Source of the DNA: an uncultured Clostridia bacterium
Lineage (GTDB): Bacteria; Bacillota; Clostridia; Oscillospirales; Acutalibacteraceae
Assembly (NCBI GenBank): GCA_927362715.1
Contig: CAKMIX010000016.1
Location: 1 to 57,801, forward strand
Direction: 5' to 3'
DNA length: 57,801 nt
A program made the translations under genes and the position numbers. Numbering within the stretch: position 1 is the stretch's first letter; each line of letters starts with the position of its first letter. Under the pieces are notes generated by a model. It searched no databases, was not told the DNA's origin, and was given only the letters and a program-made list of their open reading frames with translations. Of the stretch, positions 1 to 57,801 are shown piece by piece.

Positions 1-29
1 CCCATATGGACCTCATATCGTTTTTTCAT
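1..29 (-). CDS. Partial gene, N-terminus only (runs off the left edge)
   Basis: An ATG at 29..27 on the minus strand is preceded by GAGGAGGATTAAGC, a strong ribosome-binding site at correct spacing. Nine codons (MKKRYEVHM) are visible before the edge. It lies 15 bases downstream of the DFYGR-repeat protein and is probably co-transcribed with it. The product cannot be named from nine residues. Confidence 0.55.
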
Positions 30-43
30 GCTTAATCCTCCTC

Positions 44-250
44 TCATTTTTCTGCGTTCAAAAGCATTGCCAGTTGATCGCCGGACGCAACAACACGACC
101 GTAAAAATCGGTGGTCACATCCCTGCTTTTCTTGTAGTACCCAAGCGGTCTGCCGTAGAAGTCCTTGATGGTCTTGTCGCCGTTGCTTTCTTCAACGACC
201 GTTCCGATCACACGACCGTAAAAATCCTTGATATCCACTTTGTTCGCCAT
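44..250 (-). CDS. Small DFYGR-repeat protein (beta-flower-like)
   Basis: This is a 68-residue protein starting MANKVDIKD, chosen because AAAGGAGGAAGC lies just upstream; a longer in-frame start at 289 has no such site. It carries three repeats of the core DFYGR, each followed by a short strand-like stretch (VIG, PLG, VVA) and spaced about 20 residues apart. Such short repeats are like those of '4-fold beta flower' proteins in Firmicutes accessory DNA, whose role is unknown. There is no signal peptide or membrane segment. It is on the same strand as the phage head genes and the partial gene at the left edge. The family assignment is inference; the repeats are directly visible. Confidence 0.75.
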   Translation of the reverse strand: MANKVDIKDFYGRVIGTVVEESNGDKTIKDFYGRPLGYYKKSRDVTTDFYGRVVASGDQLAMLLNAEK

Positions 251-354
251 TTTGCTTCCTCCTTTCGTTCGTTTTCTGCATTGTAACACGGCTTTTTTGA
301 AAACTTAAGTAAAATGGCGATAAATTTGAAAATTTTTTATTTATCGTTTTACAG

Positions 355-397
355 GCAGGAACTCAGCGGCTTTGCTGCTGAGTTCCTGCTGTTTTTT
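355..397 (+). terminator. Orphan intrinsic terminator
   Basis: A perfect 13-bp stem (GCAGGAACTCAGC, 355-367, with its complement at 377-389) has a 9-base loop and is followed by six T on the plus strand (392-397). No plus-strand gene is visible upstream, so it looks like a leftover from a deleted or rearranged element. The minus-strand side has only a weak T run. Confidence 0.6.
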
Positions 398-425
398 GCT
401 TTTTGAGATTGACATCCCCAAATGT

Positions 426-601
426 CCTCTGCCAGTGGGAACAAGTGAGGGGATAAATTTTCTCAAAAAATTTTTTGGAGAAAGCCTGAAATTGGGTGTG
501 CATTTCGGCACCCTTTGTCCAAATGAGTGAAGAGGTTTTTTCATTCAGAAATATTTTCCCGTTTAGGGGGGCATTTGACCTCTGCCAGTGGGAATAAGTG
601 A
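426..601. repeat. Pair of 23-bp direct repeats
   Basis: The 23-base sequence beginning CCTCTGCCAGTGGGAA occurs at 426-448 and again at 579-601 with a single C/T difference, 153 bases apart. The intervening DNA is AT-rich with no convincing gene. Positions 251-635 otherwise hold only this pair and the orphan hairpin at 355. Such repeats flank or fill the ends of mobile elements, but no transposase is adjacent. Confidence 0.7.
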
Positions 602-635
602 AAGACCTTTTCATTGTACCTTGAAAACTGAATAA

Positions 636-848
636 CGATCCGAATGGGATACGCCGACGATCGTCAACAAGCTGATCCGTCGCATTGAGGTGCATAATCC
701 TGAGAAGAAGCACGCTCGAAAATCAGTAAAGGTCGACATCTATTTTACAGCGGTGGGACTGGTGAGTTTGCCGGACGAGCAGGAAATCCGAAAAATGATG
801 GAACAGATACGAAGTACATCACAGTTCCCAAAACAGCTCACCGCATAA
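636..848 (+). pseudogene. 3' remnant of a large serine recombinase
   Basis: The frame is open from 636 to the TAA at 846-848 (about 70 codons), with no start codon or ribosome-binding site at its head and a stop at 633-635. The translation includes TIVNKLIRRIEVHNPEKK and VKVDIYFTAVGL followed by a Glu/Lys-rich helix. This matches the C-terminal end of large serine recombinases of conjugative transposons and phages. The resolvase catalytic domain and the zinc-ribbon part are missing, so it is inactive. It marks past insertion or excision of a mobile element next to the phage head genes. Confidence 0.75.
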
Positions 849-858
849 AAAGAAAACG

Positions 859-887
859 GTGTAACCCGCCACATATCGGGTTACACC
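859..887 (+). terminator. Terminator-like hairpin after the recombinase remnant
   Basis: Inverted repeat GGTGTAACCCG (859-869) / CGGGTTACACC (877-887), 11 perfect pairs, lies 10 bases after the recombinase stop codon and is followed by a T/C-rich stretch. It is probably the original terminator of the recombinase gene. Confidence 0.6.
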
Positions 888-970
888 ATCTTCTCTACTT
901 TTTACTGCCTTATTAGCACCGGGCATTTGCACAGGGCGTTTTTGCGTGGCGGCAAAGCCGCCTTCGCGCG

Positions 971-1414
971 CTACGGCGCAGCGGTAAATTGCAGGGTGAA
1001 ATCCGACTCCAGCACCAGCGCGCCGCAGTCGCGCACGTAGTTGCAGTCGTAGCAGTGAAAGCCGGTGATTTCCGCTTCATGCAAGGTCGTGTTGAACATC
1101 AGCGCGGAGGACAGGCTGTTGAACAGCGAAAAGCACGTTTCCGGCCCGGAAGCATACGGGACGAAAAAGCTCACCTTGATCACGCTGTCCACCGTGCGGT
1201 TCTTGGTCTGGGTCTGCGAGCCGTCCTCGCCGATCGAGACCAGCCGTTCGCCGATGGTGATCTTGTCCACGGCAAAGGCGACGATCGGCTTTGTCACGGG
1301 GTAGGGCTTGATGTCGTTTTCATAGGCGATCACCATGCTGCACTCCTCCGGCATCAGCCCGCTTGCCGACAGGTTCTGCACGATCAGCTCGACACGTTCG
1401 TGTACGCTTGTCAT
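971..1414 (-). CDS. Probable phage tail-completion/terminator protein
   Basis: The 147-residue protein starts MTSVHERV; its ATG overlaps the upstream stop as ATGA. It is the last gene of the head module. By position (after the adaptor and head-closure genes) and size it fits the tail terminator or minor capsid/tail-completion class. No diagnostic motif is visible, so the role rests on synteny. It ends in TAG, and the next gene expected in a siphophage, the major tail protein, is absent: the sequence passes straight to the antisense recombinase remnant. Confidence 0.6.
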   Translation of the reverse strand: MTSVHERVELIVQNLSASGLMPEECSMVIAYENDIKPYPVTKPIVAFAVDKITIGERLVSIGEDGSQTQTKNRTVDSVIKVSFFVPYASGPETCFSLFNSLSSALMFNTTLHEAEITGFHCYDCNYVRDCGALVLESDFTLQFTAAP

Positions 1415-1746
1415 AAATTCACCTCGCTTACTTCTTTGACGACCGCCCAATAATAAAAGGGCTTGTCCGAAAGCTTGACTTCCTCCGCACGCTGGATGAC
1501 GTATTTCCTGCCGTCCCCATCCGTGATGCGCGCTGTTTCGGGCAGCCGCGTCACGTTGTGCGAAGCGGGGCCGATGTAGAGATACAGCCCCGTGCTGTCG
1601 CGCCCGATGGGCGTGTAGGTGCCCTCCAAGTACATTTTGTTCTTGTAGCGCAGCGGCTGCAAAAACGCCTTGTATACGGGCGAATACCACCCCGCGCCGT
1701 CCGTCAGGCGCACGGAGCTGCCGAATTTTTCAAAACAGACGTTCAT
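1411..1746 (-). CDS. Probable phage head-closure protein
   Basis: This 111-residue protein starts MNVCFEKF; start and upstream stop overlap as ATGA, as does its own end with the next gene. It is rich in beta-strand-like segments (LEGTYTPIG, YVIQRAEEV, FYYWAVVKEV), as expected of small beta-barrel head-closure or stopper proteins. The position between the putative adaptor and the tail-completion gene supports this. It is assigned by context and general character rather than a recognised motif. Confidence 0.55.
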   Translation of the reverse strand: MNVCFEKFGSSVRLTDGAGWYSPVYKAFLQPLRYKNKMYLEGTYTPIGRDSTGLYLYIGPASHNVTRLPETARITDGDGRKYVIQRAEEVKLSDKPFYYWAVVKEVSEVNL

Positions 1747-2108
1747 GCCGTCACCTGCGCAAACAAAAAGCCGTCGTCGTAAAGATAGGGCGCCGCCGCC
1801 GCAAGGCATTCCGCACGCATATATTCGGCGGCTTCGAGCATGGCGGCGCGGCTCATCTGCACCGAGACGTCGCCTGCCTTAAAGACGGTCGTGCCGTCGC
1901 GAAACTGCTCGCTTTGCAGCAGCAGCCGGAAATGGCAAACCGCCGCGGCGGCACTGACTACGGCGGGGTATGCGCCGTATTCGGGCTTTTTCAGGCGCGC
2001 CGCCATTTCGATGCACGCCGCTTCGATCGTCGAGCGCGCGGTTTGCAGCGCGGCGGGCTCGTGGCCGTACACGGTCTGAAGCTGCCGCAGGACTTCTACT
2101 TCATCCAT
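1743..2108 (-). CDS. Phage head-tail connector (adaptor) protein
   Basis: This 121-residue, mostly helical protein starts MDEVEVLRQL and is rich in Ala. It directly follows the major capsid gene (18 bases), which is where the gp6-like adaptor that docks under the portal is found in HK97-type phages. Helices such as QTARSTIEAACIEMAARL suit that all-alpha fold. Its function is inferred from position and composition. Confidence 0.6.
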   Translation of the reverse strand: MDEVEVLRQLQTVYGHEPAALQTARSTIEAACIEMAARLKKPEYGAYPAVVSAAAAVCHFRLLLQSEQFRDGTTVFKAGDVSVQMSRAAMLEAAEYMRAECLAAAAPYLYDDGFLFAQVTA

Positions 2109-2126
2109 CGTCCCGCCTCCTTTTTC

Positions 2127-3128
2127 TTACGAGAGTACGCGCGAAGCGTCGGTGTAGATCTTGGCAAAGCCCGAGATCTGCGTGATCGCGGCGCGTTCGA
2201 GCTGGCGGTCGATGAGCTTGTCATATTCCGTCGTCACGCCGCCCGCCTGCACCATTTCCAAAGCGCAGGTGCGGTCAAGGCCGATGAGCTTTCCGGCTTC
2301 CACGGCGCTGCTTTTGAGAAGCGTTGCGCCCAGGGGCGTCACGCTCTTGCCGCTGCCATGGAAGGTGAGCCCCGCCGTTGCGTCGCGCATTTCGGAGAGC
2401 TTGAGGATCGCCGCCGCCATGTCGGGGGAAGCGATCATCGTGTTGAGCCGGTAGGGGTCAAATTCATTCCAGAAGTCCACAAGGTCGGCATAGGTCACGC
2501 TGTCGCCGGCAAGCGAGGACGTCGGCGCGGGGTTGGAGTTGCCGTCGCCGTTTTGCAGCACGTTCACCGCGTCTTTCAGCTGTGTGCGCGCAATGTACGC
2601 CCCGATCTGGCGCAGCGTGACGGTGAACAGGTCGAGCCGCTGGAAGCGCAGCGCCTCGTACGAGGCAACCAGCATCCGCCCGCGCTTTTTGAGCGTGACG
2701 AGGTTTTCCTGCGTGTGCACGACGGTCTCAGGGATGGCTGCGCCCTCTTCGGTCTCCTTGAGCTCTTTTTCGTCCTCTGTGGGAACGGAGGTGATGGTGC
2801 GGTAGTCGAGGCCGTTGATGTCGGTCTTCGTTGCGACGATGTACGGCAGCAGGTCGGCTTCCTCCAGCCCCTTGCGCACCGCGCGGGCGATGTATTCGGG
2901 GAAGAGGGCGGCGGAGTCGGTGGTGGCAAAGAATTTTTCCACGCAGTCGCTCGCCGCGCCGTGGATCTGAATGTCAAAGCGCTTGAGCTGGCGCTCGAAG
3001 GCGTCTAAGCCCTCCAGCTCCGTCCCCTTGTAGTTTTCCGAGGGGTCAATGGATTCGAGCTCGGCGGTAAAGCCTTTGCGGGAACTGTAAAGCCCTTTAT
3101 CAAGGCGGATGGTCTCAAAATTTTCCAT
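2127..3128 (-). CDS. Phage major capsid protein (HK97-like)
   Basis: This 333-residue protein starts MENFETIRLDKG. It lies directly downstream of the prohead protease and upstream of the adaptor, the standard place for the shell protein. Segments such as LFPEYIARAVRKGLEEADLLPYI (a core N-arm/E-loop-type region) and the conserved repeat-poor C-terminal half resemble short HK97-fold capsid proteins of Clostridia phages. There is no long N-terminal delta domain; scaffolding may be supplied by the protease gene product. The stop is TAA and the gap to the next gene is 18 bases. Confidence 0.8.
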   Translation of the reverse strand: MENFETIRLDKGLYSSRKGFTAELESIDPSENYKGTELEGLDAFERQLKRFDIQIHGAASDCVEKFFATTDSAALFPEYIARAVRKGLEEADLLPYIVATKTDINGLDYRTITSVPTEDEKELKETEEGAAIPETVVHTQENLVTLKKRGRMLVASYEALRFQRLDLFTVTLRQIGAYIARTQLKDAVNVLQNGDGNSNPAPTSSLAGDSVTYADLVDFWNEFDPYRLNTMIASPDMAAAILKLSEMRDATAGLTFHGSGKSVTPLGATLLKSSAVEAGKLIGLDRTCALEMVQAGGVTTEYDKLIDRQLERAAITQISGFAKIYTDASRVLS

Positions 3129-3145
3129 AAGGGTTTTCTCCTTCC

Positions 3146-4087
3146 TTAAAACTTAAAGCGTTCGTTTTTGGCTTTGCGGCGCGTATCGGCCGGCCTTGCC
3201 AGCTGCGGTGTGCGCGGCGCGTTTTTTTCGGCAAGCGCGAGCGAGAGCGCGCGAAGCTGCGAGCAGTCAAGCCCTTCGCAAAGCGATTTCGCAAGCGATG
3301 CCGAGAGCGCCGGCAGCGCGCGCAGCAGCCCGCGCGAAGCGGTCTCGCAAAGGTCGCTGCGGTACTGTTCGCCCGCCTTTGCGTCCTTTTGCAGGCGCTC
3401 GAGCGAGTCGTGCAGCGCGCGTGCCTCGGCGGCGGTGAGCGTCACGCCCTTTTGCGCCGTGCCGAGCTTTTGCGCCGCTGCCGAGAAATGCTTGGTCACG
3501 CCCGCGTTTTTCTGTGCGGGCACGGCGACGAACGACCATTCGTAGGCATCCGTGGGGTCTTCGAGCACATAGTGGCAGACCTTGCCGTTGTAGGTCTTGC
3601 CGCGCCGGTGCTTACAGGGGGAGATGCGCTCGTCCGCGCCGCAGATCGAGCAGATGCTCGAACGCACCGCGCAGCCCACGGAGACCTCCTTTTTGATGCC
3701 CGCATTGATCTCGGCGATGCGCGCTTCATTTTTCTCGATGCGCGGCATATAGCAGTACGCTTTTAAATAGGTATACGGCTCGCCGAGCGACGTGCGCTTC
3801 GTCTCGTCCGTGACCACCTCTGTCAAAAAGGTGCGCGCGCTCTGGTCGGCGCTGTCCATGCTGTGGTTTTGAATGGCGGTCTTCCCGCGGAACAGCTCGG
3901 CGAGCGTGCGCAGGCTTTTTTGCGAAAACCGTTCAAAGTCGCGGTCAACCTCGTTGTCGCACAGGAGAACGGAAAAAACGAATACGTCATCCGCCGTGAG
4001 GTCCTGCCGGGTGTATTTGTTGATCTCCCGAAGCATTTCGTCCGTCACGCCCCGGTTTGCGGGCTGCGTTTCAAAGTTTTTCTGCAT
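3146..4087 (-). CDS. Phage prohead protease with a Cys-rich insert
   Basis: This 313-residue protein starts MQKNFETQ after a clear AAAGGAGGGAAA site. The N-terminal half (about 30-190) has the layout of caudoviral prohead proteases: a His in NHSM (H75) and a Ser in EVSVG (S136) are the likely catalytic pair. Just after the Ser comes CSICGADERISPCKH (C146, C149, C158, H160), a zinc-knuckle-like insert. The C-terminal part (about 200-313) is helical and Ala/Leu-rich and could act as a built-in scaffold. Its start overlaps the portal gene's end by 17 bases. Confidence 0.75.
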   Translation of the reverse strand: MQKNFETQPANRGVTDEMLREINKYTRQDLTADDVFVFSVLLCDNEVDRDFERFSQKSLRTLAELFRGKTAIQNHSMDSADQSARTFLTEVVTDETKRTSLGEPYTYLKAYCYMPRIEKNEARIAEINAGIKKEVSVGCAVRSSICSICGADERISPCKHRRGKTYNGKVCHYVLEDPTDAYEWSFVAVPAQKNAGVTKHFSAAAQKLGTAQKGVTLTAAEARALHDSLERLQKDAKAGEQYRSDLCETASRGLLRALPALSASLAKSLCEGLDCSQLRALSLALAEKNAPRTPQLARPADTRRKAKNERFKF

Positions 4088-5264
4088 GATTTCCCTCCTT
4101 TCCGTCTGTTTTGCCGTCCGTGTTTTCCAGCGCGGCGCGGATCTCGTCGGTCTGCGCGTCGAGGTGGCGGGCGGTCGCCGCATCTACGGTATCCTTGAGC
4201 GTGATATCATCCCAAACGATCTCCACACGGTCCGTGCAGCCGAAGGCGCGCAGATGCGCGCGGCAGATCTTCAGAAGCACCGGCGTGAGCACGCGGCGGT
4301 AAAATTCGATCTCCGTGGTGAGGATGTCCGCCTGTTCGGACGCCATACGCTCGGTCGTGGACCACGAAAGCCCCAGCATGAACGGCGGCAGCCCGAGTTT
4401 GGCGACGATTTGTTCAAGCATCTGGCGCACGGGTACGTCGCTGTCTAAAATCTGGTTGTCCGCGCCGATGACCTTGATATCCACGTCGCCCACGGCGACA
4501 AAATCCCGCACATCACGGCTGCGCATCGCCTCACTCCACTGCTCGGCAATCTGCATGGCGCGGTCTTTGGCATAGGCGCGCGAGCCCGCATCTTCCGCCG
4601 GTTTATAGGTCACGGCGAAGCGCACGTTCCCGACGCGCTCCCAATTCTGCCCGACGGCGTTGAAGATCTTCATCAAAACAGAACTGACGAACGGCAGCCC
4701 GTGGAGCACAGACGTGCCGTACAGCGATCCGGGCGGGGCGTTGAGCGCGACGTACAGCAGGTTTTCCTGCTGCGGCAGCGGAGCGCCGGAAACACCGTCG
4801 TTGCGCAAGATCTCCACTGTCGAAAAATCGTCCTTTGCGCGGCGAAGCAGGTAATCCGACTGCGGTGCGTTGTAAAGGTAGCGCACCGCGCCCGTTTCGT
4901 CCGGCACCATCTCCGCGACCGCCGTGCCGTAGGTCAGAAGCTGCTCAAAAAAGCAGTCGGCAAAGGATTGCAGCGAACGGCTGCCGCAGTCTACGGGCAC
5001 CTGAGCCGAAAAATCGTCCAAAAGCGGCTGGAACCGCTCGTTTTCGCAGACTGCCCGAAAGCCGCCCGTCAGGCGCAGGAGCTTATAGATCGCGGCGTCA
5101 ATGACGGGCACCGCCTCGCGCAGCGCACGGTACAGGTCGCCGGCGAGCGCGGGCGGCGGCACGGCAAACAGCCCGTTCTGCGGTTCTCCGCGGCGGGGTG
5201 CTGCGAGCGCGGGCGTGCCGACCGGTGCGGAGAAGGCTTCGGTACGCTTTTTGAATATCGGCAA
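4071..5264 (-). CDS. Phage portal protein
   Basis: This 397-residue protein starts MPIFKKRTEAF. It follows the large terminase gene by four bases and precedes the protease. The body contains portal-like segments: LLTYGTAVAEMVPDETGAVR, the LYGTSVLHG region, the ILDSDVPVRQMLEQIVAKLGLPPFMLG stretch preceding a long helix (EQADILTTEIEFYRR). Portal proteins form the dodecameric DNA entry ring of the procapsid. The C-terminus (ENTDGKTDGKEGNHAEKL) is polar and overlaps the next gene by 17 bases, indicating translational coupling. Confidence 0.85.
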   Translation of the reverse strand: MPIFKKRTEAFSAPVGTPALAAPRRGEPQNGLFAVPPPALAGDLYRALREAVPVIDAAIYKLLRLTGGFRAVCENERFQPLLDDFSAQVPVDCGSRSLQSFADCFFEQLLTYGTAVAEMVPDETGAVRYLYNAPQSDYLLRRAKDDFSTVEILRNDGVSGAPLPQQENLLYVALNAPPGSLYGTSVLHGLPFVSSVLMKIFNAVGQNWERVGNVRFAVTYKPAEDAGSRAYAKDRAMQIAEQWSEAMRSRDVRDFVAVGDVDIKVIGADNQILDSDVPVRQMLEQIVAKLGLPPFMLGLSWSTTERMASEQADILTTEIEFYRRVLTPVLLKICRAHLRAFGCTDRVEIVWDDITLKDTVDAATARHLDAQTDEIRAALENTDGKTDGKEGNHAEKL

Positions 5265-5268
5265 AAAG

Positions 5269-6531
5269 TCACCCCCTTTCTCTGGGTATGGCGACGGCGA
5301 AGCCGTCTAAGGACGGCTCGCCGAGCGCCGTGGAAACAAAATAACGCATGTCATCCATGGCGTGGTCGTTCTCCTTTTTCACTGCATCGCCCCGCGCGCT
5401 CTCGTCCCAGCGGTAGAGCGAAAATTCGCGCAGGATATTCGGGCAGGTGCGGCAGATGCGGATGCGTCCCGACTTTAAGGCGTCCGACGTGCGCCGGATG
5501 CCTGCGAGCACGTCGTTTTGCGCGCGCGCGACGTTGAATCTGCCGTGGCGGCGGATACATTCGAGGAACGACGCCGCCGACGGGTCTACAATGACACGAT
5601 CCACCGAACGGTTCCCGACGAGCCTGCAAAGCGAACCGTAGTATTCCTCGTCGGTCATCTGAAAGCCTTTCTGCTTTGAATCGTGGTAGAACTCGTCGAT
5701 GCGGTACCAGCAGCCGTCATGCAGTCCCCAAAGCCCCATCGAGGTGGGGTTGACCGTTCCGTAGTCACACGAGACTGTGAAGCGCGAAAAGCTCCTCGGC
5801 ACGTCGCACACGAACGTTTCGTCGAAAAACGGGTACACCAGCCCGTCGCACGCGGTCCACTTGCCCTCCACGAACCGCTTGTAGAACGCACCGCTGTAAA
5901 GCGAACGGTACCGCTCGCGCATGGCGCGCGAAAGGGCGGGGTTGTCCTCCATCGTGAAATGCAGGTACAAACCGTTTTTCTCCGCGCACTTTAAAATCCA
6001 TTCGCGGTAGAACCAGTGCGCAGGGTGCTCGGGGTTGCAGTTGAACCAGAGCCGCGAGCCCTCCACCGAGCAGCGCGCCACCGCCTGCTCGCAGAACGAG
6101 CGCGGCATGAGCGCGACCTCGTCGAGCATCACGCCCGCGAGCGTCAGTCCCTGGATGAGCGCGGCGGAGGATTCGTCCTTGCCGCCGAACAGGTAAAAAC
6201 GGTTGCGGCGCGTCCCGCGCGTGATCTCAAGCAGATTGCGGCTTTTTAAGTCGCGGCAGGAAAAGCCGAGATCATGTAGCAGCGGCAAAAGCGGCGTGAT
6301 GACGTTGCGCCGCAGCCCCGTCACGGTCTTGCCGCACAGCGCAAAGGACTGGTCGCAAAAGCGGTAGAACGCCCACAGCACGAACGAAAGCGACATGCAA
6401 ACGGTTTTGCCGCTGCGCACCGCCCCGTCGCAGATGACGGCGTCATACGAATGAAAGGGACTTTCTTCGCACCACCATGAAAGCAGCTCGAGCTGCTTTT
6501 GGGAAAATGCATGAAAATCGGAAAGCTGCAT
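5269..6531 (-). CDS. Phage terminase large subunit
   Basis: This 420-residue packaging motor has Walker A GAVRSGKT (36-43) and Walker B VMLDEV (134-139). The C-terminal RNase H-like nuclease has the expected acidic residues in SCDYGTVNPT (D256), VDPSAA (D316) and the NDHAMDD segment (about 389-394). It belongs to the PBSX-like TerL group. The ATG overlaps the TerS stop (TGATG). All key residues are intact, so packaging activity is plausible even though the tail genes are missing. Confidence 0.9.
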   Translation of the reverse strand: MQLSDFHAFSQKQLELLSWWCEESPFHSYDAVICDGAVRSGKTVCMSLSFVLWAFYRFCDQSFALCGKTVTGLRRNVITPLLPLLHDLGFSCRDLKSRNLLEITRGTRRNRFYLFGGKDESSAALIQGLTLAGVMLDEVALMPRSFCEQAVARCSVEGSRLWFNCNPEHPAHWFYREWILKCAEKNGLYLHFTMEDNPALSRAMRERYRSLYSGAFYKRFVEGKWTACDGLVYPFFDETFVCDVPRSFSRFTVSCDYGTVNPTSMGLWGLHDGCWYRIDEFYHDSKQKGFQMTDEEYYGSLCRLVGNRSVDRVIVDPSAASFLECIRRHGRFNVARAQNDVLAGIRRTSDALKSGRIRICRTCPNILREFSLYRWDESARGDAVKKENDHAMDDMRYFVSTALGEPSLDGFAVAIPRERG

Positions 6532-7016
6532 CAGTTCTCGCCGCCTTCCGGCGAAAACAGCGCCGCCGAACGCTCCAGCGCACGGTAAAACGGCAGCGCG
6601 CCGTCCGAAGTGCCCGCCTGCAATTCCTCAAGGCGTTCGAGCGCCTTTTGGCGGTCAAAGAATTTGATCTCCATGCCGCCGCCCTTCGGGCGCTTGATGT
6701 CGGACACCAAAAACAAGTCGAGGCGGTCGAGGTCGAGCGGTTCATCGCCCGCTTCGTGCAACAGCAGCCGCACCGCGTCCGAGACGCTCCCGAACGCGAG
6801 CCGCCGGTAGCCCGCCACGAGCTCCGCGCGCGAGGCGGCGACGTCCTTTTCAAGCGTTTCGATCTGCGTGCGTACACGTTTGTCTGCAAGCAGCCGCTGT
6901 GCCGCGCGCTCGGGGAACAGTGCAAAGCCCGCCGCTGCCGCCGCCTCCCGTCCGTTGCGTGTGCGCACGAAGTGGCGGCAGAACGAAAGCTGCTTTGCGG
7001 AAAGAGCTGAACGCAT
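6531..7016 (-). CDS. Phage terminase small subunit
   Basis: This 161-residue protein starts MRSALSAKQL, preceded by AAAGGAGAAAAACGC; an upstream in-frame ATG lacks such a site. The N-terminal segment (LSAKQLSFCRHFVRTRNGREAAAAAGF) is the helix-turn-helix DNA-recognition part of the Terminase_2/XtmA family, followed by a helical oligomerisation region. It is the first gene of the head module and overlaps terL by one base. It is the determinant of which DNA is packaged. Confidence 0.8.
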   Translation of the reverse strand: MRSALSAKQLSFCRHFVRTRNGREAAAAAGFALFPERAAQRLLADKRVRTQIETLEKDVAASRAELVAGYRRLAFGSVSDAVRLLLHEAGDEPLDLDRLDLFLVSDIKRPKGGGMEIKFFDRQKALERLEELQAGTSDGALPFYRALERSAALFSPEGGEN

Positions 7017-7170
7017 GCGTTTTTCTCCTTTTCCTAAATTAAGGCCTTTTGAAAAGTCCCTTTCATCCATAGGGCGAAGCGGGCGGGAATGTCGGCTTTT
7101 CCATGCAACACAAAAATAAAATCTGTCAATTATCTCGCGCGCCTGCCGGGTTTCGACCGAAAACGCATCG

Positions 7171-7197
7171 TTTGTCGAACCGTTTTCGGTTGACAAA
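7171..7197. promoter_or_regulatory. Palindromic operator over the ABC exporter promoter
   Basis: TTTGTC-G-AACCG (7171-7182), TTTT, CGGTTGACAAA (7187-7197) form an inverted repeat with a single bulged G. The right arm contains the -35 TTGACA (7190-7195), so a bound dimeric regulator would occlude the promoter. A second inverted pair, ACCGAAAACG (7157-7166) with CGTTTTCGGT (7181-7190), overlaps it. No regulator gene is adjacent. Confidence 0.5.
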
Positions 7198-7219
7198 TCC
7201 CTGCGTGTCGGCTTACAAT
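7190..7219 (+). promoter_or_regulatory. Promoter of the heterodimeric ABC exporter
   Basis: TTGACA (7190-7195), 18-base spacer, TACAAT (7214-7219). It sits about 50 bases before the TTG start of the first exporter gene. The 7017-7272 gap also holds the leader of the divergent phage module, for which no good promoter was found. Confidence 0.65.
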
Positions 7220-7272
7220 AAGATTTGGTATGACTGCTTTTGAATCTGAAGCAAAAACGGAGGTGAGCTGCC

Positions 7273-9015
7273 TTGGGAAAGCTGATCCGCTATGCAAAGC
7301 CCTATTGGATCCAATCCGTGATCTGCCCGATCTTAATGATCGGGGAAGTCGTGCTCGAACTGCTCATACCCTATTACATGGGCAGGATCGTGGACGTGGG
7401 CATCCCGAACGGCGATATGCAGTATGTGCTGCGCACGGGCGGCATGATGATCCTGATGGCGGGCGTCTCGCTGATGTGCGGGGGGCTTGCGGCGCGGCTC
7501 GCGGCGGTAGCGAGCATGGGGCTCGGCGCGCGTGTGCGCGAGGCGATGTATAAAAACATCCAGACCTTTTCGTTCTCGAATATCGACAAGTTCAGCACCG
7601 CGTCGCTCGTCACGCGCATGACCACCGACGTGACCACCGTGCAGAACATGTACCAGATGATGCTGCGCATGTTCTTTCGTGCGCCGCTGCAATTCGTCTG
7701 CGCCATGTTCCTGAGCTTCCGGCTCAACCCGACGGTCGGCGACGTGTTTCTGGTCGTAATCCCGCTTATCCTCGTGACGCTTGCAATCTTCGGACCCATC
7801 GCCATGCGGCGCTTTAAGAAAATGCTCAGAATGTTTGACGGCTTGAACGCCTCGGTGCAGGAAAACCTGATCGCCATCCGCGTGGTCAAGGCGTTCGTGC
7901 GCGGGGACTATGAGAAAAAGAAATTCAAAAAGTCCAACGACGACCTTATGGCGGCGGCTGTTTCCGCCGAAAAGCTCATGGTCGCGGCGCAGCCTTTGAT
8001 GATGCTCACGATGTTCGGCACGATCCTCGCGATCGCTTATATCAGCTCCACCGACATCGTGGCGGGCACGCTTGAGATCGGCGCCTTTGCAACGGTGCTG
8101 ACCTATGTCATGCAGATTTTGATGTCGGTCATTATGATCGCCATGATGTTCGTTAGCTATGTGATGTCCCGCGCCGCGGCTTCGCGCATTTGGGAGGTCA
8201 TCGTCGAAAGGCCCGACATCAATGACAACGAAGCCGATCCCGGTCTGCACGTTGAAAAGGGCGACATCGAATTCAAAAATGTCAGCTTCAAATACAATGC
8301 GGAGGGCAAGCGCAACGTTGTCGATTCCGTGAACCTGCATATCGCGGCGGGCGAGACGGTCGGCGTCATCGGCGGCACGGGCAGCGCCAAGACCACGCTC
8401 GTCAGCCTCATCCCCCGCCTTTACGACGTGACGGCGGGCGAGGTGCTCGTAGACGGGCGCAACGTCAAGGACTATACGATCTACGAGCTGCGCGAAAGCG
8501 TGAGCATGGTGCTGCAAAACAACGTGCTGTTTTCGGGCTCGATCCTCGACAACCTGCGCTGGGGCGATGAAAACGCAACGGAAGAGGAGATCGTCGAAGC
8601 GTGCAAGGCGGCGCAGGCGGATGACTTCATCCGCGCGTTCCCCGACGGCTACCATACAGATTTGGGACAGGGCGGCGTGAATGTCTCCGGCGGGCAGAAG
8701 CAGCGTTTGTGCATTGCGCGCGCGCTCCTCAAAAAACCGAAAATTCTGATTTTGGATGACTCCACGAGCGCGGTGGATACCGTGACCGACAGCAAGATCC
8801 GCGAGGCGTTCCGCACGCAGATCCCCGACACGACCAAGATCATCATCGCGCAGCGCATCAGCTCCGTGGAGGACGCGGACAAGATCGTGGTGCTCGACGG
8901 CGGGAAGCTCTCCGACGTCGGCACGCACGAAGAACTGCTCGTGCGCAGCCCGATCTACAGCGAGGTCTATCACAGCCAGCAAAAGGGCGGCGCGGCGTTA
9001 GGGGAGGCGGACTGA
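7273..9015 (+). CDS. ABC exporter subunit with degenerate ATP site
   Basis: This 580-residue half transporter has six transmembrane helices (about 1-300) then one nucleotide-binding domain. It starts with TTG behind GGAGGTG (7260 region). Walker A is GGTGSAKT (367-374), with Ala where Gly is usual; the signature is VSGGQ (471-475). Walker B ends LILDD (D496 in place of the catalytic Glu) and the switch His is Gln (Q527). This is the pattern of the degenerate-site partner in heterodimeric exporters such as TM287/288. It overlaps the next gene by one base (TGATG). The substrate is unknown; families of this type export drugs, lipids or peptides. Confidence 0.9.
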   Translation: MGKLIRYAKPYWIQSVICPILMIGEVVLELLIPYYMGRIVDVGIPNGDMQYVLRTGGMMILMAGVSLMCGGLAARLAAVASMGLGARVREAMYKNIQTFSFSNIDKFSTASLVTRMTTDVTTVQNMYQMMLRMFFRAPLQFVCAMFLSFRLNPTVGDVFLVVIPLILVTLAIFGPIAMRRFKKMLRMFDGLNASVQENLIAIRVVKAFVRGDYEKKKFKKSNDDLMAAAVSAEKLMVAAQPLMMLTMFGTILAIAYISSTDIVAGTLEIGAFATVLTYVMQILMSVIMIAMMFVSYVMSRAAASRIWEVIVERPDINDNEADPGLHVEKGDIEFKNVSFKYNAEGKRNVVDSVNLHIAAGETVGVIGGTGSAKTTLVSLIPRLYDVTAGEVLVDGRNVKDYTIYELRESVSMVLQNNVLFSGSILDNLRWGDENATEEEIVEACKAAQADDFIRAFPDGYHTDLGQGGVNVSGGQKQRLCIARALLKKPKILILDDSTSAVDTVTDSKIREAFRTQIPDTTKIIIAQRISSVEDADKIVVLDGGKLSDVGTHEELLVRSPIYSEVYHSQQKGGAALGEAD

Positions 9016-10964
9016 TGGCAGAGAAAAAAACGAATTTCGCAAGGCCCGCGCACGGCGGCCCCGGCGATCCCGGCGGCCCGCGCGGCGGCAGACCCGGCGC
9101 CCGCCCGAAAAACACGGGGAAAACGCTGCGGCGGCTGTTCGGCTATATCTCCAAACGCAAATGGCTTTTGGTGCTCGTGCTCCTTCTGGTGCTCGCCAGC
9201 ACCCTCGGCATGGTCGTGGCGGCGTATTTTATCCGTGTGCTCACGGACGATTATTTGATGCCGCTCATCGCGGCGGGACCCGAAAACGCGGACTTCGGCC
9301 CGCTTGTGCGGATGCTTGCGCGCATGGCGATCCTGTTCATTGCAAGCTCCCTCGCGTCGTTCGGTTACGCGCGCATCATGCTCACGCTTTCGCAGTCCAC
9401 GGTCAACATCCTGCGGCGCGACCTGTTCGATGCGATGCAGGATCTGCCGATCTCGTATTTTGACAAGCACACGCACGGCGAGCTCATGAGCCGCTACACC
9501 AACGATGTGGATACCGTCCGAAATTTTCTGAGCATGGGCTTTGTGCAAACCATTTCGTCGCTCGTGTCGGTTGTTGCAACGTTCGGCATGATGCTGTTTT
9601 TAAGCCTGCGGCTGACGGCGATCATGCTCGTGTTCATCGCGATCATGCTGCTCATCATCCGCGCCATGGGAAGTAAGAGCGGCAAGTATTTCCGCGCGCA
9701 GCAAAAGGCGCTGGGTGCGGCGAACGGCTTTATCGAGGAGACCATTGAGGGGCAGAAGGTCGTCAAAATATTCAACCATGAGGAAAAGGTGCTCGCCGAA
9801 TTCAGCGAGCTCAACGACGGGCTCCAGCACGCGGCGACGTCTGCGAACACGTATGCGAGCGCCCTGATGCCCATCATGGGCAACTTCTCGCACATCGTCT
9901 ACGCAGTCATTGCGGCGGCCGGCGGCGCGTTTGTGATCAGCGGAACGCTTTCGGTCGGTACGGCGCTGTCGTTTTTGCAGTATACGCGCTCGTTCACGCA
10001 GCCGCTGACGAACCTCTCCCAGCAGTTCAACAACATTCTGTCCGCCCTTGCCGGCGCGGAACGCATTTTCGAGGTGATCGATGAAAAACCCGAAGCGGAC
10101 GACGGCTATGTGCGGCTCGTCAACGCCGCATACGACAAAAGCGGGCAGCTTACGGAATGTGACGCGCACACCGGGCTTTGGGCGTGGAAGCATACCCACA
10201 CGGCGGACGGCTCCGTGACCTATAAAAAATTGGAGGGCGACGTGGTGTTTGAGCATGTGTCCTTCAGCTACGACGGCAAAAAGACCGTGCTTGACGACGT
10301 TTCGCTGTATGCGAAGCCCGGGCAGAAGATCGCGTTCGTCGGCTCAACGGGGGCGGGCAAGACCACCATCACGAACCTGCTCAACCGCTTTTATGAAATT
10401 CACGAGGGCAAGATCCGTTACGACGGCATCAATATCCAAAAGATCAAAAAGGCGGACCTGCGCCGCTCACTTGCGATGGTATTACAGGATACGCACCTGT
10501 TCACCGGCACCGTGGAGGACAATATCCGTTACGGGAACCTGGACGCCACGCACGAGCAGGTGGTGGCGGCGGCGAAGCTTGCCAACGCCGACGATTTCAT
10601 CACGCGCCTGCCGCAGGGCTATGACACCGTGATCACGGGCGACGGGGCGAACCTGTCGCAGGGGCAGCGGCAACTGCTCGCCATTGCGCGCGCCGCCGTA
10701 GCGGACCCGCCGGTGCTGGTGCTCGACGAAGCGACCAGCTCCATCGACACGCGCACCGAAAGCCTTGTGGAACAGGGCATGGACAAACTCATGCAGGGAC
10801 GCACGACCTTTGTCATCGCGCACCGCCTTTCCACCGTGCGCAACGCGGATGCGATCATGGTGCTTGAACACGGCAGGATCATCGAGCGCGGCGACCATGA
10901 AAGCCTGCTTGCGCAAAAAGGCAGGTATTACCAGCTGTATACCGGGCAGTTTGAATTGACCTGA
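9015..10964 (+). CDS. ABC exporter subunit with canonical ATP site
   Basis: This 649-residue partner of the preceding gene has a Gly/Pro/Arg-rich N-terminal tail (about 1-35), six membrane helices (about 48-330), and an insert at about 360-405 (containing WAWKHTHTADG) before the nucleotide-binding domain. Walker A GSTGAGKT (443-450), signature LSQGQ (547-551), Walker B LVLDE (E572) and switch His (H603) are all intact. With its partner it should form an asymmetric heterodimer with one hydrolytic site. The pair is a closed two-gene operon between its own promoter and a strong terminator. Confidence 0.9.
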   Translation: MAEKKTNFARPAHGGPGDPGGPRGGRPGARPKNTGKTLRRLFGYISKRKWLLVLVLLLVLASTLGMVVAAYFIRVLTDDYLMPLIAAGPENADFGPLVRMLARMAILFIASSLASFGYARIMLTLSQSTVNILRRDLFDAMQDLPISYFDKHTHGELMSRYTNDVDTVRNFLSMGFVQTISSLVSVVATFGMMLFLSLRLTAIMLVFIAIMLLIIRAMGSKSGKYFRAQQKALGAANGFIEETIEGQKVVKIFNHEEKVLAEFSELNDGLQHAATSANTYASALMPIMGNFSHIVYAVIAAAGGAFVISGTLSVGTALSFLQYTRSFTQPLTNLSQQFNNILSALAGAERIFEVIDEKPEADDGYVRLVNAAYDKSGQLTECDAHTGLWAWKHTHTADGSVTYKKLEGDVVFEHVSFSYDGKKTVLDDVSLYAKPGQKIAFVGSTGAGKTTITNLLNRFYEIHEGKIRYDGINIQKIKKADLRRSLAMVLQDTHLFTGTVEDNIRYGNLDATHEQVVAAAKLANADDFITRLPQGYDTVITGDGANLSQGQRQLLAIARAAVADPPVLVLDEATSSIDTRTESLVEQGMDKLMQGRTTFVIAHRLSTVRNADAIMVLEHGRIIERGDHESLLAQKGRYYQLYTGQFELT

Positions 10965-11004
10965 AAAACGGGCTTCCGTTCCAAATGGAACGGAAGCCCG
11001 TTTT
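10965..11004 (+). terminator. Terminator of the ABC exporter operon
   Basis: An 18-bp perfect stem (10965-10982 / 10987-11004), with a four-base loop, has arms beginning AAAACGGG and ending CCCGTTTT. It starts right after the stop codon. The A/T ends make it usable in both orientations. Confidence 0.9.
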
Positions 11005-11176
11005 AGATGGCAGATGTTAGATGCCGGATATTAGATGTTGGATGGGGGAATTTGTGCGCAGCCGCGGCAATGCGTAAAGCCTACCTGCACCGCATCTGAT
11101 ATCTGACTGCTGAAATCTGAAGTCTGAAAGCGCCCGCCGCACATCTAATGTCCGGCATCCAGCATCTAGAATCTAA
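11005..11176. repeat. Composite heptamer repeat, copy 1
   Basis: The left side has heptamers of the form YAGANNT/GGATNTT (about 11006-11045); the right side has the complement (ATCTGAT, ATCTGAC, ATCTGAA, CATCTAA; about 11093-11176). A GCGCAGCCGCGGCAATGC core lies between (about 11055). The whole unit is thus a loose inverted repeat. It sits between two converging operons and includes the TAG stop of gltB3. Confidence 0.8.
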
Positions 11177-11910
11177 TTGGGTGTATACAGATTCGCATAC
11201 GGCCGCGAGGTGGTGGGTACGAGTTTTTGGAACGGGACTTTTAAAATTTCCGCCGCGTCCCCGCCGAAGCGCGCGCAGTATTCGCGCACGAAGCGGTCCA
11301 AGTCCGTGAGATCCTTTTCATCGGGCGCAAGCACGGCAATGTGTTCGCTGAGATTCTCCTGCGGGACTTCGCCGCGCACGAAAATGCGGCCGCCGTGCAT
11401 GCCCGTGGCACAGTGCGCGCCGACGATCGGGTGCGTGTCCGCACGGTCGAGCCCTAAAACGACGAGCGTCCCGCCCGCCATATATTCGCCGAGGAACGCC
11501 CCGACCGTGCCGCCGATGACGACGACCGGCTGCATCTCGCGGAATTCCTTCATATGGATGCCGGCGCGCGAGCCGGCGCGCTTTTCGACGTAAATTTCGC
11601 CGTCGCGCATGGCGTAGCCGAGCGTGTCGCCCACGTGCCCGTGTACGGTGACGGAACCGCCGCCCATGGTGTTGCCGACCGCCTCCTGCCCGTTGCCGAA
11701 GACCTCGATCGTGCCGCCGTTTAAGTACGCGCCCATATCGTTTCCGGGCGTGCCGTGGACTTCCAGGCGTTTGCCGCGGTCGAGCCCCGCGCCGATGTAG
11801 CGCTGCCCGTTCACGTCTTCGATGCGCACCTCGTTTTCCGTTTCCAGCGCCTCGCGCACCTCGGCGTTCAGCGTGCGGAAGCCGCGTTTTCCCGCTGTAA
11901 CGATCTTCAT
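11173..11910 (-). CDS. Glutamate synthase GXGXG-domain subunit (GltB3)
   Basis: This 245-residue protein has the right-handed beta-helix fold of the C-terminal GltB domain, seen as regularly spaced glycines (GNDMGAYLNGG, GNTMGGG, GDTLGYAM, GGTVGAFLGEYMAGG). In bacterial GltB this is the third domain; here it is a separate gene, as in archaeal-type glutamate synthases. It is the last gene of a five-gene operon and its ATG overlaps the FAD subunit's stop by four bases. The last codon and TAG stop lie in a heptamer repeat, so the C-terminus may have been altered by repeat insertion. Confidence 0.9.
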   Translation of the reverse strand: MKIVTAGKRGFRTLNAEVREALETENEVRIEDVNGQRYIGAGLDRGKRLEVHGTPGNDMGAYLNGGTIEVFGNGQEAVGNTMGGGSVTVHGHVGDTLGYAMRDGEIYVEKRAGSRAGIHMKEFREMQPVVVIGGTVGAFLGEYMAGGTLVVLGLDRADTHPIVGAHCATGMHGGRIFVRGEVPQENLSEHIAVLAPDEKDLTDLDRFVREYCARFGGDAAEILKVPFQKLVPTTSRPYANLYTPN

Positions 11911-13160
11911 ACGCGCACACCTCCTGTCAGTTTTTCGGTGCGGATGTCCCGCGCATAGAGCATCAGCCCCGGTTCGTCCAAAAGATCTCCCGAAAGCGTG
12001 TTCAGCTCCACCTTGTTTTGAATGAGCGCCGTGTAGATGCCTGCGCGCTCAGAGGCATTTAACAGCACGAAGCCGACCAGCCGGTTATCTTTGATAAGAA
12101 GCCGTTTGCCGGAATTTTCGCCTTCGCGCGAAAGCACGGTCGCGCCCTCGGCGCGGATGAGCCCGCAGGTGCAGATGCGAAGCCCGAAAAAGTCGATCGC
12201 GTTGACCGCAAAGCTGCCCGCATCCTTGTGTTCGCACCCCGCCATGTTGTAAGCGGCGGTCGCCCCCTCGCGCACGGCGTTGGGCCACAGGGCGATGATC
12301 TTTTCCTGCCCGTCCAAAATGTCGTAGCTTCGCACGCAGTCGCCCGCGGCGAAAATACCGGGGACGGTCGTTTCCATGGTCTCATGGTTCACGGTAATGC
12401 CGCGGTTCACCTGCGCGCCGGCGCTTTCTGCAAGCGCCGTATTCGGGCGTACGCCCACGGCGAGCACCAACAGGTCGCACGGCAGCGTCTTGCCGCTTTT
12501 AAGCGTTACGGAGGTGATCTTGTCTTCCCCCTCGGCGCGCACCACCGTGTCGCCGAGCAGCGTTTCCACGCCGTTTGCGTTCAGGTGGGCGCGTACCGTC
12601 TTTGCCGCTGCGTCATCCAAAATGGAGGGCAGCACCTTGTCGGCAAGCTCCACGACCGTCACGCTTTCGACGAGCGGCCGCAGTCCCTCCGCAGCCTTTA
12701 AGCCGATAAGCCCCGCGCCGATGATGACCGCGTGCATCTGCGGCTTGGCAAAGGCTTTGAGCCGCTCGGACTCGCGCATGGTCAGAAACGTAAACACGTT
12801 TTCCTGCGCGCCGACGTTTTCCATCGGCGGCACAAAGGGCACGGAGCCCGTTGCAAGCAGGATTTTATCGAATTTGTACGTTTCGCCGCCCTCGGTCGTA
12901 AGCGTCCCTGTCTGCACGGCGGCAACGCGCGTGTTTGTGCGCACCGTGATGCGGTTTTTCTCGTAAAAGGCAGCATCCTGCAAATAGATCCGGTCTGCAC
13001 TGACCTTATCCTTTAAATAGTAAGAAATGATAGGCCTTGAATACGGGAGATACGCTTCCTCCGTAAACAGGGTGATCTCGCAGTCGGGATCCAGCGTGCG
13101 CAGGGTCTTTGCGCAGGAAAGCCCCGCCGCCGAAGCGCCGACGATCGCATACCGTTTCAT
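11907..13160 (-). CDS. FAD/NAD(P)-dependent oxidoreductase of the split glutamate synthase
   Basis: This 417-residue pyridine-nucleotide-disulfide-type flavoprotein has an N-terminal FAD dinucleotide motif (VGASAAGLS, from residue 7), a central NAD(P) motif (IIGAGLIGLKAAE), and the second FAD motif GIFAAGDC. It lacks the redox CxxxxC pair, so it is an NADH/ferredoxin-type electron carrier rather than a disulfide reductase. Four-base overlaps on both sides (ATGA) show strict coupling with the ferredoxin and GltB3 genes. It presumably feeds electrons to the GltB2 flavin, taking the place of GltD. Confidence 0.85.
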   Translation of the reverse strand: MKRYAIVGASAAGLSCAKTLRTLDPDCEITLFTEEAYLPYSRPIISYYLKDKVSADRIYLQDAAFYEKNRITVRTNTRVAAVQTGTLTTEGGETYKFDKILLATGSVPFVPPMENVGAQENVFTFLTMRESERLKAFAKPQMHAVIIGAGLIGLKAAEGLRPLVESVTVVELADKVLPSILDDAAAKTVRAHLNANGVETLLGDTVVRAEGEDKITSVTLKSGKTLPCDLLVLAVGVRPNTALAESAGAQVNRGITVNHETMETTVPGIFAAGDCVRSYDILDGQEKIIALWPNAVREGATAAYNMAGCEHKDAGSFAVNAIDFFGLRICTCGLIRAEGATVLSREGENSGKRLLIKDNRLVGFVLLNASERAGIYTALIQNKVELNTLSGDLLDEPGLMLYARDIRTEKLTGGVRV

Positions 13161-13600
13161 TCCGTGTCACCTCCGACTTCCACATAGACGAGCGCCCGGT
13201 TCGGACAGTTTTTCACGCATGCGGGCTCGCCCGTCTCCCGGCACAGGTCGCATTTTACGGCGGTGCGCCCCGCCTTGATGCAGCCTACGGGGCAGACCGC
13301 AAGGCAGGTCATGCACCCGATGCAGCGCGACTCGTCGCAAAAGACGATGCCCGTTTCGGGGTCCTTCTGCATTGCGCCCGTGATGCAGGCGTTCACACAG
13401 GCGGGGTCATCACAGTGGCGGCAGTTGACCGCGACAGAATCGTGTGTGTCGCCCTCCACGGTGATGCGGGAAACGGGAACGGGATCTTCGCGAAGATGCG
13501 CGCGTACCACGTCCTTGGATTCGGAATGCGCGGTGCGGCAAAACACCTCGCACAGCTTGCAGTCGAGACAAAGGTCTTCTCTGGCGATCACTTTTTTCAT
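13157..13600 (-). CDS. 4Fe-4S ferredoxin subunit of the glutamate synthase operon
   Basis: This 147-residue polyferredoxin has Cys clusters CLDCKLCEVFC, CRHCDDPACVNAC, CIGCMTCLAVCP and CDLC...CVKNC, as in HycB/DmsB-like proteins that hold three to four [4Fe-4S] clusters. It is cytoplasmic, with no signal peptide. It lies 15 bases after gltB2 and overlaps the FAD subunit by four bases, so it probably relays electrons between the flavoprotein and GltB2. Confidence 0.9.
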   Translation of the reverse strand: MKKVIAREDLCLDCKLCEVFCRTAHSESKDVVRAHLREDPVPVSRITVEGDTHDSVAVNCRHCDDPACVNACITGAMQKDPETGIVFCDESRCIGCMTCLAVCPVGCIKAGRTAVKCDLCRETGEPACVKNCPNRALVYVEVGGDTE

Positions 13601-13615
13601 GGTCTGTTCCCTCCC

Positions 13616-15118
13616 TTATTCGCCGGCGTGGGCAATGCCGAGGATCGAAAGCTCGCGGTCGGAAAGCCCGATGCCGCGCAGCATCAAACGGTTGCCGCGC
13701 AGGGAATCGATGGAGTTGAGCCCCATCCCGCCGAGCATTTCCTTGATCTCGTGGTTCCACGCGGTGATGAGGTTCACCACGCGCTCGTGCATGATCTCAG
13801 GGTTCAGGCGCTTGACGAGGTCGGGCCGCTGGGTCGCGATGCCCCAGTTGCATTTGCCCGTGTGGCACTGCTGGCACATGTGGCAGCCCATGGCAATGAG
13901 CGGGGCGGAGGCGACATATACCGCGTCCGCGCCCAGCGCGATGGCTTTGACGATGTCCGCCGAATTGCGGAACGAGCCCGCCGCCACGAGTGAGACCGTG
14001 CCGCGGATGCTCTCGTCGCGCAACCTCTGGTCTGCCGCCGCAAGCGCAAGCTCTATGGGCAGCCCCACGTTGTCGCGGATGCGCGTAGGCGCCGCGCCCG
14101 TGCCGCCGCGGAAGCCGTCCATCACCACAATGTCCGCGCCCGCGCGCGCCACGCCGGAGACGATGGCGGCGCAGTTGTGCACCGCCGCGATCTTGACCGC
14201 CACGGGTTTTTTATACTGCGTCGCTTCCTTGAGCGACCAGATGAGCTGGCGCAGATCCTCGATGGAGTAAATATCGTGGTGCGGCGCGGGAGAAATGGCG
14301 TCCGACCCCTCGGGGATCATACGCGCGTTGCTGACCTCCACCGTCACCTTTTCGCCGGGCAGGTGCCCGCCGATGCCGGGCTTCGCGCCCTGACCGATCT
14401 TGATCTCAATAAAGCGGGAATTCTCCAGATAATCCTTGTATACACCGAAGCGGCCCGACGCGACCTGCACGACGGCACAGTCGCTGTATTCCCGCAGCCC
14501 CGGGTGCATGCCGCCCTCGCCGGTGTTGAACAGCGTGCCGAGCTTCTTTGCCGCCATCGCGAGCGATTTCTGTGCGTTAAAGGAGATCGAGCCAAAGGAC
14601 ATGGCGGAAAATAGAATGGGCGTTTCGAGCTTGATCTGCGGCTCAAGCTTGGTTTTGAGCTTCCCGTCTTTATGGAACTCCAGCTTTTTCGGCTTTCTTC
14701 CGAGATACGTGCGAATTTCCATGGGCTCTCGAAGCGGGTCGATGGAGGGGTTCGTCACTTGGCTTGCATTCAACAGGATGTGATCCCAATAGATCGGGTA
14801 CGGCTTGTTGTTGGACATGCCCGAAAGCAGCACGCCGCCGGTTTCGGCCTGCTTGAGGATCTCCTGCTGGACGACGGGCGTCCAGTTGTGATGCGTCTTG
14901 TACGCCATGTCGAAGGCTTTGATCTTAATGGCGTGTGTCGGACAGATGGTCGCGCAGCGGTGGCAGGCGACGCATTTGCGCTCGTCGGCGAGCACGGTCT
15001 TGCCGTCCTCGTCAAAATAGTGCACCTCATACGAGCATTGCCGCACGCACGCGCCGCACGAAATGCAGCGCGACGGGTTGCGCTCGACTTCAAATTCGGG
15101 AACCATGTAGTCCATCAT
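13616..15118 (-). CDS. Glutamate synthase FMN/central subunit (GltB2)
   Basis: This 500-residue protein starts MMDYMVPEF; the ATG overlaps the upstream stop as ATGA. An N-terminal two-cluster ferredoxin module (CISCGACVRQC and CVACHRCATICP, about 18-65) is fused to the FMN-binding barrel. The barrel shows FSAMSFGSIS, GEGGMHPG, KIGQGAKPGIGG, the DGFRGGTGAAP phosphate site, and the [3Fe-4S] cysteines in CHMCQQCHTGKC. It makes glutamate from 2-oxoglutarate and ammonia. The extra ferredoxin domain is typical of archaeal and Thermotoga-type enzymes. Confidence 0.95.
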   Translation of the reverse strand: MMDYMVPEFEVERNPSRCISCGACVRQCSYEVHYFDEDGKTVLADERKCVACHRCATICPTHAIKIKAFDMAYKTHHNWTPVVQQEILKQAETGGVLLSGMSNNKPYPIYWDHILLNASQVTNPSIDPLREPMEIRTYLGRKPKKLEFHKDGKLKTKLEPQIKLETPILFSAMSFGSISFNAQKSLAMAAKKLGTLFNTGEGGMHPGLREYSDCAVVQVASGRFGVYKDYLENSRFIEIKIGQGAKPGIGGHLPGEKVTVEVSNARMIPEGSDAISPAPHHDIYSIEDLRQLIWSLKEATQYKKPVAVKIAAVHNCAAIVSGVARAGADIVVMDGFRGGTGAAPTRIRDNVGLPIELALAAADQRLRDESIRGTVSLVAAGSFRNSADIVKAIALGADAVYVASAPLIAMGCHMCQQCHTGKCNWGIATQRPDLVKRLNPEIMHERVVNLITAWNHEIKEMLGGMGLNSIDSLRGNRLMLRGIGLSDRELSILGIAHAGE

Positions 15119-16209
15119 TCCGCCACCTCCGCAAACGGGATGAAGACGGGCGTGCCGCCGTCCACCGCCGCAATGGATTCGGGGTCGGGGCAGATCACGC
15201 GAATGGCGGACTCCTCCGACGCAAAATAGGTTTTGCTGCCCTTTGTCGCCTGGATGAGCGAGCGCAGCTTCAGCCGGTCGTTGAGCGCAAGGATGCCCTG
15301 CTTGAAGCCGACCAAGATCGAGAAAGGCCCGTTGATGAGCGCCCCGGAGTAGACCGCCCGCAGCGCGGTGCAGATCTCGCGTTCCTCGTCGGGCATGCGG
15401 TCGATGACGTCCCATTCGGGCGCGGCGAGCACCTTCGCCGCCGTTTCCAGCGTCAGCCCCTGCCGGCGCACCAGCAGGTCAAACAGGTAAGTGATGACCT
15501 CGGTGTCGGTCTGCAAATTGCATTTGTAGCCGAACTGCTCAACGTAGCGGCGGTTCGCGTCGTAGCTCGAAATCTCGCCGTTGTGGACGATCGACCAGTC
15601 AAGCAGTGTGAACGGGTGCGCGCCGCCCCACCAGCCGGGGGTGTTCGTCGGAAAGCGCCCGTGGGCGGTCCAGGTGTGCGCCTTGTACTCATCGAGCATG
15701 TAATATTCGCCGACATCCTCGGGGTAACCGACCGCCTTGAACGCGCCCATGTTCTTGCCGCTCGAAAAGACGAACGCGCCCGGTATCGTGTTGTTGATGC
15801 GGATGACGCACCGTGCGGTGTATTCGTCCGCGTCGTAGTCGTTCTTGCGCATCTTGCTTTGCGGCACCATGCCGAAATAGCGCCAAATGAGCGGCGCATG
15901 GTGAATGGATCTGACCTTGCGCGTCGGGATCTGCTCGAAGGTCTCGATGTCGAAGTGCCGGAAGAGGAATTCCTCGGTACGCACGCGCGCGTCGTTGTCG
16001 TCGTAGAAGATGTGGAACGCATAATACTCCTTGTGCTCGGGGTAGATGCCGTAGGCGGCAAAGCCCCCGCCCAGGCCGTTGGAGCGGTCGTGCATGAGCG
16101 CGATGCTCTCAATGATGTCCGCCCCCGAAAAGCGCGCGCCGCCGCGGTCGATGATCGCCGAAATGGCGCACCCGGAGGGGATGCGTACCTCGCCTTCGCG
16201 TTTTAACAT
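15115..16209 (-). CDS. Glutamate synthase glutaminase subunit (GltB1)
   Basis: This 364-residue class II glutamine amidotransferase is the first gene of the operon, with GAGGTAAC before the ATG. The likely nucleophile is C14 in SGCAIS, preceded by a 13-residue leader that would need removal to expose the Cys, as for many Ntn enzymes. Supporting motifs are HGRFPTNT, HNGEISSYDANRR and TDTEV, which bind glutamine and form the oxyanion hole. Ammonia would pass to GltB2. A separate glutaminase gene again marks the archaeal-type split architecture. Confidence 0.9.
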   Translation of the reverse strand: MLKREGEVRIPSGCAISAIIDRGGARFSGADIIESIALMHDRSNGLGGGFAAYGIYPEHKEYYAFHIFYDDNDARVRTEEFLFRHFDIETFEQIPTRKVRSIHHAPLIWRYFGMVPQSKMRKNDYDADEYTARCVIRINNTIPGAFVFSSGKNMGAFKAVGYPEDVGEYYMLDEYKAHTWTAHGRFPTNTPGWWGGAHPFTLLDWSIVHNGEISSYDANRRYVEQFGYKCNLQTDTEVITYLFDLLVRRQGLTLETAAKVLAAPEWDVIDRMPDEEREICTALRAVYSGALINGPFSILVGFKQGILALNDRLKLRSLIQATKGSKTYFASEESAIRVICPDPESIAAVDGGTPVFIPFAEVAE

Positions 16210-16238
16210 GTTACCTCACACCCTGTGCTGTGGATTTT

Positions 16239-16324
16239 CGGGACGGGAAGCCCTGCGCGGCACACAGCCGCCGCAAGCAACGTGGCCGCCGTGCCGCCGA
16301 CCGCACATCCTGCGTGCCGTCCCG
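16239..16324 (-). ncRNA. Candidate structured leader of the glutamate synthase operon
   Basis: Between the promoter and GltB1 the transcript can form an outer 8-bp stem from CGGGACGG (16239-16246) and CCGTCCCG (16317-16324). Inside are GC-rich hairpins, including a 7-bp pair of GCGGCAC/GTGCCGC type and a small GCAC/GTGC hairpin. The outer helix closes about 30 bases before the start codon. It matches no riboswitch class that I recognise; a cis-regulatory role is inference. Confidence 0.35.
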
Positions 16325-16379
16325 GGGAAATTGCAGGATTTACAAACAAAACTTGCAATTTTTAAAAAATATGTTCCTT

Positions 16380-16408
16380 ATTCTATAGGAAAACCATTAT
16401 TTTTGCAA
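16380..16408 (-). promoter_or_regulatory. Promoter of the glutamate synthase operon
   Basis: On the minus strand, TTGCAA (16408..16403), 17-base spacer, TAGAAT (16385..16380). Transcription would start near 16372, leaving an about 160-base leader. The region 16410-16646 holds no gene I can support. Confidence 0.65.
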
Positions 16409-16646
16409 GTCGTTTTGTAAGATTTATGCAAAAACAGCATAAAAACGGAAATATGCAATATGCCGCACGCGATTCCCCTGAACTTTTTATTCAAAACGCC
16501 GAATTTCAAACGGGATAATGCCTATAAAGGCATGCCGTGTCCGGCAAAGCAAACAAAGAAAAGCCGCCGCGAACCGACAGGCGGCCGCGACGGCGGTATA
16601 CTATTATATATACTATAGGAGGAGACGGGGGACGGCTTTTCACAAG

Positions 16647-17130
16647 CCCGTAGGGACAGCCCTTGCGGCTGGCCGTTTTAGATTTTAGATGTTAGACATT
16701 AGATATTAGATGTGGGATTGGGAAGTTTGCGCGAAGCCGCGGCTGTGCAGGAAAAATAAATTCTGTAGTTGTAGGGGCGGGTCTCTGTGCCCGCCCGCAG
16801 GAAAGTCGGATTTTGTAATTTGTTACGGCGTAAAACAGAATTATAGTTTTTCTTACAGACACAAGTTGTTTTATTACCGTACTTTGCTCGGGCGGGCACA
16901 GAGACCCGCCCCTACGGGGTTCAGCAGAATTTTAATTGTTTTCGCAGCCGAAAGGCTCTGCAAACATACGGTTTCAACGGTATACGCCTGCACGGCTTCT
17001 GACCTCTGCCCTCTGCAATCTGAATTCTGAAAGCGGCCAGCCGCAAGGGCTGTCCCTACGGGTTTCTGCTGCCTTTCGGCTTGCCCATCCCACATCTGAT
17101 TTCTGTCTTCTAATGTCTGATGTCTGAGCC
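16647..17130. repeat. Composite repeat, copy 2, with nested inverted repeats
   Basis: The outermost layer is a perfect 29-bp inverted repeat beginning CCCGTAGGGACAGCCC (16647-16675 / 17034-17062). Inside are a heptamer array (TTAGATG-type, 16677-16720), a GCGAAGCCGCGGCTGTGC core, the 145-bp palindrome-ended element (16771-16915), a Cys-free spacer, and a complementary heptamer array (about 17001-17032). A second short array follows (about 17092-17128). It fills the gap between the divergent glutamate synthase and S10 operons. No gene is supported here. Confidence 0.85.
16771..16915. repeat. 145-bp palindrome-ended element, copy A
   Basis: Perfect 27-bp inverted ends (16771-16797 / 16889-16915) begin GTAGGGGCGGGTCTCTG; each end is itself a hairpin (GGCGGG...CCCGCC). 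The AT-richer interior is conserved in the other copies (33513, 38985, and inverted at 55432). It is MITE-like in form, with no coding capacity. Confidence 0.85.
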
Positions 17131-17232
17131 GCCCCACCCACAACATCTTGCGGTCAAAATCCTGCCGAAACCGATTCGCGGAAAAAAGTTTTGATTTTCG
17201 GCTTTTTTCACGAACTTTTTTGAAAAAACTTG

Positions 17233-17261
17233 TTGCATTTTCCAAATGGGTGTGATAGAAT
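17233..17261 (+). promoter_or_regulatory. Promoter of the S10 ribosomal operon
   Basis: TTGCAT (17233-17238), 17-base spacer, TAGAAT (17256-17261). Transcription would start near 17268, about 290 bases before rpsJ, giving a long regulatory leader. Confidence 0.75.
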
Positions 17262-17277
17262 ACCAAGGCACGTGTGG

Positions 17278-17302
17278 AAAAGGGCGAGCCATGCCCTTTT
17301 TT
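17278..17302 (+). terminator. Promoter-proximal terminator-like hairpin in the S10 leader
   Basis: AAAAGGGC (17278-17285), seven-base loop, GCCCTTTT (17293-17300) plus two more T. It begins about ten bases after the predicted transcription start, so it might act as an early pause or attenuator. Confidence 0.45.
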
Positions 17303-17458
17303 ATGCGACCGATATGCGATGATGCGGTAGGTGGCTGCACTCGGATGCAGGGAATTACCGCGGAGTATGTCCGATTCCAAACCGGGCGACCCATACTGTC
17401 CGCTTTTGGGCGCGCGAAGGCGCGTTCGCAAAAGCGACTGTGCGCTTTTCTGCGCCGT

Positions 17459-17486
17459 CCGAAAAACCGAGGTTTTTCGGTTTTTT
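17459..17486 (+). terminator. Attenuator-like terminator in the S10 leader
   Basis: CCGAAAAACC (17459-17468), GA, GGTTTTTCGG (17471-17480), then six T (17481-17486). It lies about 75 bases before rpsJ, inside the leader and downstream of the promoter. Without antitermination it would stop the whole operon, so it is probably a regulated attenuator, for example by L4 as in other S10 operons (inference). Confidence 0.65.
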
Positions 17487-17559
17487 GTTCGGAAGGCTGT
17501 AAACACCCGGCAGGGTTGCAGAAAAGCATTTGCCCTAACTTTCAAGGAGGCAACAAAAC

Positions 17560-17877
17560 ATGGCTGCAACAAAAGGCAAGAAGATCCGTATCCGGCTCAA
17601 GGGCTACGACCACGACCTTGTGGACAGAGCTGCGGAAAGAATCGTCGAGACCGCCAAGCGCACCGGCGCACAGGTCTCCGGCCCCGTTCCGCTGCCCACC
17701 GAAAAGGAAGTCGTGACCATTCTGCGCGCCGTCCATAAGTATAAGGACAGCCGCGAGCAGTTTGAGCAGAGAACGCACAAAAGGCTCATCGACATTCTCA
17801 GACCTTCAAATAAGACCGTTGAAGCGCTGACGAACCTTGAGCTTCCCGCAGGCGTGGACATCGAAATCAAGCTTTGA
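17560..17877 (+). CDS. rpsJ: 30S ribosomal protein S10
   Basis: The 105-residue protein is the first gene of the S10 operon. The N-terminus [22 protein letters not shown] and the loop [14 protein letters not shown] are diagnostic for S10, which binds 16S rRNA in the head and also serves as NusE in antitermination. AAGGAGG (17544-17550) is nine bases before the ATG. The N-terminus has a short MAATKGK extension. Confidence 0.98.
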
Positions 17878-17943
17878 TCTCCAAGTGTGCGCCCAAAGGT
17901 CATGTTGGCGAGAGCCAACCAATAACCAAAGGAGGAAAAAACA

Positions 17944-18576
17944 ATGCAAAAAGGTCTTATCGGTAAGAAAATCGGCATGACGCAGCTCTTTGACGAGAGC
18001 GGCAAGGTCATCCCCGTGACCGTCGTAGAGGCAGGTCCCTGCGTCGTCGTCCAGAAAAAGACGGTGGAAAACGACGGTTATGAGGCTGTGCAGGTCGGCT
18101 TCGGCGATGTGAAAGTCACGCGCGTCAACAAGCCCCTCGCCGGTCACTTCAAGAAAGCGGACGTCGCCCCGAAAAAGGTGCTCAAGGAATTCCGCCTTGC
18201 GGACACCGCGAGCGTGAACGTCGGCGACATCCTCAAGGCAGACGTGTTCGCGGTCGGCGACCGTGTGGACGTTGTCGGCACCAGCAAGGGCAAAGGCACC
18301 GCCGGCGCGATCAAGCGCTGGAACTTCGGCCGCCTGAAGGAATCCCACGGTACCGGCCCCGTCGCGCGGCACGCAGGGTCTCTGGGCGCGTGCTCCGACC
18401 CCTCCCGCGTTTACAAGGGCAAGAAGCTCGCCGGTCACCTCGGCGCCGAGCGGGTCACCATCCAGAACCTCGACGTCGTTAAGGTGGACGCCGAAAACAA
18501 CCTGATCGCCATCAAAGGCGCCATCCCCGGCCCCAAGGGCGGGATCGTGGTGCTTGCCGATACGGTGAAAAAATAA
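17944..18576 (+). CDS. rplC: 50S ribosomal protein L3
   Basis: This 210-residue protein starts [15 protein letters not shown] after Met. It has the conserved tip loop near the peptidyl transferase centre ([33 protein letters not shown]). The 66-base gap from rpsJ holds a GTTGGC/GCCAAC hairpin (17904-17919) and AAAGGAGGAAAA. L3 is an early assembly protein of the large subunit. Confidence 0.98.
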
Positions 18577-18592
18577 GGAAGGAGTGTTCTAA

Positions 18593-19216
18593 ATGACGAA
18601 ACTTGCAGTACTCGACAAGGCCGGCAAAAAGGTTTCCGACCTCGAGCTCAACGAAAGCATTTTTGCGATCGAGCCCAACGAATCTGCCATGCACCTGATG
18701 GTTGTCAGCTACCTTGCCAACCAGCGCCAGGGCACGCAGTCAACCCGCACTCGTTCCGAGGTCTCCGGCGGCGGCAAGAAGCCGTGGCGCCAGAAGGGCA
18801 CGGGACGTGCCCGCCAGGGCTCCACGAGAGCGCCCCAGTGGACGCACGGCGGTATCGCGCTGGGCCCCAAGCCCCGTGCATACGGCATCGATGTGAACAA
18901 AAAGGTCAAGCGCCTCGCAATGAAGTCCGCCCTTTCCGCGAAGGTCGCGGCAAACGAGATGATCGTGCTCGACGATTTCGGCCTTGACGCGATCAAGACC
19001 AAGGACGTCGCCGCGGTGCTCGAAGCCGTCAAGGCGGACAAGAAAACGCTCATCGTCCTGCCCGAAAAGGACGACGTCGTTTACAAGAGCGCACGCAACC
19101 TTGACAAGACGAACGTCACCCTCGTCAGCACGCTGAATGTCTACGACATCCTCAACTGCAACACCATCGTGGTGCTCAAGGACGCCGTGGCAAAGATCGA
19201 GGAGGTTTACGCATAA
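18593..19216 (+). CDS. rplD: 50S ribosomal protein L4
   Basis: This 207-residue protein has the long exit-tunnel loop ([20 protein letters not shown] then [10 protein letters not shown]). L4 binds domain I of 23S rRNA and, in several bacteria, represses its own operon by acting on the S10 leader; the two leader hairpins upstream are candidate targets (inference). Its stop overlaps the rplW start (TAATG). Confidence 0.98.
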
Positions 19217-19509
19217 TGAAACTTGCTCAGGACATCATCCTGCGCCCCGTCATCACCGAAGAGAGCATGGCGGGCCAGGCGCTGAAAAAGTACACCTTCA
19301 AGGTGGATAAAAACGCGACCAAGCCCGAGATCAAGGCGGCTGTGGAACAGCTGTTCGGCGTCAAGGTGCAAAAGGTCAACACGATCAACGTTCGCAGCCA
19401 CCTGAGAAGATACGGCCGGTATGAAGGCTACACCGCTTCGTGGAAAAAGGCGGTCGTCACCCTGACCGAGGACTCCAAGACCATCGAGTTCTTCGACGGG
19501 ATGATGTAA
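19216..19509 (+). CDS. rplW: 50S ribosomal protein L23
   Basis: This 97-residue protein starts [18 protein letters not shown], typical of L23 at the tunnel exit where trigger factor and SRP dock. The [22 protein letters not shown] segment is conserved. It overlaps rplD by one base. The 92-base gap that follows contains a GGAGC/GCTCC hairpin (about 19555-19572). Confidence 0.98.
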
Positions 19510-19601
19510 GGCGCGGCGCACATCCGCGTGCATCCAAATCCCGACGATAATGTATGGAGCCCGACATGCTCCGCTAAATCGTTCCAAGGAGAGTGAACAA
19601 A

Positions 19602-20435
19602 ATGTCGATCAAAGTCTACAAACCGACAACCAACGCACGACGCAATATGTCGGTTACGGATTATTCCGAGCTTTCAAAGAACGGCCCCGAAAGAAGCCTG
19701 CTCGCCCCCCTCAATAAAAAGGCAGGGCGCAACAGCTACGGCCGCATCACTGTCCGCCACAGAGGCGGCGGCAACCGCAGAAAGTACCGCATCATCGACT
19801 TCAAGCGCGACAAGGTCGATATGCCTGCAACCGTGCTCACCTTAGAGTACGACCCCAACCGTTCCGCGCACATCGCGCTTGTGCAGTATGAGGACGGCGA
19901 AAAGAGATACATCCTCGCGCCCGCGGGCTTAAAGGTCGGCGATAAGATCGAGGCCGGCGAGAGCGCCGATATCAAGGTCGGCAACGCCCTGCCGCTGTCT
20001 GCGATCCCCACCGGCACCATGGTCCACAACGTGGAGCTGTATCCCGGCCGCGGCGGCCAGCTTGCCCGTGCTGCGGGCAACGCCGCACAGCTTATGGCGA
20101 AAGAGGGCGCCTATGCCCTGCTTCGTCTGCCCTCCGGCGAGCTTCGCAACGTTTCGGCACAGTGCTTCGCGACCGTCGGCACCGTCGGCAACGCCGATCA
20201 CGAGAACGTTAAGATCGGTAAAGCCGGCAGAACGCGCCATATGGGCGTGCGCCCGACCGTCCGCGGTTCGGTCATGAACCCGAACGACCACCCGCACGGC
20301 GGCGGCGAAGGCAAATCGCCTGTCGGCCGTCCCGGTCCCTGCACGCCGTGGGGCAAGCCCGCCCTCGGCTACAAGACCAGAGCCAAGAAGAACCGTTCCG
20401 ACAAGTTTATTGTCAAGCGCCGTAACGGCAAATAA
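19602..20435 (+). CDS. rplB: 50S ribosomal protein L2
   Basis: This 277-residue protein starts [14 protein letters not shown]; an in-frame GTG nine bases earlier is rejected because AAGGAGA suits the ATG. The conserved [10 protein letters not shown] and the catalytic-region [18 protein letters not shown] (with the universally kept His) are present. L2 is needed for subunit association and peptidyl transfer. Length is normal. Confidence 0.98.
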
Positions 20436-20454
20436 GCCGAAAGGAGTGTAGAGT

Positions 20455-20736
20455 ATGAGCAGAAGCGTTAAAAAAGGACCTTACGTTGCACCGAAGCTGT
20501 TAGCCAGAGTGCAGAAAATGAACGAGAACGGCGAAAAGATCGTTCTGAAGACATGGAGCCGCAGCTCGACTATATTCCCGGACTTTGTCGGCCACACCTT
20601 TGCCGTCCATGACGGGCGCAAGCATGTGCCGGTGTACGTTACGGAGGACATGGTCGGTCACAAGCTCGGCGAATTCGCGCCGACGCGGACGTTCCGCGGC
20701 CATGCGGGGTCTAAGACCTCGAACAACGGCAAATAA
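20455..20736 (+). CDS. rpsS: 30S ribosomal protein S19
   Basis: This 93-residue protein has the family core [31 protein letters not shown] and the C-terminal [12 protein letters not shown]. It sits in the 30S head with S13. GAAAGGAGTG precedes the ATG; the same 12-base ribosome-binding segment is reused before rplV. Confidence 0.98.
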
Positions 20737-20755
20737 GCCGAAAGGAGTGTAACGA

Positions 20756-21088
20756 ATGGAAGCAATTGCAAAAGCGAACCATGTGCGCATTGCGCCCCGC
20801 AAGGTAAAGATCGTTCTGGACCTCATTCGGAACAAGCCCTGTGACGAGGCGGCGGCGATCCTCAAGTACACACCCAAGGCTGCGTGTGAACCGCTCGGAA
20901 AGCTGCTGAAATCCGCCATGGCAAACGCCGAAATGAAGGATATGGACACCTCGCGCCTGTATGTCGCCGCGTGCCGTGTCGATCAGGGCCCGACCCTCAA
21001 GCGCATCCGTCCGAGAGCGCAGGGCCGCGCATACAGAATCAACAAGAAGACTTCGCACATTACGCTTGTGCTGAAGGAAGCGGAATAA
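20756..21088 (+). CDS. rplV: 50S ribosomal protein L22
   Basis: This 110-residue protein contains the conserved [16 protein letters not shown] and the beta-hairpin [18 protein letters not shown], which lines the exit tunnel and is a site of macrolide resistance changes. The sequence looks wild type. Confidence 0.98.
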
Positions 21089-21103
21089 GCGGGGAGGTAC
21101 ACT

Positions 21104-21775
21104 ATGGGACAGAAAGTGAATCCCACCGGTCTTCGCATCGGTGTCATCAAGAACTGGGAATCGCGCTGGTACGCCGATAAAAAGGATTTCGGCGACACGC
21201 TCATTTCCGACAACAAGCTGCGCACCTACCTGTTGAAAACCCTCGCGCCGGCGGGCGTTCCGAAGGTAGAGATCGAGCGTGACTCGAAGCGTGTGCGCAT
21301 CAACATCCACTGCGCCAAGCCCGGCATGGTCATCGGTAAGGGCGGCTCGGAGATCGAAAAGCTCAAAGCGACCTGCAAGAAGATGCTCGGCGGCGAAAAG
21401 GATGTTTATATCAACATCGTTGAGATCAAGCAGCCCGACCTGAATGCGCAGCTCGTCGCGGAGAACATCGCTTCGCAGCTCGAGCGCCGCATCTCGTTCC
21501 GCCGCGCGCTCAAACAGAGCATCGGCCGCACCATGAAGCTCGGCGCAAAGGGCATCAAAACACAGGTCAGCGGGCGCTTGGGCGGCGCGGAAATCGCGCG
21601 CACCGAGCATTACCATGAAGGTACGATCCCGCTGCAGACCATCCGCGCCGACATCGACTACGGCTTTGCCGAGGCGAAAACGACCTACGGCCGCATCGGC
21701 GTGAAAGTTTGGATCTACAAGGGCGAGGTCCTGCACGACACCCGCAGAACCCGCAAGGAAGGAGGCACAAAATAA
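21104..21775 (+). CDS. rpsC: 30S ribosomal protein S3
   Basis: This 223-residue protein starts [13 protein letters not shown]. It has the KH RNA-binding motif [15 protein letters not shown] and a C-terminal S3 domain ([20 protein letters not shown]). It ends in TAATG, sharing one base with rplP. S3 lines the mRNA entry channel. Confidence 0.98.
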
Positions 21776-22209
21776 TGCTGCTGCCCAAGAGAGTCAAATA
21801 CCGCAGAGTCCACAGAGGGCGTCTGACCGGTAAAGCTGCCAGAGGCACCAAAGTCAGCTACGGCGATTACGGCCTTGTGTCTCTGGAACCCGCATGGATC
21901 ACCTCCAACCAGATCGAAGCCGCCCGTATCGCGATGACGCGTTACATCAAGCGCGGCGGTCAGGTTTGGATCAAGATCTTCCCCGACAAGCCCATCACGG
22001 AAAAGCCCGCCGAGACCCGCATGGGTTCCGGTAAAGGCTCGCCCGAATACTGGGTGGCGGTCGTGAAACCCGGCCGCGTTATGTTCGAAATCGCAGGCGT
22101 TCCCGAGGAGACCGCGCGTGAGGCTATGCGCCTTGCCGCCAACAAGCTCCCCGTGAAATGCAAGTTTGTCACCAAGGCACAGCAGGAAGAGGAAGGTGAG
22201 CAGGCATGA
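21775..22209 (+). CDS. rplP: 50S ribosomal protein L16
   Basis: This 144-residue protein starts [15 protein letters not shown]. The conserved [18 protein letters not shown] loop carries the Arg that is hydroxylated in some bacteria. The start is fixed by TAATG coupling to rpsC; the end overlaps rpmC by four bases. The C-terminus is extended by QQEEEGEQA. Confidence 0.98.
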
Positions 22210-22409
22210 AAGCAAGTGAACTGAGAAAACTCTCCCCTTCGGAGCTTGACAAGAAGCTCGCGGAGCTCAAGGATGAGCTGTTCAAGCTGCGCTTTCAGCA
22301 GGCGGTCAACCAGCTCGATAACCCGATGCGTATCAGCGCCGTCAAAAAGGACATCGCGCGCGTAAAAACGATCCAGCGCGACGTTGAACTGCACGGCGCG
22401 CAGTCTTAA
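22206..22409 (+). CDS. rpmC: 50S ribosomal protein L29
   Basis: This 67-residue two-helix protein starts [18 protein letters not shown], with the family motif [24 protein letters not shown] overlap with rplP. It sits by the tunnel exit next to L23. Confidence 0.97.
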
Positions 22410-22427
22410 CGAAGGAGGGCACACGAA

Positions 22428-22685
22428 ATGAGCGAAAGAAACCTGAGAAAAACGCAGGTCGGTCTTGTGACCAGCGACAAAATGGACAAAACCGTTGTGG
22501 TCTCCATCAAAGACAGAGTCCAGCACCCGCTGTATAAAAAGATCGTCAACCGCACGGTCAAGATCAAGGCGCACGACGAGAAAAACGAGTGCGGCGTGGG
22601 CGACAGAGTCCTTGTCATGGAAACGCGTCCCCTCTCGAAAGACAAGAGATGGCGCGTGGTCGAAATCATCGAGAAAGCGAAGTAA
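22428..22685 (+). CDS. rpsQ: 30S ribosomal protein S17
   Basis: This 85-residue OB-fold protein has [18 protein letters not shown] and the conserved [22 protein letters not shown]. It is the last gene of the classical S10 group; the spc group follows 19 bases later with no terminator. Confidence 0.97.
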
Positions 22686-22704
22686 TTTCTAAGGAGGGAT
22701 TCCT

Positions 22705-23073
22705 GTGATCCAACAACAGACTTACCTCAAAGTGGCGGACAACACCGGCGCGAAAGAAATTATGTGCATTCGCGTGCTCGGCGGTTCCGGCAGAAGGTAT
22801 GCCAATATCGGCGACGTGATCGTCGCTTCCGTTAAAAAGGCAGCACCCGGCGGCGTTGTGAAAAAAGGCGACGTTGTCAAGGCCGTAGTCGTTCGTTCGG
22901 CCAGCGGCGTGCGCAGAGACGACGGGACGTATATCCGTTTCGACGAAAACGCCGCCGTCCTCATTAAAGAAGACAAAAACCCCAGAGGCACCCGTATCTT
23001 TGGGCCGGTTGCAAGAGAGCTTCGTGACAAGGATTACATGAAGATCCTGTCTCTTGCTCCCGAAGTGCTGTAA
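22705..23073 (+). CDS. rplN: 50S ribosomal protein L14
   Basis: This 122-residue protein uses a GTG start behind AAGGAGG. It starts [17 protein letters not shown] after the initiator and contains the conserved [15 protein letters not shown]14 bridges to 16S rRNA and binds the silencing factor RsfS. First spc gene. Confidence 0.98.
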
Positions 23074-23087
23074 GGGAGGAACGAAAA

Positions 23088-23405
23088 ATGAGTAAAGTAC
23101 ATGTGAAAACCGGCGATACCGTGGTTGTCTTAAACGGCAAGAACCGCGGCAAGCAGGGCAAGGTCATGCAGGTCTCCCCGTCTGAGGGCAAGGTGATCGT
23201 CGAGGGCGTCAACGTCGTCACGAAGCACGTCAAGCCCCGCAAGGTCGGCGAACCCGGGGGACTGATCAAGGCGGAAAGCGCCCTGTATGCCGATAAGGTC
23301 CAGCTCGTCTGCCCGAAGTGCGGCAAGCCTACGCGCGTCGGCCACGAGGGCACGGGCAAGGATAAAAAACGCGTCTGCAAAAAGTGCGGCGCACAATTTG
23401 AATAA
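23088..23405 (+). CDS. rplX: 50S ribosomal protein L24, zinc-ribbon form
   Basis: This 105-residue protein has the KOW motif ([18 protein letters not shown]). Its C-terminus carries two CxxC pairs ([11 protein letters not shown] ... CKKCGAQ), so this is a metal-binding form. L24 starts 50S assembly. No zinc-free paralogue is visible in the window. Confidence 0.98.
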
Positions 23406-23422
23406 GGGAGGGACATAACACA

Positions 23423-23965
23423 ATGGCAGCAAGAATGAAAGAAAAGTACACTTCTGAGATCGCTCCGGCGCTGCAGAAGAAGTTCGGCTACAAAAGCGTT
23501 ATGCAAATCCCGAAGCTCGACAAGATCGTCATCAACGTCGGTTGCGGCGAGGCACGCGACAACTCCAAGGTGCTCGACGCGGTCATGAAGGATCTTTCGC
23601 AGATCACGGGTCAGAAGCCCGTTGCCTGCAAGGCGAAGAAGTCCGTTGCGAACTTCAAGCTGCGCGAGGGCATGACCATCGGCGCGAAGGTGACGCTGCG
23701 CGGCGACAGAATGTATGAATTCCTCGACCGCTTCTTCAATCTCGCGCTTCCGCGCGTGCGCGACTTCCGCGGGATCAATCCCGACTCGTTCGACGGCAGG
23801 GGCAACTACTCCATGGGCGTCCGCGAGCAGCTGATCTTCCCGGAGATCGAGTACGACAAGATCGACGCGGTGCGCGGAATGGACATTTGTTTTGTTACCA
23901 CTGCCAACACGGACGAAGAAGCACGCGAGCTGCTGACGCTTCTCGGCGCGCCGTTTGCGAGATAA
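23423..23965 (+). CDS. rplE: 50S ribosomal protein L5
   Basis: This 180-residue protein contains the conserved [33 protein letters not shown] and the C-terminal [21 protein letters not shown]5 binds 5S rRNA. Spacing and ribosome-binding site are ordinary. Confidence 0.98.
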
Positions 23966-23977
23966 GGAGGGATTATC

Positions 23978-24163
23978 GTGGCCAAAACATCTATGAAAGT
24001 TAAGCAGGCTCGCCCTGCGAAGTATTCGACCAGAGCGTATAACAGATGCAAGATCTGTGGTCGGCCGCATGCCTATCTCCGCAAATACGGCGTATGCCGC
24101 ATCTGCTTCCGGGAATTGGCGCACAAGGGCCAGATCCCCGGCGTAAAGAAAGCCAGCTGGTAA
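23978..24163 (+). CDS. rpsN: 30S ribosomal protein S14, type Z
   Basis: This 61-residue zinc-binding S14 has a GTG start behind AAGGAGG. The Cys ladder is [21 protein letters not shown], four Cys for zinc. The C-terminus is the usual [11 protein letters not shown]. The short zinc form is typical of Firmicutes. Confidence 0.98.
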
Positions 24164-24188
24164 GTTAGCAAGCAAAGGAGGCAACAGT

Positions 24189-24587
24189 ATGCAAATCACG
24201 GATTCCATCGGTGATATGCTCACAAGAATTCGCAATGCGAGTTCCGCAAAGCATGACACGGTGAAAGTCCCCGCGTCCAACATGAAGAAGGCGATCGCGC
24301 AGATCCTCAAGGACGAGGGCTATATCAAGGATTTCAAGGTGGAAGAGGACGGCAAGCAGGGGATGATCGAGATCACCCTTAAGTACGGCGCCAACCGCGC
24401 TTCCGTTATCACGGGCCTGCGCAGAGTGTCCAAGCCCGGTCTTCGTATTTATACAAACTGCGAGGATATGCCGAAGGTCATGCGCGGCCTTGGTGTTGCG
24501 ATCCTCTCCACATCCAAGGGCGTTATGACGGATCGCGAAGCTCGCAAGGCCAACGTCGGCGGCGAGGTCCTCGCGTATATCTGGTAA
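24189..24587 (+). CDS. rpsH: 30S ribosomal protein S8
   Basis: This 132-residue protein starts [17 protein letters not shown]. The C-terminal [20 protein letters not shown] is diagnostic. S8 is a primary 16S binder and, in E. coli, the spc operon repressor; whether it regulates here cannot be seen. Confidence 0.98.
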
Positions 24588-24601
24588 GGAGGTAAATCGG
24601 T

Positions 24602-25147
24602 ATGTCCAGAATCGGAAGACAGCCTATTGCTGTTCCGGCGGGCGTCGATGTGAAGATCGACGGCAGCACGATTACCGTCAAGGGCCCCAAGGGCACCCTT
24701 ACCAGAACGGTACACAGCAATATGCAAGTGGCGATGGAGGACGGCGCTTTGACCGTCACCCGTCCCGATGACAGCAATCTCAACAAATCCCTGCACGGGC
24801 TTACCCGCACGCTGCTGCACAACATGGTCGTCGGCGTGACCGAGGGCTTCAAGAAGGAGCTTGAGGTCAACGGCGTCGGTTACCGTGTCGCAAAGCAGGG
24901 CAAGGATCTGGTCATGAACATCGGTTTCTCGCACCAGGTGACGATGTCCGAAACGGACGACATCACAATCGAAGTGCCCGCGCCGAACAAGATCATCATT
25001 TCCGGCCCCGACAAGCAGAAGGTCGGTCAGTTTGCCGCCGAGGTGCGCGAGAAGCGTCCGCCGGAGCCGTATAAGGGCAAGGGCATCAAGTACGCCGACG
25101 AGCACATCCGCCGCAAAGAGGGCAAGGCCGGCAAGGGCGGTAAGTAA
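24602..25147 (+). CDS. rplF: 50S ribosomal protein L6
   Basis: This 181-residue protein starts [17 protein letters not shown]. It is a two-domain protein with the conserved end [24 protein letters not shown], which contacts the sarcin-ricin loop region. Confidence 0.98.
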
Positions 25148-25161
25148 AGGAGTGAAAGCAA

Positions 25162-25521
25162 ATGGTTAACAGACCCGACACCAACAAGGCGCGTCAAAAG
25201 CGCCATAAGAGAGTCCGCGCGAAGATCTCCGGCACCGCTGCGTGCCCGCGCCTGGATGTTTTCCGCTCACTCCAGCACATTTATGCACAGCTTATCGATG
25301 ATGTCGCCGGCGTAACGCTCGTTGCGGCATCCACGACCGAAAAGGATTTCACGGCTTACGGCGGGAACGTCGAGGCCGCGCGTGCGGTCGGCAAGCTGCT
25401 CGCCGAGCGCGCCGCCGAAAAGAACATCAAGGACTGTGTTTTCGACAGAGGCGGCTATGTCTATCACGGCAGAGTTGCCGCGCTCGCCGAGGGCGCCCGT
25501 GAGGGCGGTCTGAACTTCTAA
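25162..25521 (+). CDS. rplR: 50S ribosomal protein L18
   Basis: This 119-residue protein has [23 protein letters not shown]-type N-terminus and the C-terminal [25 protein letters not shown]. It binds 5S rRNA with L5. Confidence 0.98.
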
Positions 25522-25537
25522 GAAAGGAGAAACGGAA

Positions 25538-26041
25538 ATGGCAAAAAGAATCGACGCATCCGCAATGGAACTCGAAGAGAGAGTCGTTGCGATCAACCGT
25601 GTTTCCAAAACCGTCAAGGGCGGCCGCATCATGAAGTTCTCCGCACTGGTCGTTGTCGGCGATAAGAACGGCACCGTGGGCTTCGGCCTCGGCAAATCGG
25701 GCGAAGTGCCGGACGCCATTCGCAAGGGCATTGAAAACGCCAAAAAGAATATGATCACGGTCGCGCTTAAGGGGACCACCATCCCGCACGAGATCATCGG
25801 CAAATACGGCGCGGGTGTTGTGCTCATGAAGCCCGCCGCCCCCGGTACCGGCGTTATCGCCGGCGGCCCCGTGCGTGCGGTCGTTGAAACGGTCGGCATC
25901 AAGGACATCCGCTCCAAGGCGCTGCGTTCCAACAACCCCTGCAACGTCGTGCGCGCCACGATCGACGGGCTGTCGAAGCTGCGCAACGCCGACACGGTCG
26001 CTGCTGTGCGCGGCAAGACCGTCAAAGAGATTTTAGAGTAA
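25538..26041 (+). CDS. rpsE: 30S ribosomal protein S5
   Basis: This 167-residue protein has [20 protein letters not shown], the conserved [21 protein letters not shown], and the C-terminal S5 domain ([19 protein letters not shown]). It helps decoding fidelity. The first residues are [10 protein letters not shown]. Confidence 0.98.
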
Positions 26042-26053
26042 GGAGGGGCAATT

Positions 26054-26233
26054 ATGGCAAACGTTACGGTTACGCTGAAAAAAAGCCTGATCGGCAGCAA
26101 AAAAGACCAGATTGCCACCGCCCGCGCACTCGGTCTTAAGAAAATCGGGGATACGGCCGTACAGCCCGACAACCCGCAGACACAGGGCAAGATCCGAAAG
26201 ATCGCCCATCTTGTAGAGGTCACGAAAGCGTAA
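26054..26233 (+). CDS. rpmD: 50S ribosomal protein L30
   Basis: This 59-residue protein starts [19 protein letters not shown] behind AAGGAGG. The conserved [18 protein letters not shown] follows. It fits exactly between S5 and L15. L30 is a small surface protein of the large subunit. Confidence 0.97.
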
Positions 26234-26245
26234 GGAGGTGCGAAC

Positions 26246-26692
26246 ATGAAACTGCATGAACTTTCTCCCGCAGAAGGCTCCAAGAAAGCCTCCAAGCGTA
26301 TCGGCAGAGGCGCAGCCTCCGGCCAGGGCAAAACCGCGGGCAAGGGCCACAAGGGCCAGAAGGCCCGCGCGGGCAAGGGCGTGCGCGCCGGCTTCGAAGG
26401 CGGTCAGATGCCCCTGCAAAGACGTGTCCCGAAAAGAGGCTTCAACAACATCTTCGCCAAGGAGATCTCCGCGGTCAACGTCGCGGCGCTGGATAAAGCG
26501 TTCGAGGACGGCGCGACCGTTACCGTCGAATCCCTTGTGGAAAAGGGCCTTGTGAAAAAGGCAAAGGACGGTGTGAAGATCCTCGGCAACGGCGAACTTA
26601 CGAAAAAGCTGAACGTCAGCGTGCACGCATATTCGGAGGCTGCCAAGCAGAAAATTGAGGCGGCAGGCGGAAAGGCCGAGGTGATTGGCTGA
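26246..26692 (+). CDS. rplO: 50S ribosomal protein L15
   Basis: This 148-residue protein starts [22 protein letters not shown]. The Gly/Lys-rich extension [16 protein letters not shown] is typical. Its stop and the secY start overlap as TGATG. Confidence 0.98.
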
Positions 26693-28020
26693 TGTTTCGG
26701 ACGTTCATCAACGCCTGGAAGATTGCGGATCTTCGCAAAAAGCTGCTGTATACGGCGCTTATCATCCTGATCTTCCGCATCGGCGCTGCGCTGCCCATTC
26801 CCTTCGTCAACATCACGGACGGTATCATCACAGACCAGAACGCCAACAACTTCATGACGTATCTGAGCATGATGACCGGCGATGCGTTCAACTACGGTAC
26901 GCTGTTCGCCATGTCCATTACGCCCTACATCAACGCCTCCATCATCATCCAGCTGCTGACGGTCGCCATCCCGGCGCTTGAACGGCTGGCAAAAGAGGGC
27001 GAAGAGGGCCGCAAAAAGATGTCGGCGATTACGCGGTACACCGCTGTGGGGCTTGCCGCTCTGCAAAGCACGGCGTATTACTTCTACATCCGTGCGCAGG
27101 GCTACCTCACCGTCGATGCAAACGGCGCTGCCTACACGGGCTTCTGGGCTGTGTTCCAGGCCATCGTCATCATCCTCTGCTACACGGCGGGCGCATCGCT
27201 TTTGATGTGGCTCGGCGAGCAGATCAATGAAAAGGGCATCGGCAACGGCATCTCGATCATCCTGTTCGCAGGTATCGTCTCGCGCATGCCCACCACCCTT
27301 TACAACCTGTATACCTATGTGGACCGCGGCGGCGCGTATTTCGCGCTTATCCCGATCGCGTTCGTCTCCATGCTTCTGATGATCGCTTTCATCGTCTGGA
27401 TGGACAACGCCGAGCGCCGCATCCCTGTGCAGTATGCCAAGCGCGTCGTCGGGCGCAAAATGTACGGCGGCCAGAACACGCACATCCCGATCAAGGTCAA
27501 TATGTGCGGCGTGCTCCCCGTCATCTTCGCGTCCTCGATTTTGTCGCTGCCGCCCACGGTCGAAATGTTCGTGACGCTCGACACCACGACCGGCTGGGGC
27601 CGGTTCTGGGACGGCTTCTTCGGCATCTTCAGCACAGACCACTGGGCATACACCCTCATGTATTTCGTACTGATCATCTTCTTCGCATACTTCTATGCGG
27701 CGATCCAGTACAATCCCATTGAAATGGCAAACAACATCCGCCGCAACAGCGGGGCGATCCCGGGCATCCGTCCCGGCAAGCCCACTTCGGATTACATCAC
27801 GAAGATCCTCTCTCGGATCACGCTGCTCGGCGCGCTGCTGCTTAGTGTCGTGGCGCTGTACCCGCTTCTGTTCTCGCAGATCACGGCGCTCTTTGACAAG
27901 CAGGTCAACCTGACCATGGGCGGCACGTCCATCATCATTATGGTCGGCGTCGCGCTCGAAACGGTCAAGCAGCTCGAGAGCCAGATGATGATGCGCCATT
28001 ACAAGGGCTTCTTGGATTAA
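26692..28020 (+). CDS. secY: Preprotein translocase subunit SecY
   Basis: This 442-residue membrane protein has ten hydrophobic helices. Conserved parts include RIGAALPIPFVN, GDAFNYGTLFAMSITPYINASIIIQLL (plug and TM2), and the cytoplasmic loops with RNSGAIPGIRPGKPT. It forms the Sec channel with SecE and SecG, which are outside the window. Coupled to rplO by one base. Confidence 0.98.
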   Translation: MFRTFINAWKIADLRKKLLYTALIILIFRIGAALPIPFVNITDGIITDQNANNFMTYLSMMTGDAFNYGTLFAMSITPYINASIIIQLLTVAIPALERLAKEGEEGRKKMSAITRYTAVGLAALQSTAYYFYIRAQGYLTVDANGAAYTGFWAVFQAIVIILCYTAGASLLMWLGEQINEKGIGNGISIILFAGIVSRMPTTLYNLYTYVDRGGAYFALIPIAFVSMLLMIAFIVWMDNAERRIPVQYAKRVVGRKMYGGQNTHIPIKVNMCGVLPVIFASSILSLPPTVEMFVTLDTTTGWGRFWDGFFGIFSTDHWAYTLMYFVLIIFFAYFYAAIQYNPIEMANNIRRNSGAIPGIRPGKPTSDYITKILSRITLLGALLLSVVALYPLLFSQITALFDKQVNLTMGGTSIIIMVGVALETVKQLESQMMMRHYKGFLD

Positions 28021-28038
28021 CGAAAGGAAAGACACTTT

Positions 28039-28671
28039 ATGAACCTGATTTTACTCGGCGCGCCGGGCGCGGGCAAGGGCACGCAGGCGGAAAAGATCTG
28101 CGAAAAGCTCGGCATTCCCGCAATCTCGACGGGCAACATGCTGCGCGAGGCCATGGCGAACGGTACCGAAATGGGGCTTAAAGCAAAATCCTTTATCGAT
28201 GCGGGCAAGCTTGTCCCCGACGAGGTCGTCATCGGCATCATCCGCGAGCGTTTGCAGGCGGACGACTGCAAAAACGGCTTCATCCTCGACGGCTTCCCGC
28301 GCACCATCCCGCAGGCAGAGGCGCTCGACGCAATGGGCGTGCGCATTGACCGCGTTATCGACATTGAAGTGCCCGATGAAAAGATCGCTGCCCGCCTTTC
28401 CGGCAGACGCGTATGCCTGAAATGCGGCGCGACCTATCATACCGAGTACAAAAAGCCGAAAACCGAGGGTGTCTGCGACGTCTGCGGCGACAAGCTGGTG
28501 CAGAGAAAAGACGATATGCCCGAAACGGTGCTCGACCGGCTCAAGACCTATCATGAGCAGACCGAGCCGCTGAAAGACTATTACGCAAAGAAGGGCAACC
28601 TGCGCGTGGTAGAAGGGCAGGAGGCGGTCGCCGATACGACCGCGCTTACCATGAAAGCGCTGGAGGACTGA
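28039..28671 (+). CDS. adk: Adenylate kinase (zinc LID type)
   Basis: This 210-residue enzyme interconverts 2 ADP with ATP and AMP. It has the P-loop GAPGAGKGTQ (7-16), AMP site ISTGNMLR, and DGFPRT. The LID holds a zinc site of two CxxC pairs (CLKCGATYH ... CDVCG), as in Gram-positive enzymes. Confidence 0.98.
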   Translation: MNLILLGAPGAGKGTQAEKICEKLGIPAISTGNMLREAMANGTEMGLKAKSFIDAGKLVPDEVVIGIIRERLQADDCKNGFILDGFPRTIPQAEALDAMGVRIDRVIDIEVPDEKIAARLSGRRVCLKCGATYHTEYKKPKTEGVCDVCGDKLVQRKDDMPETVLDRLKTYHEQTEPLKDYYAKKGNLRVVEGQEAVADTTALTMKALED

Positions 28672-28673
28672 GC

Positions 28674-29423
28674 ATGATTGTGCTGAAAACGGCACGGGAG
28701 ATCGAGCTCATCCGAAAGGCTTGCATTATTTCCGCGGAAGCATTGCAGGTGGCGGGCGAGGCTGTAAAGCCCGGGGTCACGACCTTTGAGATCGACCGCA
28801 TCGCCTACGAGTACATCAAAAAGCAGGGCGCCGAGCCCAACTTTCTGCACTTGTACGGCTTTCCCGCTACCGCGTGCATTTCCATAAATGACGAGGTCAT
28901 TCACGGCATTCCGAGCAAAAAACGTGTCATCCGCGAGGGGGACATCGTCAGCATCGACCTTGGCGCCAAGGTGGACGGATACAACGGCGACAACGCCGCC
29001 ACTTTCGCTGCGGGAACCATTTCCGAAGCGGCGAAGCGGCTGTGCGACACGACCGAAGAAAGCCTTTATAAGGGCATTGAAAAGGCGGTCGCAGGCGGCA
29101 GACTCGGCGATATCGGTTCTGCGGTGCAGACATACTGTGAGGAACGCGGCTACGGCGTCATCCGGGAATACACCGGGCACGGCGTCGGCGCCAAGCTGCA
29201 TGAAGACCCCAGCGTACCGAATTTCGGCACCCCCGGCAGGGGTGTGCGCCTGTTGCCGGGCATGGTCATCGCCATTGAGCCCATGATCACGGAAGGGGAC
29301 AAGGCGATCCGGCAAATGCCCGACGGCTGGACGGTCAAAACCCGGGACGGCAAGCTTGCGGCGCATTTTGAGCATACCGTTGCCATCACTGCCGACGGCC
29401 CGCAGATCCTCACAAGGATTTGA
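28674..29423 (+). CDS. map: Methionine aminopeptidase, type I
   Basis: This 249-residue enzyme removes initiator Met. The metal ligands are visible in SIDLGAKVDGYNGDNAATF (two Asp), GHGVGAKLHEDP (His), IAIEPMI (Glu) and the C-terminal FEHTVAI (Glu). It begins two bases after adk. Confidence 0.97.
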   Translation: MIVLKTAREIELIRKACIISAEALQVAGEAVKPGVTTFEIDRIAYEYIKKQGAEPNFLHLYGFPATACISINDEVIHGIPSKKRVIREGDIVSIDLGAKVDGYNGDNAATFAAGTISEAAKRLCDTTEESLYKGIEKAVAGGRLGDIGSAVQTYCEERGYGVIREYTGHGVGAKLHEDPSVPNFGTPGRGVRLLPGMVIAIEPMITEGDKAIRQMPDGWTVKTRDGKLAAHFEHTVAITADGPQILTRI

Positions 29424-29434
29424 CGGAGGCGTCT

Positions 29435-29707
29435 ATGGCGGAATGGAAGCAGGGCATGCTTGTGCGCGCCGAGCGCGGGCGTGAAAAGGGCAGGCTTTTG
29501 TGCGTCGTGGGGCAGGCGGAAAACCGCGTGCTGTTATGCGACGGCAAAGAACGCCCGCTCTCTCGCCCCAAGGCGAAGAACCCAAAGCATTTGACGGTCA
29601 TCGGGCACGTTCTCAGCGAACGGCAGATGCAGTCCAACCGGGCACTCAAGCAAGCGTTGAAGGATTTTTCGGAGGCGATAGCTTATGTCAAAGCAGGACA
29701 TGATTGA
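29435..29707 (+). CDS. KOW-domain RNA-binding protein (L14e-like)
   Basis: This 90-residue protein starts [20 protein letters not shown] is five bases before the ATG, so a longer TTG reading is not needed. The first half is a KOW-like barrel ([23 protein letters not shown]); the middle is basic ([14 protein letters not shown]). Such small 'KOW domain-containing' proteins are common between map and infA in Clostridia. The role is probably in ribosome function but unproven. It overlaps infA by 23 bases. Confidence 0.8.
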
Positions 29708-29903
29708 AATTGAAGGTACGGTCGTTGAAGCGCTGCCCAACGCGCAGTTCCAGGTAGAGCTCTCCAACGGTCATCAAATTTTAGCCCATATTTCCGGCAA
29801 ACTGCGCATGAACTACATCCGCATCCTGCCGGGCGACAAAGTGACGGTCGAAATGTCGCCATATGACCTCACACGCGGGCGCATCACATGGCGAACCAAA
29901 TAA
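29685..29903 (+). CDS. infA: Translation initiation factor IF-1
   Basis: This 72-residue OB-fold protein starts [19 protein letters not shown] and has the conserved [23 protein letters not shown]. The start lies within the KOW gene, with GGAGG inside the upstream coding sequence. Confidence 0.98.
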
Positions 29904-29941
29904 GAGCCGCAGGGCTATGCAGTTTTTAAGGAGGTAACACA

Positions 29942-30055
29942 ATGAAAGTCAGACCTTCTGTGAAAAAGATTTGTGAAAAGTGCAAGATCATCAAGCGCAA
30001 AGGCAAAGTCATGGTGATCTGCGAGAATCCGAAGCACAAGCAGCGCCAGGGCTAA
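29942..30055 (+). CDS. rpmJ: 50S ribosomal protein L36 (zinc type)
   Basis: This 37-residue protein starts [15 protein letters not shown]. Zinc ligands are C-x2-C, a later Cys and the terminal-region His. AAGGAGG precedes the ATG. The position after infA is standard. Confidence 0.98.
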
Positions 30056-30066
30056 TGGGCTGTGAT

Positions 30067-30097
30067 GTATCGTTGTTAAAGATCTAAGCAACGATAC
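30067..30097 (+). other. Hairpin between rpmJ and rpsM
   Basis: GTATCGTTG (30067-30075) and CAACGATAC (30089-30097) are perfect complements around a 13-base loop, with no T run. It lies in the 120-base gap that begins the alpha-operon part and could be a target of S4-type autoregulation or a processing site (inference). Confidence 0.4.
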
Positions 30098-30175
30098 CGT
30101 GCATTCCGGAAACCGTGCGTTCACAAACCGAACGGATTGTAAGTATTGGCATCAAAAATGGAGGTGCAACTGTAA

Positions 30176-30544
30176 ATGGCACGTATTTCAGGCGTTGATT
30201 TACCGAGAGATAAGCGGGTCGAGATCGGCCTCACCTATATCTACGGCATCGGCAGAAAGACGGCAAGCGACATCATCGCCGCCACCGGGGTCAACCCCGA
30301 CACGCGCGTCAAGGATTTGACCGAAGAGGATGTTGCGAAACTTCGTGAATACATCGACCATAACGTCAAGGTGGAGGGCGACCTGCGCCGCGACGTGGCG
30401 TTCGACATCAAGCGTTTGATCGAGATCGGCAGCTACCGCGGCACAAGACACCGCAAGGGGCTTCCCGTGCGCGGGCAGACTTCCAAGAACAACGCGCGCA
30501 CCCGCAAGGGCCCGAAGAAGACCATCGCGAACAAGAAGAAATAA
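30176..30544 (+). CDS. rpsM: 30S ribosomal protein S13
   Basis: This 122-residue protein starts [26 protein letters not shown]. The C-terminal [18 protein letters not shown] touches the P-site tRNA. Confidence 0.98.
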
Positions 30545-30559
30545 GGGAGGGCTTCGTAA

Positions 30560-30958
30560 ATGGCTACTGCTAAAAAAGGCGCGACCACCCGTCGCCGCCG
30601 CGAGCGCAAGAACATCGACAAGGGCGCCGCGCACATTCAATCGACCTTCAACAACACCATCGTCACCATCACCGACGTGCAGGGCAACGCCGTTTCGTGG
30701 GCTTCTGCCGGCGAAATGGGCTTCCGCGGCTCCAAAAAGTCCACGCCCTTTGCTGCGCAGACCGCTGCTGAGACCGCAGCGAAGATCGCCATCGAGCACG
30801 GCATGAAGACCGTCGAAGTTTACGTCAAGGGCCCCGGCTCGGGACGTGAGGCTGCGATCCGCGCACTGCAGACCGCAGGTCTTGAGGTCACGATGATCAA
30901 GGACGTCACGCCCATCCCCCACAACGGCTGCCGTCCGCCCAAAAGAAGAAGAGTCTGA
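30560..30958 (+). CDS. rpsK: 30S ribosomal protein S11
   Basis: This 132-residue protein has [16 protein letters not shown], the conserved [18 protein letters not shown] and the C-terminal [15 protein letters not shown]. It lies on the 30S platform. Confidence 0.98.
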
Positions 30959-30975
30959 GTTTCGGAGGTGCAATT

Positions 30976-31602
30976 ATGGCAAGATATACAGGCGCGGCTT
31001 GCAAGCTCTGCCGCCGCGAGGGCAAAAAGCTCTTTTTGAAGGGTGAGCGCTGCTACACCAACAAATGCGCGGTCGACCGCCGCAGCTATGCCCCCGGCCA
31101 GCACGGCCAGAGCCGCAAAAAGACTTCCGAATACGGCATGCAGCTTCGTGCGAAGCAGCAGGCCCGCCGTTACTACGGCATTCAGGAAGGTCAGTTCCAC
31201 AAATATTTCCTCATGGCGGAACGCCGCCAGGGCATGACGGGCGAAAACCTGCTTCGCATCTGCGAAAGCCGGCTCGACAACGTCGTTTATCTGCTCGGCT
31301 GGGCGTCCTCGCGTGCCGAAGCGCGTCAGCTGACCACGCACGGCCACTATCTCGTCAACGGCAAAAAGGTGGATATCCCCTCCTACCTGTTAAAGGCGGG
31401 CGACGAGGTCTCCATCCGCCAGAAGAGCCGCGACAGCGAAAAGTTCAAGGCGGTCCTTGAAGCGAATGCTTCCCGTCCCGTGCCGGAATGGCTGGACAAA
31501 AACGCCGAGGCGCTTTCCGCGAAAGTCGTTAAGCTGCCCGACCGCGAGCAGATCGAAGTTCCTGTTGAAGAACATCTTATCGTCGAGTTCTATTCGAAAT
31601 AA
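30976..31602 (+). CDS. rpsD: 30S ribosomal protein S4 (zinc type)
   Basis: This 208-residue protein has the N-terminal zinc set [18 protein letters not shown] ... C and the S4 RNA-binding domain ([21 protein letters not shown]). S4 is a primary 16S binder and represses its operon in several bacteria. Confidence 0.98.
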
Positions 31603-31642
31603 TCGGTTAGAGCGAAAGGTTTCTGACACAGAATATACGTTT

Positions 31643-31660
31643 TTCGGGCATTTGCCCGAA
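31643..31660 (+). other. Hairpin between rpsD and rpoA
   Basis: TTCGGGC (31643-31649), ATTT, GCCCGAA (31654-31660) lies in the 80-base gap. There is no T run, so it is more likely a processing or stability element than a terminator. Confidence 0.4.
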
Positions 31661-31682
31661 CCCAACGATAGGAGGGTTTTGA

Positions 31683-32633
31683 ATGATAGGAATTGACAAG
31701 CCCAGCGTGGAAGTGCTCGAGCTTTCCGAGGACGGCACCTACGGCAAGTTCACTATGGAACCCCTCGAGCGCGGCTACGGCACGACGATCGGCAACTCGC
31801 TTCGCCGCGTGCTGCTTTCCTCATTGCCCGGCTACGCGATCACTTCCGTCAAGATCGACGGCGTGCTGCACGAGTTCTCCACCGTCCCCGGTGTGAAAGA
31901 GGACGTCACCGAGATCGTGCTGAACTTAAAAGGCGTCATCCTGAAGATCCAGGGCGACGGTCCCAAGACGCTGTATGTCGAGGCTTCCGGCAAGTGCGAA
32001 GTGCGTGCCGGCGACATTAAAACGGATTCCGAGGTGGAGATCCTCAACCCCGATCATCTCATTGCGACGCTTTCCGAGGGCGCAACGCTCAATATGGAGC
32101 TGACCGCCGACCGCGGACGCGGGTATGTGTCTGCGGAGCGCAATAAGCAGATGATGCAGCCGGTCATCGGCGTGATCTCCATTGATTCCATCTATACCCC
32201 CGTGCTGAAAGTGAACTACACGGTCGAGAACACCCGTGTGGGGCAGATCACCGACTTCGACAAGCTCACGCTCGAAGCCTGGACGAACGGGACGATCTCC
32301 GCAAAGGAAGCCGTCTCGCTCGGCGCCAAGATCCTCACTGAGCACCTCAACCTCTTTGTGGAGCTCTCTGATGAAGCGGGCAACACCGAGGTCATGGTCG
32401 TCAAGGATGACGACGGCAAAGAAAAGGCCCTCGAGATGACCATTGAGGAGCTTGACCTGTCCGTGCGTTCGTTCAACTGCCTGAAACGCGCAGGCATCAA
32501 CACGGTGGAAGATCTGATCAGCAAGTCCGAGGAGGACATGATGAAGGTGCGCAACCTTGGCAGAAAATCGCTTGAAGAAGTGATCGCCAAGTTGGAGTCG
32601 CTGAACTTCACGCTCCGCAAGGACGACGAATAA
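31683..32633 (+). CDS. rpoA: RNA polymerase alpha subunit
   Basis: This 316-residue subunit has the N-terminal dimerisation domain ([22 protein letters not shown]) and the C-terminal UP-element/activator-binding domain (about 245-316; [30 protein letters not shown]). GGAGGGTTTTGA precedes the ATG. Length is normal. Confidence 0.98.
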
Positions 32634-32652
32634 GGATAAAGGAGTGATTTAG

Positions 32653-33216
32653 ATGCCCGGAACCAGAAAGCTCGGCAGAACCACGGATCACCGCAAGGCG
32701 ATGCTGCGCGGTATGGTGACCTACCTGCTGGAAAACGGCAAGGTGGAAACCACCGTGACAAGAGCGAAAGAAGTCCGTGCCATGGCGGAAAAAATGATTA
32801 CCGTCGCGAAGGATAATACCCTGCACGCGAAGCGTCAGGCGTTTGCGTATATCACCAAGGATACAGTCGTCAAAAAGCTGTTTGACGAGATCGCCCCGCA
32901 GTATGCGGGCGTGAACGGCGGCTATACGCGCATCATCAAGACCGGCACGCGCCGCGGCGACGCAGCGGAAATGTGCATCATCGAGCTTGTAAAGAAAGAG
33001 GATGCAGAAGCTGCGAAGAAGCCCGCCCGCCGCGCCGGCAGAAGAACGGCGAAAGCCGCGCCCAAGGCGGAAACAAAGGCTGCGCCGAAAGCGGAAGCAG
33101 CCGAAGAAGCGAAGGCAGAGCCCAAGGCGGAAGCCGCAGCAGAAGCGCCTGCGGAGGCTGCACAAGAAGCCAAGGCAGAAGCGCCTGCGGAAGCAGAAGA
33201 AGCCAAGGCGGAATAA
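32653..33216 (+). CDS. rplQ: 50S ribosomal protein L17 with Ala/Lys/Glu-rich tail
   Basis: This 187-residue protein has a normal L17 core (1-118; [40 protein letters not shown]) and a tail of about 65 residues made almost only of Ala, Lys, Glu and Pro (KAAPKAEA-type units). Most bacterial L17 proteins stop near residue 115-130. The tail is acidic towards the end and probably disordered; it comes from imperfect in-frame repeats of GCGGAAGC/AAGGCGGAAG type. It is the last gene of the ribosomal run. Confidence 0.97.
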
Positions 33217-33267
33217 GCCGAAGGTACGCGCAGGCAATACGCCGAAGCGCAACGATAACCAACCAAA

Positions 33268-33309
33268 CCGCCCCTGTGCACAGAACCCTGTGCACAGGGG
33301 CGGCTTTTT
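33268..33309 (+). terminator. Terminator of the ribosomal protein operon
   Basis: A 16-bp perfect stem (33268-33283 / 33288-33303; CCGCCCCTGTGCACAG and complement), four-base loop, then five T (33305-33309). Confidence 0.92.
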
Positions 33310-33795
33310 CAGAGATCAGACGTTAGAAATCAGGAATCAGATGCGGTACGGGCGAGTTTTACGCAAAGCCGCGGTCGCGCAGGAAATGAAAGTTTACAAC
33401 CGTAGGGGCGGGGCTCTGCTCAGATGTCAGACGTTAGAAGTCAGAAATCAGATGCGGTACAGGCGGTCTTACGCATTGCCGCGGCTATGCAGAAGAAATA
33501 AAGCCTGTAGTTGTAGGGGCGGGTCTCCGTGCCCGCCCGTAAGGAAGCTGGATTTTGTAATCGGTCACGTAGAATATCAGAATTACAGCTTTCATAACAG
33601 ACGCAAGTTGTTTTATTCTCGTACTCTGCTCGGGCAGGCACTTAAGCCCCGCCCCTACAGGACTGTACGGATTTTTCGTTGCTTTTCGTAGCCGAAAAAG
33701 TGCGCAATCTTTCGGTTTTCATAAAAACTTCCTGCGCCGCTTCTGACTTCTAATCTCTGCATTCTGATTTCTGCCCTCTGACGTCTGAGCCCTGT
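33310..33795. repeat. Composite repeat, copy 3 (partly duplicated)
   Basis: Two tandem units of about 100 bases, each with a heptamer array (CAGACGT, TAGAAAT/TAGAAGT, CAGAAAT, CAGATGC) and a GCCGCGG core, are joined by a half palindrome at 33403-33417. Then come the 146-bp element (33513-33658) and a complementary heptamer array (about 33740-33790). It lies between the rplQ terminator and the hrcA promoter. I see no gene in it. Confidence 0.85.
33513..33658. repeat. 146-bp palindrome-ended element, copy B
   Basis: It has the same interior as copy A. The left end has a TCTCCGTG loop and the right end a CTTAAG-type loop, so the two ends are of different subtypes and pair imperfectly, suggesting gene conversion or recombination between copies. 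Confidence 0.8.
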
Positions 33796-33850
33796 GCCCC
33801 GCCCTTCTCCCGAATTTTCCCGCTTTAACAAATTGTTTACAAATAAATTC

Positions 33851-33879
33851 TTGACAAAACGGCAAGCTAAAGGTATAGT
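33851..33879 (+). promoter_or_regulatory. Heat-shock operon promoter
   Basis: TTGACA (33851-33856), 17-base spacer, TATAGT (33874-33879). It is directly followed by the CIRCE operator. Confidence 0.9.
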
Positions 33880-33890
33880 ATATATTGAAA

Positions 33891-33917
33891 TTAGCACTCA
33901 GGCATTTAGAGTGCTAA
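33891..33917 (+). promoter_or_regulatory. CIRCE operator (HrcA binding site)
   Basis: TTAGCACTC (33891-33899), nine bases, GAGTGCTAA (33909-33917): an exact CIRCE consensus just after the transcription start. HrcA, encoded by the first gene, should repress the whole operon here until heat stress titrates GroEL. Confidence 0.98.
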
Positions 33918-33990
33918 CGCACGGAAAGCGAGCGAGCAGTCTTCCTGGGCGAGCGCTTTTCGGGAACCGGCGGAAAAGGAGGCGGAACGC

Positions 33991-35028
33991 ATGGAACTGT
34001 CGGAACGGCAGAAAAAGCTCCTGGCTGCGATCGTGGAGCGTTATATTGCCACGGGCGAGCCTGTCGGCTCCAAAACGCTTGTGGACGCACTCGGCATGCC
34101 CGTTTCGCCTGCGACTGTACGCAATGAAATGGCGGCGCTGACCGCCAAAGGGCTTCTTGAGCAGCCCCACACCTCGGCGGGGCGCATCCCCTCCGGCGCG
34201 GGCTACCGCTATTATGTCGATCATTTGATGAAGCAATATGACCTTTCGCCCGTCGAAAAACGCATTTTGGACGCCAAGCTGCGCACCGCCTCGGGCGATT
34301 CACGGCAGGTGCTTGAAACGGCAAGCAGCCTGCTCGCCGAATTGACGCACTGCGCGGCGGTCTCCACCACCCCGTCGGACGCATCGGCCGTGGTGCGGCG
34401 CGTGGAGCTTGTGCCCATCGGCGCGCGCACGGCAATGGTCGTGGTGCTCACCTCGTCGGGACTTATCAAAAGCCGCGTGTGCCGCACGGACAGCGAGATC
34501 ACCGTGGACATGGCGGAGACGTTTTATAATCTGGTCAACGAAAATTTCCTCGGCAAGCCCACCGCCGCCGTAACGGTGGCGAAGATCCAGACGCTTGCCG
34601 TTTCTTTGGGCGAAAAGGCGTTGCTGATGACGCCGCTGCTTGTGACGCTCGCCCAGCTCGCCGCGACGACCGAACGCACACAGATGCTCTTAGAAGGGCA
34701 AAGCAACCTGCTCGGCTACCGCGAATACGCGCAAAACGCCTTTGAGCTGATGGATTTCCTGCGGCACGCAGAACCGCTGGATCGTGTGTTTTCGGAAACG
34801 CCGCACGCGCCGAACGGGGAACCAAGCGTTGTGATCGGCAGGGAAAACCCCTACCGCGAATTGCAGAATTCGAGCATGATCTTCGGGAAATACGCCATTG
34901 CGGGGCATGAGAGCGGGACGCTCGGGCTCATCGGCCCCACGCGCATGGACTATGCGCGGCTGATCCCGAGTTTGCAATATTTGACCGAGATCGTCGGGAA
35001 AGTCCTTTCCGACAACGTGGAGGAATAA
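33991..35028 (+). CDS. hrcA: Heat-inducible transcription repressor HrcA
   Basis: This 345-residue repressor starts MELSERQKKLLAAIVERYIATGEPVGSK, the N-terminal winged helix. It is followed by the DNA-contact region SPATVRNEMAALTAKGLLEQPHTSAGRIPS and the GAF-like dimer domain ending GTLGLIGPTRMDY. First gene behind the CIRCE site; grpE follows two bases after the stop. Confidence 0.97.
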   Translation: MELSERQKKLLAAIVERYIATGEPVGSKTLVDALGMPVSPATVRNEMAALTAKGLLEQPHTSAGRIPSGAGYRYYVDHLMKQYDLSPVEKRILDAKLRTASGDSRQVLETASSLLAELTHCAAVSTTPSDASAVVRRVELVPIGARTAMVVVLTSSGLIKSRVCRTDSEITVDMAETFYNLVNENFLGKPTAAVTVAKIQTLAVSLGEKALLMTPLLVTLAQLAATTERTQMLLEGQSNLLGYREYAQNAFELMDFLRHAEPLDRVFSETPHAPNGEPSVVIGRENPYRELQNSSMIFGKYAIAGHESGTLGLIGPTRMDYARLIPSLQYLTEIVGKVLSDNVEE

Positions 35029-35030
35029 CC

Positions 35031-35618
35031 ATGGCAAAGACAGAGAAAAAGGCAAAGCCCGAACAGGAAGCGAAAAAGAACGCCGAGCCGCAGGCCGAAA
35101 CGCCCGACACGGAGACGGCGGCTGCCGAAGCCGAAGCACAGGCGCCGGACACACAGCCGGACGAAGCCGCGCCGGATGCGCGCTTGCAGGAGCTTGAAGC
35201 GCAGCTTTTGCAGGCGAACGACAAGTTCCTGCGCACGCTTGCCGAATACGACAACTACCGCAAGCGCTCCGTGCGCGAAAAGGAGCAGGCGTACGCCGAC
35301 AGCAAGGCGGCGGTGCTCACGGAATTTTTGCCGGTGCTCGACAATTTTGAGCGCGCACAGGCCGGAGCGGACGCTTCTTACGAGGACTACCGCAAGGGCG
35401 TGGAGATGATCTTCAGCCAGCTTGCCGCCTGCTTCGAAAAGCTTGGCGCGGAGAGCTTCGGCGAGGTCGGCGATGTGTTCGACCCGAACATCCACAATGC
35501 GGTCATGCACGACGAGGACGAGTCTGCCGGGGAAAATACGATTGTGCAGGTCTTTTCCAAGGGCTATAAGTTAGGCGATAAGATCCTGCGGCCCGCGGTC
35601 GTCAAGGTCGTCAATTAA
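35031..35618 (+). CDS. grpE: Nucleotide exchange factor GrpE
   Basis: This 195-residue protein has a low-complexity Ala/Glu/Pro/Lys N-terminus (about 1-48), a long coiled coil (about 50-95, including FLRTLAEYDNYRKRSVREKE) and the DnaK-binding beta domain (FDPNIHNAVMHDED ... GYKLGDKILRPAVVKV). It releases ADP from DnaK. Confidence 0.97.
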   Translation: MAKTEKKAKPEQEAKKNAEPQAETPDTETAAAEAEAQAPDTQPDEAAPDARLQELEAQLLQANDKFLRTLAEYDNYRKRSVREKEQAYADSKAAVLTEFLPVLDNFERAQAGADASYEDYRKGVEMIFSQLAACFEKLGAESFGEVGDVFDPNIHNAVMHDEDESAGENTIVQVFSKGYKLGDKILRPAVVKVVN

Positions 35619-35674
35619 AACGGCTATCCATAGTTTATTTCACATAGATTTATTTCAATTTGGAGGCATTTACA

Positions 35675-37534
35675 ATGGCAAAGGTTATCGGTATTGACTT
35701 AGGCACAACAAACTCCTGTGTCGCGGTGATCGAGGGCGGCGAGCCTGTCGTCATCGCCAACGCAGAGGGCGCACGCACCACCCCGTCGGTGGTCGCGTTT
35801 TCCAAAACGGGCGAACGCATGGTCGGTCAGGTCGCAAAACGGCAGGCGATCACCAACCCCGACCGCACCGTCTCGTCCATCAAGCGGCACATGGGCTCGG
35901 ATTACCGTGTGACGATCGACGACAAGAAATACACCCCGCAGGAGATCTCTGCGATGATCCTGCAAAAGCTGAAGGCCGACGCGGAAAGCTATCTCGGCGG
36001 CACAGTGCATGAGGCGGTCATCACCGTCCCTGCATACTTCACCGACGCGCAGCGTCAGGCGACCAAGGATGCGGGCAAGATCGCGGGCTTGGACGTCAAG
36101 CGTATCATCAACGAGCCGACGGCGGCGGCGCTCGCCTACGGCATCGATAAGGAAGATGACCAAAAGGTCATGGTGTATGACCTCGGCGGCGGTACGTTCG
36201 ACGTGTCCATCATCGAAATGGGCGACGGTGTGCAGGAGGTGCTTGCTACCGCCGGTAACAACCGCCTCGGCGGCGACGACTTCGACCAGCGCATCATCGA
36301 CTGGCTGGCGGATGAATTCAAAAAGGAGCAGGGCATCGACCTGCGGCAGGACAAAATGGCAATGCAGCGCCTGAAGGAAGCGGCGGAAAAGGCGAAGATC
36401 GAGCTTTCGAGCGTCACGACCTCCAACATCAGTCTGCCCTTCATCACGGCGGACGCCACGGGTCCGAAGCACTTGGAGACCACGCTCACACGTGCGAAAT
36501 TCAATGAAATGACCGCAGATCTTGTGGAAGCGACCATGGGGCCCGTCCGTCAGGCTTTGCAGGACTCCGGGCTTAAGACCTCCGAGATCAATAAGGTCCT
36601 GATGGTGGGCGGTTCTTCGCGTATCCCCGCCGTGCAGGAGGCGATCAAGACGTTCACGGGGCTTGAACCCTTCAAGGGCATCAACCCGGATGAATGTGTC
36701 GCGGTCGGCGCGGCGATCCAGGGCGGCGTGCTCGGCGGCGATGTCGAAGGCATCCTGCTTCTGGACGTCACCCCGCTGTCGCTCGGTATCGAGACGATGG
36801 GCGGCGTTTCGACCAAGATCATCGAGCGCAATACGACCATCCCCGTGAAAAAGAGCCAGATCTTCTCGACCGCCGCAGATAACCAGACTTCCGTAGAAGT
36901 CCATGTTTTGCAGGGCGAACGTGAATTTGCGCGCGACAACAAGACGCTCGGCGTGTTCCATCTCGACGGCATCATGCCCGCGCCGCGCGGCGTGCCGCAG
37001 ATCGAGGTCACCTTCGACATCGATACCAACGGCATCGTCCATGTCTCCGCCAAAGACCTCGGCACGCAGAAGGAACAGTCCATTTCCATCACCGCGTCGT
37101 CGAATATGTCCAAGGAGGACGTTGAAAAGGCAGTCAAGGAAGCCGAGCAGTTCGCTGCGGAGGACAAGAAGCGCAAGGAAGGCATCGACACCCGCAACGA
37201 AGCGGATCAGATGGTCTACCAGTGCGAAAAGATTTTGAAAGAAAACGGCGATAAGATCGCCGAGGCCGACAAGACCGAGATCCAAAGCAAGGTGGATGCG
37301 CTCAAAGAGGCGCTCAAGGGCGAGGACATCGACGCCATCAAGGCGAAGAAAGACGAGCTGACCGAGAAATTCAACAAGGTCGCCGAAGAGATGTACCGCG
37401 CGGCCGCTGCGCAGGCACAGAACGCGCAGGGCGCACAGGGCGGCCCGACCGACGCGGGCGCACAGAACGCCGGCAAGGGCGACGACGGCTACTACGAAGC
37501 GGATTACACCGACGTGGAAGACGGCAACAAATAA
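35675..37534 (+). CDS. dnaK: Chaperone DnaK (Hsp70)
   Basis: This 619-residue ATPase starts [25 protein letters not shown] before it favours this ATG over one five codons earlier. The phosphate motifs [13 protein letters not shown] and [11 protein letters not shown], and the substrate domain ([17 protein letters not shown]) are intact. The tail is Gln/Ala/Gly-rich and ends in an acidic [12 protein letters not shown]. It works with GrpE and DnaJ. Confidence 0.98.
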
Positions 37535-37551
37535 CAACGGTAAGGAGAGTA

Positions 37552-37580
37552 CGGCAGAGCTCCGAAAAGGGGCTCTGCCG
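37552..37580 (+). other. Hairpin in the dnaK-dnaJ gap
   Basis: CGGCAGAGC plus CC (37552-37563) pairs with GG plus GCTCTGCCG (to 37580) around GAAAA, with one mismatch; a second GC hairpin (GGGCGG...CCGCCC) follows at about 37598. There is no T run. Such structures often set a processing site that lowers dnaJ relative to dnaK. Confidence 0.45.
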
Positions 37581-37633
37581 CCATCCGATTTCATATGGGC
37601 GGGCAGCCGCCGCCCGTCCGGGAGAGAACGTAC

Positions 37634-38797
37634 ATGGCAGAAAAACGCGATTATTACGAGGTGCTCGGCGTAGACCGCAACGCCTCGGAGGATGAGATCA
37701 AAAAAGCATACCGCAAGCTTGCGAAACAATACCACCCCGATCTGCACCCCGATGACAAGGATGCGGAAGCGAAGTTCAAGGAAGCAAACGAGGCGTACGA
37801 AGTACTGTCCGACGCCGAGAAAAAGGCGAAATACGACCGCTTCGGTCACGCGGGGGTGGATCCGACCTATAACGCAGGCCAGGGCGGCGGTTACGGCGGG
37901 GGCTTCGGCGGCGGCTTTGACTTTGACCTCGGCGACATCTTCAGCAACATATTCGGCGGGGGCTTCGGCGGCGGTTTCGGCGGCGGGGCGAACCCCAACG
38001 CGCCGCAGCGCGGCTCGGATACGCAGGCGAGCGTGACCATTTCGTTTGAAGAGGCGGCCAAGGGCTGCGAGCGCGAGGTCACGACGAACCGTATCGAGGT
38101 CTGTGACGAATGTCACGGCTCGGGCGCCGCACCCGGTTCTTCGCCGAAAACCTGTCCCGAATGCCACGGGCGCGGGCAGGTCACGACCCAGCAGCGCACG
38201 GCATTCGGCGTGATCCAGACGCAGAAAGCGTGCTCGCGCTGCGGCGGCAAGGGCACGATCATCGACAATCCCTGCCGCAAATGCCGCGGCGCAGGGCGCG
38301 TGCGCAAGCCCGTCACCATCACGGTCAAAATCCCCGCCGGTATCGATGACCGTCAGGTCATCAATGCGCGCGGGCAGGGCAATAAGGGGCTGAACGGCGG
38401 CCCTGCGGGCGATCTGCGCGTTGCGGTCAATGTACGCCCGCACCCGATCTTTGAGCGCGAGGGCTATAACGTTTGGGTCGAAATGCACATCAGCTACGCC
38501 GCTGCGGCGCTCGGCTGCACCGTGCAGGTGCCCACGCTCGACGGTAAGGTGCAGTATACCGTCCCCGCAGGCACGCAGGCGGGCGATGTGTTCAAATTGA
38601 AGGGCAAGGGGATCCAAAGTCTTAACAACCGCGGGCGCGGCGACGAGCTCGTGCGCATTGTGGTGGACGTCCCGCGCGAGCTCAACGAGGAACAGAAAGA
38701 CCTGCTGCGAAAGTTAGATGCGGCACTCGGCAACGAGACGGCGCATCTCGGGCGCGGGGAAGAGAAAAAAGGCTTCTTCGGCAAAAAGAAAAAATAA
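37634..38797 (+). CDS. dnaJ: Co-chaperone DnaJ (Hsp40)
   Basis: This 387-residue protein starts [17 protein letters not shown]; a longer reading from 37595 lies in a hairpin and is rejected. The J domain has HPD (YHPDL), then a Gly/Phe region, four CxxCxGxG zinc repeats ([32 protein letters not shown]) and the C-terminal substrate domains. Its end, [11 protein letters not shown], is strongly basic. Confidence 0.97.
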
Positions 38798-38816
38798 GCG
38801 GCAAACGCTTTCAAAC

Positions 38817-38856
38817 AAACTGCTTTTGTGCTATGATAGCAGAAAGGCAGTTTTTT
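38817..38856 (+). terminator. Terminator of the heat-shock operon
   Basis: AACTGC (38818-38823) pairs with GCAGTT (38847-38852), continued inside by a mostly paired U/A stem and a TGCTA/TAGCA tip; six T (38851-38856). Confidence 0.85.
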
Positions 38857-38865
38857 GTTGCAACG

Positions 38866-39231
38866 CAGTAGGGGCGGGGCTCCGGGCAGATGTCAGACGT
38901 TAGAAATCAGAAATCAGAAATCAGATGCGATATGGGCAGGTTTCAGAAAAGCTACGGCTTCGCAGAAACAATTTGTTTTCTGCCGTAGGGGCGGGGCTTA
39001 AGCGCCCGCCCGTAAGGAAGTCGAATTTTGTTGCTTGTTGCGGCGAAAAACAGAATCACGGTTTTTATAACAGACGAAGGTTGCTTTTTTTCGCACTCTG
39101 CTCGGTCGGGCACTTAAGCCCCGCCCCTACAAGTGGTGCTCTTTTCCTTTTAGCGCAGCCGCGGCAATGCATAAAATCTGCCATACCACAGCTAATTTCT
39201 GATTTCTAACATCTATAATCTAAAATCTAAT
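38866..39231. repeat. Composite repeat, copy 4
   Basis: It starts with a half palindrome (GTAGGGGCGGGGCTC, from 38869), then six in-register heptamers (CAGATGT, CAGACGT, TAGAAAT, CAGAAAT, CAGAAAT, CAGATGC; about 38887-38929), the 146-bp element (38985-39130), a GCGCAGCCGCGGCAATGC core and a complementary heptamer array (about 39190-39231) that abuts the aroE ribosome-binding site. No gene is supported in 38798-39246. Confidence 0.85.
38985..39130. repeat. 146-bp palindrome-ended element, copy C
   Basis: Both ends are of the CTTAAG-loop subtype (GTAGGGGCGGGGCTTAAG on the left, its complement on the right). The interior is collinear with copies A and B. Confidence 0.8.
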
Positions 39232-39246
39232 TTGCAGGTGAAACCT

Positions 39247-40464
39247 ATGTACGGACTTTTGGGTGAACATCTTTCGCACAGCTTTTCCCCGCAGATCCAC
39301 GCGCGGCTGGGCGATTACGACTACAAATTGTTTGAGGTCGCGCCGGACGATCTCGGGGCGTTTTTGCAGGCGAAAAACTTCAATGGGCTCAACGTCACAA
39401 TCCCCTATAAAAAGGCAGTCATCCCCTTTCTTGCGGGGCTTTCCGACAACGCGCGGCGCATCGGCGCGGTCAATACGATCGTAAAGCGCGCGGACGGCAC
39501 GCTTTGGGGCGACAACACCGACTACGACGGCTTTTTTTACATGGTGCGCCGAAGCGCGGCGGAAGTCCGGGGCAAAAAAGCGCTCGTGCTCGGCACGGGC
39601 GGTGCGAGCGCGCCTGTCGCGGCGGGGCTTTCCGATCTCGGCGCGCGTGAGGTCATAAAAATCTCCCGCAGCGGGGAGAATAACTACGAAAACATTGCCC
39701 GCCACTATGATGCGGATATCCTGGTCAACACCACGCCCGTCGGTATGTACCCGAACAACGGGAAAGCGCCGCTTTCTCTGGAGGGCTTCCGAAAGCTTTC
39801 GTGCGTGCTCGACATCATTTATAACCCGCATAAAACCGCGCTTACGCTCGACGCCGAACGGCGCGGCATCCCCGCCTTCACGGGGCTTTCGATGCTCGTT
39901 GCGCAGGCAAAGCGCGCGGCGGAGCTGTTTTTGGGAACGGACATTCCCGACGCGCGCACGGACGAAATTCTCGCAGAGCTTGAACGCGAAATGCAGAACC
40001 TTGTGCTCGTCGGCATGCCCGGCTGCGGCAAGACCACGGTAGGCAAGGCCCTTTCAAAAGCCCTTTCCCGCCCGTTTTGCGACGCAGACACCGAGATCGA
40101 GCGCCGCGCGGGGAAGAACATCCCCGCGATCTTTGAAGCCGAGGGTGAGGCGGGTTTTCGCGCACGCGAAACGGCGGTGCTTGCCGAATTATGTAAGCAA
40201 AGCGGCGCGGTTATCGCGACGGGCGGCGGCGCGGTAACAATTTCCGAAAACATCGATATTTTGCGGCAGAACAGCATCGTGCTGTTTCTGAACCGCGACC
40301 CGTCTGCGCTCCCGACCGACGGCCGCCCCGTTTCGCAGCGCGACGGCGTGCAGGCGATCTATCAGCGGCGGCTGCCGCTGTACCGTGCGGTATGTGATTA
40401 TGAGATCGACGCGAACGACGCGATAGAGACAGTCGTACAGCGCATTTCGGAGGCAATACAATGA
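39247..40464 (+). CDS. Fused shikimate dehydrogenase / shikimate kinase
   Basis: This 405-residue protein catalyses two consecutive shikimate steps. Residues 1-250 are AroE: SHSFSP (10-15), NVTIPYK with catalytic K55, NTDYDG with D93, NADP loop GTGGAS (116-121). Residues 250-405 are AroK: Walker A GMPGCGKT (256-263), CDADTEIE (278-285), GGGAV (326-330) and the lid DGRPVSQRDG. Both catalytic sets look intact. The start is the ATG behind AGGTG. Its end overlaps aroQ by four bases. AroE-AroK fusion makes the dehydrogenase product pass directly to the kinase in one polypeptide. Confidence 0.93.
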   Translation: MYGLLGEHLSHSFSPQIHARLGDYDYKLFEVAPDDLGAFLQAKNFNGLNVTIPYKKAVIPFLAGLSDNARRIGAVNTIVKRADGTLWGDNTDYDGFFYMVRRSAAEVRGKKALVLGTGGASAPVAAGLSDLGAREVIKISRSGENNYENIARHYDADILVNTTPVGMYPNNGKAPLSLEGFRKLSCVLDIIYNPHKTALTLDAERRGIPAFTGLSMLVAQAKRAAELFLGTDIPDARTDEILAELEREMQNLVLVGMPGCGKTTVGKALSKALSRPFCDADTEIERRAGKNIPAIFEAEGEAGFRARETAVLAELCKQSGAVIATGGGAVTISENIDILRQNSIVLFLNRDPSALPTDGRPVSQRDGVQAIYQRRLPLYRAVCDYEIDANDAIETVVQRISEAIQ

Positions 40465-40898
40465 AGATCCTTGTTATCAACGGCCCAAACCTTAATATGC
40501 TCGGCGTCCGCGAGCCCGATATTTACGGCAAACAGACCTATGCGTCGCTTGTAGAGCAAATCGAAGCTTGGGCGAAAGAGCTCGGTGCAGAGGTCGAGTG
40601 CTACCAGTCCAACCACGAGGGCGACATCGTCGACAAGATCCAGGCGGCTTACGGCGTGTTTGACGGCATCGTTATCAACCCCGCCGCCTACACACATACG
40701 AGCGTCGCCATCCTCGACGCGCTCAAAGCCGTCGGCCTCCCCGCCGCCGAAGTGCACATCTCCGACGTGAACGCGCGGGAAAAATTCCGGCATGTTTCCT
40801 ATGCAGGGATGGCGTGCGCGGCGCATTTTATCGGGCTCGGCTTCGACGGCTACCGCCAGGCGCTTGAATATCTTGTGCGCAGCGGTGCAAACGGTTGA
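40461..40898 (+). CDS. aroQ: 3-Dehydroquinate dehydratase, type II
   Basis: This 145-residue enzyme has the type II signature INGPNLNMLGVREPDIYG (with the catalytic Tyr), YQSNHEG, VINPAAYTHTSVA and HISD. It makes 3-dehydroshikimate, the substrate of the AroE half of the upstream fusion; ATGA overlap couples them. Together the two genes give three consecutive pathway steps. Confidence 0.96.
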   Translation: MKILVINGPNLNMLGVREPDIYGKQTYASLVEQIEAWAKELGAEVECYQSNHEGDIVDKIQAAYGVFDGIVINPAAYTHTSVAILDALKAVGLPAAEVHISDVNAREKFRHVSYAGMACAAHFIGLGFDGYRQALEYLVRSGANG

Positions 40899-40923
40899 AA
40901 TCCGCATATAAATCTGCTACAAT
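40895..40923 (+). promoter_or_regulatory. Promoter of metG and downstream genes
   Basis: TTGAAA (40895-40900) overlaps the aroQ stop; 17-base spacer; TACAAT (40918-40923). It could drive metG, tatD and the downstream kinase/PqqD/peptidase/exporter cassette, since no terminator intervenes up to 46811. Confidence 0.65.
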
Positions 40924-40958
40924 TATAGGAAATGTCCCGAAAAGAAAGGAAGAGGAAC

Positions 40959-42908
40959 ATGGGTGACAAACCGAAATTTTACATCACCACCGCCATTGCC
41001 TACACGTCGCGCAAGCCGCACATCGGCAACAGCTATGAGATCGTGCTGACCGACGCGATCGCGCGCTATAAGCGAATGCAGGGCTATGACGTATTCTTCC
41101 TGACGGGCACCGACGAGCACGGGCAGAAGATCGAGGAATACGCCAAGGCGGCGGGCGTAACGCCGAAAGCCTATGTGGATAAGGTCGCGGGCGAGATCCG
41201 CGCCATCTGCGACGCGCTTCATACCACGTACGACAAATTCATCCGCACCACCGACGACTACCACGAAAAGGCGGTGCAGAAGATCTTTAAAAAGCTCTAT
41301 GATCAGGGGGATATTTACAAGGGCGAATACGAGGGTTTGTACTGCACCCCGTGCGAGAGCTTTTGGACGGAAAGCCAGCTGGATGAAAACGGCTGCTGCC
41401 CCGACTGCCACAGACCCGTTAAAAAGGCGAAGGAGGAAGCGTATTTCCTGCGGCTTTCGAAATACCAGAAGCAGCTTGAGGATTTTATTGAAAGCCATGA
41501 GGATTTCATCTACCCCGAAGCGCGTAAAAAGGAAATGCTCAACAACTTCATAAAGCCCGGTTTGCAGGATCTGTGCGTCTCGCGCACCTCCTTTAAATGG
41601 GGCGTGCCCGTGTCGTTTGACGAAAGCCACGTGATCTACGTCTGGATCGACGCGCTTTCCAACTACATCACCGCGCTCGGCTACGACCCGGACGAGCCCG
41701 GCGCGCTTTACAAAAAATACTGGCCCGCCGATGTGCACATCATCGGCAAGGACATCGTGCGCTTCCACACGATCTACTGGCCTATTATGCTCATGGCGCT
41801 CGGCGAGCCGCTGCCGAAACAGGTCTACGGCCACCCGTGGCTGCTGTTCGGCGAGGACAAGATGTCGAAATCCCGCGGCAACGTGATCTATGCCGACGAT
41901 CTGATCAAGGTGTTCGGCGTGGACGCGGTGCGCTATTACCTGCTTGCGGAAATGCCGCACGCGCAGGACGGCTCCATCACCTACGAAACGCTCATCGAGC
42001 GCTACAACACGGACCTTGCGAACACCATCGGCAATCTTGTCAACCGCACCGTCGCCATGCAGCGGAAATATTTTGACGGCGTGGTGCAAGCCCCCGCGGA
42101 ACCCGGTGCATTTGACGATGACATCCGCGCGCTCGCGCTCGATACCGTAAAGCAGGTGGACCGCTGCTTTAACGAATACAAGATCGCCGACAGCACCGCC
42201 TGTGTGCTCACACTTGCGCGCCGCTTAAACAAATACATCGACGAGACCATGCCCTGGGCGCTCGCCAAGGATGAAGAAAAGCGCGCGCGGCTGGGTACGG
42301 TGCTCTACAACCTTTTGGAGGGCATCCGTTACCTTGGCGTGCTGCTCTCGCCCTACATGCCCGACACCGCCGACGCGATCTTCGCGCAGCTGGGCACGGA
42401 TGTGCGCGATTATGATTCGTTAAAGGCTTTCGGCGGACTTCAAGCCGGCACGAAGGTCGGCACGCCCACGCCGCTGTTTTCGCGCATTGACGGCGAAAAG
42501 CTGATCGCAGAACTCCTCGAACAGCAGAAAAAGGAGCAGGAGGCCGAAAAGAAAGCTGCCGAAGCGGCGGCAGGGCTTGCACCCATCCACATCGAAGATT
42601 TTATGAAAACCGAACTGCGCGTAGCCGAGGTCAAAGCCTGCGAGCCGGTCAAGCGCTCGAAGAAGCTTCTTGAATTGACGCTTGATGACGGCTCGGGTGC
42701 AGAGCGCACCGTGGCAAGCGGCATTGCGCCGTGGTACAAGCCGGAAGACCTTATCGGCAAAAAGGTCGTGCTTGTGGCAAACTTAAAGCCCGCAAAGCTG
42801 TGCGGGGTGGAAAGCTGCGGCATGATCTTAGCGGCGGATTGCGCGGAGGACGATGTGCAGGTCGTATTTGTGGACAGCTCCATGCCGAACGGGGCGCGGA
42901 TCCGCTGA
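40959..42908 (+). CDS. metG: Methionyl-tRNA synthetase
   Basis: This 649-residue enzyme starts MGDKPKFYITTAIAY behind AGGAAGAGG; an upstream in-frame ATG (40932) has no such site. The class I motifs are PHIGN (HIGH variant) and DKMSKSRGN. A zinc knuckle is seen in YCTPCESFWTE ... CCPDCH. The last about 105 residues are a tRNA-binding OB domain (IEDFMKTELRVAEVKACEP) that dimerises. Stop overlaps tatD as TGATG. Confidence 0.97.
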   Translation: MGDKPKFYITTAIAYTSRKPHIGNSYEIVLTDAIARYKRMQGYDVFFLTGTDEHGQKIEEYAKAAGVTPKAYVDKVAGEIRAICDALHTTYDKFIRTTDDYHEKAVQKIFKKLYDQGDIYKGEYEGLYCTPCESFWTESQLDENGCCPDCHRPVKKAKEEAYFLRLSKYQKQLEDFIESHEDFIYPEARKKEMLNNFIKPGLQDLCVSRTSFKWGVPVSFDESHVIYVWIDALSNYITALGYDPDEPGALYKKYWPADVHIIGKDIVRFHTIYWPIMLMALGEPLPKQVYGHPWLLFGEDKMSKSRGNVIYADDLIKVFGVDAVRYYLLAEMPHAQDGSITYETLIERYNTDLANTIGNLVNRTVAMQRKYFDGVVQAPAEPGAFDDDIRALALDTVKQVDRCFNEYKIADSTACVLTLARRLNKYIDETMPWALAKDEEKRARLGTVLYNLLEGIRYLGVLLSPYMPDTADAIFAQLGTDVRDYDSLKAFGGLQAGTKVGTPTPLFSRIDGEKLIAELLEQQKKEQEAEKKAAEAAAGLAPIHIEDFMKTELRVAEVKACEPVKRSKKLLELTLDDGSGAERTVASGIAPWYKPEDLIGKKVVLVANLKPAKLCGVESCGMILAADCAEDDVQVVFVDSSMPNGARIR

Positions 42909-43684
42909 TGCTGACCGATATTTTTGATTCCCACGCGCACTACGACGACCCGCGTTTTGCAGAAGACGTGTATGCGCTTTTGGACAGCTTCCCGCAAAGC
43001 GGCGTTTCGGGCGTCGTGTCCTGCGGGGTGAATGTCGAGACGACGCGCTTTGCGCAGGCGCTTTCGCACCGCTATGCTTTTGTGTATGCGGCGGCGGGCT
43101 TCCATCCGCTCAATTTGGAGGATGTGCCCACCGATCCCGTTGCGGCGCTCGCGCCCTTTTTCAGAGACGCAAAAACCGTTGCCGTCGGGGAGATCGGGCT
43201 TGACTACCACTATGAAAAAGAAAGCCGCTTACAGCAGCTCGCGCTGTTTGAAGCGCAGCTCGCCTTCGCGAAAGAACGGGAGCTTCCCGTGATCGTACAC
43301 GACCGCGAAGCGCACGAGGATACGCTGCGGCTTTTGCAGAAATACCGCCCGCGCGGGGTGGTGCACTGCTTTTCGGGCTCAGCCGAAACGGCGCGCGAGG
43401 TGTTGAAACTCGGCATGTATATCGGCCTTGGCGGGGCGGTGACGTTCAAAAACGCCGTCAAGCCCGTCGAGGTCGCCAAAATGGTTCCCGCAGACCGCCT
43501 TTTGGTCGAAACGGACGCGCCGTATATGGCGCCTGTGCCGTGCCGGGGCAAGCGGTGTGATTCGCGTATGATCGCCTACACCGCCGAACGTCTGGCGGAG
43601 ATCCGCGGGGTGGATGCGCAGGATCTTTTGCATGAGACGGCGCGCAACGCGCGTGCATTGTTTGGGCTTCGCGCGGAAAAATAA
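42908..43684 (+). CDS. TatD-family metal-dependent DNase
   Basis: This 258-residue hydrolase has the metal motif FDSHAHYDD, VGEIGLDYHY (Glu), VIVHDREAHEDTL (His), HCFSGS and LLVETDAPYMAP (Asp). TatD nucleases are cytoplasmic 3'-5' DNA exonucleases linked to repair; pairing with metG is common in Firmicutes. Start is fixed by the TGATG overlap. Confidence 0.95.
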   Translation: MLTDIFDSHAHYDDPRFAEDVYALLDSFPQSGVSGVVSCGVNVETTRFAQALSHRYAFVYAAAGFHPLNLEDVPTDPVAALAPFFRDAKTVAVGEIGLDYHYEKESRLQQLALFEAQLAFAKERELPVIVHDREAHEDTLRLLQKYRPRGVVHCFSGSAETAREVLKLGMYIGLGGAVTFKNAVKPVEVAKMVPADRLLVETDAPYMAPVPCRGKRCDSRMIAYTAERLAEIRGVDAQDLLHETARNARALFGLRAEK

Positions 43685-43705
43685 GACAGTCGGAGGACGC
43701 GGGAT

Positions 43706-44428
43706 TTGGAAACATTTGAGATCGCAAACCTGCATGTGCGCTTTGATGCGCGCGGCGAGCTTTTATACACGCGCTCACGCCCGTATCTTGCAAAAGACGG
43801 CGCCGAAGCGGATTTCACCATTGACCTGTCGGAGGAATTCTTCGCGCGCAAGCACGAGCAGTACCCGCGGCTCACACTTGACGAGTGCCGGTACATGTGG
43901 GTGGGCGAGGCGTTTTATGCGCGGCTTTTGCAATATGACGGCATGCTGCTGCACGCTTCGTGCGTCGAAAAGGATGGGAAGGCCTATTTGTTTTCCGCGA
44001 AAAGCGGCACGGGCAAGTCCACGCATACGCATTTGTGGCTGCGCGCCTTCCCGGACAGCCGCATCATCAATGATGACAAGCCCGCTGTACGCCGCATGGA
44101 CGGTACGTTTTACGCCTGCGGCACGCCGTTTTCAGGCAAAACGGATGAAAATATCAATGTGCAGGTGCCCGTGCGCGCGATCGTATTTATAGAGCGCGGG
44201 ACGGAAAATTCGATCGAGCCCATCCCTCCTGCGGCGGCGATCCCGCTGTTTCTATCGCAGACGCTGCGTCCGCCGAAAAAAGCGGCCATGGAAACGATGC
44301 TCACCCTGCTCGGGAAGCTGCTCGAAGCCGTCCCTGTGTTCCGCCTGCGGTGTAACATGGACCTTTCCGCCGCCGAAACAGCGCTTGCAGGGATCGAGGC
44401 ATATTACGGAAAACAGGAAAAGGGGTAA
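43706..44428 (+). CDS. HPr kinase-like serine kinase (RiPP-type cassette)
   Basis: This 240-residue protein has a TTG start behind CGGAGG. The C-terminal half aligns in order with HPr kinase: LLHASCVEKDGKAYLFSAKSGTGKST (H83 and P-loop 97-106), then INDDKPAVR (D123/D124) in place of the LVADD metal-binding part, then GTPFSGKT (139-146). The HPr-recognition N-domain is replaced by an unrelated about 75-residue beta-rich part. Relatives of this kind occur beside PqqD-like proteins and in lasso peptide clusters of Firmicutes, where they phosphorylate peptide side chains. Here the substrate is unknown. First gene of a four-gene cassette, 21 bases after tatD. Confidence 0.8.
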   Translation: METFEIANLHVRFDARGELLYTRSRPYLAKDGAEADFTIDLSEEFFARKHEQYPRLTLDECRYMWVGEAFYARLLQYDGMLLHASCVEKDGKAYLFSAKSGTGKSTHTHLWLRAFPDSRIINDDKPAVRRMDGTFYACGTPFSGKTDENINVQVPVRAIVFIERGTENSIEPIPPAAAIPLFLSQTLRPPKKAAMETMLTLLGKLLEAVPVFRLRCNMDLSAAETALAGIEAYYGKQEKG

Positions 44429-44432
44429 TCCG

Positions 44433-44699
44433 ATGAAAATCAAAGAGGGCTTTGTTCTCCACGAGGTCGCCGGCAGCTTTGTCGCCGTGCCGCTGGGGGC
44501 TGCGCAGGTAGATTTCGGCGGCATGCTGACCTTAACGCCCGTGGGGGCATTTATTTGGAAATGCTTGGGAACGGACACGACGGAAGAGAAAATCGTACAA
44601 GCCGTGCTTTCCGAGTATGAGGTGGACGAGCCAACCGCACGCCGCGATGCGCATGCTTTCCTTGAAAAATTGCGCACGGCCGGGCTTTTAGAGGACTGA
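44433..44699 (+). CDS. PqqD-like peptide-binding (RRE) protein
   Basis: This 88-residue protein starts MKIKEGFVLHEVAGSFV. The pattern is that of PqqD-like domains: a three-strand N-terminal part (FVLHEVAGSFVAVPLG), an LTPVGAFIWKCL helix, and helices ending LEKLRTAGLLED. PqqD-like domains bind leader peptides and deliver them to modifying enzymes. It lies four bases after the kinase and is followed within four bases by the peptidase. No radical SAM gene is nearby, which is odd for a free PqqD. Confidence 0.85.
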   Translation: MKIKEGFVLHEVAGSFVAVPLGAAQVDFGGMLTLTPVGAFIWKCLGTDTTEEKIVQAVLSEYEVDEPTARRDAHAFLEKLRTAGLLED

Positions 44700-44703
44700 A
44701 GCG

Positions 44704-45153
44704 ATGGAAAAAAAGCAGGTTCGGCTCGAAGAGCTGCTGCCCGTCATGGAGGAAACGCTCGCTTCCGGCGGAACGGTGCGCCTGCCTATCACGGGTACGA
44801 GCATGCTGCCCCTGCTCGTTGCGGGGCGCGACACGGTGGTGCTCGCGCGCGCGGATACGCGGCTGCAAACCTATGACCTGCCGCTGTACCGCCGCGAAAA
44901 CGGCGCGTTCGTGCTGCACCGCGTGGTCGGCGTGGCAGAGGACGGCACCTATATCTGCTGCGGGGACAACCAATGGGTCAAAGAGCCGGGGATCCGCCAA
45001 GAACAGCTCATCGGCGTGGTCGCGCGCATCTGCCGCAAGGGCAGGGAATTCCCCGTCACGGCGAGGCGCTACCGGCTGTATGTGCGTTTGTGGGCGCTTT
45101 TGTTCCCCGTCCGGCGGTATCTTGTGGCATTGCGAGGGAAATTACGGAAATGA
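44704..45153 (+). CDS. S24/S26-family peptidase, soluble
   Basis: This 149-residue protein has the signal-peptidase-like order: ITGTSMLPLL with nucleophile S33, a basic stretch LYRRENGAFVLHRVV with H72 where SipW-type enzymes use His instead of Lys, and GDNQ (87-90). It lacks the N-terminal membrane anchor of signal peptidases; a moderately hydrophobic Arg-rich C-terminus (LYVRLWALLFPVRRYLVAL) may bind membrane. In this cassette it is a candidate leader-removal enzyme. Overlaps the exporter by four bases (ATGA). Confidence 0.8.
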   Translation: MEKKQVRLEELLPVMEETLASGGTVRLPITGTSMLPLLVAGRDTVVLARADTRLQTYDLPLYRRENGAFVLHRVVGVAEDGTYICCGDNQWVKEPGIRQEQLIGVVARICRKGREFPVTARRYRLYVRLWALLFPVRRYLVALRGKLRK

Positions 45154-46811
45154 AACGGGAAGACGCGCGTAAATGGATATGGAAAAGCGCCGCTAAAGTG
45201 CGGGGGCTATTGGTGCTGTCTGTTTTGGGCAGCGCCGTTGATTCCGTGTGCGCCGTGTCGCTTTCCCTTTGCGCGAAATATGTCATCGACGCCGCCCAGC
45301 GCGGCGATATGGCGGCGCTTGTGCGCGCAGGCGCAGCTGCTGCAGCGGTGATCTTATTGCATCTTGCGCTCCATATGCTCAACAAAGATCTGCAGGTGCG
45401 CATAGCGGGGCGTTTCGAGATGCGGCTCAAAAATACGGCGTTTGCAACACTTTTGGAGAAGGCATACAGCGCCGTTTCCGACCACCATTCGGGCGAGCTG
45501 ATGACGCGCCTGACGGCGGATGTGACCGTTGTGAGCGACAATTTTGCCACGCTGCTGCCGTCAGTTGCCGCCATGCTCGCACGGCTCGTGTGCGCGTTCG
45601 CCGTGATCGCAGCGCTTGACTACCGCTTCGCGTGCGTGCTCGCCGCAGTAGGGCTCGTGCTGTTTTTAGGCACGCGGCTGTTCCGCGGAAAGATCAAAAA
45701 AATGCACCGCGCCGTGCAGGAAAGCGACGGGCGGCTGCGCTCGTTTTTGCAGGAGGCGCTTGAAAACCTGCTTGCCGTGCAGGTGTTCGGTGCGTATGAC
45801 AGGACGAATGCCGAAGCACAGGCGCGCGGCGAAGAGAATTATACCGCGAAGCTCAAGCGCAACCGCTGGTCGATCTTGGCGAACACGGGCTTTTCCGCCG
45901 TGTTTTCGGGTGGGTTTTTATTTGCGCTGTTGTGGAGCGGCGTGCGCCTTTGCACGGGGTCCATCACCTTCGGCACGCTGACCGCGCTTTTGCAGCTTGT
46001 CAATCAGGTGCAAATGCCCGTTTCCAATCTCTCGGGCATCATGCCGAAATATTACGCCATGCTTGCCTCTGCCGAACGGCTTATGGAGCTTTCTTCGCTT
46101 CCCGACGACACGGCGCTGAACCCGCCGTGTGAGAAGCAGGCGCTTTGGGATTCGTTCACGGGGCTGCATTTGCGGGACGTGTCGTTTTCCTACGGCAGGA
46201 ACCCCGTGCTCCAAGACGTGCAGCTTTCGCTTCCTCGCGGGGAATTCGCTGTGCTCTCGGGCATTTCGGGCATCGGCAAAAGCACGCTTTTTAAGCTGCT
46301 TTTGGGCGTGCTCAAGCCCGACGCGGGCAAGGTGGAGATCGAAACAGCCGCAGGCGCGCTTTCGGCGGACAAAACGACCCGCGCGCTGTTTTCCTACGTC
46401 CCGCAGGGCAATCTGCTGTTTTCGGGCACGGTGCGCGAAAACCTCTGCTTTGTGAAGGCGGATGCGACCGAGGAAGAGATCGACCGCGCCGTGCGCGTGA
46501 GCTGCGCCGACGAGTTCCTGCGCGAGCTGCCCGAGGGGCTCGATACGCGGCTCGGCGAGGGCGGCAGAGGGCTTTCGGAGGGGCAGATGCAGCGCCTTGC
46601 CGTTGCCCGCGCCGTATTGACCGACGCGCCCGTTTTGCTTTTGGATGAGGCGACCTCTGCGCTGGATGCGCAGACCGAGCGCCGTCTTTTGCAAAACCTA
46701 AAAGCCCTGCCCGGCAAGACCTGTCTGCTTATCTCACATAAAACAGCGGCATTTGATGTGTGCGACCGTGTTCTGGAACTGCGCGAGGGTCGGGTTCTGT
46801 CTGTGCACTGA
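45150..46811 (+). CDS. ABC exporter (no C39 peptidase domain)
   Basis: This 553-residue half transporter has six membrane helices (about 15-290) and one nucleotide-binding domain. Walker A GISGIGKST (371-379), signature LSEGQ (475-479), Walker B LLLDE (E500) and H530 are intact. It has no N-terminal C39 peptidase domain, so leader removal, if any, must come from another enzyme, for instance the S24/S26 protein encoded just upstream. Its likely state is a homodimer. It closes the cassette; no terminator is evident before the next promoter. Confidence 0.9.
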   Translation: MKREDARKWIWKSAAKVRGLLVLSVLGSAVDSVCAVSLSLCAKYVIDAAQRGDMAALVRAGAAAAAVILLHLALHMLNKDLQVRIAGRFEMRLKNTAFATLLEKAYSAVSDHHSGELMTRLTADVTVVSDNFATLLPSVAAMLARLVCAFAVIAALDYRFACVLAAVGLVLFLGTRLFRGKIKKMHRAVQESDGRLRSFLQEALENLLAVQVFGAYDRTNAEAQARGEENYTAKLKRNRWSILANTGFSAVFSGGFLFALLWSGVRLCTGSITFGTLTALLQLVNQVQMPVSNLSGIMPKYYAMLASAERLMELSSLPDDTALNPPCEKQALWDSFTGLHLRDVSFSYGRNPVLQDVQLSLPRGEFAVLSGISGIGKSTLFKLLLGVLKPDAGKVEIETAAGALSADKTTRALFSYVPQGNLLFSGTVRENLCFVKADATEEEIDRAVRVSCADEFLRELPEGLDTRLGEGGRGLSEGQMQRLAVARAVLTDAPVLLLDEATSALDAQTERRLLQNLKALPGKTCLLISHKTAAFDVCDRVLELREGRVLSVH

Positions 46812-46848
46812 CCGTTCGGCGGGCAGCCGCAAATGCGTAAATTTTCTA

Positions 46849-46877
46849 TTGCGCAATATATAAACATTTGCTATAAT
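46849..46877 (+). promoter_or_regulatory. Promoter of the Wzz/BY-kinase gene
   Basis: TTGCGC (46849-46854), 17-base spacer, TATAAT (46872-46877). The gene starts 54 bases later behind GAGAAGGGG. Confidence 0.7.
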
Positions 46878-46930
46878 ATGACCGTATATGGCTCTGCATT
46901 GGCTGCGGAGCGAGAAGGGGAATTTTACGA

Positions 46931-48406
46931 ATGGATTATGAATACGCCTCCGGGCAAAAAAAGGAAAATACGGAGGGCATCAGCGCCGAAACCGTAATGG
47001 TCTATACGCGCAAGCTGTTCAAGCGCTGGTGGGTCATTCTGCTGTCGGCCGTCGTGCTTGCTGCGGTCGGCTTTGCGATCGCACAGTTGACCTATGTGCC
47101 GACCTATTCCTCCCAGATCATGTTCGTTGCCAGCAACCGAAATTCTTCGCTTGTCACCTCGGGCCAAAGCTCGTCGGATATTCTTGCGGCACAGACGCTT
47201 GCGGGCAACTACCAGTATGTGTTTACGACAACGGAGCTGTCCCAGCGCGTTGCGGACAACTGCGGATACAAAAACATCACCGCCGAGGAGATCAAAAGCT
47301 TTATTTCCGTTGAGGCGGTCGAAGACACCACCATTCTGTATCTGACGGTAACGACGACCGACGCCGAAGTTTCGTATGCGATCGCCAACACCTATATGCA
47401 GTATTATGAAGAAGCGATCACCGAAGCTTTCCCGGCGACGACGCTGAAAGCCATCGACCCGCCTCTGCTGCCCGCCGCGCCGAACAGCGACAATTCCAAA
47501 ATCATATACACGGCGGTCGGCTTCCTTGCGGGTGCGCTGCTTTCGGCGGCTCTGCTGCTGCTTGCCATGGTGTTCAAGGATACCGTCCTCAACGCCGACG
47601 ACATCCGAAAGAAGCTGGGGCTGAAGATCATCGGCAACGTATCGCATGTGCCCGTCAAGACCAAAAAAGGCGAAAAACGCAGCATTTTGATCACGGACCG
47701 GCGCAGCGGCTTCGCCTTTATCGAAGCGTTTAAGATGATCCGGACCAAGCTCAACAATATCGTCCTGCGCAAAGGGCAGAAAGCGATCGTTGTCACCAGC
47801 ACGCTCGAAAACGAGGGCAAGACCACCACGGCGATCAACATTGCGCTCGCACTTGCCAAAAACGGCAAGGAGGTGCTGCTCATTGACGGCGACCTGCGCA
47901 AGCCCGCCGTTGCAAAGGCGCTCAGTCTCCCCGCAGGTGATGCGGCAGGGCTTGCCGAGGTCATCTCCGGCAGCCGCCAGCTTTCCGACGCGATCCGGTA
48001 TTCCGAAAAATACAACCTCTATCTGCTTTTGAGCGGTCCTGCAACGGTTGATTCGGCGGAGCTGCTTTCCTCGGAAAAAATGGAGGAGATCATAAAATCC
48101 GCCAAAAAGGAATTTGATTATATCATCATCGACACCGCCCCCTGCGGCGAGGTCGCAGATGCGGCGATCCTGGCGGGCTATTCCGACGCCATCGTCATGG
48201 TCGTGCGGCAGGACACCGCGCCCATCCGCCGTATTTTGCGCGGGCTGGAGAATCTGGACAACTCCGGTACCGAGGTCATCGGCTGCGTGTACAACGATGC
48301 CAAAATGGGCTTCGTCCAGCGCGGCGGCTACGGCAAATACGGCTACGGCTACGGGTATGGCTACGGCTACGGCGCGGAGCATGAAAAAAAGCGTTCGTCA
48401 CGCTGA
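46931..48406 (+). CDS. Fused Wzz chain-length regulator / BY-kinase
   Basis: This 491-residue membrane protein has TM1 (about 33-53), an extracytoplasmic Wzz domain, TM2 (about 191-214) and a cytoplasmic tyrosine kinase. The kinase has Walker A TLENEGKTTT (291-300), Walker A' LLIDGDLRKP (316-325) and Walker B YIIIDTAP (397-404). The tail has seven Tyr in 467-480, mostly GY repeats, the autophosphorylation cluster. Firmicutes usually split these into two proteins; the fused form is Wzc-like. Such proteins control polysaccharide export, yet no polymerase, flippase or glycosyltransferase is beside it. Single-gene unit with its own promoter and terminator. Confidence 0.9.
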   Translation: MDYEYASGQKKENTEGISAETVMVYTRKLFKRWWVILLSAVVLAAVGFAIAQLTYVPTYSSQIMFVASNRNSSLVTSGQSSSDILAAQTLAGNYQYVFTTTELSQRVADNCGYKNITAEEIKSFISVEAVEDTTILYLTVTTTDAEVSYAIANTYMQYYEEAITEAFPATTLKAIDPPLLPAAPNSDNSKIIYTAVGFLAGALLSAALLLLAMVFKDTVLNADDIRKKLGLKIIGNVSHVPVKTKKGEKRSILITDRRSGFAFIEAFKMIRTKLNNIVLRKGQKAIVVTSTLENEGKTTTAINIALALAKNGKEVLLIDGDLRKPAVAKALSLPAGDAAGLAEVISGSRQLSDAIRYSEKYNLYLLLSGPATVDSAELLSSEKMEEIIKSAKKEFDYIIIDTAPCGEVADAAILAGYSDAIVMVVRQDTAPIRRILRGLENLDNSGTEVIGCVYNDAKMGFVQRGGYGKYGYGYGYGYGYGAEHEKKRSSR

Positions 48407-48416
48407 ATCTAAAAGC

Positions 48417-48450
48417 AACAGCCTGTGTGGGTTTCCGCACAGGCTGTTTT
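48417..48450 (+). terminator. Terminator of the Wzz/BY-kinase gene
   Basis: AACAGCCTGTG (48417-48427), ten-base loop, CACAGGCTGTT (48438-48448) and further T. The 250 bases that follow up to glgB hold only its promoter. Confidence 0.9.
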
Positions 48451-48640
48451 GATTTTAGAGGCGCTTTCGGGGTTAGTGCTTTAGCTGTGGGCGAAGCCCG
48501 CAGGGCTGAAAACCGGAAAAATCGCACTTGCATAATCTTTCATGCTTCAACCCGCTTCGACCCGCAACGACTTTGTGACAAACTGCACAAACCATGCTGG
48601 AACGTCTTCGTGAGTTTTTGATAAAATCGTCAAAAAGTAC

Positions 48641-48669
48641 TTGCAAAAGCAGGAAAGGTTTGCTAAAAT
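48641..48669 (+). promoter_or_regulatory. Promoter of the glycogen operon
   Basis: TTGCAA (48641-48646), 17-base spacer, TAAAAT (48664-48669). Transcription would start near 48676, which rules out the in-frame codons at 48641-48668 as starts of glgB and supports the ATG at 48701. Confidence 0.7.
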
Positions 48670-48700
48670 GGATATAATAATGCATGGTGAGGTAGTCTGT

Positions 48701-50608
<1,908 letters not shown>

Positions 50609-50692
50609 ACTATTGCCGGTATGCCGCCGCACGTTCGGCAGCCGCCCGGTTTGGTGATTTTCACCGATACAAGACAAAAGGAGGCAAAGACA

Positions 50693-51904
50693 ATGGCACG
50701 CAAAATGGAATGCATCGCGATGCTGCTCGCCGGCGGGCAGGGGTCGCGGCTGGGCATTCTGACCAAGAACATTGCAAAGCCCGCCGTTCCCTACGGCGGG
50801 AAATACAGGATCATCGACTTCCCGCTGTCCAACTGCGTCAACTCCGGGATCTCGACGGTGGGTGTGCTCACGCAGTACCAGCCGCTCGAGCTCAACGACT
50901 ACATCGGCAACGGCCAGCCGTGGGATCTCGACCGCGCCAACGGCGGGGTACATATCCTCTCGCCCTATCAGCAGATCAAGGGCTCGGAATGGTATAAGGG
51001 CACGGCGAACGCCATTTACCAGAACATCACGTTCATCGACCGCTACAACCCCGAGTATGTCGCGGTGCTTTCGGGCGACCACATTTATAAAATGGATTAC
51101 TCCAAAATGCTCGACTACCATAAGGAAAAGGACGCCGCCTGCACCATCGCGATGCTGGAGGTCCCGTGGGAGGAGGCTTCGCGCTTCGGGCTGATGCTCA
51201 CGGACGACGACAACCGCATCACAGAGTTTGAGGAAAAGCCGAAGAACCCGCGCAGCAACAAGGCGTCCATGGGTGTGTATATCTTTACCTGGAGCAAGCT
51301 GCGGCAGTACCTCATCGATGATGAGGCGAACCCGAATTCCTCCAACGACTTCGGCAAAAACGTCATCCCCGCCATGCACGCGGCGGGCGAGCGGCTGTTC
51401 GCCTACCTGTTTGATGGCTATTGGAAGGATGTCGGCACCATCGACAGCCTTTGGGAAGCGAACCTTGACCTGCTGAATCCCAAAGTGGATCTGGACCTTT
51501 CCGACCCGACGTGGAAGATCTATTCGAAAACGCCGGTCGCGCCGCCGCACTATGTTGCCGACTGCGCCACGGTGCAGAACGCCATGATCGGCGAGGGCTC
51601 GCAGGTCTACGGCAATCTTGACTTCTCCATCCTGTTCTCCAATGTCACCGTCGAAGAGGGCGCGGTCGTGCGCGACTCCATCGTCATGCCCGGCACGGTC
51701 ATCAAATCCGGTGCGGTGGTGCAGTATGCGATCGTCGCTGAAAACGCCGTGATCGAAGAGGGCGCCGTAGTGGGCGAACGCCCCGAGGCGATGGAAAACA
51801 TTGAGGATTGGGGCGTTGCGGTCGTTGGTTCGGGCGTGTGCGTGCACAAAGGCGCGCGTGTCGCGCCGAAAGCCATGGTCGATGAAGATGTAAAGGGGGC
51901 GTAA
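50693..51904 (+). CDS. glgC: Glucose-1-phosphate adenylyltransferase, catalytic subunit
   Basis: This 403-residue protein starts [21 protein letters not shown] behind AAAAGGAGG. It has the nucleotide loop, the substrate segment [30 protein letters not shown] with the catalytic Asp, FEEKP (the G1P-binding Lys) and a C-terminal left-handed beta-helix. It makes ADP-glucose. The next gene is the partner GlgD. Confidence 0.96.
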
Positions 51905-51907
51905 GCA

Positions 51908-53023
51908 GTGACCGGCAACAATATTTTAGGCATCATTTATTCCAATAAATACGACGAGTGCTTAAGCGAGATCACAGCGCTGCGCACCATGGGCTCCGTG
52001 CCCTTCGGCGGGCGGTACCGCCTGATCGACTTCGCGCTGTCGAATATGGTCAACAGCGGCATTGAAAAAGTCGGCGTCGTGACCAAAAGCAATTATCAGT
52101 CCTTAATGGACCACCTCGGCACGGGCAAGCCGTGGGACCTTTCCAGAAAAACCGAGGGCATGTTCATCCTGCCGCCCTTCTCCTACGGCGGCACGGGCAA
52201 CTACACGGGCAGGCTCGAGATGCTGCGCGGCATCGTGGGCTTCATTGCGCGTTCCAATGAGGAATACGTCCTGTTTTCCGACTGCAATTCGGTGATGAAC
52301 ATCGATGTGGACGAACTCATGGCGTTCCATACGGACAAAAACGCCGACATTTCCATCGTCTGCAAGCGCGGGGCTTTGCCGAAGCTCGAAAATATCATGA
52401 CACTCGAAACGGATGGCGACGCGCGTATTAAGCAGATCGCCGTGGAGCCGAATACGACCGGCGAGGTCATCTACTCGCTCAATATGATCTTAATGAAGCG
52501 CTCGCTTTTGCAGCGGCTCGTCAACGAAGCGGCCAGCCTCAACCACGAGTCCTTTGAGCGCGACGTGCTGCAGCGCAACACCGAACGCCTGCGCATTTTC
52601 GGCTATGAGATCGGCGGCTTTGCCCGCACGATCGATTCCTTAGCCAGCTACTTCAAGGTGAGCATGGAGCTTTTGGATCCGAAAAACTGCGGGGAGCTGT
52701 TCAATCCCGACCGCCCCGTATACACCAAGGTGCGCGACGATATGCCCGCCATTTACGGGCTTGGCTCGAGCGTCAAGAATTCTTTGATCGCCAGCGGCTG
52801 CATCATCGACGGCGAGGTTGAGAATTCCGTGCTGTTCCGCGGCGTGCGCGTCGAAAAGGGCGCGGTCGTCAAGAATTCGATCCTGATGCAGGGCAGCTTT
52901 GTGGCAGCCGGCTCGTCGCTCAACTACACGATCACCGACAAAAGCGTAGCGATCACGCCGAACAAATCGCTTTCCGGCGCGGAAAATTATCCGGTGTTCG
53001 TCGGCAAGGGGATCGTCATCTGA
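51908..53023 (+). CDS. glgD: GlgD, non-catalytic partner of GlgC
   Basis: This 371-residue protein has a GTG start three bases after glgC. It keeps the fold (VPFGGRYRLIDFALSNMVNSG; hexapeptide C-terminus) but lacks the GGxGxRL nucleotide loop (ITALRTMGSVPFGGR instead) and the DHIYKMDY motif (FSDCNSVMNIDVDEL instead). In Firmicutes GlgD pairs with GlgC to form the more active heterotetramer. Confidence 0.95.
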   Translation: MTGNNILGIIYSNKYDECLSEITALRTMGSVPFGGRYRLIDFALSNMVNSGIEKVGVVTKSNYQSLMDHLGTGKPWDLSRKTEGMFILPPFSYGGTGNYTGRLEMLRGIVGFIARSNEEYVLFSDCNSVMNIDVDELMAFHTDKNADISIVCKRGALPKLENIMTLETDGDARIKQIAVEPNTTGEVIYSLNMILMKRSLLQRLVNEAASLNHESFERDVLQRNTERLRIFGYEIGGFARTIDSLASYFKVSMELLDPKNCGELFNPDRPVYTKVRDDMPAIYGLGSSVKNSLIASGCIIDGEVENSVLFRGVRVEKGAVVKNSILMQGSFVAAGSSLNYTITDKSVAITPNKSLSGAENYPVFVGKGIVI

Positions 53024-53079
53024 GAAACCGTCTGTGGATTCGGTGGGTTGAAAAACTGCCCGTGAAAAGGAGAAACCGT

Positions 53080-54504
53080 ATGAAAGTTTTGTATGTTTCG
53101 AGCGAGGCGCTGCCCTTCATGGCGTCGGGCGGGCTTGCCGACGTGGCAGGCTCGCTGCCCAAAGCACTGCGTAAGCGGCTGATCGGCTGCCGCGTGGTTA
53201 TGCCCATGTACGACGGCATCAAGCAGGAGCTTAAGGACAAAATGACGTTTTTAACGAGCATCACCGTGCCTGTTGCATGGCGTCGGCAGTACTGCGGCAT
53301 CTTTGAGGCCAAAGCGAACGGCGTCATCTACTATCTGCTCGACAACCAGTATTATTTCAAGCGCGACGGTATTTACGGCTATTATGACGACGCGGAGCGC
53401 TTTGCTTTCTTCGCGCGCGCCGTGCTCGAAATGCTGCCGCACATCGAATTCAAGCCCGACATTATCCACTGCAACGATTGGCAGTCCGCGCTCACGCCGG
53501 TGTATTACAGCACCATGTATGCGCAGGCGCCGGGCTATGAGAACATCAAGACGATCTTCACCATTCACAATATCCAATACCAGGGCGTGTACGGCAAAGA
53601 GCTCATCTCCGAGGTCCTGGGGCTTCACCCCGAGGATACGAGCATCGTCGAATACGACGGCGACGTCAACTTTATGAAAGGCGCGATCGAGTGCGCCAAC
53701 CGTGTCACCACCGTCAGCCCCTCGTATGCCAACGAGATCTTGGATCCGTGGTATTCCCACGGGCTCGACACGATCCTGCGCGAGCGCGCGTGGAAGCTGT
53801 CGGGCATCCTCAACGGCATCGATACCGAGGATTACGACCCCGCAACGGACAAGGATATTTTTGCCCATTATTCCGCGGAGGATTTTTCCGCAAAAGCGGA
53901 AAACAAGCGCGCGCTCCAGGAGCTTATGGGTCTGCCGCAGCGTGCGGATGTGCCGCTTGTGGGCATGGTCTCGCGCTTGGTCGGGCACAAGGGGCTCGAC
54001 CTCGTGAAAGCCGTGCTCGACGAGCTGCTGTCCACGGCGGATGTGCAAATGGTCGTGCTCGGCTCCGGCGAATGGCAGTACGAAGAGTTCTTCAAGGCGA
54101 TGGCGGCAAAGCACCCGGATAAGCTCGCGCTGAAATTGGGCTTCGTGCCGTCGCTTTCGCGCAAAATTTACGCGGGCTCGGATCTGTTCTTAATGCCCTC
54201 CAAGAGCGAACCGTGCGGGCTTTCGCAGATGATCGCCCTGCGCTACGGCTCGATCCCGATCGTGCGCGAGACCGGGGGGCTGCGCGACAGCATCCGCGAC
54301 AGCGGCGACGGCGAGGGCAACGGCTTTACGTTCTCGAATTATAACGCGCACGAGATGCTCTATACCATCCGCCGCGCGCTCGAGGGCTACGCCAAGCCCG
54401 ACGGCTGGAAGATCCTCGTGAAACGCGCCATGGAGTGCGACAACAGCTGGGGCAAATCCGCCAATGAGTATATCCGGTTGTATAAGGATGTACTTAAAGA
54501 TTAG
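53080..54504 (+). CDS. glgA: Glycogen synthase (ADP-glucose)
   Basis: This 474-residue GT5 enzyme starts MKVLYVSSEALPF behind AAAGGAG; an ATG six codons earlier is less well placed. The N-terminal KxGGL motif reads ASGGLADV (residues 16-23), so the usual Lys is Ala. The C-terminal nucleotide site SKSEPCGLSQMIALRYGSIPIVRETGGL is intact. It extends glycogen chains. The TAG stop lies in a heptamer repeat. No glgP is in the window. Confidence 0.95.
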   Translation: MKVLYVSSEALPFMASGGLADVAGSLPKALRKRLIGCRVVMPMYDGIKQELKDKMTFLTSITVPVAWRRQYCGIFEAKANGVIYYLLDNQYYFKRDGIYGYYDDAERFAFFARAVLEMLPHIEFKPDIIHCNDWQSALTPVYYSTMYAQAPGYENIKTIFTIHNIQYQGVYGKELISEVLGLHPEDTSIVEYDGDVNFMKGAIECANRVTTVSPSYANEILDPWYSHGLDTILRERAWKLSGILNGIDTEDYDPATDKDIFAHYSAEDFSAKAENKRALQELMGLPQRADVPLVGMVSRLVGHKGLDLVKAVLDELLSTADVQMVVLGSGEWQYEEFFKAMAAKHPDKLALKLGFVPSLSRKIYAGSDLFLMPSKSEPCGLSQMIALRYGSIPIVRETGGLRDSIRDSGDGEGNGFTFSNYNAHEMLYTIRRALEGYAKPDGWKILVKRAMECDNSWGKSANEYIRLYKDVLKD

Positions 54505-54690
54505 ACTTCAGACGTCAGAAATCAGATGTCAGATAAGGCACAGCATATTTCTGCAAAGCCAAAAAGCAGCACGAATCGTGTAGGGCGGGGGCTTGCTCCC
54601 GCCGAAAATTTGCACGACCGCGTAGGGCGGGGGCTTGCTCCCGCCGAAAATCTGCACGCCCCGTAGGGACAGCCCTTGCGGCTGTCCGCA
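54505..54690. repeat. Composite repeat, copy 5, with tandem palindromes
   Basis: A heptamer array (TAGACTT, CAGACGT, CAGAAAT, CAGATGT, CAGATAA) begins inside the glgA stop codon. Three tandem palindrome units follow at 54580, 54622 and 54663 (period 42 and 41), the first two with GTAGGGCGGGGGCTTGCTCC and the third GTAGGGACAGCCC as in copy 2's outer repeat. No gene is present between 54505 and 54796. Confidence 0.85.
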
Positions 54691-54731
54691 ATCGAATCGC
54701 GCAGGACGCGGTACGGAAAAGCAAAAACAAA

Positions 54732-54765
54732 CAGCGGGCAGGGTCACACCTGCCCGCACTGTTTT
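54732..54765 (+). terminator. Terminator after the glycogen operon
   Basis: CAGCGGGCAGG (54732-54742) pairs with CCTGCCCGC (54749-54757) around a six-base loop; the lower stem continues imperfectly to CTG, followed by four T. It also shields the downstream GNAT gene. Confidence 0.75.
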
Positions 54766-54796
54766 GAAAGGACTTTGAATTCTTGGGAGTGAGGAT

Positions 54797-55279
54797 ATGA
54801 TACGAAAAGCAGAGGATCAAGACGCGCCGCGCGTTCTCGAGCTGCTGCAGGACATCGTACGCCTGCACCATGAGGGGCGGCCCGATATTTTTTCCGGTGC
54901 AAGCCCGAAATACGACGAAGCGGCGCTGCGCGAAAAATTCCGAAACGAGAACGAACGCATTTTCGTCTCCGTGGATGCAAACGGCCGCGTCAACGGCTAC
55001 GTCATGTGCGTGCTCGAAGAAAAGGACGAGCCGTTTTACACGCAGCGCCCTTACCGCACGCTGTATGTGGACGACCTGTGCGTGGATAAGACTTGCCGCG
55101 GGCAGGGGGTCGGGCGCGCCTTAATGGAACGCGCCGTCGAAGCGGCAAAGGAGCTGCACTGCTACAACCTCGACTTGAATGTTTGGGCGTGCAACGAAGA
55201 CGCCATCCGCTTTTATGAGGCGATCGGCATGCAAAAACAGCGGCAGTATATGGAAATCATCTTAGATGCCGGGTGTTAG
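54797..55279 (+). CDS. GNAT-family N-acetyltransferase
   Basis: This 160-residue protein has motif A LYVDDLCVDKTCRGQGVGRALM (the CoA pyrophosphate loop is RGQGVG) and motif B LDLNVWACNEDAIRFYEAIGM. Substrate unknown; relatives acetylate small molecules or protein N-termini. The last codons (LDAGC) and the TAG stop are heptamer-repeat DNA, so its native C-terminus may have been replaced. No clear promoter was found. Confidence 0.9.
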   Translation: MIRKAEDQDAPRVLELLQDIVRLHHEGRPDIFSGASPKYDEAALREKFRNENERIFVSVDANGRVNGYVMCVLEEKDEPFYTQRPYRTLYVDDLCVDKTCRGQGVGRALMERAVEAAKELHCYNLDLNVWACNEDAIRFYEAIGMQKQRQYMEIILDAGC

Positions 55280-55650
55280 ATGCCGGACGCCGGAGGTGTG
55301 GGCTTCGGCTTTCAGCACAGCCCAAAATCCGCACGTCCCCGTAGGGCGCGGGCTTGCTCCCGCCGCAAAAAAGAAGCCGGGGAGGAACTGCTTCCGGCGG
55401 TGCGCAAACTGCAAAATCTATGCAAGCCTGTGTAGGGGCGGGGCTTAAGTGCCCGCCCGAGCAGAGAAGGGAAAGAAAAGAACTTTTGTCTGTTATGAAA
55501 TCAAAATTCTACTTTCGCCGAAACAAACTGCAATATTTTACTTTTTGCGGGCGGGCACAGAGACCCGCCCCTACGACTACAGGTTTTATTTTTTAGCACA
55601 GCCGCGGCAATGCACGAAACCTGCCCGCACCGCGTCTGACATCTGAACGG
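55266..55650. repeat. Composite repeat, copy 6
   Basis: It begins with TTAGATG-type heptamers in the end of the GNAT gene, then a palindrome unit (about 55340), the inverted 143-bp element (55432-55574), a GCACAGCCGCGGCAATGC core and complementary heptamers (about 55634-55650). No gene is supported in 55280-55731. Confidence 0.85.
55432..55574. repeat. 143-bp palindrome-ended element, copy D (inverted)
   Basis: The interior matches the reverse complement of copies A-C, with more drift. One end is of the CTTAAG subtype, the other of the CTGTG subtype. Confidence 0.75.
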
Positions 55651-55699
55651 CGGGCGTGCCCGCGCCGAAACACAAAGCAAAACGAATTTTTCAAACAAA

Positions 55700-55731
55700 A
55701 AACGGAAAGCAAAATCTCGTTGCTTTCCGTT
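55700..55731 (-). terminator. Terminator of the XRE gene
   Basis: AACGGAAAGCA (55701-55711) pairs with TGCTTTCCGTT (55721-55731). On the minus strand it directly follows the XRE stop codon and leads into TTTTTTG. Confidence 0.85.
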
Positions 55732-55938
55732 TTATTTTTGGTTCGTTCGTCCGAGCAGATAATCCGCCGAAACATGGTACAGCGCACACAATTTCAGCAA
55801 GTGCCGGATCGGCAGCTCGTTTGCGCCGCGCTCATACCGGGCGTACATCGTCTGCGATGTGCCGAGGTATGCGGCGACTTGTGCCTGGGTCAGGTCATTG
55901 TCCTCGCGCAAATCCCGCATGATTTTGATGTATTCCAT
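55732..55938 (-). CDS. XRE-family HTH repressor
   Basis: This 68-residue protein is essentially one helix-turn-helix domain: LREDNDLTQAQVAAYLGTSQTMYARYERGANELPIRHLLKLCALYHVSADYLLG. It has no sensor domain. It is transcribed away from the RING-finger gene across a 104-base gap with two palindromes, so it probably represses both. A TATAAT box lies 5' of its start, with operator 1 directly upstream of it. Confidence 0.93.
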   Translation of the reverse strand: MEYIKIMRDLREDNDLTQAQVAAYLGTSQTMYARYERGANELPIRHLLKLCALYHVSADYLLGRTNQK

Positions 55939-55963
55939 GCCACCACCGCAAATTATTATAGCA

Positions 55964-55979
55964 AGTAAACATATTTACT
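55964..55979. promoter_or_regulatory. Operator 1 of the XRE/RING locus
   Basis: AGTAAA-N4-TTTACT palindrome. It lies just upstream of the XRE gene's TATAAT on the minus strand (55960..55955), where binding would block that promoter. Confidence 0.7.
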
Positions 55980-55980
55980 C

Positions 55981-56009
55981 TTGACTTTAGTAAATAAATT
56001 TACTAAAAT
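55981..56009 (+). promoter_or_regulatory. Promoter of the RING-finger gene with operator 2 in the spacer
   Basis: TTGACT (55981-55986), 17-base spacer, TAAAAT (56004-56009). A perfect palindrome, TTTAGTAAA-N4-TTTACTAAA (55986-56007), fills the spacer; its core is the same as operator 1. Repressor binding would exclude RNA polymerase. Confidence 0.8.
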
Positions 56010-56042
56010 GTAGGCAAAAGTGAAGAAGGGTGTGCGGAATAT

Positions 56043-56510
56043 ATGCAAGATCATGTTGGCAAAGTGTGTAAGGTATGCCAAAAGAACATCTGGCGCGGAG
56101 AAGACGTTGTGATTTGCCCGGGTTGCGGAACGGCATACCATTTTGCTTGTTGGAATACTATGGAAACATGTCCGCGCTGCGGACGAGTCACCGCCAAGAC
56201 AAAAGCAGCATCTATTACGACCGCCATAAGTTCAGACAGATCCCGCCCGTTTTCCAATATCGGTGAGAAGCTGCAAACGGTTGCGGTTATCAGCGCGGTC
56301 GGCGGCACGCTGATCGGTATTGTGCTTTTAATTGTTATGGCAGTTGCGGAGATGCTCTTAGCAGGGCTTTTGGCGGCGTTGGTGATCGCCTTTCTGTCCT
56401 GGATCAGCGCGTTTGCCCTGTACGGCTTCGGCGCGCTGATCGTGCAAAGCAAAACGCAGACAGATTGTCTATACGAGATTTTGCAAAGGCTTGACGAGAA
56501 AGAAGAGTAA
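56043..56510 (+). CDS. RING-finger membrane protein (Prok-RING type)
   Basis: This 155-residue protein has an N-terminal C4HC3 zinc finger: C9-x2-C12-x12-C25-x2-C28-x4-H33-x2-C36-x6-C43-x2-C46, with VVICPGCGTAYHFACW typical of prokaryotic RING family 1. A Ser/Thr/Lys-rich linker leads to two membrane helices (about 79-101 and 104-133) and a short cytoplasmic tail (ILQRLDEKEE). RING domains in eukaryotes recruit E2 enzymes; in bacteria no such role is shown and zinc-ribbon scaffolding is possible. Under tight control of the divergent repressor, as toxins and phage-response genes often are. Confidence 0.8.
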   Translation: MQDHVGKVCKVCQKNIWRGEDVVICPGCGTAYHFACWNTMETCPRCGRVTAKTKAASITTAISSDRSRPFSNIGEKLQTVAVISAVGGTLIGIVLLIVMAVAEMLLAGLLAALVIAFLSWISAFALYGFGALIVQSKTQTDCLYEILQRLDEKEE

Positions 56511-56520
56511 TCCGTTCTCC

Positions 56521-56600
56521 GTAGGGCGGTGCTCGCTCCCGCCGCACCGCCGAATTTCTTTCCGAAGCGCGTAGTGGCGGGCTTCCATGCCCGCAAAAAC
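56521..56600. repeat. Composite repeat, copy 7 (palindromes only)
   Basis: Two palindrome units (from 56521, GTAGGGCGGTGCTCGCTCCC; and from 56571, GTAGTGGCGGGCTTCCATG) without heptamers, between converging genes. Confidence 0.65.
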
Positions 56601-56667
56601 GGGTATCGGTTTGCTTGTGCCCTGGCGAGATATCGTAGCGGCGGCGCTTACACTCGTCGCCCATGCA

Positions 56668-56697
56668 AAAACGCCCCTGCTTCGGCAAGGGCGTTTT
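56668..56697. terminator. Bidirectional terminator between RING and sleB genes
   Basis: AAAACGCCC (56668-56676) pairs with GGGCGTTTT (56689-56697), with an inner GC-TTCG-GC tip. Both strands have T/A-rich exits; it serves the converging genes. Confidence 0.85.
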
Positions 56698-56716
56698 CGT
56701 TTTGTCTTTCACACAG

Positions 56717-57421
56717 TCACTTACAAAACCTGTGACTGCCGATGGTCACGATCACGGGGCGCGAATGCATCCACGCATTCGACGTCTTATTGGGATTATA
56801 ATAGTATATCGAGCCGCCGGTCGGATCCCAGCCGTTGATGGCGTCGCGCGCCGCCTTTTTCGCCTCGGCGGAGGGCTCCACGCCCCAGTTCGAGTCCGTT
56901 ACGCAGGTGAATGCCCCCGACTGGTACACCACGCCGGGGATGGAATCGGGGAAGGACGCATGCGACACACGGTTCAGCACGACCGCGCCCACGGCAACCT
57001 GCCCGGTGTAGGGCTCGCCGCGTGCCTCCGCCGCGATCACCTTGGCGAGCAGATAAACATCATTGCTGCTGTACTGCCCGCTGCCCGACGAGCCCGAGGA
57101 GATCCCGAGCGCCGAAAGGGTTCTGGGCCCCGCAATGCCATCCACCGCAAGCCCATTGTCCCGTTGGAAATTGCGCACGGCGGTCTGTGTGCGCGTGCCG
57201 TAAATGCCGTCTACCGCGCTGGTAAAATAGCCCAGGTTTTTCAGCTTCTGCTGGATCTGCCGAACCTCTTCACCGCGCGACCCCATTTTGGAAAGCACCT
57301 CGGCGGTCTGCTGCGTGTGGGTATAATATGCACCGCCGCCCGCCGCTGCTACCAGCACCAGTGCGAGCACAAGCGACAGAAAACGTTTCGACTTCCCGCG
57401 CAAAGAAAATGTGCGTGCCAT
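56717..57421 (-). CDS. SleB-type spore cortex-lytic hydrolase
   Basis: This 234-residue protein starts MARTFSLRGK; GAGG lies six bases before this ATG, favouring it over two earlier in-frame ATGs. A membrane/signal segment (13-33) is followed by a peptidoglycan-binding domain (about 47-106; GEEVRQIQQKLKNLGYF, DGIYGTRTQTAVRNFQ), a Ser/Gly linker and the Hydrolase_2 domain (120-234) with the conserved EARGEPYTGQVAVGAVVLNRV. SleB enzymes are lytic transglycosylases of spore cortex; relatives such as CwlJ or housekeeping wall hydrolases are alternatives. Confidence 0.88.
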   Translation of the reverse strand: MARTFSLRGKSKRFLSLVLALVLVAAAGGGAYYTHTQQTAEVLSKMGSRGEEVRQIQQKLKNLGYFTSAVDGIYGTRTQTAVRNFQRDNGLAVDGIAGPRTLSALGISSGSSGSGQYSSNDVYLLAKVIAAEARGEPYTGQVAVGAVVLNRVSHASFPDSIPGVVYQSGAFTCVTDSNWGVEPSAEAKKAARDAINGWDPTGGSIYYYNPNKTSNAWMHSRPVIVTIGSHRFCK

Positions 57422-57449
57422 GATCATCCTCTTTTCCCTGTTTTGCAAA

Positions 57450-57478
57450 TAGTGTGGCTTTGCGTGTCCGCTTTATGC
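57450..57478 (-). promoter_or_regulatory. Possible forespore (SigF/SigG-type) promoter of sleB
   Basis: On the minus strand GCATA (57478..57474), 17 bases, CACACTA (57456..57450). The -10 matches six of seven positions of CATNNTA. It sits about 30 bases before the start codon. No SigA promoter is evident. Confidence 0.4.
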
Positions 57479-57588
57479 AAAACAGGCGAAAATTGTGCTT
57501 GTAAAACGGCGAATGCACAATATATGGCGTCCGAAAAACCCTCTGCTGCCACAGGAAAAATTTTTTCAAAAAAAGCGAAAATTAGGTG

Positions 57589-57617
57589 TTGACAACGCTT
57601 TTCCCGTGTGCTATTAT
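57589..57617 (+). promoter_or_regulatory. rRNA-type promoter P1
   Basis: TTGACA (57589-57594), 17-base spacer, TATTAT (57612-57617), preceded by an A/T-rich stretch (57560-57585) that could be an UP element. Confidence 0.75.
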
Positions 57618-57684
57618 ATCAAAGCTGTCGCGAGACACGGGTGAGCCCGGAGCGAATTTCGAAACGGGCTTTCAAAAAAAGTGC

Positions 57685-57713
57685 TTGACAAAGTGCTTCG
57701 GGAATGCTAAAAT
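57685..57713 (+). promoter_or_regulatory. rRNA-type promoter P2
   Basis: TTGACA (57685-57690), 17-base spacer, TAAAAT (57708-57713), preceded by seven A. Tandem SigA promoters 96 bases apart are characteristic of rRNA operons. Confidence 0.8.
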
Positions 57714-57719
57714 AGAATT

Positions 57720-57801
57720 CCCTCCCCGAGAGATCGGCGAGAGCACACGGACCTTGAAAATTAAACAACGACGAAGAAAAAGGAACCCGAGATTCCGACG
57801 T
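57720..57801 (+). other. Probable rRNA operon leader (no mature rRNA reached)
   Basis: After P2 comes a segment with ACCTTGAAAATTAAACAACG (57751-57770), the kind of sequence found in pre-16S leaders and spacers of Firmicutes. A 16S gene is expected just beyond the right edge (inference). Confidence 0.6.

What the first reader, a model, noticed from the sequence alone, without database searches (positions are those of the whole stretch)
43706..46811. Kinase / PqqD-like / S24-S26 peptidase / ABC exporter cassette with no visible precursor
Four genes are packed with 4-base gaps or ATGA overlaps: an HprK-like kinase with a foreign N-domain, a free PqqD-like peptide-binding domain, a soluble Ser/His S24/S26-type peptidase and an exporter lacking a C39 peptidase domain. 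Each family is known from peptide natural product (RiPP) loci, and HprK-like kinases phosphorylate some lasso peptides. There is no radical SAM, cyclase, transglutaminase-like peptidase or short precursor gene near. This could be a minimal phosphopeptide system: bind leader, phosphorylate, cleave, export. The precursor would be encoded elsewhere. The co-location with metG/tatD and a Wzz/BY-kinase is visible; the pathway is inference.
Basis: partly seen in the sequence, partly recalled or inferred. Interest (0 to 1): 0.75.

Follow-up and report, generated by a model that had tools for sequence, protein, structure and literature searches.

The report
Phosphopeptide maker with scattered peptide genes
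Four packed genes in a bacterium look like a small factory that marks, trims and exports short peptides; the likely peptide genes lie elsewhere in its genome, behind genes for secreted proteins, which hints at what such peptides are for.

Summary
The cassette is real: HprK/PEPCK-type kinase, free PqqD-type leader-binding domain (RRE), signal-peptidase-like Ser/His peptidase and ABC exporter at 43706-46811. I found likely precursors: three small genes on two other contigs encode 40-47 aa peptides with a YxxP leader, and a relative with the same gene order carries one with 16 of 17 identical tail residues before its kinase. In 100 family genomes (own included) kinase and RRE occur in exactly the same 46; the leader occurs in 25 of those and 0 of the other 54. 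Outside the family 31 of 34 leader-bearing genomes have the kinase. Not found in the LPP main text that I read or term-searched: precursors scattered in trans, and 40 of 55 directly downstream of a large secreted protein, against 56 of 946 control genes. It works like LPP; the leader differs past YxxP and clade membership is untested. Most likely the exported phosphopeptides act with the neighbouring secreted proteins. Phosphorylation, cleavage, export and role are inferred.

The parts
43706..44428 (+). HprK/PEPCK-type peptide kinase (LppK-like), 240 aa, TTG start
   Evidence: AKSGTGKSTH P-loop, invariant NDDK; AF2 model pLDDT 95.1, best PDB matches HprK/P; NCBIfam ScmC 40.3 bits, below cut-off
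44433..44699 (+). discrete RRE, PqqD-like (LppB-like), 88 aa
   Evidence: PF05402 68.6 bits; matches TbiB1 5v1u and LppB 9x8z; groove residues mostly kept; only PF05402 hit in the genome
44704..45153 (+). signal-peptidase-like Ser/His leader peptidase (LppS-like), 149 aa
   Evidence: S33, H72, D88, E94 invariant in 32 sequences; S-H spacing 39 as in LppS S29/H68; signal peptidase/LexA-like fold
45150..46811 (+). MsbA-like ABC exporter without peptidase domain (LppD-like), 553 aa
   Evidence: PF00664 and PF00005; best NCBIfam TIGR02204 MsbA_rel, below cut-off
46931..48406 (+). Wzz/BY-kinase exopolysaccharide regulator; conserved neighbour, probably not part of the peptide machinery
   Evidence: TIGR01007 156.1 bits, above cut-off; a homologue lies -1.5 to +6.5 kb from the kinase on the same strand in 14 of 80 named loci

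Best explanation
The four genes are the enzyme cassette of an LPP-type phosphopeptide pathway. The RRE captures the Y-x-x-P-x-[LMI] leader of small precursors; the kinase phosphorylates a Ser, most likely the conserved one in D-[VI]-[IL]-[TA]-x-S; the signal-peptidase-like enzyme removes the leader near that site; the ABC exporter sends the acidic, Gly-rich tail out. A nucleotidyltransferase encoded elsewhere may add a further group to the phosphate. In this genome the cassette works in trans on three precursors on two other contigs. In relatives most precursors with readable upstream DNA are the gene directly behind a large secreted protein, so I infer that each exported peptide acts together with that protein. 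Shown: gene content, co-inheritance, leader motif, groove residues, pairing. Inferred: the chemistry, its order, and the partner role.
For: Kinase and PqqD in exactly the same 46 of 100 genomes, in 16 of them with no shared contig. Leader: 25 of 46 kinase/PqqD-positive genomes, 0 of 54 negative; p 2.9e-11, or 3.0e-7 (14 of 35 against 0 of 54) without the 11 genomes that gave rows to the model. Outside the family: 31 both, 14 kinase only, 3 leader only, 135 neither, p 6.7e-21. Own-genome precursors at C10:11920-12063 and two near-identical ones on C12. L160, with the order kinase-RRE-peptidase-ABC-Wzz, has a precursor before the kinase sharing 29 of 40 residues, and 16 of 17 in the tail, with a C12 precursor. 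RRE: 20 of 56 residues identical to LppB without gaps; Y62, D72, F76, V37, L34, L85 match LppB Y60, D70, F74, V35, L32, L83. No lasso B2 peptidase in the genome; PF14907 nucleotidyltransferase in trans. Pairing: 40 of 55 precursors follow a secreted-looking protein of at least 300 aa, against 56 of 946 control genes, p 1.5e-32.
Against: 21 of 46 kinase/PqqD-positive family genomes show no leader at E 0.01; 16 of 51 kinase-positive genomes of the order sample show none, and 3 of 38 leader-positive ones (G163, G171, G206) lack the kinase. Among the 25, the only hit of G018 has a stop inside, and the weak hit of G080 is the radical-SAM-type peptide of L078. Past YxxP the leader does not follow the published LPP consensus: 5 of 84 unique precursors hold FET, 63 of 84 the D..[TA]xS-like site. 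LppB N33, V63 and T30 are T35, D65 and L32 here. The third catalytic residue (E94 or D88) is not clearly LppS D93. The link from the window's cassette to the C10/C12 precursors is comparative, not experimental. The pairing test uses a crude signal-peptide rule and loci fetched around PqqD genes or precursors; 16 of 71 precursors were dropped because the upstream ORF ran off the fetched DNA.
Confidence: 0.82

Rival explanations
1. Incomplete lasso peptide locus: the same RRE and kinase, with cyclase and B2 peptidase encoded elsewhere, making phosphorylated lasso peptides.
For: The YxxPx[LI] leader and the RRE resemble lasso B1 systems; the best-scoring solved RRE is the lasso TbiB1; kinase and nucleotidyltransferase tailor some lasso peptides (PMC9266682 passages).
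Against: No B2-type peptidase (PF13471) found in a 98.98% complete genome; the two strong Asn_synthase hits sit in open frames of 619 and 621 aa, the length of ordinary AsnB (recalled), the third is weak; precursor tails show no obvious lasso core (by eye).
Confidence: 0.04
2. The cassette serves the neighbouring exopolysaccharide system: kinase, RRE and peptidase mature or regulate a polysaccharide component rather than free peptides.
For: Wzz/BY-kinase directly downstream here and near the kinase in 14 of 80 named loci; Bacilli LPP clusters often lie in capsule loci (PMC13381572 section 12).
Against: In 66 of 80 loci no Wzz homologue was found in the counted range (truncated loci and a range limit make 14 a lower bound); precursors lie behind secreted proteins instead.
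Confidence: 0.1
3. The small leader ORFs are not cassette substrates but regulatory or unrelated short proteins that share lineages with the cassette.
For: Related genomes are not independent, and secreted-protein genes are common in these loci (141 of 946 genes).
Against: 0 of 54 kinase-negative family genomes have the leader; the association holds outside the family; Y-x-x-P is a known RRE target and is 91-92% conserved; decoys gave 0 hits.
Confidence: 0.06

Closest known systems
Linear Polyphosphorylated Peptides (LPP; lppAKBSDN of Paenibacillus alginolyticus, PMC13381572, Nat Commun May 2026)
   Same: Same enzyme types and the order K-B-S-D; discrete RRE with a matching groove; Ser/His signal-peptidase-like leader peptidase; MsbA-like exporter; a nucleotidyltransferase in the genome; YxxP leader; no cyclase in the cassette; polysaccharide gene nearby.
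   Different: Clostridial relatives; leader after YxxP differs (no HQxIxFETxxS at that spacing); precursors scattered in trans, up to 8 leader hits per genome; most tested precursors sit behind a secreted-protein gene; nucleotidyltransferase not in the window's cassette.
Paeninodin / pseudomycoidin phosphorylated lasso peptides
   Same: HprK-like kinase, discrete RRE, nucleotidyltransferase, exporter (PMC9266682 and PMC7533575 passages).
   Different: No B2 peptidase found and no cyclase in the window; different leader peptidase; paeninodin-like leaders carry WxxP.
SynChlorMet cassette (ScmC/ScmD) and HPr-rel-A system (NCBIfam)
   Same: Kinase-like protein together with a PqqD-like protein; ScmC is the best NCBIfam match of the kinase.
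   Different: Scores below cut-offs: 40.3 of 125, 26.9 of 100, 25.5 of 200, 18.7 of 35.

Membership tests
LPP | discrete RRE that binds a YxxP leader | tested here: met
   PF05402; groove residues mostly conserved against 9x8z, D72 for the Tyr hydrogen bond. Binding itself not tested.
LPP | HprK-like kinase | tested here: met
   best fold matches HprK/P, E 1e-6; P-loop and NDDK invariant
LPP | SpI/SipW-like Ser-His-Asp leader peptidase | tested here: inconclusive
   Ser33 and His72 invariant and signal-peptidase-like fold, best E 2e-3; third residue E94 or D88 uncertain
LPP | MsbA-like exporter | tested here: met
LPP | NTP transferase in the core cluster | tested here: not met
   absent from the window cassette; PF14907 protein in trans at C6; near the kinase in 18 of 80 named loci
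LPP | precursor leader YxxPxVLxHQxIxFETxxS | tested here: not met
   YxxPx[LMI] met (Y 91%, P 92% of 83), the rest differs: F 80% at another spacing, D 83%, S 79%
LPP | RRE within the LPP clade of the RRE tree | not tested
   reference tree sequences not fetched
LPP | core Ser (poly)phosphorylation and a linear product | not testable with these tools
   needs mass spectrometry
lasso peptide | B2 transglutaminase-like peptidase | tested here: not met
   PF13471 not found in the own genome; control rings in 2 of 14 genomes
lasso peptide | macrolactam cyclase (Asn-synthase-like) | tested here: inconclusive
   three PF00733 hits, none in the window; two in open frames of 619 and 621 aa, one weak
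SynChlorMet | ScmC and ScmD over cut-off | tested here: not met

The most novel reading that the evidence does not exclude
One kinase-RRE-peptidase-exporter cassette matures a whole set of scattered phosphopeptides, each made from the gene directly behind a secreted protein, and each peptide decorates, anchors or assembles its own partner at the cell surface. This would be a protein-partnered peptide maturation system and would give LPP-type peptides a function.
Probability: 0.4. Interest if true: 0.86.

Novelty: new variant of a known kind. Interest (0 to 1): 0.72.

Why it matters
The LPP paper states that the biological roles are unknown. The gene pairing here gives a concrete lead: look at the secreted protein encoded just upstream. 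It also shows likely precursors far from the enzymes, outside the range of the paper's described search (within the cluster or 5 kb of it). The kinase is common in the sampled genomes (46 of 100 in the family; 51 of 197 in the order), and relatives include records titled with named strains (Herbivorax sp. ANBcel31; Acetivibrio alkalicellulosi DSM 17461, a record flagged UNVERIFIED_CONTAM) in which it could be tested.

Tried and rejected
Leader model A1, mostly from radical-SAM-linked, Cys-containing peptides: no hit in the own genome. Motif scans of the window for a precursor: only a ribosomal S19-like ORF (by eye) and spurious ORFs. NCBIfam on 8 and Pfam on 7 of the peptides: no family. Lasso origin: rejected on the missing B2. 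SynChlorMet/HPr-rel-A: scores below cut-offs. A scan for divergent leaders in 33 loci chosen for lacking a clear leader hit gave one plausible peptide (L059 4579-4698), the rest looked like noise. Own-genome search with the last 54 residues of the cohesin protein: only itself. Promoter scan: 0 sites. Paper searches for SynChlorMet/PqqD-family terms, standalone-RRE/S24/Clostridia terms, RiPP with dockerin, and RiPP with surface protein and Ruminococcus listed nothing relevant; the LPP paper was listed. The cleavage site could not be decided between F[ED]x and [IL][TA].
Full report
OBSERVATION. The four ORFs lie as described, all on the plus strand: 43706-44428, 44433-44699, 44704-45153 and 45150-46811, with two 4-nt gaps and one ATGA overlap. 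Each start has a purine-rich stretch upstream. PqqD is over the Pfam cut-off and is the only PF05402 hit in the 2.17 Mb genome, listed as 98.98% complete. The exporter shows no peptidase domain.

IDENTITY OF THE ENZYMES. No Pfam model reaches its cut-off for the kinase or the peptidase. With 31 aligned sequences the kinase model has pLDDT 95.1; its best PDB matches are HprK/P, then ATP-dependent PEPCK, 48 matches at E <= 0.001, with TM-scores (query length) of only about 0.3-0.5. The peptidase model (32 sequences, pLDDT 91.0) matches SpsB, SipA, UmuD' and LexA, best E 2.1e-3, none at 0.001. G31, S33, M34, P36, D43, G67, H72, R73, G87, D88 and E94 are invariant in the 32. That fits a Ser/His enzyme of the SipW/archaeal signal peptidase kind; NCBIfam's best match is the archaeal signal peptidase model, below cut-off.

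CONSERVATION. Of 100 genomes sampled from the family (own genome included), 46 have a homologue of the PqqD-like protein (E <= 0.001) and 46 have the kinase (E <= 1e-8); a script confirmed the two sets are identical, and in 16 of the 46 no kinase hit shares a contig with a PqqD hit. In 60 PqqD-centred loci (59 fetched plus the window) the kinase cluster appears in 36, the peptidase cluster in 25 and the main ABC cluster in 24.

PRECURSORS. Reading small ORFs around relatives' cassettes revealed short peptides with a shared start. A 24-column leader profile found three in the own genome, one on C10 and two on C12; a 19-row, 28-position profile, two of whose rows are these own peptides, scored them E 3.6e-11 and 1.2e-10. 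They read MEKETYTKPQVDIVAFETDDIITSSSGSGNGGEIELPDLDLDLFLLP and MKHLYETPDFDVSVYDVEDIITISVGTGPVEGG..DGWLDI (two versions, 42 and 40 aa), each with an AAAGGA ribosome-site-like stretch. L160, with the highest kinase identity among the named loci (61%), has the window's gene order including Wzz, and a precursor between a secreted-looking protein (by eye) and the kinase that shares 16 of 17 tail residues with a C12 peptide. The refined profile hits 87 ORFs (84 unique peptides, some loci overlap) in 74 of 188 loci at E <= 1e-3 and 0 in one reversed and two shuffled decoy sets; 17 of the 80 named loci have a hit. Motif, n = 83: Y 91%, P 92% three later, L/M/I two later, F 80%, D 83%, V/I, I/L/M, T/A, any, S 79%. 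In the 35 tails that a regular expression could cut out of 84, none has Cys and 32 have net charge -2 or lower.

CO-OCCURRENCE. Family sample: leader at E <= 0.01 in 25 of 46 kinase/PqqD-positive genomes and 0 of 54 negative; Fisher p 2.9e-11, and 3.0e-7 for 14 of 35 against 0 of 54 after dropping the 11 positive genomes that gave rows to the model. Two of the 25 are weak support: the only hit of G018 has a stop inside, and G080's is the radical-SAM-type peptide of L078. A second sample of 197 genomes of the order (14 of them in the family): 38 leader-positive at E <= 0.001 and 51 kinase-positive, 35 shared; outside the family 31 both, 14 kinase only, 3 leader only, 135 neither, p 6.7e-21. Genomes are related, so these p-values overstate independence.

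PAIRING WITH SECRETED PROTEINS. One search gave 77 leader hits at E <= 0.05 in the loci then held; after dropping short and duplicate ones 71 remained. Sixteen were left out because the upstream ORF ran off the fetched stretch. Of the other 55, 43 have a same-strand ORF of at least 300 aa ending within 400 nt upstream, and 40 of these look secreted by a simple rule; the same test over 946 genes of those loci gives 56, p 1.5e-32. For 69 distinct upstream ORFs of at least 150 aa the median gap is 29 nt, 53 at most 100 nt. In the own genome the C10 peptide lies 27 nt behind a 736-aa cohesin protein and each C12 peptide 177 nt behind a 434-aa secreted-looking protein. The upstream proteins differ widely in body: of ten scanned, one has cohesin domains, others InlB-type repeats, LRR_5 or DUF285, and some nothing above cut-off. 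Their last 160 residues fall into two main similarity groups (28 and 13 of 69). Of ORFs with such an end, 28 of 39 and 15 of 16 have a precursor behind them, but the models were built from paired proteins and the loci were fetched around PqqD genes, kinases or precursors, so this is partly circular.

MECHANISM. PMC13381572 (abstract, sections 6-9, 11, 12, 16 and data availability read) shows for LppAKBSDN that LppB binds YxxP, LppK phosphorylates core Ser3 several times, LppS (S29, H68, D93) needs LppB to cleave the leader after T-1, and LppN gave no change in their host. The window RRE aligns without gaps to LppB over 56 residues (20 identical) and keeps Y62, D72, F76, V37, L34, L85 and similar I41, V58, L80; T35 stands for Asn33, though 53 of 61 aligned relatives have Asn. 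Ser-His spacing is 39 in both peptidases. I therefore commit to: leader capture, Ser phosphorylation, leader removal, export; and, as inference from gene pairing, joint action with the secreted partner. Whether a peptide binds, is linked to, or regulates its partner is open.

NOVELTY. In the listings, LPP is the only system of this make-up that I recognised; related lasso clusters with kinase, PqqD and nucleotidyltransferase are described in PMC7533575 and PMC9266682 (passages). The LPP main text has no word starting with Clostridi, surface or S-layer, and no orphan or in trans; its supplements were not read. PMC12710340 and PMC7470986 (passages) have no occurrence of kinase. So the kind is known; the clostridial branch with its own leader, trans-encoded precursors and secreted-protein pairing is the variant.

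Noticed in passing
L050, L058, L069, L077, L081 (e.g. L058 6533-9827): A parallel variant: Cys-containing precursors (MKKxYxKPxIxFESFxLSxxIAAGC-like), the kinase, a radical SAM enzyme and PqqD in a row, with a large protein gene directly upstream of the precursor in L058 and L069; a further conserved small protein sits between precursor and kinase in L050, L058, L077 and L081.
   Followed up: partly
G000 contig C6:35752-36891 (L245 8253-9392): PF14907 nucleotidyltransferase, LppN-like, away from the cassette.
   Followed up: partly
L160 17280-20621; L079 3-1875: Type IV pilus-like genes (PilT/PilC/PilM-like in L160, PilM/PilC-like in L079, by eye) lie beyond the cassette and Wzz region in two relatives.
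   Followed up: no
window 46931-48406: Wzz/BY-kinase with a C-terminal YGKYGYGYGYGYGYG repeat; L160's homologue has a similar YGYGYGYG stretch near its end.
   Followed up: no
window 39232-40464: One 410-aa ORF that reads by eye as shikimate dehydrogenase fused to shikimate kinase; not tested with a family search.
   Followed up: no
L198 (Herbivorax sp. ANBcel31), L230 (Acetivibrio alkalicellulosi DSM 17461, flagged UNVERIFIED_CONTAM): Kinase-RRE-peptidase-ABC-nucleotidyltransferase cassettes with a leader peptide about 1.5 kb upstream in named strains.
   Followed up: partly
G087 contigs C2, C3, C4, C8, C9, C17, C34 (L120-L126): One genome with eight leader hits, several nearly identical in tail and three of them (L121, L123, L124) behind secreted proteins with near-identical C-termini: a paralogous set.
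   Followed up: no
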